A DNA stretch of 30,470 bases from a virus. The notes beneath the pieces were generated by a model, which saw only the letters and a list, made by a program, of their open reading frames with translations, was not told the origin of the DNA and searched no databases. Made by a program: the position numbers and the translations under genes. This document shows, in pieces, positions 1 to 30,470 of this stretch. The DNA is taken from positions 1 through 30,470 of IMG/VR virus record IMGVR_UViG_3300045912_000364; one strand, 5' to 3'. Each line of letters starts with the position of its first letter. Positions within the stretch are counted from its first letter, which is position 1.

Positions 1-354
1 GGGACGATCCTTGTGGACACGGGTGCGAAAAATGTCGGGTCGGCACGAACGAACGGAGGCTGGATCGTTCAGAATCTTCTAATTTCTGACAGAGGCGAGG
101 GCGGTGGCGGAGAAGGTTCACGTGCATATTGGCCGACGGGAAGAATCGAAGGGCTTTTCTCGTCTGATACATACCCGGGCTGGGGCGCCGCTCTTGGCCC
201 GGCAGGGACAGATACGCCAGCGACTGCAGCCGTTGACGTTGTAGCAAACGCGTCTCGATGCTTAGTCTTAACGGTCGAATGGTCAGCGACCACAAGCGGG
301 AACACGTTTTTCATTGACAACGGCGAACTCTATATTTGCAAGGCAGTCATGTGA
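1..354 (+). CDS. Tail protein, 3' end only (partial at left edge)
   Basis: The reading frame is open to the left edge, so this is the C-terminal end of a longer gene; the GTG at 13 is not a convincing start. The visible ~117 residues are rich in Gly, Ser, Thr and Asp, with a GEGGGGEG stretch and short beta-prone segments ending in FFIDNGELYICKAV. This fits the C-terminal domain of a tail fibre or other tail-tip protein, but no family is recognised. It is on the same strand as the structural genes at the right end of the window, whose last gene is also cut. If the genome is circular, this could be the end of that gene or of a neighbouring tail gene, but the edges do not join in frame as they stand. 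The next tiny gene overlaps its stop (TGATG). Confidence 0.6.
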   Translation, partial: GTILVDTGAKNVGSARTNGGWIVQNLLISDRGEGGGGEGSRAYWPTGRIEGLFSSDTYPGWGAALGPAGTDTPATAAVDVVANASRCLVLTVEWSATTSGNTFFIDNGELYICKAVM

Positions 355-443
355 TGGTGACGACACGTCAAAAGATAGAGATAGAGATCGAGTCAATGCG
401 CGAGTCTGAGTCGCGCCCCTCAAAGCGCCGGCACTTCTGGTAA
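354..443 (+). CDS. Tiny hypothetical protein (29 aa) at the end of the late operon
   Basis: The ATG overlaps the stop of the preceding tail gene (TGATG), an arrangement typical of translational coupling and used repeatedly in this genome. The product is a short, highly charged peptide (MVTTRQKIEIEIESMRES, then a basic end SKRRHFW). There is no recognisable domain. It is the last rightward frame before the convergent gap, so it may be the terminal gene of the late transcript or simply a chance frame. Confidence rests only on the overlap. Confidence 0.35.
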   Translation: MVTTRQKIEIEIESMRESESRPSKRRHFW

Positions 444-487
444 CTCGATTTACCTCGACGATGGACGATCATCCTTGAGCATCGTGG

Positions 488-513
488 TTGACCCACTAGC
501 GTCAGTGGGTCAA
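488..513. repeat. 10-bp perfect inverted repeat between convergent operons
   Basis: TTGACCCACT (488-497) and AGTGGGTCAA (504-513) form a perfect 10-bp stem with a 6-nt loop. The hairpin lies between the end of the late rightward genes and the end of the leftward operon, where a bidirectional terminator would be expected. No T-run follows on either strand, so it is not a standard intrinsic terminator. A factor-assisted terminator, RNA-stabilising hairpin or protein site are all possible. Confidence 0.5.
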
Positions 514-598
514 GCCCCAGAGTTGACCTACCCCCGATCCATGCATTCTACTGTCATTACGGTTAGCCCGTCTACTATGCAGGTCGTCGCGTATAATT

Positions 599-638
599 TG
601 GGAGCAGGAGGTCGCGAGTTCGAATCTCGCCGCCCCAC
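599..638 (+). other. tRNA 3'-end fragment, candidate attachment-site core
   Basis: The sequence contains a perfect tRNA T-arm: stem GCGAG (614-618), loop TTCGAAT (619-625), stem CTCGC (626-630). It is followed by a 7-nt acceptor-like strand CGCCCCA (631-637) and one further base. No matching 5' acceptor strand (TGGGGCG) or anticodon arm lies at the right distance upstream, so this is not a whole tRNA gene. Temperate phages that integrate into tRNA genes carry the tRNA 3' end as their attP core, and the position between convergent operons would suit that. No integrase is visible in the window, so the att role is inference; a degraded tRNA is the alternative. Confidence 0.4.
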
Positions 639-655
639 TGATGGGATAGAAATCC

Positions 656-952
656 CTACTCGCCTCCGAATGGGTTATATTCGTCGTCGTAGAGGCCGCT
701 TTCATTGCTCTCGATTGTCTTACCATCCGATAGCACGATGCAGACCAGTTGGTCGTAGCCTTGTTTTTTTGCATTGCCAGCACATACGCCGCCAGGATAG
801 TAGTCACGACTTGGGCTGTAATTATTGTCCACCCAGACGGTGTAAGCGCAGGACTTTTCTCTTGCGTACCTGATTGCAGCCCTCAGCGCGCCTGCCCACC
901 TCGGCATTTTAGGCTTTGGATGCAGTTTTGGTTGGTAGAGCTTGAAAGTCAT
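656..952 (-). CDS. Small protein with SSB-like acidic C-terminal tail
   Basis: This 98-aa protein starts at the ATG 952 (MTFKLYQPK), preceded by AGGAG and overlapping the stop of the upstream gene (ATGA). The N-terminal third is basic (KLHPKPKMPRW), and the middle is mixed with several Tyr and Cys residues. The last residues, YDDEYNPFGGE, closely resemble the end of the phage ssDNA-binding protein encoded four genes upstream in this operon (EEDYDPFSGE). Such an acidic tail ending in an aromatic/PF motif is how bacterial and phage SSB proteins recruit partners. No domain family is recognised. It is the last gene of the leftward early operon. Confidence 0.7.
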   Translation of the reverse strand: MTFKLYQPKLHPKPKMPRWAGALRAAIRYAREKSCAYTVWVDNNYSPSRDYYPGGVCAGNAKKQGYDQLVCIVLSDGKTIESNESGLYDDEYNPFGGE

Positions 953-1822
953 GATCGAAATACTCCTTCGAGAGTCGGGGCTGCGCCGCGTAGCATCGCG
1001 CCGTCCCATTCAGGCCATGTGGACTGCCTGTTGTTCAGCCACATCTTGTATTCGTCGGCGTCGTACATGAACAGGTTGCCGCTTTCAAACGCTTTGCCGT
1101 CGCCCGGATTCCCAGGCCACGGCTGATGCCAAAAAGCCCAGGTAACTCCATTGGCAAGTAGCGCGTTTTGGAGATGAATGATGGAGCGAGGATTGTCCAT
1201 GTATTCACTGAACACTCCGCACTCCGTTACGACCGGCTGCACCTTCGCGCCTCGGTGTTTGAGCGCGAAGTCAGGGTAAAGGTAGACATGGCTCGCTGCG
1301 CGAATCGTGCGGGTAGGATCGTTCCAGATAGCAGCGACTTCGTTGGCGAAGCGCGTGAACCGAGACTTGATAGTCGAGTCGCTGGGCTTCGGCAGTCCCA
1401 TCTCCTTCCAGAACTCAGGGCGAAGCGGATCCCAGCCGAACCCGCATCCCGGCCCGAACTCGTCGCCGTTCCATATCTCGCCGTGGACGCCCGCAGGAAG
1501 CGCGGAGCGCGTGTCGCGCACCTCGTCCAGCATAAGATTAGTCTTTGGCTTGTCGAGCGTCGCTATGGCCCTGCTGGACGCCAAATATGCATCGTTCCCT
1601 TCGATGGCCGATAATCTCTTTTACGAACTCCGCGTGGTCTTTGAGTTTCCAGTCCCGCGCCTCGTAGCCGGGGAACCTTTCCTCCCAGCTTTTCGGGTTG
1701 AACCGACACCAGTTCGAGCGAAAGTCGATCAGGCCGATCTCCCTGTGGGCGTCTATGTCACACGTCCAGGGCGTGATGTTCGCGCCCCAACGGATACGCG
1801 GGATGTTAGTTATCGTTGTCAT
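949..1822 (-). pseudogene. Glycoside-hydrolase-like (TIM barrel) protein, frameshifted copy
   Basis: Two overlapping frames, 1822-1538 and about 1624-949, together match the intact protein at 12065-12952 along its length. The start (RIRWGANITPWTCDID) sits in the first frame. Everything from about AIEGNDAYLASSRAIA, through GEIWNGDEFGP and VVTECG, sits in the second. A one-base frame change near 1600-1630 is needed to join them. The two candidate catalytic acidic segments survive, as does the His/Tyr-containing ASHVYLYP strand. There is no homopolymer at the break, so a true mutation, an assembly error or a rare recoding event are all possible. The start overlaps the stop of the pentapeptide-repeat gene (ATGA), and its own stop overlaps the next start. 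Confidence 0.65.
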
Positions 1823-2412
1823 GTTGCTTGCTCCTTAGTAGCCAGATCTGCGGGAGGCGAATCTGAGTAGATGTATCCGCCGAGCCACTCGCCGCCGCGC
1901 CACTCGCCTCCGTGCCATGTGCCGTTGCGCCAGACGCCACCGAGCCACTCGCCGCCGCGCCATGTGCCCCCGCGCCACGTGCCGTTGTGCCAGATACCGC
2001 CGAGCCACTCGCCGCCGCGCCACGTGCCGTTGTGCCAGATACCACCGCACCACTCGCCGTCGCGCCATGTGCCGCCGCGCCAGATACCACCGCACCACTC
2101 GCCGTCGCGCCATGTGCCGTCGTGCCAGATACCCCCGAGCCACTCGCCGCCGAGCCACTCGCCGCCGAGCCACTCGCCACCGCGCCATGTGCCGTCATGC
2201 CACTCGCCACCGCACCACTCGCCGTCGCGCCATGTGCCGCCGCGCCAGATACCACCGCACCACTCGCCGTCGCGCCATGTGCCGCCGCGCCAGACGCCGC
2301 CGTGCCAGATTACGCGACCGTCGATTATTTCGACATTCTCGTCCGTTACATCTGCATCGCGCAGCCACTCGGGAACGTCTGCGCCAGATTCGATTAGTTC
2401 CTGGATTGTCAT
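1819..2412 (-). CDS. W-x-[GDN]-G-x pentapeptide-repeat protein (29 tandem repeats)
   Basis: The 197-aa protein has a ~35-residue cap (MTIQELIESGADVPEWLRDA onward), then 29 uninterrupted five-residue units from about residue 36 to 180, then a short tail (YIYSDSPPADLATKEQAT). Each unit is W, then R/H/C/L, then G/D/N, then an invariant G, then E/T/I/V. Examples are WRGGT, WRDGE, WCGGI and WLGGE. At DNA level this is a 15-bp tandem repeat that keeps long frames open on both strands; the minus frame is chosen for its neighbours' ATGA overlaps and its coherent cap. The five-residue period suggests a beta-solenoid, like classical A(D/N)LxX pentapeptide proteins but with Trp as the likely stacked core residue. 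Function unknown; DNA mimicry or a structural/adsorption role are speculation. Confidence 0.8.
   Translation of the reverse strand: MTIQELIESGADVPEWLRDADVTDENVEIIDGRVIWHGGVWRGGTWRDGEWCGGIWRGGTWRDGEWCGGEWHDGTWRGGEWLGGEWLGGEWLGGIWHDGTWRDGEWCGGIWRGGTWRDGEWCGGIWHNGTWRGGEWLGGIWHNGTWRGGTWRGGEWLGGVWRNGTWHGGEWRGGEWLGGYIYSDSPPADLATKEQAT
1861..2312. repeat. 15-bp tandem repeat tract encoding the pentapeptide repeats
   Basis: The plus strand reads as alternating near-identical 15-bp units such as GCCGAGCCACTCGCC and GCCGCGCCATGTGCC. Each unit encodes one five-residue repeat on the minus strand. Higher-order groups of units, for example the W-C / W-R / W-R triplet, recur several times. This indicates recent unit duplication, so copy number is likely to vary between related phages. 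Confidence 0.85.
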
Positions 2413-2633
2413 TTACTTCTCCTCGGCCTCGCTTCCATCCTTTCGGCGTAAAGGTAGGCCTGTAATCTAACCGTCCTCCCACCAATCGTCTTCCACCAAT
2501 GACCAACATCCCATTGATCTGCAGGGAAGAAGAATTCAACGTCTTCTTCTCGTAGAACCACTTTATCTATCGTTCGCGGCGGATTGATCGCCTCGATGTC
2601 TGAAAGCATTTTGTCGTATCGTTCACGTGTCAT
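2409..2633 (-). CDS. Hypothetical early protein (74 aa)
   Basis: Starts at the ATG 2633 with AGGTG a few bases upstream, 7 nt after the Gp157-family gene, and overlaps the start of the pentapeptide-repeat gene by ATGA. The protein is mixed-charge with an aromatic middle (EFFFPADQWDVGHWWKTIGG) and a basic end (RMEARPRRSK). It has no transmembrane segment or recognised domain. The position inside a tightly coupled operon makes it a genuine gene. Its role, if tied to its neighbours, would be in early DNA metabolism, but nothing in the sequence shows this. Confidence 0.75.
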   Translation of the reverse strand: MTRERYDKMLSDIEAINPPRTIDKVVLREEDVEFFFPADQWDVGHWWKTIGGRTVRLQAYLYAERMEARPRRSK

Positions 2634-2639
2634 TTCTTT

Positions 2640-3170
2640 TCACCTAATCCTCAGATGTGTGCCGCGCTCTCCGAGTTTGCCGATTGAGCAGGGGATTCCA
2701 TTTGCAAGCGCGTCTCGAATCTCGTCCTTATTCCATTCGTACTTCACTTGCACGTAGTCGGTGTCCTTCCAGTTTTCAGGGTTTATGCCCTCGTCGATTA
2801 GTACCGGAACCGCGCCGCCGTTTTGGCACACCGAGAACTTATGCCTCGGCGTCTCTATCTTCGTGATGCCCTCGCACTCGAAGTAGCTCTTCAGCCGATC
2901 TTTGAGCCGCTTGGCGAAGTTCCTTCTTGCATCGCGCAGCGCGGTCAATCTCTTGATCTCATCGTCGGCGGACAAGGCAAGCGATTCCTGCCACGCGATG
3001 AGCGAGGCGTACCTGTCTAACTTCTCGTCTCGCTTATCAAGGAGCGATCCGAAGTAAGCCTCGATAGATGCGAGCAGTTCTTCGTCTGTCCCCGCCTCTT
3101 CGAGCGCATCGAACGCTTCGGCTATTCGGTTGAGTTCGTCTCCGATGTCGAAAATGTTTTGTGTCGTCAT
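2640..3170 (-). CDS. Gp157-family phage protein
   Basis: The 176-aa product (MTTQNIFDIGDELNRI...) has the layout of the Siphovirus Gp157 family. An N-terminal helical half carries the acidic DALEEAGTDEELL segment. A central heptad-like region (KRDEKLDRYASLIAWQ, then LRDARRNFAKRLKDRLKSYF) leads into a C-terminal part with KIETPRHKFSVCQNGG and VKYEWNKDEIRDAL. Family members usually sit beside ssDNA-binding or recombination genes, as here. Their biochemical role is not settled; resistance to phage infection was proposed for early members. The ATG at 3170 is preferred over an in-frame upstream one at 3242 because AGGAG sits just before it and the earlier start would run back to the upstream gene. 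Confidence 0.8.
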   Translation of the reverse strand: MTTQNIFDIGDELNRIAEAFDALEEAGTDEELLASIEAYFGSLLDKRDEKLDRYASLIAWQESLALSADDEIKRLTALRDARRNFAKRLKDRLKSYFECEGITKIETPRHKFSVCQNGGAVPVLIDEGINPENWKDTDYVQVKYEWNKDEIRDALANGIPCSIGKLGERGTHLRIR

Positions 3171-3238
3171 TGTTTTCTCCTTGTCAGGAGGGGCTGGGCG
3201 ACCAGCCCCTCCTGTGTCTATATGAGAGGAGATGAAAG

Positions 3239-3838
3239 TCATTCCCCTGAGAATGGGTCGTAGTCCTCTTCGTAGCCGCGATCATTGGCGGCGGCGTTTA
3301 TGTCGGCATCTTCCACCACCGGGAAGTCCTCGGGCGAGTCGGCTACCCCAAACGAATCATCCTTATAGAGGAACTGAATGCCGCGCAGCCCGACGCCGAC
3401 CCCGCGCTTACCCGACTTGTCGTACCAGTAGCAGGACAGCTTCGCGTTGCCCCAATCTCCCGAAGTCCAGCCATCTCTTGCCGTTACGGGCGATCGCTGA
3501 CCGTCGATCACGATCGGCGGATACTCCTCTCGCGCCTTGGCCCTTACGAACCAGTAGCCGGGAAACTTCGGAACTCCTTCGCCGCTGACTTCCACATCGC
3601 CGTCTCTGAGCGGCGAGTCGTACTTGCCCTGACGCTCGCCAGCGGCGTTCTTGATCATCTCCGTTAGCTTTCGCCCGACCGCCTTGGGATCGTCGCAAAA
3701 CTCGCCCGGCTCTTTCGGGATTAGCAGCACCGCGTCGTAGCCGTGCGACCCGTCGAGTTGCTCGCGGGGCTTGAATATGTTCAGAAATGCGAACCTTACC
3801 GGCCCGATTACTGATGTCGTGTGCTTTTCGTTGCTCAT
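3239..3838 (-). CDS. Phage ssDNA-binding protein (Enc34/DUF2815 type)
   Basis: This 199-aa protein begins MSNEKHTTSVIGPVRFAFLNIFKP. It contains the family-typical early strand and KP, the YDAVLLIPKE segment, and a central stretch with PGYWFVRAKA and the RDGWTSGDWGNAKLSCYWYD block. It ends in GVGVGLRGIQFLYKDD. This matches the DUF2815/Enc34-type single-stranded DNA-binding proteins of phages, which have an OB-like fold and coat ssDNA during replication and recombination. The last ~25 residues are strongly acidic and end EEDYDPFSGE, an SSB-style partner-recruiting tail. The ATG at 3838 has AGGAGA upstream and overlaps the stop of the SWIM gene (ATGA). Confidence 0.85.
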   Translation of the reverse strand: MSNEKHTTSVIGPVRFAFLNIFKPREQLDGSHGYDAVLLIPKEPGEFCDDPKAVGRKLTEMIKNAAGERQGKYDSPLRDGDVEVSGEGVPKFPGYWFVRAKAREEYPPIVIDGQRSPVTARDGWTSGDWGNAKLSCYWYDKSGKRGVGVGLRGIQFLYKDDSFGVADSPEDFPVVEDADINAAANDRGYEEDYDPFSGE

Positions 3839-4290
3839 TTTGTTTTCTTTTCTCCTGTTTTGATGTCGAAATACCGAGACTGCGCCCGTTCGAGGTGCTT
3901 GCACCCCGGAGCCGAAGAGTAGATGTTGTAGCTTGACTTAGCTGCGCTTGGTGCGTACCTGAAGGCCTCGCACTCGCAGTCCACGTCCCCGAATACCGGG
4001 TCGATGGACAGATGGTGCTTCACGTCTTTACCGTCCCTTGTGAAAGAGTAGACGGCGTAGTGGTCGCGTCCCTCCGCGTGTCCGATGAAGCGGAGTTTGC
4101 GCTCAATTCGCTCGGTCTTTCTGATGTGCTTCCGTTCGAATCGTTCATACCTCTCTTCGAGTCGCGCGACCCCTTTTATGCCGAGGTCGCTTTCTATCTG
4201 TTCGGGCGTCCACCCTTTACGGCGCATGGCGAAATATCGTCGCTCCGCTGAGGAGTAGCCCGGAAGCGTCATCTCCAATCGCCTACTCAT
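3835..4290 (-). CDS. SWIM zinc-finger protein
   Basis: The 151-aa product starts at the ATG 4290 (MSRRLEMTLPGYSSAER), overlapping the end of the zinc-ribbon gene by 8 nt. Residues ~15-45 include RRKGWTPEQIESDLGIKGVAR, which looks like a helix-turn-helix-type region. A basic helix (ERYERFERKHIRKTERIERK) follows. The C-terminal half contains Cys105-x-Cys107, a gap of 22 residues, then Cys130-x-His132, with a typical SIDPVFGDVDCEC approach. This is the CxCx(n)CxH pattern of SWIM zinc fingers, which bind DNA or proteins. Its location next to the SSB gene suggests a role in DNA metabolism or regulation. Confidence 0.7.
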   Translation of the reverse strand: MSRRLEMTLPGYSSAERRYFAMRRKGWTPEQIESDLGIKGVARLEERYERFERKHIRKTERIERKLRFIGHAEGRDHYAVYSFTRDGKDVKHHLSIDPVFGDVDCECEAFRYAPSAAKSSYNIYSSAPGCKHLERAQSRYFDIKTGEKKTK

Positions 4291-4486
4291 GGCGATTACC
4301 CCATAGCGGCAATACTGGCTCCTGGTGATAGCAGTCGATCTTCTCGGTCGATCCGCAAGCCAGGCACTCATAGCCGTCGAACTCCATCTGCTCGCAGACG
4401 GGGCAGCGGGTGAAGACTGGCTCTTCCCACGGCTCGTAAGGGTCGCGGAGTTCCGCCTCCGCGTATCCTATCCCGAAGTTGCTCAT
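4283..4486 (-). CDS. Small zinc-ribbon protein, first gene of the leftward operon
   Basis: The 67-aa protein carries two CxxC pairs (Cys28/Cys31 in RCPVCEQ and Cys41/Cys44 in ECLACGS), the layout of a rubredoxin-like zinc ribbon. The N-terminal part is acidic (EAELRDPYEPWEEPVF). A further Cys and His (DCYHQ) follow the second pair. It starts at ATG 4486 with AGGAG nearby and is read from the promoter at 4523-4551. Small zinc ribbons in phage early operons often modify host or phage transcription, but no specific function can be assigned. Confidence 0.75.
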   Translation of the reverse strand: MSNFGIGYAEAELRDPYEPWEEPVFTRCPVCEQMEFDGYECLACGSTEKIDCYHQEPVLPLWGNRHE

Positions 4487-4522
4487 TGTCTTTTCTCCTG
4501 TGCCTCTCTTGAGGTTATGTAT

Positions 4523-4551
4523 ATTATCCCCCAGTTTCGCGCGGATGTAAA
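4523..4551 (-). promoter_or_regulatory. Leftward early promoter
   Basis: On the minus strand, TTTACA (4551-4546) is followed after exactly 17 bp by GATAAT (4528-4523). Each box has five of six consensus sigma-70 bases. It leaves a leader of about 30 nt with AGGAG before the ATG at 4486, and should drive the whole leftward operon. The operator palindrome at 4588-4606 lies about 36 bp upstream of the -35 box. Confidence 0.75.
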
Positions 4552-4587
4552 GGGGTTGGGCGAAAAAAAGTCGAAAATCACCTAAAA

Positions 4588-4606
4588 CCTGGTAACAGTT
4601 ACCAGG
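4588..4606. promoter_or_regulatory. 19-bp operator palindrome
   Basis: CCTGGTAACAGTTACCAGG is a perfect inverted repeat with 9-bp arms around one central base. It sits between the divergent leftward promoter (4523-4551) and the rightward promoter (4629-4657). This is the classic placement for a dimeric repressor that switches both arms. The double-HTH protein encoded just downstream (4665-5141) is the obvious candidate to bind it. No second copy was found in the window. Confidence 0.65.
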
Positions 4607-4628
4607 TCAGGTATCCGTTAGTCTACTA

Positions 4629-4657
4629 TTGGCGGGATGGGCGAAACCGGGTAGAAT
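4629..4657 (+). promoter_or_regulatory. Rightward promoter directly in front of a leaderless start
   Basis: TTGGCG (4629-4634), a 17-bp spacer and TAGAAT (4652-4657) form a sigma-70-like promoter. Transcription would start 6-8 nt after the -10 box, at about 4664-4665, which is the A of the ATG at 4665. The upstream in-frame ATG at 4656 overlaps the -10 box and would not be in the message. No Shine-Dalgarno sequence precedes either ATG. Confidence 0.5.
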
Positions 4658-4664
4658 GGCGCGC

Positions 4665-5141
4665 ATGAACCATATCGCCCCAGTAAAAAGGCCACGCGGC
4701 AGACCCCGATGTCTCTCGCCCGCCGACCAGGTTGAGTGCGGCAGACTCGCCGCCACCGACAGCAGCGTCACGATAACCGCTCTCGCTAAACGCTTCGGGG
4801 TCTCGCGCCGAACCGTCGGCGTGTACCGCGATCGGTGGCTAAAGAATGCGCAGGCGAAAGCCGAGCATACGGGGAAGGCGCACAAAGGGCATGCGATTCA
4901 GGAGGCAGCCGCGAGCGCGATACGCGAAGTGTCGGGCCAACAATGCAAGCGCGTCCTGCTTGCCCTGCGCGCCGCCCCTGGGGGTCTAACCCAAGAGGAG
5001 CTATCAGTCAGACTCTCCATGCAGCGTGCGTCGATTTGCGCCCGGTGCGCGGAACTCCGAGAGGCAGGGCTTGCCCGGGATACGGACACTACGCGCAAGA
5101 CATCATCGGGCAGGTCGGCGAGCGTCTGGGTAGCTGAATGA
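4665..5141 (+). CDS. Double HTH transcriptional regulator with AT-hook-like N-terminus
   Basis: The 158-aa protein begins MNHIAPVKRPRGRPR, where RPRGRPR is a GRP-core AT-hook-like minor-groove motif. Residues ~34-60 (VTITALAKRFGVSRRTVGVYRDRW) are a clear helix-turn-helix of the transposase/resolvase-like type. Residues ~93-158 look like a winged helix: RVLLALRAAPGGLTQEELSV, then RASICARCAELREAGL, then a wing ending SVWVAE. It is the first gene of the rightward arm, directly after the operator palindrome, so a repressor or switch role is likely. ATG 4665 is preferred because the earlier ATG overlaps the promoter. It overlaps the next gene by ATGA. Confidence 0.75.
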   Translation: MNHIAPVKRPRGRPRCLSPADQVECGRLAATDSSVTITALAKRFGVSRRTVGVYRDRWLKNAQAKAEHTGKAHKGHAIQEAAASAIREVSGQQCKRVLLALRAAPGGLTQEELSVRLSMQRASICARCAELREAGLARDTDTTRKTSSGRSASVWVAE

Positions 5142-5458
5142 GTAAGTTCAGGAACACGCCCACGACCGTCGAACTCTCGGGGCATGGGCGTAAGTCCTTT
5201 CACTCGAAGCGCGAAGCGATGCGGGCGCAGGAGCTATCGCTCATGGAGGCGCGGGGCGTAATCTCTGGGCTCAGGTTCCAACCGAGGTACAAGATCGAAG
5301 TGAACGGAATCAAAATCTGCACGTACATCGCGGACTTCGAGTATGTCGATGGCGGGCAGACAATCGTCGAGGACGTGAAGGGCGTTCGAACTCAGATATA
5401 CCTACTCAAACGGCGACTCATGGAGGCGTGTCTGGGGGTCAAAATCATCGAGACATGA
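5138..5458 (+). CDS. DUF1064 family phage nuclease
   Basis: The 106-aa product matches the compact DUF1064 family. The signature parts are FHSKREAMRAQELSLMEARG (Glu26/Glu29), ISGLRFQPRYKI, YIADFEYVDGG and TIVEDVKGVRT. It ends with LKRRLMEACLGVKI. The D66...D79-x-K81 pattern inside the IADFEY and VEDVKG segments is a PD-(D/E)xK-type nuclease core. The family is common in phage replication modules, where a resolvase-like role on branched DNA is suspected but not proven. Length is normal. It is translationally coupled to the regulator upstream through ATGA. Confidence 0.85.
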   Translation: MSKFRNTPTTVELSGHGRKSFHSKREAMRAQELSLMEARGVISGLRFQPRYKIEVNGIKICTYIADFEYVDGGQTIVEDVKGVRTQIYLLKRRLMEACLGVKIIET

Positions 5459-5460
5459 AG

Positions 5461-5530
5461 TATAATGACTCTCGCCGGGCGACCGGGTGGATGCTCATGA
5501 ACATCCGACCGTTTGACCCGTAAGCCCGGC
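5461..5530 (+). ncRNA. Structured leader RNA candidate after a TATAAT box
   Basis: A perfect -10 box, TATAAT, lies at 5461-5466, although the -35 region is poor. A nested fold follows at once. GCCGGGC (5474-5480) pairs with GCCCGGC (5524-5530); inside it CGGGT (5484-5488) pairs with ACCCG (5516-5520); inside that GGATG (5489-5493) pairs with CATCC (5502-5506). The three stems are perfect and coaxial in order. No U-run follows, so it is not a simple terminator. It sits in front of a 9-codon leader frame and the replisome-organizer gene, so attenuation or RNA-based control is possible. No known riboswitch or ribozyme class was recognised. Confidence 0.45.
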
Positions 5531-5553
5531 CTAACCTACAAACGGAGGCATAA

Positions 5554-5583
5554 ATGCCCAACGTAGACACTTGTGGACAATAA
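5554..5583 (+). CDS. Nine-codon leader peptide candidate
   Basis: GGAGG (5544-5548) stands 5 nt before an ATG that opens a nine-residue frame, MPNVDTCGQ, ending at TAA 5581-5583. This is one of the best ribosome-binding sites in the rightward arm, yet it serves only this peptide. The frame overlaps the promoter of the next gene (5564-5592). It may be an attenuator-type leader peptide or a remnant start whose gene was lost. Confidence 0.35.
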   Translation: MPNVDTCGQ

Positions 5584-5592
5584 GAGTATACT
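5564..5592 (+). promoter_or_regulatory. Promoter of the replisome-organizer gene, leaderless
   Basis: TAGACA (5564-5569), 17 bp, TATACT (5587-5592); five of six consensus bases in each box. The expected transcription start, 6-7 nt downstream, falls at 5598-5599, on the ATG itself. The message would have no 5' leader. The same architecture is seen at 4629-4657 and 8388-8416. Confidence 0.65.
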
Positions 5593-5597
5593 GAGGC

Positions 5598-6359
5598 ATG
5601 GGATATGTGAAGCTCTTTTCGTCCATTTTGGCCTCCACCATCTGGCGCGAGGCTAACCATGTCCGAATCGTCTGGATTACCTTATTGGCTATGTCAGACA
5701 GGCACGGCCTCGTTGAGTGTTCAATCCCCGGACTCGCCGATTTGGCAAGGGTCACGGTGGACGAGTGCCGAAACGCCATAGACGTTCTATCCTCGCCAGA
5801 CCCCGATTCCCGAACCAAAACGAACGAAGGGCGGCGCATCGAAGCCGTTGATGGCGTCGGCTTCCTAATAATCAACTATGAAACACACAGGCAGAAGATG
5901 TCTGCGGAAGAGCGGCGAGAATACAAGGCCCGGAAAGCCCGTGAATACAGGGCACGTGCCCAAGAAGCCAGTAGGCAAACACGTAGACAGCAAATTCCAC
6001 AAATGGACAAAGTAGATACATATGCAGATGCAGATGCAAATGCAAATACAGAATACAAAGAAAAAGAAAAAGAAAAAGAAAAGAAAGGTCGGTTTCAAAA
6101 GCCGACACCCGATGAGGTGACGGCATATGCCAAAACCCTCCGGTACGATCTCGACGGTCAGCGTTTCTGCGACCACTACGATTCTGTCGGATGGAAGATC
6201 GGCGGCAAGTCCCCGATGAAGGACTGGAAGGCCGCCGTCCGAACGTGGCTGGCTCGTGACCCCGACGCGCAGCGCAAAGCAGAAATGGCAAAATGGAGAG
6301 AGGAACACCCCGACGAGGTAAAGGAGATGGAAGAGTATGGCTTCAAGTTTTCAGATTGA
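5598..6359 (+). CDS. Phage replisome organizer (replication initiation protein)
   Basis: The 253-aa protein has the two-part layout of phage replisome organizers. The N-terminal ~95 residues form a winged-helix region: KLFSSILASTIWREANHVRIVWITLLAM, SIPGLADLARVTVDECRNAIDVL, and VGFLIINYETHR. A charged linker with a DADANAN/KEKEKEKEKK tract follows at ~142-163. The C-terminal ~90 residues contain RFQKPTPDEVTAYAK and GWKIGGKSPMKDWKAAVRTW. That C-terminal block is characteristic and contacts the helicase or loader in related systems. It should bind the phage origin and recruit the helicase loader encoded next. The start is the ATG right after the leaderless promoter. Confidence 0.85.
   Translation: MGYVKLFSSILASTIWREANHVRIVWITLLAMSDRHGLVECSIPGLADLARVTVDECRNAIDVLSSPDPDSRTKTNEGRRIEAVDGVGFLIINYETHRQKMSAEERREYKARKAREYRARAQEASRQTRRQQIPQMDKVDTYADADANANTEYKEKEKEKEKKGRFQKPTPDEVTAYAKTLRYDLDGQRFCDHYDSVGWKIGGKSPMKDWKAAVRTWLARDPDAQRKAEMAKWREEHPDEVKEMEEYGFKFSD
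6021..6088 (+). repeat. A-rich short-period tract inside the replication gene (possible origin)
   Basis: A run of degenerate 6-bp units (CAGATG, CAGATG, CAAATG, CAAATA) passes into a purine-only tract of repeated AAAAAG units. It is far richer in A than the surrounding GC-rich sequence. It encodes the low-complexity linker of the replisome organizer. In lambda and many related phages the origin lies inside the initiator gene and combines repeats with an AT-rich unwinding region. This tract is the best such candidate in the window by position. Confidence 0.4.
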
Positions 6360-6963
6360 GCAGGCCGTCACCCAACTGCTCGAAGAGTTCGACGGCAAAA
6401 TCGCTAAGAAGCGAATGCACGCCTACACGGACGCGCTGTCGTCCTTCGATGTAAGGGACGTTGCTTACGGCTGCAAACTCGCCTCTCGGCGGAGGCGAAC
6501 ATTCCCCACGCCCGACGAACTCGCCAAGCTATGCGATGAGGCCGCCGATCGACGGGCTGAACTTGACCGCAGGGAATCCTTACGCGGCGTCCACCGAGAG
6601 TTCTCCGACCTGCTACCCGAGCCGCAGGGAGACTACGGCTACTGGACACTACTCATGGCAGAATGTGTCAAGCGATTGCGTCCGAACAAGCCCAAGCAAG
6701 AGATCGCGGATGAAGCCATCGAAGCCCTTGCGTCACGCGGCGTCACGCTCGAGTCACACCCGAACAGGCTTCCTGTACCAGCCATCTTCCGCCAGTGGAA
6801 GGTCGATGTCCCCGGCGCGCCCTACGATCCGTTTGCGGCGGACGACGACGCCCCGCCAATGATAGGGTTCCCTGCGCTAAAGCACGGAGAAAGCGTATAC
6901 ACCCAGCGCGGAGGCTACGATTGCGTGGATTCGCTCGACAATCCGTACAGGCATGGCGCATGA
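6337..6963 (+). CDS. G39P-like helicase loader/inhibitor
   Basis: The 208-aa protein overlaps the replisome organizer by 23 nt, with GGAG upstream of its ATG. Residues ~1-70 (FDGKIAKKRMHAYTDALSSF, then TFPTPDELAKLCDEA) resemble the N-terminal helical domain of SPP1 G39P-type helicase loaders: a short helical bundle ending in an F-P-T-P-x-E/D-L motif. The rest is helical and basic. Residues 162-172 (PYDPFAADDDA) form an acidic YDPF element like the tails of the SSB and RepA-like proteins of this phage. The neighbouring initiator supports a role in helicase delivery at the origin. Confidence 0.65.
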   Translation: MASSFQIEQAVTQLLEEFDGKIAKKRMHAYTDALSSFDVRDVAYGCKLASRRRRTFPTPDELAKLCDEAADRRAELDRRESLRGVHREFSDLLPEPQGDYGYWTLLMAECVKRLRPNKPKQEIADEAIEALASRGVTLESHPNRLPVPAIFRQWKVDVPGAPYDPFAADDDAPPMIGFPALKHGESVYTQRGGYDCVDSLDNPYRHGA

Positions 6964-7061
6964 TGCCGCCTACGCGAAACGCACAGCGCGTGGAGCCGGT
7001 TACCCCTATCCAGGCAAGGGTGAGCCCCCCAGACGCGCTGTGCGTGGCTCCTGGGGGCTAA
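6960..7061 (+). CDS. Tiny ORF coupled to the loader gene (33 aa)
   Basis: The ATG overlaps the stop of the helicase-loader gene (ATGA) and opens a 33-residue frame starting MMPPTRNAQRVEPV. The frame spans the 13-bp inverted repeat at 6979-7045. The sequence is Pro/Arg-rich with no domain. It may be a real coupled peptide or only a by-product of the RNA structure. Confidence 0.25.
   Translation: MMPPTRNAQRVEPVTPIQARVSPPDALCVAPGG
6979..7045 (+). repeat. 13-bp inverted repeat with alternative pairings
   Basis: ACGCACAGCGCGT (6979-6991) is the exact reverse complement of ACGCGCTGTGCGT (7033-7045), with 41 nt between. Competing stems also exist: GGAGCC (6992-6997) with GGCTCC (7046-7051), and AGCCCCCCAG (7023-7032) with CTGGGGGCT (7051-7059). 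Mutually exclusive hairpins right after the replication genes suggest a termination or processing element. No T-run follows. Confidence 0.55.
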
Positions 7062-7108
7062 AACGAGGGGCTATAGTGTGCGCGGTAAACTCTCCCGCCG
7101 TGCGGACG

Positions 7109-7252
7109 ATGACCGACCTCGACGATACGCGCCGGATGGTGCGCCGCTATTTCGCCGCCGTGCGCGGCGACCCCGAACCCGCCGAAGGCCGTCACCCGTG
7201 GAGCCTGTGCGCGCCGCCTTCACCGGCGATGCCTCGATCTGATCGGGCGTGA
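7109..7252 (+). CDS. Small hypothetical protein (47 aa)
   Basis: An ATG at 7109 opens a frame (MTDLDDTRRMVRRYFAAVRG...) whose third codon positions are GC-rich like the neighbouring early genes. It has a short amphipathic helix at the start and a Pro-rich end. There is no good ribosome-binding site and no recognised domain. An in-frame start at 6953 would overlap the loader gene and is less likely. Confidence 0.35.
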   Translation: MTDLDDTRRMVRRYFAAVRGDPEPAEGRHPWSLCAPPSPAMPRSDRA

Positions 7253-7623
7253 TCGCCAAGATTGGCGTAGGCGAACCGAATAGTGGTACAACGGCGTCTT
7301 CAAGAGAGGAAGAACGGCCCGCCAGCCGAACATCTTCTTTGAGAGGCCCGCGCCGGAGTCGAACCGGGAGTCAGTAGCCTTGCAAGGGTACTCCTGGAAC
7401 CGTCCAGGAACGCGGGCCTTGTTAGTACTGTGGTCCGCGGAGCGACTTTCAGGACTTCTTCTTCGTCAATTCCTCAAATGGGTCCCTACGTGGGCTCAGT
7501 GAGGCAACAAATCGAAATTGTCGGGTCAGCCGCAGCCACGGCTGGCCCCCTTGCTTATACAAGGGAGCTCCCTGTAAAGACGACTACGCCGAATCGAATG
7601 ATGCGATCTTCTGGCACTCGGGA
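7253..7623. other. 371-nt gene-free, structured stretch
   Basis: No convincing coding frame is seen on either strand. The stretch contains the tRNA-like element at 7344-7418 on the minus strand and two adjacent hairpins. The first pairs GGGTCAGCCG (7523-7532) with CGGCTGGCCC (7539-7548). The second pairs CCCTTG (7548-7553) with CAAGGG (7560-7565). On the minus strand these hairpins lie about 60 nt beyond the end of the leftward membrane-protein pair, so they may end that transcript. Confidence 0.5.
7344..7418 (-). tRNA. tRNA-like element, Cys (GCA) by position, irregular
   Basis: Read on the minus strand, 75 nt fit a cloverleaf. The acceptor GGCCCGC/GCGGGCC is a perfect 7 bp. The D-arm is TCCT/AGGA with a 10-nt loop containing GG. 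The anticodon loop TTGCAAG is in the right place, and the T-arm is CCCGG/CCGGC (one C-C mismatch) with loop TTCGACT. Position 73 is U, as in tRNA-Cys, and the loop places GCA as anticodon. However, the anticodon stem is nearly unpaired in the standard register; a one-base shift gives UGC (Ala) with a bulged stem. No CCA is encoded. It may be a degenerate phage tRNA or a tRNA mimic. Confidence 0.45.
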
Positions 7624-8172
7624 TTAAGCGGCGTCTAGCCGCGTTCCGTTTGGGTCTCTGGATCGACAAACGGATCTAAATGTGCGGTTGCTCTCCTTAG
7701 CGGTCAGCATGAGCCGCACCGAGCCATCTGGATTAGATGAGAAGGCCAATGCGACGATCGCTGCGATGTAGCGCTTCCAGTTCAGAATGCTATATGGCCT
7801 TCCAATCGCGCCGAGGACCCAAAAGCACCAGTATGTCCCGCTCAGATACGGGAGCATCCATCCATTCTGATCGACAAATTGAAAGAATTCGACGTCCTCA
7901 GTCGTATCTTCGCTTTGTCCATGTCGTTGACGCGATGGGCCAGCCAGCCCAGAGGCAATAAGCGGGCTCATTGCGGCGAGCGCCAGAATTGCGCTCACTG
8001 AGTTGTTGATGTGAGGACTGCCGCTTACCCTTCGCTTTTCCGCTATGGTCTCGAGTTGGCGGGCAATTCTGACAAGTCGATTTGCGAGGCGAGTGGTAAC
8101 AATTGGCCGCAAAAGGAGAGGCACGCTCGCAATGGAAAAGCCTATCAACAGAACCAAATTGAAAGTGCTCAT
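7624..8172 (-). CDS. Multi-pass membrane protein, leftward cassette
   Basis: The 182-aa protein has about four hydrophobic segments. They include FNLVLLIGFSIASVPLLL near the N-terminus, SAILALAAMSPLIASGLA, YLSGTYWCFWVLGAIG, and RYIAAIVALAFSS. Basic residues follow the first segment. The C-terminal tail is soluble and Arg-rich. It overlaps the preceding small membrane-protein gene by ATGA. No family is recognised. It runs against the direction of all neighbouring genes, which is typical of morons such as superinfection-exclusion genes expressed separately from the lytic programme. Confidence 0.65.
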   Translation of the reverse strand: MSTFNLVLLIGFSIASVPLLLRPIVTTRLANRLVRIARQLETIAEKRRVSGSPHINNSVSAILALAAMSPLIASGLAGPSRQRHGQSEDTTEDVEFFQFVDQNGWMLPYLSGTYWCFWVLGAIGRPYSILNWKRYIAAIVALAFSSNPDGSVRLMLTAKESNRTFRSVCRSRDPNGTRLDAA

Positions 8173-8345
8173 AGATTCTCTTCCTCGTCATCCGTGAGTG
8201 GCAGCTCGGGTTGATAATTTTTGCCCCAAATCGACCGGATCAGTCTGTCCACAAGTGATATTATAGGCGCAGTTTCCTTCCCCGATACATGTGACTCCAC
8301 GAGTAGCCCGACGACCGCGATGACGGCGAGCAGCCATTCACTCAT
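8169..8345 (-). CDS. Small single-TM protein, leftward cassette
   Basis: The 58-aa protein starts MSEWLLAVIAVVGLLVE, a single N-terminal membrane segment. A short soluble part follows (LVDRLIRSIWGKNY), and then an acidic end (LTDDEEENL). It is coupled by ATGA to the four-TM protein gene. Two further in-frame ATGs lie upstream (8369 and 8357), and no ribosome-binding site decides between them. The pair could be a membrane complex; a holin-like role is possible but less likely given the orientation. Confidence 0.55.
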   Translation of the reverse strand: MSEWLLAVIAVVGLLVESHVSGKETAPIISLVDRLIRSIWGKNYQPELPLTDDEEENL

Positions 8346-8387
8346 CTTGAAGTACATCCCTGCGATCATTGCAATTGATGCGGCAAG

Positions 8388-8416
8388 TTGACAGGATGAG
8401 CGTATGAGAGTATACT
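8388..8416 (+). promoter_or_regulatory. Consensus promoter of the small HTH gene, near-leaderless
   Basis: TTGACA (8388-8393) is a perfect -35 box. After exactly 17 bp comes TATACT (8411-8416), five of six bases of the -10 box. This is the strongest promoter seen in the window. Transcription should begin around 8422-8425, leaving at most a few bases before the ATG at 8427 and no room for a ribosome-binding site. Confidence 0.8.
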
Positions 8417-8426
8417 GCCTGCCAGT

Positions 8427-8633
8427 ATGAGCAAGTATTTGACGACCTCGCCCAAAAAGCCGCAGCTAACCGCGCAGGGCCGGGTGGAGCTTGTCCGCCT
8501 CTACGTCCACGAGAACTGGACGGCCTCAAGGGTCGCCAAGCGGCTCGGCGTCAGCATCCCGACCGTCTACCGCGTTGCGCGTGTAGAATTGGAGCGGCAA
8601 GCGCGAGTGGCAAGGCAAGGAGTAAAGCGATGA
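8427..8633 (+). CDS. Small HTH DNA-binding protein
   Basis: The 68-aa protein contains one helix-turn-helix: LTAQGRVELVRLYVHENWTA, then SRVAKRLGVSIPTVYRVARVEL. This is the Hin/transposase-like type, with a basic tail (RQARVARQGVKR). It lacks any catalytic part, so it is a small regulator rather than a recombinase. The very strong promoter directly in front, and its divergent placement against the leftward membrane genes, suggest it controls this locus or the lysis genes downstream. Confidence 0.65.
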   Translation: MSKYLTTSPKKPQLTAQGRVELVRLYVHENWTASRVAKRLGVSIPTVYRVARVELERQARVARQGVKR

Positions 8634-8718
8634 ATCTCGAACAATACAGACTAAGCAGCGGAAAGCAGCGCTCCCAGACCTGCTGCCGATTTCTGATTGA
8701 TTCCCAAGGAGGACCGAA

Positions 8719-9672
8719 ATGGAACGAAGGAAAAAACATCTATCGCCGCGCAGGCGGCTACTACTCACGCGCGGACTCATCAAGGCGGGATCGGCTGACG
8801 CCTCGCTGCGTTGGATCGTCACCGGCATAGTTCTCGCTACGATCATGTTCATACTTGCGCTTATGATTCCCAATCTCGGCGAGACGCATGACGAGTGGGT
8901 GGAGTACAATCGACTTTCATCTCATCATTCTCCCTCCAACGGGGCGGCCAGCCCTCCTCTCACCGAGAAGGCCGCCCCACCAATTTCCCCGCGCTTGATG
9001 GTGCCAGCGAACTCCGGCTGGCCGGGCGTAGTTTTTGGCCTTCATGAAACGGGGCGCGGGGAATCACTTTCGGGCGCGTCCCCTGCCCCCAGTAGTCCGT
9101 ATGCGGAGCTGGTGAACCTTGCTGGCAAAGGTTCCGCGCCCGAATCGACTTTTGTCCCCTCATCGCTCCCTCCATGGGCTGGGGCTGAAAAGCCCCAGCC
9201 TCCTCCATCTCCGGTCATGGACAGGCTGATCCCTCGGCGGTCCCAAAATCGAGCGCTCGGATCAGCTGGGGATCGGCAGATTGAAAATGCACGCGAGGCG
9301 GAAAGGCTCTTATGGGCTCGAGGGTATCGAGAGCCGAAGGCCGTCATCGCGATGCTTGCCAATGCTTGGCACGAGAGCAGGTGGCGAGCGGATGTTGTGC
9401 ATCGCGAGGCTAATGGAACAGTGTCGCGCGGCATGTTCCAGCTGACGAACGGCCCTCTCACAGTTGAGGGCAACGTGGAAATGCTCACAAGTAGGGAGCC
9501 ATATGCCAGCCGAATTGCCAAGTGGTACGCGAATCACAAACGCTTCAAGTGGACTGCTGGAGAGTCTGCCTTCAACTTTGCTCGCCACGTCGAAGTCTGC
9601 GCTTCACGGTTTTGGAATGAACGAAAAGCGACTGCCAACACATGGTGGGCGCTATTGGAGAAGGAAAGATGA
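8719..9672 (+). CDS. Membrane-anchored lysozyme-like endolysin
   Basis: The 317-aa protein has AGGAGG before its ATG. A basic N-terminus (MERRKKHLSPRRRLLLTRG) is followed by one membrane segment (~32-51, WIVTGIVLATIMFILALMI), giving a signal-anchor. Residues ~60-180 form a Pro/Ser/Gly-rich linker. The C-terminal ~130 residues are the enzyme: AREAERLLWARGYREPKAVIAMLANAWHESRW with catalytic Glu219 in the HES motif, then SRGMFQLTNGP and later AFNFARHVEVCASRFWNER. This matches phage tail-lysozyme-type muramidases. The anchor suggests a SAR-like endolysin exported by the host Sec system. Its stop overlaps the next start. Confidence 0.75.
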   Translation: MERRKKHLSPRRRLLLTRGLIKAGSADASLRWIVTGIVLATIMFILALMIPNLGETHDEWVEYNRLSSHHSPSNGAASPPLTEKAAPPISPRLMVPANSGWPGVVFGLHETGRGESLSGASPAPSSPYAELVNLAGKGSAPESTFVPSSLPPWAGAEKPQPPPSPVMDRLIPRRSQNRALGSAGDRQIENAREAERLLWARGYREPKAVIAMLANAWHESRWRADVVHREANGTVSRGMFQLTNGPLTVEGNVEMLTSREPYASRIAKWYANHKRFKWTAGESAFNFARHVEVCASRFWNERKATANTWWALLEKER

Positions 9673-10322
9673 TAGGAACGGAACTTTATGCTCTACCTGC
9701 CGACGAGGATGGCTGGAGGGTATTGCCAAGCGGCAACCAGGTTCGACTCGGGCGCGACGTGCACATTGGAGACGACGTGAGGCTGGGAGACGATGTGCGA
9801 CTGGGAGACGGTGTGCGGATCGGACATCGTGTGTGCCTCGGAGACGGCGCACTCATAGGCCCGAGGTCAATCATCGGCGCTTGGTCGCATATTTGCCCCT
9901 CCGCCGATATTGGGGCGGACGTATCGGTAGGCGAGCACGCATCGGTCGAAAATGCCGCATCTCTTTCGCAGCACGCTACGGTCGGCGATTACGCACAGAT
10001 AGGCCCGTGGGCGACTATCTTCTATCACACGACGATTGGCGAGGGCGCAATCATCCCTGCTCATGCCTGGATAGGCGATCGCGTCAAGGTTCGCGCTGGC
10101 GTTCATGTTCCCATACACTTGGGGGAACTGACAGCCAATCCCTACGCCCCAGGCAGGCTTTGCATGGGAGGCCATGTTCATTCCTACGAGGAGTGGCGAT
10201 GGCGAGGGAGAGAGATCGCCCAATCGTCGCTTGATTCCCTTGACTGGTACATCGGCGTAGTCGAGCCCCTGCTCGACTACTTTGAAAGCGGCTCGGAGAG
10301 GCTCTTCGAGGTGGCGGCATGA
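9669..10322 (+). CDS. Left-handed beta-helix (hexapeptide repeat) protein
   Basis: The 217-aa protein starts at ATG 9669 (MIGTELYALPADEDGW), overlapping the endolysin stop, with AAGGA upstream. From about residue 22 to 150 it is made of hexapeptide units such as VRLGRD, VHIGDD, VRLGDD, VRIGHR and ALIGPR, later SIIGAW and YAQIGP. This is the [LIV]-G-x4 signature of left-handed beta-helix proteins. In bacteria this fold is typical of acyltransferases and carbonic anhydrases. A clear catalytic His insertion of an acetyltransferase is not evident. The C-terminal part is helical (SSLDSLDWYIGVVEPLLDYF). Its location among lysis genes is odd and its role unknown. Confidence 0.65.
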   Translation: MIGTELYALPADEDGWRVLPSGNQVRLGRDVHIGDDVRLGDDVRLGDGVRIGHRVCLGDGALIGPRSIIGAWSHICPSADIGADVSVGEHASVENAASLSQHATVGDYAQIGPWATIFYHTTIGEGAIIPAHAWIGDRVKVRAGVHVPIHLGELTANPYAPGRLCMGGHVHSYEEWRWRGREIAQSSLDSLDWYIGVVEPLLDYFESGSERLFEVAA

Positions 10323-10558
10323 CCCGCGCAGACATCATCACGCTCTCAGTAGTTGCACTCACCGGAGTCGGCATCGGGTGGCTAATACCGGGGTGCCCGG
10401 CTGAGAAGACGGAGCCTGAACCTATCATCGAAGCGCCGGAGCCAGTCATGGATTCAGGGGATCGAATCCGCACCATCGAGGAGCGGATCGAGGCGCCCGA
10501 TGGGACGGTGACGATCCGCGTCATCACGTACGTTGAAGGCAAAGAGGCGGAAGGATGA
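10319..10558 (+). CDS. Small lipoprotein/membrane protein, possible outer spanin
   Basis: The 79-aa product has an N-terminal hydrophobic segment (IITLSVVALTGVGIGWLI). It ends in PGCPAE, a plausible though imperfect lipobox with Cys26. The exported part is acidic, Pro/Glu-rich (KTEPEPIIEAPEPVMD), then charged. A small lipoprotein after a lysozyme gene fits an Rz1-like outer spanin in a Gram-negative host, but sequence alone is not decisive. Start and stop both overlap neighbours by ATGA. Confidence 0.5.
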   Translation: MTRADIITLSVVALTGVGIGWLIPGCPAEKTEPEPIIEAPEPVMDSGDRIRTIEERIEAPDGTVTIRVITYVEGKEAEG

Positions 10559-11007
10559 ACAAGTACGCGGAGAACACTTCCGTCGATGTCGATCGTAGCA
10601 TTGGGGAGATCAAGCGGACGCTTCAGAGATTCGGAGCAGACAGATTTGCGTACTCCGAAGAAGCCTCGGAACTCAAGATCGCATTCCGCATTCGCGGATT
10701 CTCGATACTGATGCGAGTGCTGCTCCCGTCGCAAGAAGAGTTCGCCTCGACGGAAAAGGGAAGGACTCGCACCGCGTCCGCGCAGTTCTCCGCGTGGGAG
10801 CAAGAGTGTCGGCGGCGGGCGCGTTCGCTCGCGGCGGTTATCAAGGCGAAACTTATCGCCATCGACGATCAGGTTGCGACACTTGAGCAGGAGTTCCTTC
10901 CGTACATCGTGGTCGATGGCGTTCGCACGATTGGGGAGTACCTGGTGCCTCGACTGCCCGAGATCACGTCGGGGAAACTTGCGCTGCCAGCGAGGGCGGA
11001 AGGGTGA
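10555..11007 (+). CDS. Conserved phage protein of unknown function (150 aa)
   Basis: The product begins [33 protein letters not shown] and continues with [19 protein letters not shown]. Later come [45 protein letters not shown]. This pattern is a widespread small phage protein, usually found among early or recombination genes, with no established function that I can name. The alternating beta-strand start and long amphipathic helix are visible. It is coupled by ATGA on both sides, and the next gene begins as a DUF5131 homologue, a common neighbour. Confidence 0.7.
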
Positions 11008-11787
11008 GCCGCATCGAATGGACGGACGCGACGTGGAACCCTGTCACGGGTTGCACCAAAGTAAGCCAGGGGTGCAAGAACTGCTACGCCGAGCGGATGG
11101 CCAAACGGCTTCATGCTATCGGGCACCCACACTACCGCAACGGCTTCACGCTGACGACGCATGACCATATGATCGACTTGCCGATAGAGGATGAAAACAA
11201 CTCCACCGAGCTGATTCGCGCGATTCTGCCGATGAAGCGCTTCACAAAGTCAGGCATCGGCGTCGTGCTCGTACATCATGCCAGGCGCGGCAACAGCAAC
11301 GTTGGCGATCTCGGCAGAGGAGGGGGAGGACTATTAGGTCAAGTCGATCACATCGTCGAACTCCGTGCCTTTACACCAGACGACGTCGCTGACAAGCGGA
11401 GAATCATGTCCTTCAAGGGCAGGCTCGGCATATCCGAGCGCGTGATTGAATGGCGAGGGGGGGGTACACTTTGCCTATGTTGGAGACAAAGAAGGAGCGA
11501 AAAAGCACGAGATCCACTCCACCGTATGCGAGATATTGAAGTTTACAGCCCAACCGATGTCGCCGAAGCAAATCCTCGACAACTGGCCTGTTGACGACAA
11601 GCCTTCCAAACGCACCGTCGAAAGGCTCCTGAAAGCCGGCGTTGAGTCAGGCGATTTCGTCAAGGTAAGCGAGGAACAGGCGGGCAAATATCGCAAGGCC
11701 GCCAAGTACGCACTCCCCAAATTCGACAACGATTACGATCCTTTTGCTTTTGATGACGAGCCTGAGAGGGGACTTTTCGACGAATGA
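11004..11787 (+). pseudogene. Chimera: DUF5131 (Gp37/Gp68) start fused to RepA-like ATPase end, with a G8 frameshift
   Basis: Residues 1-54 ([20 protein letters not shown], with [14 protein letters not shown] and [11 protein letters not shown]) are the unmistakable start of a DUF5131/Gp37-Gp68 protein, including its Cys motif. From about residue 59 ([20 protein letters not shown], then [11 protein letters not shown] and [10 protein letters not shown]) it becomes the C-terminal half of a RepA/AAA-type plasmid or phage ATPase. The Walker A half is missing. At a run of eight G (11457-11464) the frame breaks. With seven G it would read on as [13 protein letters not shown] into the frame ending at 11787, a winged-helix-like region ([21 protein letters not shown]) and an acidic tail with YDPFAFDDE. 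A deletion joined two genes, or the assembly did. Confidence 0.75.
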
Positions 11788-11793
11788 GCAGCG

Positions 11794-11939
11794 CCGTGCG
11801 ACACCGTGCGACACCGTGCGACACAACGCCGTGTCGCACGGGAAAAGCCGTGCGACAACCCTTAAGGGTTTACATGCTTTGTCGCACGGGAAAAGACAGT
11901 GACCGTGCGACACGCCTTTTTAAGCGGCGTGTCGCACGG
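11794..11939. repeat. Eight copies of CCGTGCGACA forming an iteron/hairpin array
   Basis: Direct copies start at 11794, 11804, 11814 (10-bp period), 11848 and 11903. Inverted copies lie at 11831-11841, 11880-11889 and 11929-11939. They fold into three consecutive hairpins: 11814-11841 (11-bp stem, loop AACGCC), 11848-11889 (11-bp stem enclosing the palindrome AACCCTTAAGGGTT), and 11903-11939 (14-bp stem, T-rich loop). The array directly follows the RepA-like gene and precedes the late genes. It could be a replication origin with iterons, a multi-site operator, or a structured RNA. Confidence 0.8.
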
Positions 11940-12064
11940 CACTTGTCCTTGGCTATTCCCGTGACCGACGCGACTGGCGCATGTAAACCGCGTAGCTTGC
12001 GCCCACGACCAAACAACGACCCGGCAGCAAAAGAGGCGCAAGAGAGGCGCCACGGAGGATCGAT

Positions 12065-12952
12065 ATGGACATAGCTCTCAAGAACATTGAGTGGGGCGCT
12101 TGCATTTGCCCCCCCACTTGTAATTTGGATAAGTACGCGGAGATTGGGATCCACAACTTTCGATCCCACTATTGCCGCCCGAACTGGTGGACCTGGTGGA
12201 ACCTCGACATGCATGCGCGGTTCGCGGACGAGGTTCATTCTCGTGGCGGAAAGTTCATCGAGACCCTCGTAGACCGACAGCCCTGTATTCCGCCATTCGA
12301 CAACGGCGACAACCAACGCATGGCAATAAGCGCTGCAATCGCAACATGGAATTCGATCCTATTGGCAATCGTTCGATCGGAGGTGTCGGACCTGCGAAAG
12401 GCTATGCCGCCAACAGTCATCGGCGAGCTGTGGAATGGCGACGAGTTCGGTCCAGATTGTGGATTTCCGTGGGATCCAATGAGACCCGAGTTCTGGAAAG
12501 AGATGGGCCTCACGATGCCAAAAGGCTCGACAATCCGTTCCCGTTTCACCCGCTTCGGAAACGAGATTGCTGCCATTTGGGGTGGCCGCCTCATCAAGGC
12601 GACATCGCATGTGTATGTCTACCCTGAAGGCGCGATTCGTCACCGTGGTTCGCGAGTGCAGCCCGTTGTCACTGAGGTCGGAATTCACAGGACTCAACGG
12701 ACCCTATCGAACGCGATTCGACTTGCAGTTGCGCTCAGGCAGTCGGGCGTCACAGAAGCGTATTGGCACATGATGTGGCCGCACAACCCTGGAGATGGCG
12801 CAGCAGCGCAGCGCGGGGATTGGTTCATGTACGAGCTCGACAAGTACGAATCATGGCGAGCTCGTACAGGCGCTGAGTGGCCGCACTACGGAGGCGAGAT
12901 GTTGCGAGAAGAGCAGGCTCGCATGTTGATCGCACTGACTAGCCGGTGGTAG
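12065..12952 (+). CDS. Glycoside-hydrolase-like TIM-barrel protein (intact copy)
   Basis: The 295-aa protein has GGAGG before its ATG. Its layout suggests a clan GH-A type barrel. An early strand (IEWGACICPPTCNLDKYAEIG) leads to GELWNGDEFGPDCGFPWDP, with acidic residues 121 and 125-126 at a strand end. Then come SHVYVYPEG and VVTEVG, with Glu204 in the typical nucleophile setting, and a last strand AYWHMMWPHNPGDG. There is no signal peptide. It is clearly paralogous to the frameshifted copy at 949-1822, but the nucleotides have diverged well. The substrate is unknown; it may modify or degrade a host surface polymer. The call is from motif layout, not a close family match. Confidence 0.55.
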   Translation: MDIALKNIEWGACICPPTCNLDKYAEIGIHNFRSHYCRPNWWTWWNLDMHARFADEVHSRGGKFIETLVDRQPCIPPFDNGDNQRMAISAAIATWNSILLAIVRSEVSDLRKAMPPTVIGELWNGDEFGPDCGFPWDPMRPEFWKEMGLTMPKGSTIRSRFTRFGNEIAAIWGGRLIKATSHVYVYPEGAIRHRGSRVQPVVTEVGIHRTQRTLSNAIRLAVALRQSGVTEAYWHMMWPHNPGDGAAAQRGDWFMYELDKYESWRARTGAEWPHYGGEMLREEQARMLIALTSRW

Positions 12953-12959
12953 CAGCATC

Positions 12960-13490
12960 TTGGCGAGGAACAGTCGAAGCTCGACAGTGCGGCATGAGCA
13001 CGAAGAGGAACTGCTTGAGTCCTTCGATTCGATGCTAACAGCTTGGGCGAAAAAGACTCATGTTCCTCGAATGACCAGCGCAGATGTCTTGCAAATTGCA
13101 CGCATAGCGACGATACGTGCGATTAGATCTCACAAGCCAGGTGGCGCCCCACTCCGTGCGTATGTGATCAGAGTCGTCAGCCGTGCGCTCACCGACTTGC
13201 AGCGAGACGCCAACAGGCTGATGCGTGACCCTAAACGGGAGATCGCGCTGGAGGATGTGGCCAGTTGCTCGGATCCATTCGAATTGGTCGACGACATGGA
13301 TCTGCTGCAGCGGGTTTGGAAAGCCGCGCGTCCGGCGGACCGAGCTGTTCTACAGCTACTGTTTGACGGGCTACCGTTGCCAGAAATCGCCCGCCGGCTT
13401 CGCATTAGCAGCCGAGTTGCAGAGCGCCGCGTTGCTCGCTTGCGCCACATCGTTCGAGAGCTAGTGGGTGACGGGTTGCTCGAAATCTGA
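12960..13490 (+). CDS. Sigma-factor-like protein, probable late activator
   Basis: The 176-aa protein resembles a small sigma-70-family factor. Residues ~38-85 (SADVLQIARIATIRAIRSHK, then LRAYVIRVVSRALTDLQRDANRL) look like region 2. Residues ~120-170 (ARPADRAVLQLLFDGLPLPE, IARRLRISSRVAERRVARLR) are a region-4 helix-turn-helix. An acidic linker lies between them. It begins at a TTG 8 nt after the preceding stop, with only weak start signals, so the start is uncertain. Placed just before the lysis and structural genes, it is a good candidate to direct host RNA polymerase to late promoters. Confidence 0.7.
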   Translation: MARNSRSSTVRHEHEEELLESFDSMLTAWAKKTHVPRMTSADVLQIARIATIRAIRSHKPGGAPLRAYVIRVVSRALTDLQRDANRLMRDPKREIALEDVASCSDPFELVDDMDLLQRVWKAARPADRAVLQLLFDGLPLPEIARRLRISSRVAERRVARLRHIVRELVGDGLLEI

Positions 13491-13491
13491 A

Positions 13492-13501
13492 GCGTATTTA
13501 C
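13492..13501 (+). promoter_or_regulatory. GCGTATTTAC motif, candidate late-promoter element
   Basis: GCGTATTTAC occurs here 11 nt before the CHAP gene, again at 20157-20166 eight bases before the scaffold gene, and at 24408-24417 upstream of the tube-like gene. A one-mismatch copy (GCGTATCTAC) is near 16801, before the portal gene. Its core resembles a -10 box. The first copy directly follows the sigma-like gene. No shared -35 element is obvious. Confidence 0.35.
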
Positions 13502-13512
13502 CCTCCGAGGCC

Positions 13513-14064
13513 ATGAGAATTCAGCGTCCTCCAGACCAGCCGGAAACCGAAGAGCAGTTCGCCGCGCTACCCATAGAAGAGCGGGCACTTCAATGGGCTC
13601 GCCATTGGTGCGACTCAATCAAAGTTCGGGAAGTGGGCATTAACGCCGGCTATTGGGTCGAGAAATTTCTCGGCTGGGCCGGCATTGGCCGCGGCTGGGC
13701 ATGGTGTGCATCGTTTGTTCACGCGTGCTACCTCCACGCTGGCTGGGACTCCAAGCGCGGCGGGGTCAGCCACCCAGCTCGTGTTCGCGAATGGCGAAAT
13801 TGGGCGAAGAGGACGGGGCGCATCGTGGAGGACTGGAAGCGGGTGGAACGGGGGATGCTCTTTTTTTGGATCAACGGTGACGGACTGACCGGGCACATCG
13901 GCTTTGTCGTCCGACGGGAACGCAATACTGCGGGCGGCCATGTGATTCATACAATCGAAGGAAACGCGTCGAATGAGCGCGGCCAACAAGGTTGCTTTCG
14001 CAGAATCCGACTTTGGAGCAAGCCGCATCGCTTCTTCGCCATAGACATGCGAGGGGTCAGCTAA
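13513..14064 (+). CDS. CHAP-type peptidoglycan hydrolase
   Basis: The 183-aa protein starts at ATG 13513 (MRIQRPPDQPETEEQFAAL). The catalytic layout of a CHAP amidase/endopeptidase is clear: GRGWAWCASFVHACYLHAGW with Cys65, then RVERGMLFFWINGDGLTGHIGFV with His128, then HTIEGNASNE supplying the third polar residue. No signal peptide or cell-wall binding domain is present. It precedes a holin-like cluster, so it is probably a second lysis enzyme besides the membrane-anchored lysozyme at 8719. It may cut peptide cross-links while the other cuts glycan. The stop overlaps the next start (TAATG). Confidence 0.75.
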   Translation: MRIQRPPDQPETEEQFAALPIEERALQWARHWCDSIKVREVGINAGYWVEKFLGWAGIGRGWAWCASFVHACYLHAGWDSKRGGVSHPARVREWRNWAKRTGRIVEDWKRVERGMLFFWINGDGLTGHIGFVVRRERNTAGGHVIHTIEGNASNERGQQGCFRRIRLWSKPHRFFAIDMRGVS

Positions 14065-14300
14065 TGAGCGGACAAGCAGGGCAAGTTGATTGGAGTCGCT
14101 GGCTCCCGTTCCTGCTCTCTGTTGCCGTGATTGGCAGCGGAGGGCTCCTCACCGCCGGATGGATGCAAAACGAGACGGCAGCCCTCCGCAGAGACATGGA
14201 GGCGATGAAGGCGAAGAGGGAGGCAGATCGCGAACTGTTAATTGAAATTCGAGCGGACGTCAAGCAGCTCAAACGCGACGTTGGAGTCAAGAATGAGTGA
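14064..14300 (+). CDS. TM plus coiled-coil protein (inner-spanin- or holin-like)
   Basis: The 78-aa product has one membrane segment (WLPFLLSVAVIGSGGLLTAGW). A charged helical coil follows (ETAALRRDMEAMKAKREADR and onward). An N-terminal membrane anchor followed by a periplasmic coiled coil is the layout of inner spanins. Holin-associated XhlA proteins have the reverse order. It lies between the CHAP hydrolase and the two-TM holin candidate, all with overlapping starts and stops. Confidence 0.55.
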   Translation: MSGQAGQVDWSRWLPFLLSVAVIGSGGLLTAGWMQNETAALRRDMEAMKAKREADRELLIEIRADVKQLKRDVGVKNE

Positions 14301-14499
14301 TTATCCGCGCTGGTTGCAACTGCTGGTGGCGTTTTGTGCGCCTGCCTTTAGCGCTCTCGCTGGAATCGCAGCGAGCGGCAGCGAGCGCGATTGGCTGGCC
14401 ATGCTGATTGCGTTTTGCGCCGCCGGCTTTGGTGGCCTCGCAGGCCTGGGCATCAACGATTTTTCAAAGCGCCAACTAGGAGGCACCACAGATGAATAA
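14293..14499 (+). CDS. Holin-like two-TM protein
   Basis: The 68-aa protein has two hydrophobic segments (LQLLVAFCAPAFSALAGIAA and WLAMLIAFCAAGFGGLAGLGI) separated by a short charged turn (SGSERD). Both termini are charged or polar. This is the layout of a class II holin. ATG 14293 is chosen because it overlaps the end of the previous gene by 8 nt, while the longer in-frame version would extend through it. With the CHAP enzyme it completes a lysis cassette. Confidence 0.65.
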   Translation: MSDYPRWLQLLVAFCAPAFSALAGIAASGSERDWLAMLIAFCAAGFGGLAGLGINDFSKRQLGGTTDE

Positions 14500-14860
14500 G
14501 GCAAAAACATTGGCATGGATCGCAGGCTTGGCGTTGCTAACAAGCGGAGCATCAGCGCAAGGGATCGGCATCTGGGCCGGGAAGGATGGAGTCGAGCCGA
14601 TCGCGCACGCGCCCGTTCTGATCTTTGAGCGAGTCGATCTTCCTGCCTGGGCGCAAGCCGCAACGTTTCGGGCAGATCGTTTGCAGATAAATGCTGTTGC
14701 TGGTTACAACGCATCGGCAGGCAACGCAACACTTGGGTGGTCGCTGACCGCGCATTGGGGAATCGTATTCACCGGGGCCGGGTTTGCGGGCAACGCAGAA
14801 AAGCTGCGTTGGCGAGACCTATACGAAGGCTTGCGTTTCACGGTTGGTGTCCAATTCTAA
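14492..14860 (+). CDS. Secreted small protein of unknown function
   Basis: The 122-aa product starts MNKAKTLAWIAGLALLTSGASAQG, a clean Sec signal peptide with an A-S-A cleavage site around residue 22. The mature part is beta-rich with alternating hydrophobic residues (LQINAVAGYNASAGNATLGW, later GLRFTVGVQF). The terminal Phe and strand pattern resemble a short outer-membrane beta-barrel protein. No family is recognised. It is coupled to the holin gene by overlap and is the last gene before packaging. A role in lysis or in altering the cell envelope late in infection is inference. Confidence 0.55.
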   Translation: MNKAKTLAWIAGLALLTSGASAQGIGIWAGKDGVEPIAHAPVLIFERVDLPAWAQAATFRADRLQINAVAGYNASAGNATLGWSLTAHWGIVFTGAGFAGNAEKLRWRDLYEGLRFTVGVQF

Positions 14861-14892
14861 TCTAACATGTGCAAAGTTAGAGTCAGCAATGG

Positions 14893-15405
14893 ATGAGAGA
14901 TCCAGTTTGGGAACGGCAACCTGGCGAATCTCGAGAAGCATTTCGCGCCTTCTGCATTTATCGCGATCTCGAAGTAATTGAGCGGACTTACGATAGCGCA
15001 TTTCGCATCGGTTGTCCTAACACCAAAGCTAAACGGTGCAGCGGAAGATGGCGCCTTTGGGCATCTGATTGGAAATGGATAGAGCGAGCTGAAGCGTATG
15101 ATGCACACAAGGATCGGATGGCTCGAGCCCACCGTGAAGCGGAGCATCGGACTAACCTGGAAAGCTATTACGAAGAAAAGCGCAAAGCAGCATCTGCCAT
15201 TTCGAAAGCCGCGCTCGAATTGCTGATCAAAGCCCATGCACGCCTAAACCAAGTAAAGGTTGAAGACATTCCAATCGACAAGCTTCCAGCATTCTTGCGT
15301 GCAGCTGCGTCGCTTTACGACGCTGCCGGAAATGCACAAGCGGAGTCGCTGGCTGTCGATCAGATACTGGGAGTGATCAACAATGCCGCCACGACCGAGA
15401 GTTAG
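14893..15405 (+). CDS. terS: Terminase small subunit-like protein
   Basis: The 170-aa product begins MRDPVWERQPGESREAFRAFCIYRD. It continues with a W-W-RAEAYDAHKDR block (RWRLWASDWKWIERAEAYDA), a layout I know from DNA-packaging small-subunit-like proteins of siphophages. The rest is helical (KRKAASAISKAALELLIKAH), consistent with an oligomerisation region. It directly precedes and overlaps the large terminase gene. It would recognise packaging sites and control the TerL motor. A small hairpin (TCTAAC/GTTAGA, 14861-14881) lies just upstream; no ribosome-binding site is seen. Confidence 0.75.
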   Translation: MRDPVWERQPGESREAFRAFCIYRDLEVIERTYDSAFRIGCPNTKAKRCSGRWRLWASDWKWIERAEAYDAHKDRMARAHREAEHRTNLESYYEEKRKAASAISKAALELLIKAHARLNQVKVEDIPIDKLPAFLRAAASLYDAAGNAQAESLAVDQILGVINNAATTES

Positions 15406-16783
15406 GCGGTTTATTCGAGAACAGCTTGCGCTCGTCAACCCACAACTGCGTAAAGTTCATGCAGAACCGGTTGAGCGGCAGTACGTCTTTTATGGCGCAG
15501 CTCGTGAGGCACTAAACAGCGACGCTCCCGAGTTGATGCTCTCAGGTCCAGCGGGCACCGGCAAAAGTGTTTGTTTGCTATTCAAAGTGCACACGAATGC
15601 AATGAGATACGCTGGCTCGCGCCATCTCATTTGCAGGAAAACTCGTACGTCGCTTTCTGAGACAGGTCTCGTGACCTTCGAGAATCATGTATTGCCACCT
15701 GGCTCTGTCATGCTTCAGGGTCCGCAACGTCGAAATCGGCAATCGTATCGTTACCCAAACGGTTCAGAAATCGTCATCGGCGGAATGGACCGCGCCACAA
15801 AGATCATGTCGTCAGATTTCGACACGATCTTTGTGCAGGAAGCACTTGAGCTTACGGAAAACGAGTGGGAATCTCTAACGACTCGTCTCCGGCATGGCCG
15901 AATGCCGTACCAGCAGATTGTCGGTGATACGAACCCCGACGCGCCAAGGCATTGGATCCGCCTCCGATCTAACAACGGATTGCTGAAACTACTCGAATCA
16001 ACTCATGAGGACAATCCGGCACTCTTCGATCGCGAAAAACAGCGTTGGACGGACGCTGGCCAGCAATACATCGAAAAGTTAGATCGATTGACTGGAGTTC
16101 GTTACCAGCGCTACCGCCTAGGGAAATGGGTCGCGGCTGAAGGCGTGATTCACGACTGGTTTGACAGGAGTGTGCACTTGATCGACACGTTTCCCATTCC
16201 GAAAGACTGGCCTCGTTATTGGTCGATCGACTTTGGATTTACGAATCCATTTGTGTTGCAATGCTGGGCGGAATCTCCTGATGGCGACCTGCACATGTAT
16301 CGCGAAATCTACTTCACGAAGCGACTGGTCGAAGACCATGCGAAGACAATCATGGCGGAAGTCGCTCGTAGTGGTGATCCACTGCCATTGGACGTGATAT
16401 GCGATCACGACGCCGAAGATCGTGCTACGTTCGAATCGAAGACGGGCCTGGTCACATCGGCTGCACACAAAGCGGTTTCTCCAGGCTTGCAGGCTGTTGC
16501 AGAGCGCGGTCGTATACGCGCTAATGGCAAGCCTCGGCTGTTTTTTCACCGCGATGCACTTATTGAGCGAGATGAGGATCTCGCCGAGCGGAAAAAGCCT
16601 ACTTGCACCGTTGAAGAAATAGATTCGTACGTGTGGGATACCACCGCGAACCGACGAAGGGGAGAGCAACCTGCGAAGACGGACGATCACGGAATGGATG
16701 CTCTGCGATACATCGTTGCAACCCTCGACCTGCAGGGCTCAATGGAGATCGATGATGAACTTCACCAGCAGCTCTTCGGATAG
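15383..16783 (+). CDS. terL: Terminase large subunit (packaging ATPase/nuclease)
   Basis: The 466-aa protein has the full motor and nuclease. Walker A is GPAGTGKS (55-62); Walker B and catalytic Glu lie in FDTIFVQEALEL (~146-157). The nuclease acidic residues lie in WSIDFGFTNPF (Asp283), VICDHDAEDRAT (Asp341/343) and DDHGMDALRY (Asp434/435/439). Length is normal. It packages DNA into the prohead through the portal encoded next. It overlaps the small subunit by 23 nt. The family supports a headful or site-specific mechanism, but this cannot be decided here. Confidence 0.95.
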   Translation: MPPRPRVRRFIREQLALVNPQLRKVHAEPVERQYVFYGAAREALNSDAPELMLSGPAGTGKSVCLLFKVHTNAMRYAGSRHLICRKTRTSLSETGLVTFENHVLPPGSVMLQGPQRRNRQSYRYPNGSEIVIGGMDRATKIMSSDFDTIFVQEALELTENEWESLTTRLRHGRMPYQQIVGDTNPDAPRHWIRLRSNNGLLKLLESTHEDNPALFDREKQRWTDAGQQYIEKLDRLTGVRYQRYRLGKWVAAEGVIHDWFDRSVHLIDTFPIPKDWPRYWSIDFGFTNPFVLQCWAESPDGDLHMYREIYFTKRLVEDHAKTIMAEVARSGDPLPLDVICDHDAEDRATFESKTGLVTSAAHKAVSPGLQAVAERGRIRANGKPRLFFHRDALIERDEDLAERKKPTCTVEEIDSYVWDTTANRRRGEQPAKTDDHGMDALRYIVATLDLQGSMEIDDELHQQLFG

Positions 16784-16824
16784 GCGCGACACCGTTGCAA
16801 GCGTATCTACGATGCGGGCACCCG

Positions 16825-18183
16825 ATGTTTTCATGGCTCAGCGGAATTTGGAAGAAGGCTTTTGGTGGCGCACCTAAAATGACGACAGTCTCACAGGCAT
16901 CACAGCGATCAGCCACGTCACGCATTACGCAATACGCTGCCTTCGAGCAAGCCTATCGGGGCTTCAAGGTACGCGACCGAAATCGCATCATCAGCGAGGC
17001 GCAACTCGAGCGCATTAAGTTCAACTTCAACGAGCCTGTTGTCGATTTTGCTGTCGCGTGGATCGCCGGGCCGCCTCTTAGGTTTTCCATCAAACATGAG
17101 AAAGATGAGCTTGCCAAAACCCTTACGCAGGCGGCGAATGACATTTGGGATCGCAGCTGTGGAGACTCGCGATTTGTGGAAGGCGCGCTGAACTGCTGCA
17201 TTCACGGTGACATGGCCATGGTCGTCCGAAGGCGCAATGACGGCAAAGCGCTCATCGACTTTGTCGATGCATCGATCTGCTATCCGGAGTTTTCGCCGAC
17301 GAACGTTAGCGAGCTCGAGTCTCTAACTGTCGCATTCAAGTACAACAAGGACGGTCAGCTGCATGTGCGTGAAGAGCAGTGGCTGAAGGACGGCTACAAG
17401 TTTGTTGTCGACGAGATCGTGGTCGACGAAGGCAAGTTTGATCTGCACGGCAACGTCCCAGCCGTGTGGATCAAGAACGACGGTCTGAAAAGCGATCCAT
17501 TCGGTCGGAGTGAAATCGATCGAATCCTTGATTTGGTGCTCGAATATGATCACGTGGCATCGAAAGAGACTCGTATCATCGACTATAACGCTGCACCGAT
17601 AACGGCTTTGACCGGCGTGAAGAAAGGCCAGGCAGATCTCCAAAAGGACATCAGGTCGGTGTGGTATTTGCCTGAAAACGCCAAAGCGGAGCTGCTTGAA
17701 ATCAAGAGCGATGGTGATCGAGTAGCAGCTCAGCTGGCCAGAATCGAAGAGGCGATTCAGAAAATTTCCTTTACACCAGCCATCGCGTTCGGGACGATCG
17801 ATCGCGGTTTTTCTAACGCGACAGGGATTTCGCTCAAAATTCTGTACGGGCCTCTCGAAAAGAAGACGCAGCGCAAACGGGCGTTGTGGGGACCCCAGAT
17901 CCAACGGGCAATGTGGCTCGCTATGCTGGTTGAGGGGCTGTCCGTGGCTCTTGAACATGTCGATCTGATTTGGCAGGATGCAGCCCCACACAATTTGAGC
18001 GAAACGCTCGACCAGCTAGAAGCCAAAAAGCGCCTGGGGGCCTCCACTCGTGAGCTGTTGCTTGAAGCGGGTTACGACGACGACACTATCGAGAGAATGG
18101 TGTCTGAACGAGACGTTGAGGACGAACGATCGGCGGCTAGAGCCGCGATGATGTTCAATTCCGGCGGCCAAGAGAGGGAGTAA
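16825..18183 (+). CDS. Portal protein
   Basis: The 452-aa protein (from ATG 16825, MFSWLSGIWKKAFGG) fits the SPP1/gp6-type portal family by size and layout. An N-terminal part contains YAAFEQAYRGFK and FNFNEPVVDFAVAWIAGPPL. A beta-rich clip follows (VRRRNDGKALIDFVDASICY). The stem-helix region includes SDPFGRSEIDRILDLVLEYD. The C-terminus is helical (ETLDQLEAKKRLGASTRELLLEAGY). A TTG at 16795 would add ten residues but has no better start signals. It sits between terminase and MuF genes as expected for the dodecameric DNA channel. Confidence 0.9.
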   Translation: MFSWLSGIWKKAFGGAPKMTTVSQASQRSATSRITQYAAFEQAYRGFKVRDRNRIISEAQLERIKFNFNEPVVDFAVAWIAGPPLRFSIKHEKDELAKTLTQAANDIWDRSCGDSRFVEGALNCCIHGDMAMVVRRRNDGKALIDFVDASICYPEFSPTNVSELESLTVAFKYNKDGQLHVREEQWLKDGYKFVVDEIVVDEGKFDLHGNVPAVWIKNDGLKSDPFGRSEIDRILDLVLEYDHVASKETRIIDYNAAPITALTGVKKGQADLQKDIRSVWYLPENAKAELLEIKSDGDRVAAQLARIEEAIQKISFTPAIAFGTIDRGFSNATGISLKILYGPLEKKTQRKRALWGPQIQRAMWLAMLVEGLSVALEHVDLIWQDAAPHNLSETLDQLEAKKRLGASTRELLLEAGYDDDTIERMVSERDVEDERSAARAAMMFNSGGQERE

Positions 18184-18187
18184 CTAA

Positions 18188-19924
18188 GTGGCTTCGATTT
18201 ACGAAGTCGCGAAAGATCACTCTCGCCGGATTCGCAATCTCGACAAACAGACTGCCACTCGTGTCTTTGCTCACTACGCGCTGGCATTTGAGAACATCCG
18301 GGAGGAGTACGAAAGGATTCTTCGCATGGCAGCCAACGCGGCTGAGCGTGGTGAGGTGATTTCCCAGAGCTGGCTCCGCCGCCAAGCGATGCTCGAGCAG
18401 GCCATGGCTCGAATCGGCAACCGTTTGAATCAGCTATCCACAAGCGTTGCTGCCGAAATCGCAAGCGCTCAGCGCGCGGCGATTGACTTGGGCTCGGCGC
18501 AAGCGATCGACACGATGTCAGCAGGGCAGAGGGCCTCGACGGGGCGGCTGAGCGTGCAAGCGTCATTTTCGCGAGCTCCTGTCGAGGCGATGGAGCAGAT
18601 GATCGGCTTCGTCGGTGACGGGTCACCCCTGCGAACGGTGCTGAGCCGCTACGGCGAACAGTCGCGCGCGGCGATCTCTAGAGCTCTGGTGACAGGAATT
18701 GTTGAAGGAAAGAATCCTCGAGCGATAGCGCGCGAGATTCGGGCCGAGGTAGATGGGAACCGGGCAAAAGCTCTCACGATCTCGCGAACCGAAGTGCTGC
18801 GCGCTCATCGAACGGCCGCGATTGAGAATTACCGCGAGAACAAGGACGTGCTCGAGGGCTGGAGATGGGTGGCGAACCTCGATGCACGAACCTGTGTGGT
18901 TTGTTGGGCTATGCACGGGACGGTGCACCCGCTATCGGATGAATTTGGAACACATCCGAACTGTCGATGCAGCCCCTTGCCTGTTGTCCGAGGTGCTCGC
19001 ATTGAGATCGAGTCTGGCGTGGTCCGATTCGAGAAGCTCAGCGAAGACGACAAGCGGGAAATCCTTGGAAAGGGGGCGTACGAGCGATATAAAGCGGGTG
19101 CAATTCAGATCACAGATCTCGTGGAGCGTGAAGAGAGCGCCGCATGGGGCACGATTCGGCGGCGTCGCACTCTGGCAGAAATAGATCAGGTCGCTATGGC
19201 TGCTGCGTATAAAATGTCAGCAACCGGAGGCGGTGGACCGCCGAGTGTTCCGGGAGCGCAAGGGGGGGGACAGCCTATCTCGCCGCCGGGCGCGCAACTT
19301 GTCTCTTCAGCAATTACATGGCATAAGAAGAGTCCGATAGGTCGTCCATTGCAAGATGTTTTGAACGAAATTGACGCTATTCATACGGATGGCGCTTTAC
19401 CCGATGTCCGAGCAAAGGGGTTTGCGGGCAATAATCCCCAAGGAAGCTACCAACCAGTGGTGTTTGGCGGACCCCAGATGAGAATATCTACGCGGGCCGT
19501 CCGCCCTGAACTGACGTGCGTTCATGAAATTGGACATTTGTTGGATTGCGACAGCGGCGTGCCGATGATTAGCCGTGCCGCTTTGGACCCTGATCTGAAA
19601 GACTGGCGGAACGCAATAACCCAGAGTATTGCGTACAAAAGGCTGTCTGCGGCCAAGTCGAAACCCTATAGAATCGCTCCCGGCGGTGGCATTGTAGACA
19701 TATCTGCGGCTCTCGATTACTGGCTTCAGCCATGGGAGCTTTGGGCCAGAAGTTACGCGCAATTCATTGCATCGCGTTCGTCGAATATCGCCCTACGGGC
19801 TCAACTTGCCGACGCAATAGCCAGTCCGCCAATTCCAGGACTTCCGGTACAATGGGATCCGACAGACTTTGTTCTCATAGACAAAGCGATCGAGCGGTTA
19901 TTCAGGAAGAAGGGATGGATGTAG
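18188..19924 (+). CDS. MuF minor head protein fused to a zincin metallopeptidase domain
   Basis: The 578-aa protein starts at a GTG with GGGAG upstream. Residues ~1-190 are helical. Residues ~190-265 are the MuF domain: LTISRTEVLRAHRTAAIENY, then DARTCVVCWAMHGTVHPL and THPNCRCSPLPV with the metal-type Cys/His set. A Gly/Pro-rich linker (~345-370) follows. The C-terminal ~200 residues carry LTCVHEIGHLLDCD (His446, Glu447, His450) and later WELWARSYAQFI (Glu517, ~65 residues on), the HExxH...E pattern of gluzincins. MuF proteins go into the head and can be ejected, so this looks like a virion-delivered protease or polymorphic toxin. Confidence 0.85.
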   Translation: MASIYEVAKDHSRRIRNLDKQTATRVFAHYALAFENIREEYERILRMAANAAERGEVISQSWLRRQAMLEQAMARIGNRLNQLSTSVAAEIASAQRAAIDLGSAQAIDTMSAGQRASTGRLSVQASFSRAPVEAMEQMIGFVGDGSPLRTVLSRYGEQSRAAISRALVTGIVEGKNPRAIAREIRAEVDGNRAKALTISRTEVLRAHRTAAIENYRENKDVLEGWRWVANLDARTCVVCWAMHGTVHPLSDEFGTHPNCRCSPLPVVRGARIEIESGVVRFEKLSEDDKREILGKGAYERYKAGAIQITDLVEREESAAWGTIRRRRTLAEIDQVAMAAAYKMSATGGGGPPSVPGAQGGGQPISPPGAQLVSSAITWHKKSPIGRPLQDVLNEIDAIHTDGALPDVRAKGFAGNNPQGSYQPVVFGGPQMRISTRAVRPELTCVHEIGHLLDCDSGVPMISRAALDPDLKDWRNAITQSIAYKRLSAAKSKPYRIAPGGGIVDISAALDYWLQPWELWARSYAQFIASRSSNIALRAQLADAIASPPIPGLPVQWDPTDFVLIDKAIERLFRKKGWM

Positions 19925-20157
19925 ACCCAAACGCAATTACGATTACGACCGCTGAGGAAGCGGAGCGTCTGCTTGGCGTGTCCCCGAAGCACTCTTCAGA
20001 AGTCGCAGCAATTCTTTCAGGCAGCGCAGGAGTTGGCCTTTTGATTCGCGATGAGGCTGGCAATCTACGCCCATTGACTGATGATGACTTGCTTGCGGTC
20101 GGTTATGACGTTAAGGCCAACTGGCCATTCAATGTGATTAGTAACGAAAACCGTTAG
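19915..20157 (+). CDS. Small acidic protein after the MuF-zincin gene
   Basis: The 80-aa product starts at ATG 19915 (MDVDPNAITITTAEEAERLLG) within the last codons of the MuF gene, after an AAGAAGG ribosome-binding site. It is acidic, with a short HTH-like helical segment and a DEAGNLRPLTDDDLL turn. No domain is recognised. A small acidic gene overlapping a toxin-like C-terminal fusion could encode a cognate inhibitor or chaperone. It could equally be an ordinary head-associated protein. Confidence 0.6.
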   Translation: MDVDPNAITITTAEEAERLLGVSPKHSSEVAAILSGSAGVGLLIRDEAGNLRPLTDDDLLAVGYDVKANWPFNVISNENR

Positions 20158-20166
20158 CGTATTTAC
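20157..20166 (+). promoter_or_regulatory. GCGTATTTAC motif before the scaffold gene
   Basis: An exact copy of the motif seen at 13492. Here it is part of a small palindrome, TAGCGT-ATTT-ACGCTA (20155-20170). The scaffold ATG follows at 20174 with no Shine-Dalgarno sequence, so if the core acts as a -10 box the message would be almost leaderless. Confidence 0.35.
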
Positions 20167-20173
20167 GCTACGT

Positions 20174-20815
20174 ATGGCAGAAACACCAGGAAATCCCCAG
20201 GCGGGTGCTTCCGCGGAAGGCCAGCAGCCCCCGGCGGGCGATCCGAAAGACCCGGCGTCTCAGGAAACAACGAAAACCACATTCCAGGATGACCTTAGCG
20301 GCTTGACGCCTGACGAACTGAAAGAACGATTGCTCGCTGAAACGGGCAAACGCGCTGAAGCTGTCAAGGCAGAACGAGCGTTGCGAGAAAGAATCGCTGC
20401 GTTTGAAAAAGCCGAAGAGGAGCGCAAGAAGGCAGCCATGACAGAAGTCGAACGTGCGAAAGCCGAAAAGGCGGAAGCCGACAAAGTCATCGAAGCACTT
20501 CGAAGCAAGAACCTGGATCTCGTCATTCAGGGCATTGCCCGCGACCTTGGATTCAAGTATGCGGACGACGGCACTCGCTTCATTGATCGATCAAAACTGA
20601 AGATCGATGCAAGCGGCGAGCCTGAAAACGCGAAAGAGCTTCTTGAAGAGATTCTCAAACTCCGACCAGAGCTCAAAAGCGGAGGCGGCGTGCCGGCAAC
20701 GGATCCATCGAATCCACGGGGGGGCGCGAGCCCAGCAGCAAAGGACGCAAAGGTGAAGGAAGCGGTGGACATGTTCCCGGCGCTTCGGAATCGCGTCACA
20801 GTTGGAGATAAGTAA
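20174..20815 (+). CDS. Capsid scaffolding protein
   Basis: The 213-aa protein has a Pro/Gly/Gln-rich disordered N-terminus. A long charged coiled coil follows (DELKERLLAETGKRAEAVKA through KAEADKVIEALRSKN). Then comes a small ordered part (QGIARDLGFKYADDGTRFID, KELLEEILKLRPEL). The C-terminal region ends in KVKEAVDMFPALRNR. This is the usual design of phage scaffolds, which guide major capsid assembly and then leave. Position, between portal/MuF and the decoration/major capsid genes, is canonical. Confidence 0.85.
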   Translation: MAETPGNPQAGASAEGQQPPAGDPKDPASQETTKTTFQDDLSGLTPDELKERLLAETGKRAEAVKAERALRERIAAFEKAEEERKKAAMTEVERAKAEKAEADKVIEALRSKNLDLVIQGIARDLGFKYADDGTRFIDRSKLKIDASGEPENAKELLEEILKLRPELKSGGGVPATDPSNPRGGASPAAKDAKVKEAVDMFPALRNRVTVGDK

Positions 20816-21229
20816 GTGGAAATTCTGAGATATGACAAAGATTCGGCTGTGCCGATCGAATACGCAGCTACGATCGCGCGGGGTCAACTCGTTGGCATCG
20901 ATGCAAACGGTAACGCTGTGCTTGCTGACGCAGATGCTGGCACGCCAATTCCTGCTGTCGGCGTCGCCCTCGTAAGCGGTGTGGCCGGAACGCGTGGATC
21001 ATTCGCAATGGTTTGCGCCGTCGAGGACGCAGCTGCATCTTTTACTCCCGGCGCTCGCGTTTACCTGAGCGGCACGGCTGGTGGCTTCACGGCCACGAGG
21101 CCGTCGTCCAATGGCAATCTCGTGCAACCGGTTGGAGTTGCATACGCTGCAACTAAGATCGCAGTCAATGTGTCGCAGTCGCAGACAGTCGTCCAGGCCG
21201 CTGGCAACTCGACAGTGGCGTTCGGGTAA
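20816..21229 (+). CDS. Capsid decoration protein (DUF2190-like)
   Basis: The 137-aa protein starts at a GTG immediately after the scaffold stop, with GGAG upstream. The body is beta-rich with IARGQLVGIDANGNAVLADA, then IPAVGVALVSGVAGTRG, PGARVYLSGTAGGFTATRPS and VQPVGVAYAATKIAVNV. The spaced GQ-V, PGxxVYLS and vGxA elements are those of DUF2190-type head decoration or cement proteins. It probably trimerises on the expanded capsid surface. It directly precedes the major capsid gene. Confidence 0.8.
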   Translation: MEILRYDKDSAVPIEYAATIARGQLVGIDANGNAVLADADAGTPIPAVGVALVSGVAGTRGSFAMVCAVEDAAASFTPGARVYLSGTAGGFTATRPSSNGNLVQPVGVAYAATKIAVNVSQSQTVVQAAGNSTVAFG

Positions 21230-21266
21230 CGAGCGCAGTGACAATTTCTAAGGAGCCATACATCTC

Positions 21267-22268
21267 ATGAGCACATTTGGAATGAGAACCTACGGAGACG
21301 GCTTTGTCGCGGATCAGCGACAGCTCCTCCACAATGTGGTCAACGGGCTAGAGGTCTATAACCAATCTCCAGACCCGCTGATCGATCTGTTCACACAATT
21401 GACGGTTCGAGAAAACGCGCGAGTGCCACAGGCCCCCCTCTTCTTCGACGAAGAAGGCGAAGGAGCCAACCCTGACGCACGGCGCATTCAACACAGGCTG
21501 TTGAGTTTTCCCCTTCGGACCTTCGAAACGATTGCGCCTTTTACTCGCACTGGTCTTGAAGACGCGTTGCCAAGCGACATTCTCGATACGGCGAATGCTG
21601 GAATGGCCGGTGATGCTGAACGCGTTCAAGGGCTGTTCTTTGCCTCGATCTTCCTGAAGCGAACGGCTGGATCGATCGGCACTGCCTATCAAGCGTCCTT
21701 CTGGAATGGTGAGACAGACGTCCCGGCATACGGTGAAAACACGTTTGCCTCCGCTCACTCACACTATGCTGGAACCAACAACGCCACGCTCTCGCGTGAT
21801 CACATCATCGGGGCGGTGGAAGACATGCTCGAGCATGGTTACGGCATGCGACCTGGGTCGCTCTATGCCTTCTTCAACACCGCGCAATACAGCGATGTCA
21901 TCGCGATCATGGATCCCACGTCGAATCCAGTGCAAGGCACGCCGATGAGGCAAACGCTCATCGACCAAGGCGGCATTGGCACCGGCATCACCGTGTACGG
22001 AGTGAAGATTCTCTTCAACCAACATGTGCCGGCTGGCTATTTCGCAATCCTCGATGGCGACGTGAAACCCATCGGACGTCGCGAGCATTTGATGCCCGAA
22101 TACCGAGGCTTGCAGATCTTCCAAGATCCACCCAATGAAACTGCGCCGTTGTTGAACACTAAATGGCGTCGCCGCATAGGGTTTGCCGTGCGGCACCTCG
22201 GCGCAGGCGTTTGCCGCCAAATCGTTGCATCGACGACATACACGAACCCAACGATGAGGTTCGCGTAA
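21267..22268 (+). CDS. Major capsid protein (HK97-like fold)
   Basis: The 333-aa protein has AAGGAG upstream. It contains the expected parts: an N-arm (GMRTYGDGFVADQRQLLHNV), an E-loop-like stretch (LFFDEEGEGANPDARRI), a spine helix region (LSRDHIIGAVEDMLEHGYGM), and the P-domain to A-domain strands ending VRHLGAGVCRQIVAS. It also has RPGSLYAFFNTAQYSDVIAI and LFNQHVPAGYFAILDGDVKP, phrases typical of A-domain regions in such coat proteins. Size and genomic position fit a T=7-class head. No protease gene or propeptide is visible. Confidence 0.85.
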   Translation: MSTFGMRTYGDGFVADQRQLLHNVVNGLEVYNQSPDPLIDLFTQLTVRENARVPQAPLFFDEEGEGANPDARRIQHRLLSFPLRTFETIAPFTRTGLEDALPSDILDTANAGMAGDAERVQGLFFASIFLKRTAGSIGTAYQASFWNGETDVPAYGENTFASAHSHYAGTNNATLSRDHIIGAVEDMLEHGYGMRPGSLYAFFNTAQYSDVIAIMDPTSNPVQGTPMRQTLIDQGGIGTGITVYGVKILFNQHVPAGYFAILDGDVKPIGRREHLMPEYRGLQIFQDPPNETAPLLNTKWRRRIGFAVRHLGAGVCRQIVASTTYTNPTMRFA

Positions 22269-22306
22269 CGCAACCAGCCGAAGCGGCGGCCGCACAGGAG
22301 AAGCAC

Positions 22307-22741
22307 ATGTACAAGGTACTAAAGCCGTTTCGAGATGAAGATGCAGGCAAAACCTTCTCGCGAGGAATCGTTGCAAGTACTGCTGATTTCGGCGGAGAAA
22401 AAGCCGTCGAGCGCCTGATCAAGTCCGGCTGTCTCACTCCTTACACCGAGGATGGCTCTCCTGTGTTGTCAGGCAAAGAAAATAGCGCCGCTCGCATTGC
22501 AACTCTCGAGGCCGAAAATGAATCGTTGCGCGCGCAGCTCCTAGAGTTTATTGCCGCACGACAACATCCGTTCGAGACCATCAACGGCATTGGCCATGAC
22601 ATCGCGATTGCGCTTCAAAATGCAGGCTTCAATTCGATGGATGAAATTCGCGATGCTGACGACGATCGCCTCTTAGCCATTGCGGGAATTGGTAAGTCGT
22701 TGCTGAAGAAAATTCGCGGTCACTTTCAGGCCGAGGAGTAG
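22307..22741 (+). CDS. Helix-hairpin-helix protein in the head module
   Basis: The 144-aa protein starts at ATG 22307 (MYKVLKPFRDEDAGKTFSRG) after AGGAG. The N-terminal part resembles small head-associated domains. A short coiled coil follows (NSAARIATLEAENESLRAQL). The last ~60 residues carry two helix-hairpin-helix motifs, INGIGHDIAIALQNAGFNSM and IAGIGKSLLKKIRGHF. The double HhH fold binds DNA backbone nonspecifically. In this slot other phages encode HeH/LEM or Rho-N type DNA-binding proteins, so this may organise packaged DNA or the portal end. Confidence 0.75.
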   Translation: MYKVLKPFRDEDAGKTFSRGIVASTADFGGEKAVERLIKSGCLTPYTEDGSPVLSGKENSAARIATLEAENESLRAQLLEFIAARQHPFETINGIGHDIAIALQNAGFNSMDEIRDADDDRLLAIAGIGKSLLKKIRGHFQAEE

Positions 22742-22750
22742 CCCCCCCCA

Positions 22751-23143
22751 TTGGCCTTTACGTACGACGTCGCGACATACAGAGGCCAAGTGCGGCTGCT
22801 AATTGCAGACACGGACTCGGCCTCCGTGTTGTTTGAGGATGATGAGATCGATGCGTTCTTGTCACTTGCTCAGAATAACGTCTTCCTCGCCGCTGCAATG
22901 GCTATCGAAAGTCTTCTTAGGGAGAAGGGCGTTCGCCTCGCTAAGCGCGTCAAGCGTGACCGCTACGAGACAGAAGAGCACGCAATTCGCGATCTAACGG
23001 AGCTTGCCAAAAGACTTCGCGAGGATGCTGTTGGAGCCGGCGTTTCCGTCGGCGCGGTCGCTGCAAGCGGCGAGCATCTGGATTCCTACTTGCCGCAATG
23101 GGTGCCCGATAACGACATCACCGGAATCGGTAAGGAGCACTAG
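22751..23143 (+). CDS. Head-tail connector/adaptor protein
   Basis: The 130-aa protein starts at a TTG. GAGGAG lies about 12 nt upstream, separated by a run of eight C. The sequence (VATYRGQVRLLIADTDSASV, DDEIDAFLSLAQNNVFLAAA, AIESLLREKGVRLAKRVKR) is the all-helical layout of HK97 gp6/SPP1 gp15-type adaptors. It would dock on the portal below. The weak start may be relieved by coupling with the HhH gene. Confidence 0.75.
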   Translation: MAFTYDVATYRGQVRLLIADTDSASVLFEDDEIDAFLSLAQNNVFLAAAMAIESLLREKGVRLAKRVKRDRYETEEHAIRDLTELAKRLREDAVGAGVSVGAVAASGEHLDSYLPQWVPDNDITGIGKEH

Positions 23144-23148
23144 AACCC

Positions 23149-23523
23149 ATGGGCCTGTTGACTGGAAAGATCGCCGCCGAAACCGCACGGATGCGAGAAG
23201 CGCTCAACACAACGCTCACGCAAACAGGAGACGTGAGGCGATTATCGAGATCGAGCGACGGCCTTGGCGGATTCACCGCAAGTGAAACAACCGTCATCAC
23301 CGCTTCGCCCCTGGCAATTGAGAGATTACGGGACGGGGATGAGCGAGTTTTGGGAGAAGCAATCACTGGGAAGGAGCCATTCATCGTCCATTTTGAAGCT
23401 GGCACCGACGTCAGGCTCGACGACCGAATATACATTGATGACGTGAGATACGACGTAATTGCAGTTCCTGCGCCAGTCACCGAAGAGGCGATGCGACCAG
23501 TAATTGCAGTGAAGTACACGTAG
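23149..23523 (+). CDS. Head closure (stopper) protein
   Basis: The 124-aa protein begins at an ATG 6 nt after the adaptor stop. It is beta-rich, with the run VRRLSRSSDGLGGFTASETT and later FIVHFEAGTDVRLDDRIYID and YDVIAVPAPV. The D-RI-IDGVRYDV-type pattern near the end is typical of SPP1 gp16-like closure proteins. It should seal the portal after packaging and join head and tail. Confidence 0.7.
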   Translation: MGLLTGKIAAETARMREALNTTLTQTGDVRRLSRSSDGLGGFTASETTVITASPLAIERLRDGDERVLGEAITGKEPFIVHFEAGTDVRLDDRIYIDDVRYDVIAVPAPVTEEAMRPVIAVKYT

Positions 23524-24006
23524 ATGGAGCTCGAAATCGTCGTTGAGGTCGATACATCAGACTTCGAGAGGTTTAGTGTGAAGCTGCCACTGGAGATCGA
23601 GCAAGCTGTTCGCCGTTCGGCATTCTTTCTCGAGGGTCATGCATCGCTTTTGGCGCCCTATGACACAGGGGCACTGAAGGCGTCGATTTACACCGACACT
23701 TTCGTATCGACCGAGAGAGAGAGAGCCATAGCGACAGCTCGAGCCTTATGGGCTGCGCGTCACTTGCAGGTCGTTGAAGGAGATGCAAGTGAGGAACGAG
23801 CGTCAGCACTTGGACCGATAGCGCCAGCACCAGATTCCCCCAGATCTCCGTTCGAGGCTGTCGTGGCTGCTGGCATGGAGTACGCGATATACCTTGAATA
23901 CGGCACGTCCCGCATGGCGGCTCGTCCCTATTTTCAACCTGCAATTGCGTCGACGCAGCCTGTCTTTGAGTCCCTGGTTTCTGAAGCAATTAGGAGGAGT
24001 TCATAG
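23524..24006 (+). CDS. HK97 gp10-like tail-completion/neck protein
   Basis: The 160-aa protein starts immediately after the previous stop. It has the HK97-gp10 signature: APYDTGALKASIYTD in the first half, and YAIYLEYGTSRMAARPYFQP near the end. Between them lies an acidic, variable insert (EGDASEERASALGPIAP). This family makes the neck connector in long-tailed phages. Confidence 0.85.
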   Translation: MELEIVVEVDTSDFERFSVKLPLEIEQAVRRSAFFLEGHASLLAPYDTGALKASIYTDTFVSTERERAIATARALWAARHLQVVEGDASEERASALGPIAPAPDSPRSPFEAVVAAGMEYAIYLEYGTSRMAARPYFQPAIASTQPVFESLVSEAIRRSS

Positions 24007-24007
24007 C

Positions 24008-24439
24008 ATGACCGACGAGCAAGCTGCCTGGAAAGTAATATATGAGCGACTGAACTCTTACACATCTCTCATGGCTCTCCTGCCAACTGGCGTGGGAGTC
24101 GCAAAGGCAATTTACGAGCATCCGGGCCCGCAGGGATCGAGTCGGCCGATGGTAACCATTACGAAGCTCTCAGCTAGACAAATCATGGCCCATCAGGAAC
24201 ATATCGCAGCAACGGAGTTTCGATTCTTGGTGCGCGCCATCGGCTCAGATACATCGAAGAAGCAAGTGCTCGACATTGCAACTGAGATCGATGGTGCGCT
24301 TCACAAATATTCGTCAACAGAATCAGGTTGGAGCGTCGATTGCTATCGAACAGAGCCGTTTTCGATGCCCGAAACCGACAACAGCCGCCAGTGGCATCAC
24401 GCTGGCAGCGTATTTACCACGTGGGTTCGAAGGACCTAG
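24008..24439 (+). CDS. Tail terminator-like protein (DUF3168 type)
   Basis: The 143-aa protein starts at ATG 24008 after AGGAG. It contains AWKVIYERLNSYTSLMALLP, then KAIYEHPGPQGSSRPMVTIT, EFRFLVRAIGSDTSKKQVLD and IATEIDGALHKYSS. This is the alpha/beta layout of tail terminator or tail-completion proteins such as the DUF3168 family. They cap the tail tube and set its end. Order after the gp10-like gene supports this. Confidence 0.7.
   Translation: MTDEQAAWKVIYERLNSYTSLMALLPTGVGVAKAIYEHPGPQGSSRPMVTITKLSARQIMAHQEHIAATEFRFLVRAIGSDTSKKQVLDIATEIDGALHKYSSTESGWSVDCYRTEPFSMPETDNSRQWHHAGSVFTTWVRRT
24408..24417 (+). promoter_or_regulatory. Third GCGTATTTAC copy
   Basis: The motif lies in the last codons of the terminator-like gene, 37 nt before the tube-like gene. 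Being inside a coding region it is a weaker candidate than the copies at 13492 and 20157. Confidence 0.25.
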
Positions 24440-24454
24440 AAAGAAGGCATTCTC

Positions 24455-24949
24455 ATGGTAGGAAACGAAGCGGCTGTCAACATTCTGCTCGACGCCACAT
24501 TTGCAATTCGGGGGACAACAGGCGGCGACAACGGCAACCCGGTACGCACCGCTGCAGGGTCTGGGTGGACGACGTTCAAGGCTGATCGAGTTGAAGTGGA
24601 GTCGAATTATCGACGAGTCGATCATGGCACCGCGCAGAACATGGCGGAGTTCAATCGAATCGAGAAACTGCCACAACGTATTGTCGTCGAGACGAAGCTG
24701 CAAAAAGCTACGGCTGCTGAGCTGCAAACGCTGCTGTTGTCTGCCGAGGGCACCGTGGTTCTGTTCATGCTCACAGCTCAAGGCGCAAACGTGAAGAGCT
24801 TGAACGCTCCGTCCACATCTCCGCTTGGCGGGGCGCTTGTGGCCGAGCACAACATGGCGTATGCCGTTCCATCGACATTGCGGTTCGTGCTGGAGCAATA
24901 TGGAACCCAGTTTGTGATGAACGCAGCAGCCAAGGAGTCGATACCATGA
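24455..24949 (+). CDS. Probable major tail (tube) protein
   Basis: The 164-aa protein has an AGAAGG site upstream. Its order, between the tail terminator and the tail chaperone, is that of the major tail protein. The sequence has beta-rich segments (WTTFKADRVEVESNYRRVDH, RIVVETKLQKATAAELQTLL, STLRFVLEQYGTQFV). Tail tube proteins share little sequence, so the call rests mainly on gene order and size. Confidence 0.6.
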   Translation: MVGNEAAVNILLDATFAIRGTTGGDNGNPVRTAAGSGWTTFKADRVEVESNYRRVDHGTAQNMAEFNRIEKLPQRIVVETKLQKATAAELQTLLLSAEGTVVLFMLTAQGANVKSLNAPSTSPLGGALVAEHNMAYAVPSTLRFVLEQYGTQFVMNAAAKESIP

Positions 24950-25422
24950 GCATCCTTGCAAAGATCGAAGCAGCTGTTGAGCCAACCGTTGTTGTGGTTG
25001 AGCACCAAGGAGAGAAATACACGCTTTCAGGCACCCCTGACGCCGCCCTGTATGGAGACATATTTCTCCTTGATCCTGAACAAATCAACAACAGGGTCAC
25101 GATGTGGAGGCAATTCGTTGGAGAACACTTCTCCGTAGATCTGTTCCCCCACGTAGTCGCCGTCGCTCGTACATTGCATCATGAGAAGGATCCCGCAGCA
25201 CGATATGAGGAGCATGAAATTGCAATTCTTGCAACGCGCGACCTGCAGTTGTTCCTATTGCTCATGAATGCTGCCTATCAATGCCTCGGCTTCGGAGAAA
25301 CAAGCGATGCCATTGAGACTGTGCAGGCGGCCGCACTAAAAAACTCACCAAGCGACCAGCCGCACGGGTCGCTATCGAAATCTCGTGCTTCCAAGCGTGC
25401 GGACAAACCACAAGGCAATTGA
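24946..25422 (+). CDS. Tail assembly chaperone, unshifted (G-like) product
   Basis: The 158-aa protein overlaps the tube gene by ATGA. It is mostly helical after a short beta-rich start (TVVVVEHQGEKYTLSGTPDA): DLFPHVVAVARTLHHEKDP, then EEHEIAILATRDLQLFLLLM. Chaperones of this type bind the tape-measure protein during tail assembly. The gene carries a -1 frameshift signal at 25338-25373 that makes a longer G-T form. The last ~25 unshifted residues are low-complexity and basic (SLSKSRASKRADKPQGN). Confidence 0.8.
   Translation: MSILAKIEAAVEPTVVVVEHQGEKYTLSGTPDAALYGDIFLLDPEQINNRVTMWRQFVGEHFSVDLFPHVVAVARTLHHEKDPAARYEEHEIAILATRDLQLFLLLMNAAYQCLGFGETSDAIETVQAAALKNSPSDQPHGSLSKSRASKRADKPQGN
25338..25373 (+). 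promoter_or_regulatory. Programmed -1 ribosomal frameshift signal
   Basis: The heptamer A AAA AAC (25338-25344) lies exactly in the X XXY YYZ register of the chaperone frame (codons CTA AAA AAC). After a 6-nt spacer a perfect 7-bp hairpin follows: AGCGACC (25351-25357) pairs with GGTCGCT (25367-25373), with a 9-nt loop. The -1 frame is then open for 53 codons to 25505. Confidence 0.85.
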
Positions 25423-25505
25423 TGCGTAGCGGTAGTACGGTCGAGGACATTTTCGACCTGATAGCGCTGCACGAGGTGGCAAACCCGGTCGAGCGCAAGA
25501 AGTAA
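25344..25505 (+). CDS. Tail assembly chaperone, frameshift (T) extension
   Basis: Read in the -1 frame after the slippery site, this adds 53 residues to the first 133 of the chaperone, giving a 186-aa G-T fusion. The extension ends STVEDIFDLIALHEVANPVERKK, a helix ending with a basic tail. Independent initiation at the ATG 25422, which overlaps the unshifted stop (TGATG), would give only the last 27 residues. The fused form is the one that links tube and tape-measure proteins in related phages. Confidence 0.8.
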   Translation, partial: LTKRPAARVAIEISCFQACGQTTRQLMRSGSTVEDIFDLIALHEVANPVERKK

Positions 25506-25509
25506 CGTG

Positions 25510-26373
25510 ATGGAACCGACGACACTAGCTGTCAGAGTCAAAGCCGTTGGGGTCGAAGAAACGATCGCAAAAGTTCAAGCAACGGCTCGCTCCATCAATG
25601 CAGCTCAGGCTTCTAGCGCCCGCGCTGGCCACGTCGGCGATTTGCGGCGCGGTGCGATTTCGCCACTCTTTGGGGCAGCTGTCGACGCAAAAGGCGCAAT
25701 GGACTCGCGCCGTGAAGTCCACAATGCGACGCGAGAAACAGAGGAGTTTCGCAGAGCAATAGAAAAGGCTCGTCGCGCAGTTAATGCTCAATACCTGTTA
25801 CTTGCTGGGAGCGCAGCCAGTCAAGATGCGGTCAGAGCTCGTCGCGCTGTCGATGAGACTGCCCTTGCAGTAGGCGATGTTGCTGCCCGTCGTGGTGGAT
25901 TTGGCGGTAGGCCTATAATTGTGGCCCCCCCCTCGAGAGATCGATGGCGAGCCGCTGGCGTAATGGCACGGAGGCGAATGCGACAAATGGGGCCAGTGCG
26001 GGCAGGGCTGGTAGGTCTGCTACTCGCAGGCATCTTCTACTCAATCCTCGAGTTTGTCAGAGAAATCAGACGACTGGGCAAGAACTTGTGGAACATTCCG
26101 GCAATCAAGGGCACCGTTACCGCAATCGGTGAACTACTGAAACTGCTAGCCAAACTTGCATTCCCGCCGAATATAGCGTTGGAAGAGCTCAACAATCTGC
26201 TGGAAGGCAAGCTGCCAGGCCAAGGCCTTGTCGACCGATTCAACAGAATACGAGAGTCCTTTGGGTGGGATCCAATTGATCATCCTGGAGAAAAAGCCGG
26301 CGAGCGTCCTAACCGGCGATCTTCGTGGGAGAACATTTATAACAACCGTTACTCGCGAGCGTGGGGTAGGTAG
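25510..26373 (+). CDS. Short tape-measure-like protein
   Basis: The 287-aa protein follows the chaperone as a tape measure should. It is strongly helical and basic (VEETIAKVQATARSINAAQA, EEFRRAIEKARRAVNAQYLL). One hydrophobic segment (VRAGLVGLLLAGIFYSILEF, ~161-180) lies near the middle, as in many tape measures. Typical siphovirus tape measures exceed 600 residues, so this would mean a very short tail. No Gly-rich repeats or peptidase domain are seen. The GTG at 25507 is an alternative start. Confidence 0.6.
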   Translation: MEPTTLAVRVKAVGVEETIAKVQATARSINAAQASSARAGHVGDLRRGAISPLFGAAVDAKGAMDSRREVHNATRETEEFRRAIEKARRAVNAQYLLLAGSAASQDAVRARRAVDETALAVGDVAARRGGFGGRPIIVAPPSRDRWRAAGVMARRRMRQMGPVRAGLVGLLLAGIFYSILEFVREIRRLGKNLWNIPAIKGTVTAIGELLKLLAKLAFPPNIALEELNNLLEGKLPGQGLVDRFNRIRESFGWDPIDHPGEKAGERPNRRSSWENIYNNRYSRAWGR

Positions 26374-26379
26374 AACTCG

Positions 26380-29007
26380 ATGGCAACCATCGATGTCAAT
26401 GTGGGGGTCAGCCGGAATGAGCTCGCTACGCCGGGCTACGCGTTTACACGCCTAGCGTCGAACTATCGGTTTGCCTATATGCCAAGCCCATTAGCTGCAA
26501 TCAGGGCGGGCACACCGGATGGCGTGTGGCAGGAGCCCAATACAGGGGTCATCATGCTGCGGCCAAACTGTTTTCGCTCGGGTTTTCGCGAGTCTCCGCT
26601 TCACAAGATTGGCCGTATCGGTATTGATCAACTGTTCTTAGCCGAGAATCCAAGCTCTCGTTCAGCTTTCCTCGCTGTCCATACAGACACGGGCCGCAAG
26701 GTGCTCGCGCGGGAGCACAACACGTCCATCTTGTGGCTGTTGCCCAAGCTCGCAGAGCAAGCGATCCTTGACAAACTCGCCGGAGTTGGCGAGGAGATGG
26801 CGGTCGCGTGGCGTACAAAGGAGCCTTTGCTCATGAATGAAGGGTTCGGCGCGATCATCACTCCAACGGGCGTTTCTGATGACCGTGCCGACAACTACTA
26901 TGCATTCATCTTTGGCGATCGTTATTGCTTGAACATTCTAATGTCCGGCGCAGCAGATGTATACGAGCGTGTGAGGTTAGAACCTGACGATCCAGAGTCG
27001 ACGGAGTGGGTCTTCCGCGACAGATACAATTTTGGTTCGGCAGGCGTCGACCACACGCAGCCATTCATGGTGTGTGTGATTCCCTGGGGCGAGACCTACA
27101 TCAGCATTACTTTCACGCAGACCCAATCTGCGCCCCTCGGGGGGGCGTTCATGGCAACGCGAGGAGCTGGAGATAGGCGCGCTGCGTTTCTGATCGATCT
27201 AAAGCAATGGGGTCATGACGCCGAGTGGCATGAAGGGCAAAAGCAATGGCAAAAAACGAAGCCCGCTCATCTGGCTGTAGCAATTCGCAAGGACGTGCAC
27301 ATGTATGACGATGCACCGTTTCGGATTCGCTACACAAGCGAAGCAGCTTTCGCTCTAATGCCAGAGCATCTACCCCAACCATTCCCCGACGTGTTTCCGC
27401 AAGTAGTGGCCTTCGGTTATGTTGGGCACAAGGAGCCCGAACAACCTCGACCAACACGCATTGATGTCGAGTATCGAAACAACTTAGGCGCTGAGTGGGA
27501 CCCAGTAACGGACACAAAGCTCGTTGTTACGATGGAACTGACACCAAGCGAGAATGGTGTGTATACGCCAGAGCTATGGTGGCACACCGTCGAGTTCGAT
27601 CGTGTAATTCACCAACCAGAATTGTCAGTCGCCCAGCTACCGTGGCGGTATCTCCGCATTCAAAAGACGTGTGGGCTCAACGCGTCTGAATGCAATGTCA
27701 AGATTTACGACGACACGTACTACGAACAGCTGTTAAGGCGAGGGCAACCACTGCAGGTTACAGTCCGGCCAGCTAACGGCGGCGATCCAATTCCCGTTTG
27801 GGATGGCTACGTCGACATGGTACAGCCGGACACTATTGGTGCAACGCAGCTGGAGGATTTGTCTCTGCCGCCAGATCCGGTGACGAACAAGCAACTTGCG
27901 CGCATTCGAGTCCAAAGTGAAATGAGCGGCTATGATATGTGGGACCGACTTGAGTCGACGCCCGTGCAGGACACGCTGCCATTTACGAACAAGAGGCTTG
28001 GTGAAACGTTAGTGAAGTTGCTTCGAGCTGCGGGATTCGAGGACTCAGATATTGAGCTGGTCGATGCGGATGACCTGAACGCGATCGTAATTGACCCGGT
28101 TACCGAGCCGGGTGCGGTCGAATCATTTGAAGCTGATATGCTCGTCGCAGATGCCATCAGGCAACTGCTCGCACGGTACCAAATTCAGGGCGAATCACTA
28201 ATACGTGTGCGGTGGGTCGGCGACAAATGGAAGATCTACTTTGCTCCGAGTTATGACCCATCGTCGACTAACATTCTTAAGGTGTTTCATTTAGACCACA
28301 CGCTGATTCCACTGCGCGATGGAGACATCGGACGATCCGACATCGAGCGCTGGTTTCCGCCAGAAGGGCCAGAAGGGCTCGAACACTACTACATCAAGGC
28401 AGAAGGCAACTTTGAAGCGGATGTCGTTCAGCCAGAATTCAACGCAGCCAAATTTGTTTCGTCAACTGGCAGCAGCGATCGTGCGGAGAAACTGGAGTTT
28501 TGGATTCCACCTCATCCGGATGTCATCGAAACGCCTGAATCACCCATTTTTGAAGGGCGCGTTCGATCAGCGATCTTGGGGCCACCTGTAGTTACGGCGC
28601 AAAGCATGCTCGCTCTCCAGACACAAGCGCGCGGAATTTATGGAGCCACGCAGGCTCGCACGGTACAGGCGGTATTTCCTGGCGAGTGGCAACCGCCTGT
28701 TACCATAGAGGATCGGACATATGGGCTGGATGTTGACGATCTGATAGCAATTGTTGGCAGGAACACCGATGGCGAACCTGTAAGTTATGGCGTATGGCGG
28801 ATCGAAGCGATGGACATCGAGGTTCGCACCGATGCGGCGATCAAATCGAAAACGGGCGAAGACGACATCGGTCATACCTACTGGGATCGCCACGCTGACT
28901 ACACCGTCGGATACGTTGGGCCAACAACGTCGGAAACATTCGCCCTCGACTTTCCAATGTTTTCCGATCAACTGCCGCTATTTGAAGGGTGGCCGCCGGA
29001 AGAGTAA
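26380..29007 (+). CDS. Large tail protein (tail-tip/hub candidate)
   Basis: The 875-aa protein is the largest in the window and follows the tape-measure candidate. It is beta-rich throughout. A central part (QPLQVTVRPANGGDPIPVWD, GYVDMVQPDTIG) resembles baseplate-hub type folds that describe a quantity and then a domain boundary. The segment VADAIRQLLARYQIQGESLI and later the strand ending IAIVGRNTDG look like hub or Tal-like domain regions. The first ~280 residues have many Trp/Gly-rich strands. I recognise no exact family; order and size point to a combined distal-tail/hub protein. Confidence 0.6.
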   Translation: MATIDVNVGVSRNELATPGYAFTRLASNYRFAYMPSPLAAIRAGTPDGVWQEPNTGVIMLRPNCFRSGFRESPLHKIGRIGIDQLFLAENPSSRSAFLAVHTDTGRKVLAREHNTSILWLLPKLAEQAILDKLAGVGEEMAVAWRTKEPLLMNEGFGAIITPTGVSDDRADNYYAFIFGDRYCLNILMSGAADVYERVRLEPDDPESTEWVFRDRYNFGSAGVDHTQPFMVCVIPWGETYISITFTQTQSAPLGGAFMATRGAGDRRAAFLIDLKQWGHDAEWHEGQKQWQKTKPAHLAVAIRKDVHMYDDAPFRIRYTSEAAFALMPEHLPQPFPDVFPQVVAFGYVGHKEPEQPRPTRIDVEYRNNLGAEWDPVTDTKLVVTMELTPSENGVYTPELWWHTVEFDRVIHQPELSVAQLPWRYLRIQKTCGLNASECNVKIYDDTYYEQLLRRGQPLQVTVRPANGGDPIPVWDGYVDMVQPDTIGATQLEDLSLPPDPVTNKQLARIRVQSEMSGYDMWDRLESTPVQDTLPFTNKRLGETLVKLLRAAGFEDSDIELVDADDLNAIVIDPVTEPGAVESFEADMLVADAIRQLLARYQIQGESLIRVRWVGDKWKIYFAPSYDPSSTNILKVFHLDHTLIPLRDGDIGRSDIERWFPPEGPEGLEHYYIKAEGNFEADVVQPEFNAAKFVSSTGSSDRAEKLEFWIPPHPDVIETPESPIFEGRVRSAILGPPVVTAQSMLALQTQARGIYGATQARTVQAVFPGEWQPPVTIEDRTYGLDVDDLIAIVGRNTDGEPVSYGVWRIEAMDIEVRTDAAIKSKTGEDDIGHTYWDRHADYTVGYVGPTTSETFALDFPMFSDQLPLFEGWPPEE

Positions 29008-29009
29008 CC

Positions 29010-29327
29010 ATGTTGCCGCTCACCTTCCTATTTCAGCGAAATCTGGCAATGGCGCTGGCGCGGCGCGCGCTGCGGACCCAAATGACTCTAGAGCGCAAGC
29101 AAGTCGGGAGGGGAGGCTATGAGCGCGCCAAGCATGTCCTCGCGTCATTCGATGCAAGTGTCACACCCGCAGGACATTTCGCTCGCGCCAGGGTGCTGCC
29201 AATGGATGTAGGCAAGACTTATCCTGATGGCTCGGAAATAGAAGAGGCTGACGTGGGCAAGTTTTGGTTTGTCCTAGGCTACTCTCGAATTGGAGGCCCA
29301 GACATCATCAGGCCGGATGAGGATTGA
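29010..29327 (+). CDS. Small tail-module protein (105 aa)
   Basis: ATG 29010 is three nt after the large tail-gene stop. The protein starts MLPLTFLFQRNLAMALARRA, a short hydrophobic then basic helix. It continues with ARVLPMDVGKTYPDGSEIEE and KFWFVLGYSRIGGPDIIRP. No family is recognised. It overlaps the next gene by TGATG, so it belongs to the tail operon. Confidence 0.65.
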   Translation: MLPLTFLFQRNLAMALARRALRTQMTLERKQVGRGGYERAKHVLASFDASVTPAGHFARARVLPMDVGKTYPDGSEIEEADVGKFWFVLGYSRIGGPDIIRPDED

Positions 29328-30470
29328 TGCCAAAGTCTGGACTTTACGCACACTGGGATGAATACATCATCAGGGCGACGATGGTCGATGGAGCGTATTC
29401 CCGCACCGGGCCAGCACCTGGCGTTGTGAATGTTGTAACGACAGCGTCGCGCTATGCAACGTTTCCGTTCGAAGTGCTCGACGGCATTAGGGTTACAGTT
29501 GAGAGCGGTTATTACGGCACCTTGGTTCCTCCCGGTGAAAAGTATTTCTACCGTCTTTCCATCCCTGGCCTTCTCATTGCTCCCCCCCCTGTCACTGGCG
29601 ACTCATTCAAAAGCGACATGGACTCTCATGTGCGCGTCGTCAATTTGCGACTTCGGCTGTTGGATACTATGCAATGGCTGTGTACGTGGGATGAGATTGA
29701 GTGGTACATTGAGGGGTCGCTGCATGCAACGTTCGCTGTAGGCGGTTCACTTGCGAGCCAGCCAGGATTCATCGCGCCAGCATATATTCCCTTGCTTGGC
29801 ATTCCCGCAGGAACATCCGGTGTGTCTTACAGTGAGGCGACGCCTTTGCAGTATTCGCGTGGACAAAAGTTCAAGAGTTCGGAGTATGTGGTTTCAGCGC
29901 CAACTCCCTATTCGTGGGATCTCGCCGCGTCTCAGACAGTCAATGGCGGTTGGCAATACAAAGAGAATGCTGTAAGCGTTACACTACCAATTGACTTAAC
30001 TGAAGTAGCACTACCAACTGGAACGGGATGCACCATAGGAGCCACGCCGCCTAGTCTGTTCGGAACGACAACTAACAACATAGAGTTTGAGACGTCTGTA
30101 GCGACAGGCGAGGCACTCGCCTATGCCGGCGAGTTCACATGTCCCTTCTGTCCAGACGGATCCGTCGCAAGTGTGCAGCCAACCTATGATGCATGGAGTG
30201 TTATCGGTTACTACAACGACAGCAAGGCGTTCATCGACGAATATCCAGCGTTAGATAAGCGGTTAGTTCGATTGACCGCGAATGACTATAGGGCCATATG
30301 GCAGAGATTTGGCTTCCCGCGTGCGAAAGCCGGTGCCCATCGCAGTTGCCAAACAGCTGTTTGGAGCACGTGCGATCCTCCTGAATTTGACCCAGCAGAT
30401 GTGCATGTGGAAGGCTATGGTCACGATTCGCTCGCCGAAATGCTGAGTGTGGTTGGACCCGACCAACATA
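29327..30470 (+). CDS. Tail-tip or fibre protein, cut at right edge
   Basis: An ATG overlapping the previous stop (TGATG) opens a frame that is open for 381 codons to the window end. The product begins MPKSGLYAHWDEYIIRATMV and is beta-rich, with many Gly, Thr, Tyr and Pro (GVVNVVTTASRYATFPFEVL, later YYGTLVPPGEKYFYRLSIPG). Two Cys pairs appear in a FTCPFCPDG stretch. This fits a receptor-binding or tail-tip protein. A run of eight C (29582-29589) lies within the frame without breaking it. Confidence 0.65.
   Translation, partial: MPKSGLYAHWDEYIIRATMVDGAYSRTGPAPGVVNVVTTASRYATFPFEVLDGIRVTVESGYYGTLVPPGEKYFYRLSIPGLLIAPPPVTGDSFKSDMDSHVRVVNLRLRLLDTMQWLCTWDEIEWYIEGSLHATFAVGGSLASQPGFIAPAYIPLLGIPAGTSGVSYSEATPLQYSRGQKFKSSEYVVSAPTPYSWDLAASQTVNGGWQYKENAVSVTLPIDLTEVALPTGTGCTIGATPPSLFGTTTNNIEFETSVATGEALAYAGEFTCPFCPDGSVASVQPTYDAWSVIGYYNDSKAFIDEYPALDKRLVRLTANDYRAIWQRFGFPRAKAGAHRSCQTAVWSTCDPPEFDPADVHVEGYGHDSLAEMLSVVGPDQH

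Follow-up and report, generated by a model that had tools for sequence, protein, structure and literature searches.

The window, a complete virus record of 30,470 bp, contains at positions 11794-11939 (146 bp) eight exact copies of the 10-mer CCGTGCGACA in the order +++-+-+-, five on the plus strand (starting at 11794, 11804, 11814, 11848 and 11903) and three on the minus strand (11832, 11880 and 11930). The array starts 7 bases past the stop codon (11787) of the remnant of a gene for a RepA-like helicase and is followed by a gene for a 295-aa protein (12065-12952). The features of the locus are the following:

11004-11195, plus strand: fragment encoding the N-terminus of DUF5131 (Pfam PF07505, residues 2-65, E 2.2e-21), which continues in frame into the RepA part
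11190-11787, plus strand: 3' part of the RepA-like (AAA_25, RecA-fold) helicase gene, with the Walker A part missing and a frame break in the G run at 11458-11465
11509-11670, plus strand: predicted C-terminal winged-helix domain of RepA, the proposed reader of the sites (AlphaFold2 model, weak Foldseek matches)
11794-11823, plus strand: sites 1-3, three copies of CCGTGCGACA in 10-bp tandem, starting at 11794, 11804 and 11814 (TRF)
11832-11841, minus strand: site 4, inverted partner of site 3 in hairpin 1 (11814-11841; word search, fold, comparison with contig L259)
11848-11857, plus strand: site 5 (word search, comparison with L259)
11858-11869, no strand: inner palindrome ACCCTTAAGGGT within hairpin 2, with a CTTAAG core that is kept in contigs L259 and L444
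11880-11889, minus strand: site 6, inverted partner of site 5 in hairpin 2 (11848-11889; word search, fold, comparison with L259)
11903-11912, plus strand: site 7 (word search, comparison with L259)
11930-11939, minus strand: site 8, inverted partner of site 7 in hairpin 3 (11903-11939; word search, fold, comparison with L259)
12065-12952, plus strand: gene for the 295-aa protein, found at the same place in the window, L259 and L444 (52-53% identity)

A search of the entire 30,470-bp record yielded no further exact copy of CCGTGCGACA outside the array. The core word of the sites is TGCGACA, and the commonest 7-mer within the 500 bp 3' of repA occurs 8 times, against a maximum of 4 in dinucleotide shuffles (n=200). 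The first three copies form a perfect 10-bp tandem (TRF, 11794-11824). As a whole the array folds at -95.5 kcal/mol (z = -8.3), which was equalled by none of 200 shuffles, and the fold consists of three hairpins that each also form when folded alone. In this way word search, TRF and folding agree with the first-pass annotation, in which eight copies of a 10-mer, three of them tandem and the others paired as inverted repeats, were described as forming three stems within 146 bp; to this description should be added that the middle stem holds a palindrome of its own.

The array had also been described as lying behind a RepA-like gene, which is correct with respect to its position but not with respect to the state of the gene, as only the 3' part is present, fused to DUF5131 and broken in its frame. 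The AAA_25-type ATPase end in the open reading frame from 11004 gives by itself a weak match (E 0.17), and after the G run the C-terminal part of RepA continues to 11787 in another frame. The closest relative, L259, carries the same repA region in one unbroken frame, and its product has a match to a PHROG of replicative helicase-primases (E 3.8e-5). The repA in the window is a broken remnant that may have arisen from a deletion or from an assembly error; given that it is broken in this record, this copy may be unable to replicate on its own. In an AlphaFold2 model of the 113 C-terminal residues of RepA, with a mean pLDDT of 71 that rises to 84-88 for residues 21-70 of P0002, three helices precede two strands. 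Foldseek matches to this model were weak (best E 1.9e-3) and largely represented winged-helix domains; the C-terminus is modelled, with moderate confidence, as a winged helix.

On the 3' side of the array the genes run on towards those of a sigma-like protein, a CHAP endolysin and the terminase, the small subunit of which is encoded 3 kb downstream (14893-15405). The 295-aa protein had no Pfam match. The sigma-like protein (12960-13490), encoded past the array and ahead of the terminase genes, belongs to the Sigma-70 family (Sigma70_r2, ECF-like) and could drive the late genes. Elsewhere in the window, an Enc34-type ssDNA-binding protein is encoded on the opposite strand (3239-3904, minus), consistent with a phage-coded replication module, and another candidate DNA-binding protein, with two HTH domains, at 4629-5141. 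Other repeats include a 15/45-bp tandem repeat (1877-2307) in the reading frame of an extensin-like low-complexity protein (1871-2470, plus) and an 18-bp tandem repeat (9768-9817) in a hexapeptide-repeat gene (9642-10322).

Considerable information was obtained from two distinct metagenomic phage contigs, L259 and L444, which share 71-81% DNA identity in their matched parts and of which the RepA C-termini are 47% and 43% identical to that of the window, respectively. Both encode a homolog of the 295-aa protein 3' of the array, which indicates that the position of the array is conserved. Order (+++-+-+-) and similar spacing of the sites are common to all three, as can be seen from the starts of the core word in the window (11797, 11807, 11817, 11832, 11851, 11880, 11906, 11930) and of the sites in L259 (570, 579, 589, 606, 623, 654, 679, 705). 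The word itself has changed, from TGCGACA in the window to TGCGTCA in L259 and L444. Two of the eight sites in L259 carry one mismatch and there is one extra near-site; some copies in L444 are imperfect too. The hairpin stems are largely kept in L259. A change of the word in concert, with the order fixed, is what one would expect if a single protein reads all sites, and RNA pairing needs no such change. Absence of the repeats from close relatives had been put forward as a refutation of the first-pass reading; this criterion would have been misleading, as the closest relatives indeed lack the 10-mer, yet they keep the eight-site array with an altered word. An exact-word search with CCGTGCGACACCGTGCGACA recovered only two other viral contigs. 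The C-terminal tail of RepA in L259 and L444, DPFAFDEEPSQQELFE, resembles QxxLF, a motif for binding of sliding clamps.

To keep the choice independent of the word, genes were selected by Pfam family; they came from 200 genomes that belong to a single phylum. For the 500 bp flanking each gene on either side, the 7-mer with the most copies was compared with dinucleotide shuffles at a threshold of p <= 0.005, the smallest value possible with 200 shuffles. Arrays were found within 500 bp 3' of 37 of the 76 genes for AAA_25, DUF3987 and VapE proteins together (17/30, 11/28 and 9/18, respectively), although these counts are partly non-independent, since the sample includes closely related genes (the CGTTCCC group). 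No significant 3' array was present at about half of the helicase genes in the sample. The 5' sides of the same families yielded none (0/22, 0/18 and 0/9; 0/49 in total), and around the terminase genes (PF03237) that served as control there was one array in 30 on the 3' side and none in 30 on the 5' side. The words varied from gene to gene and included CGTTCCC, GGCGCAC, CCGGCAA, TGCGCCA, GTGGTCA and GGTAACA, among others, with TGCGACA as one word among many (L385 only).

When arrays were searched by the pattern TGCGACA instead, many among the matches listed lay 3' of DUF3987, VapE and AAA_25 primase-helicase genes, next to coding repeats and a small number of arrays at other genes; the matches in L059 and L070, being coding repeats, were set aside. 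The scan for three copies of the word gave, among the matches listed, 58 of 123 inside open reading frames and 36 of mixed orientation, against 95 of 119 and 10, respectively, among those listed for the reversed-word control. Considering the abundance of the control and the single occurrence in the gene-chosen sample, the idea of TGCGACA as a universal word was dropped. TGCGACA arrays were also observed 3' of DUF455 genes (L261, 1184-1283; L334, 4303-4411), where no adjacent replication gene was recognized.

Of the readings offered in the first-pass annotation, an iteron origin, a multi-site operator and a structured RNA, the first has good support from the comparison and the other two explain less. 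We estimate at roughly three in four the probability that the array provides the iterons of the replication origin of the phage, bound by the C-terminal domain of RepA. The eight 10-bp sites would be bound by the winged helix of the helicase encoded just upstream, so that helicase subunits facing both ways would assemble around the inner palindrome; there the duplex would open, possibly aided by hairpin extrusion, and replication would start. This reading as a putative origin was made by analogy with the SaPI/PICI Rep-ori. Counted against it are the damaged repA, the AT content, which at the array stays within background with no AT-rich stretch exceeding it, and the GC skew, which had been proposed as a check for an origin and shows no switch there, as well as the weak Foldseek matches for the winged helix and the share of about half of the sampled helicase genes that have no significant array.

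Mechanisms of this type are already known. The Rep of SaPIs reads, with its C-terminal domain, iterons directly downstream of its gene (PMC7581432), and in one Gram-negative PICI the 3' region is needed for plasmid maintenance with the pri-rep gene (PMC6092414). In these systems, as in the window, the gene of the initiator helicase is immediately followed by short repeats (PMC7581432, PMC6092414), and their Rep has a C-terminal DNA-binding domain, the candidate counterpart of which in the window is the predicted winged helix, a model of moderate confidence with weak Foldseek matches. The window differs in that its helicase is of the RecA-fold AAA_25 type and its genome that of a tailed phage, in its alternating sites instead of an AT-rich center between two iteron sets, and in having three hairpins and a nested palindrome. 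Moreover, unlike a PICI, a satellite without late genes of its own, the record encodes both terminase subunits, small and large, and a long late region. The isolated C-terminal domain of SCCmec Cch2 binds to direct repeats that lie behind the gene encoding it, at a putative origin (PMC7581432), but Cch2 is a D5/Primase_Cterm helicase and there are only three iterons, of the AAGTG type and in direct repeat. The origin of the archaeal plasmid pRN1 forms a hairpin and lies 3' of a gene for a replication protein with a winged-helix domain (PMC4234260), as the window has hairpins 3' of a gene with a modelled one, but in pRN1 it is one 100-bp stem-loop without iterons, and the protein is an archaeal-type primase with an SF3 helicase. 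Finally, the origin of the phage satellite PLE has repeats bound by its own RepA (PMC7145576), an initiator of the RepA_N family that is, unlike that of the window, not itself a helicase.

The array could instead be a multi-site operator or copy-control locus, where binding of RepA or another phage protein switches early to late transcription or limits replication without marking the start site. Its location between repA and the genes leading to the sigma-like protein, endolysin and terminase would suit this, as would the presence of other DNA-binding candidates (4629-5141, with two HTH domains), but no sigma-70-type promoter was found in 11500-12200, and in the various elements arrays come after helicase genes that belong to several families, with none on the 5' side, which makes this explanation unlikely. 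Even less probable is that the array acts as a structured RNA or as a terminator within a transcript that reads through from repA into the genes behind it. The very stable fold (z -8.3) and the largely retained stems in L259 speak for it; however, stems do not require three tandem direct copies, and separate stems need no common word, yet all sites share the word and change it together. In addition, there were no Rfam matches at gathering score, and a terminator scan gave 2 sites against 1.0 expected, neither of which is a hairpin of the array with a clear T tail. That the terminase small subunit reads the array as a packaging (pac-like) site is the most improbable of the three, since, even though repeated sites upstream of terminase genes would fit and terminase-like genes also lie 3' in several array-bearing contigs, the arrays go with helicase genes, occur at 1/30 and 0/30 on the two sides of terminase large subunit genes, and the relatives found via terminase (L250-L258) have no TGCGACA array. 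A host REP-like element, for which scattered copies had been named as the sign, was rejected, as the record holds a single array, beside a replication gene.

Returning to the iteron origin, the survey suggests that the 3'-adjacent iteron part, at least, is common. A broader proposal, to which we give even odds, is that 3'-adjacent arrays with a word particular to each are no hallmark of PICIs but the general form of origin used by the replication helicases of phages and prophages, in at least three families (AAA_25, DUF3987 and VapE), that winged helix and word co-evolve, the word changing in concert with the order fixed, and that the point of opening or priming is marked in a subset by a nested CCCCTWWAGGGG palindrome. 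Palindromes of the CCCCTWWAGGGG form were present within 500 bp 3' of 7 of 60 AAA_25/DUF3987 genes, and in 0/60 on the 5' side, 0/22 VapE 3' regions and 0/30 terminase 3' regions, counts that provide a lead and no test, as the pattern was defined after some of the cases had been seen. The loci are L412, L420, L421, L424, L429, L432 and L433, besides 11858-11869 in the window; in L432 the palindrome lies, like in the window, inside inverted sites, there of the TCGGACA type. The CCCCTWWAGGGG-type palindrome is a possible second origin element. No claim is made for the CATTGATTTA motif that occurs in some arrays, given that the loci are too few.

In the part of the literature that was searched, we found no earlier description of the word or of such arrays for these phage families. 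If the proposal is true, the origins of many uncultured phages and prophages could be read from sequence, as a repeated word within 500 bp past a helicase gene, and the helicase/word pairs would constitute a natural series for learning how winged-helix domains pick their DNA word. Among named phages, searches with the RepA part of L259 and with the 295-aa protein gave no match. In Rhodoferax phage P26218, non-coding DNA a short way 3' of the helicase gene contains CTGCTACA repeats, and in Microcystis phage Mae-Yong1326-1 the gene for a RecA-family ATPase has GACTGGCGC repeats on its 3' side.
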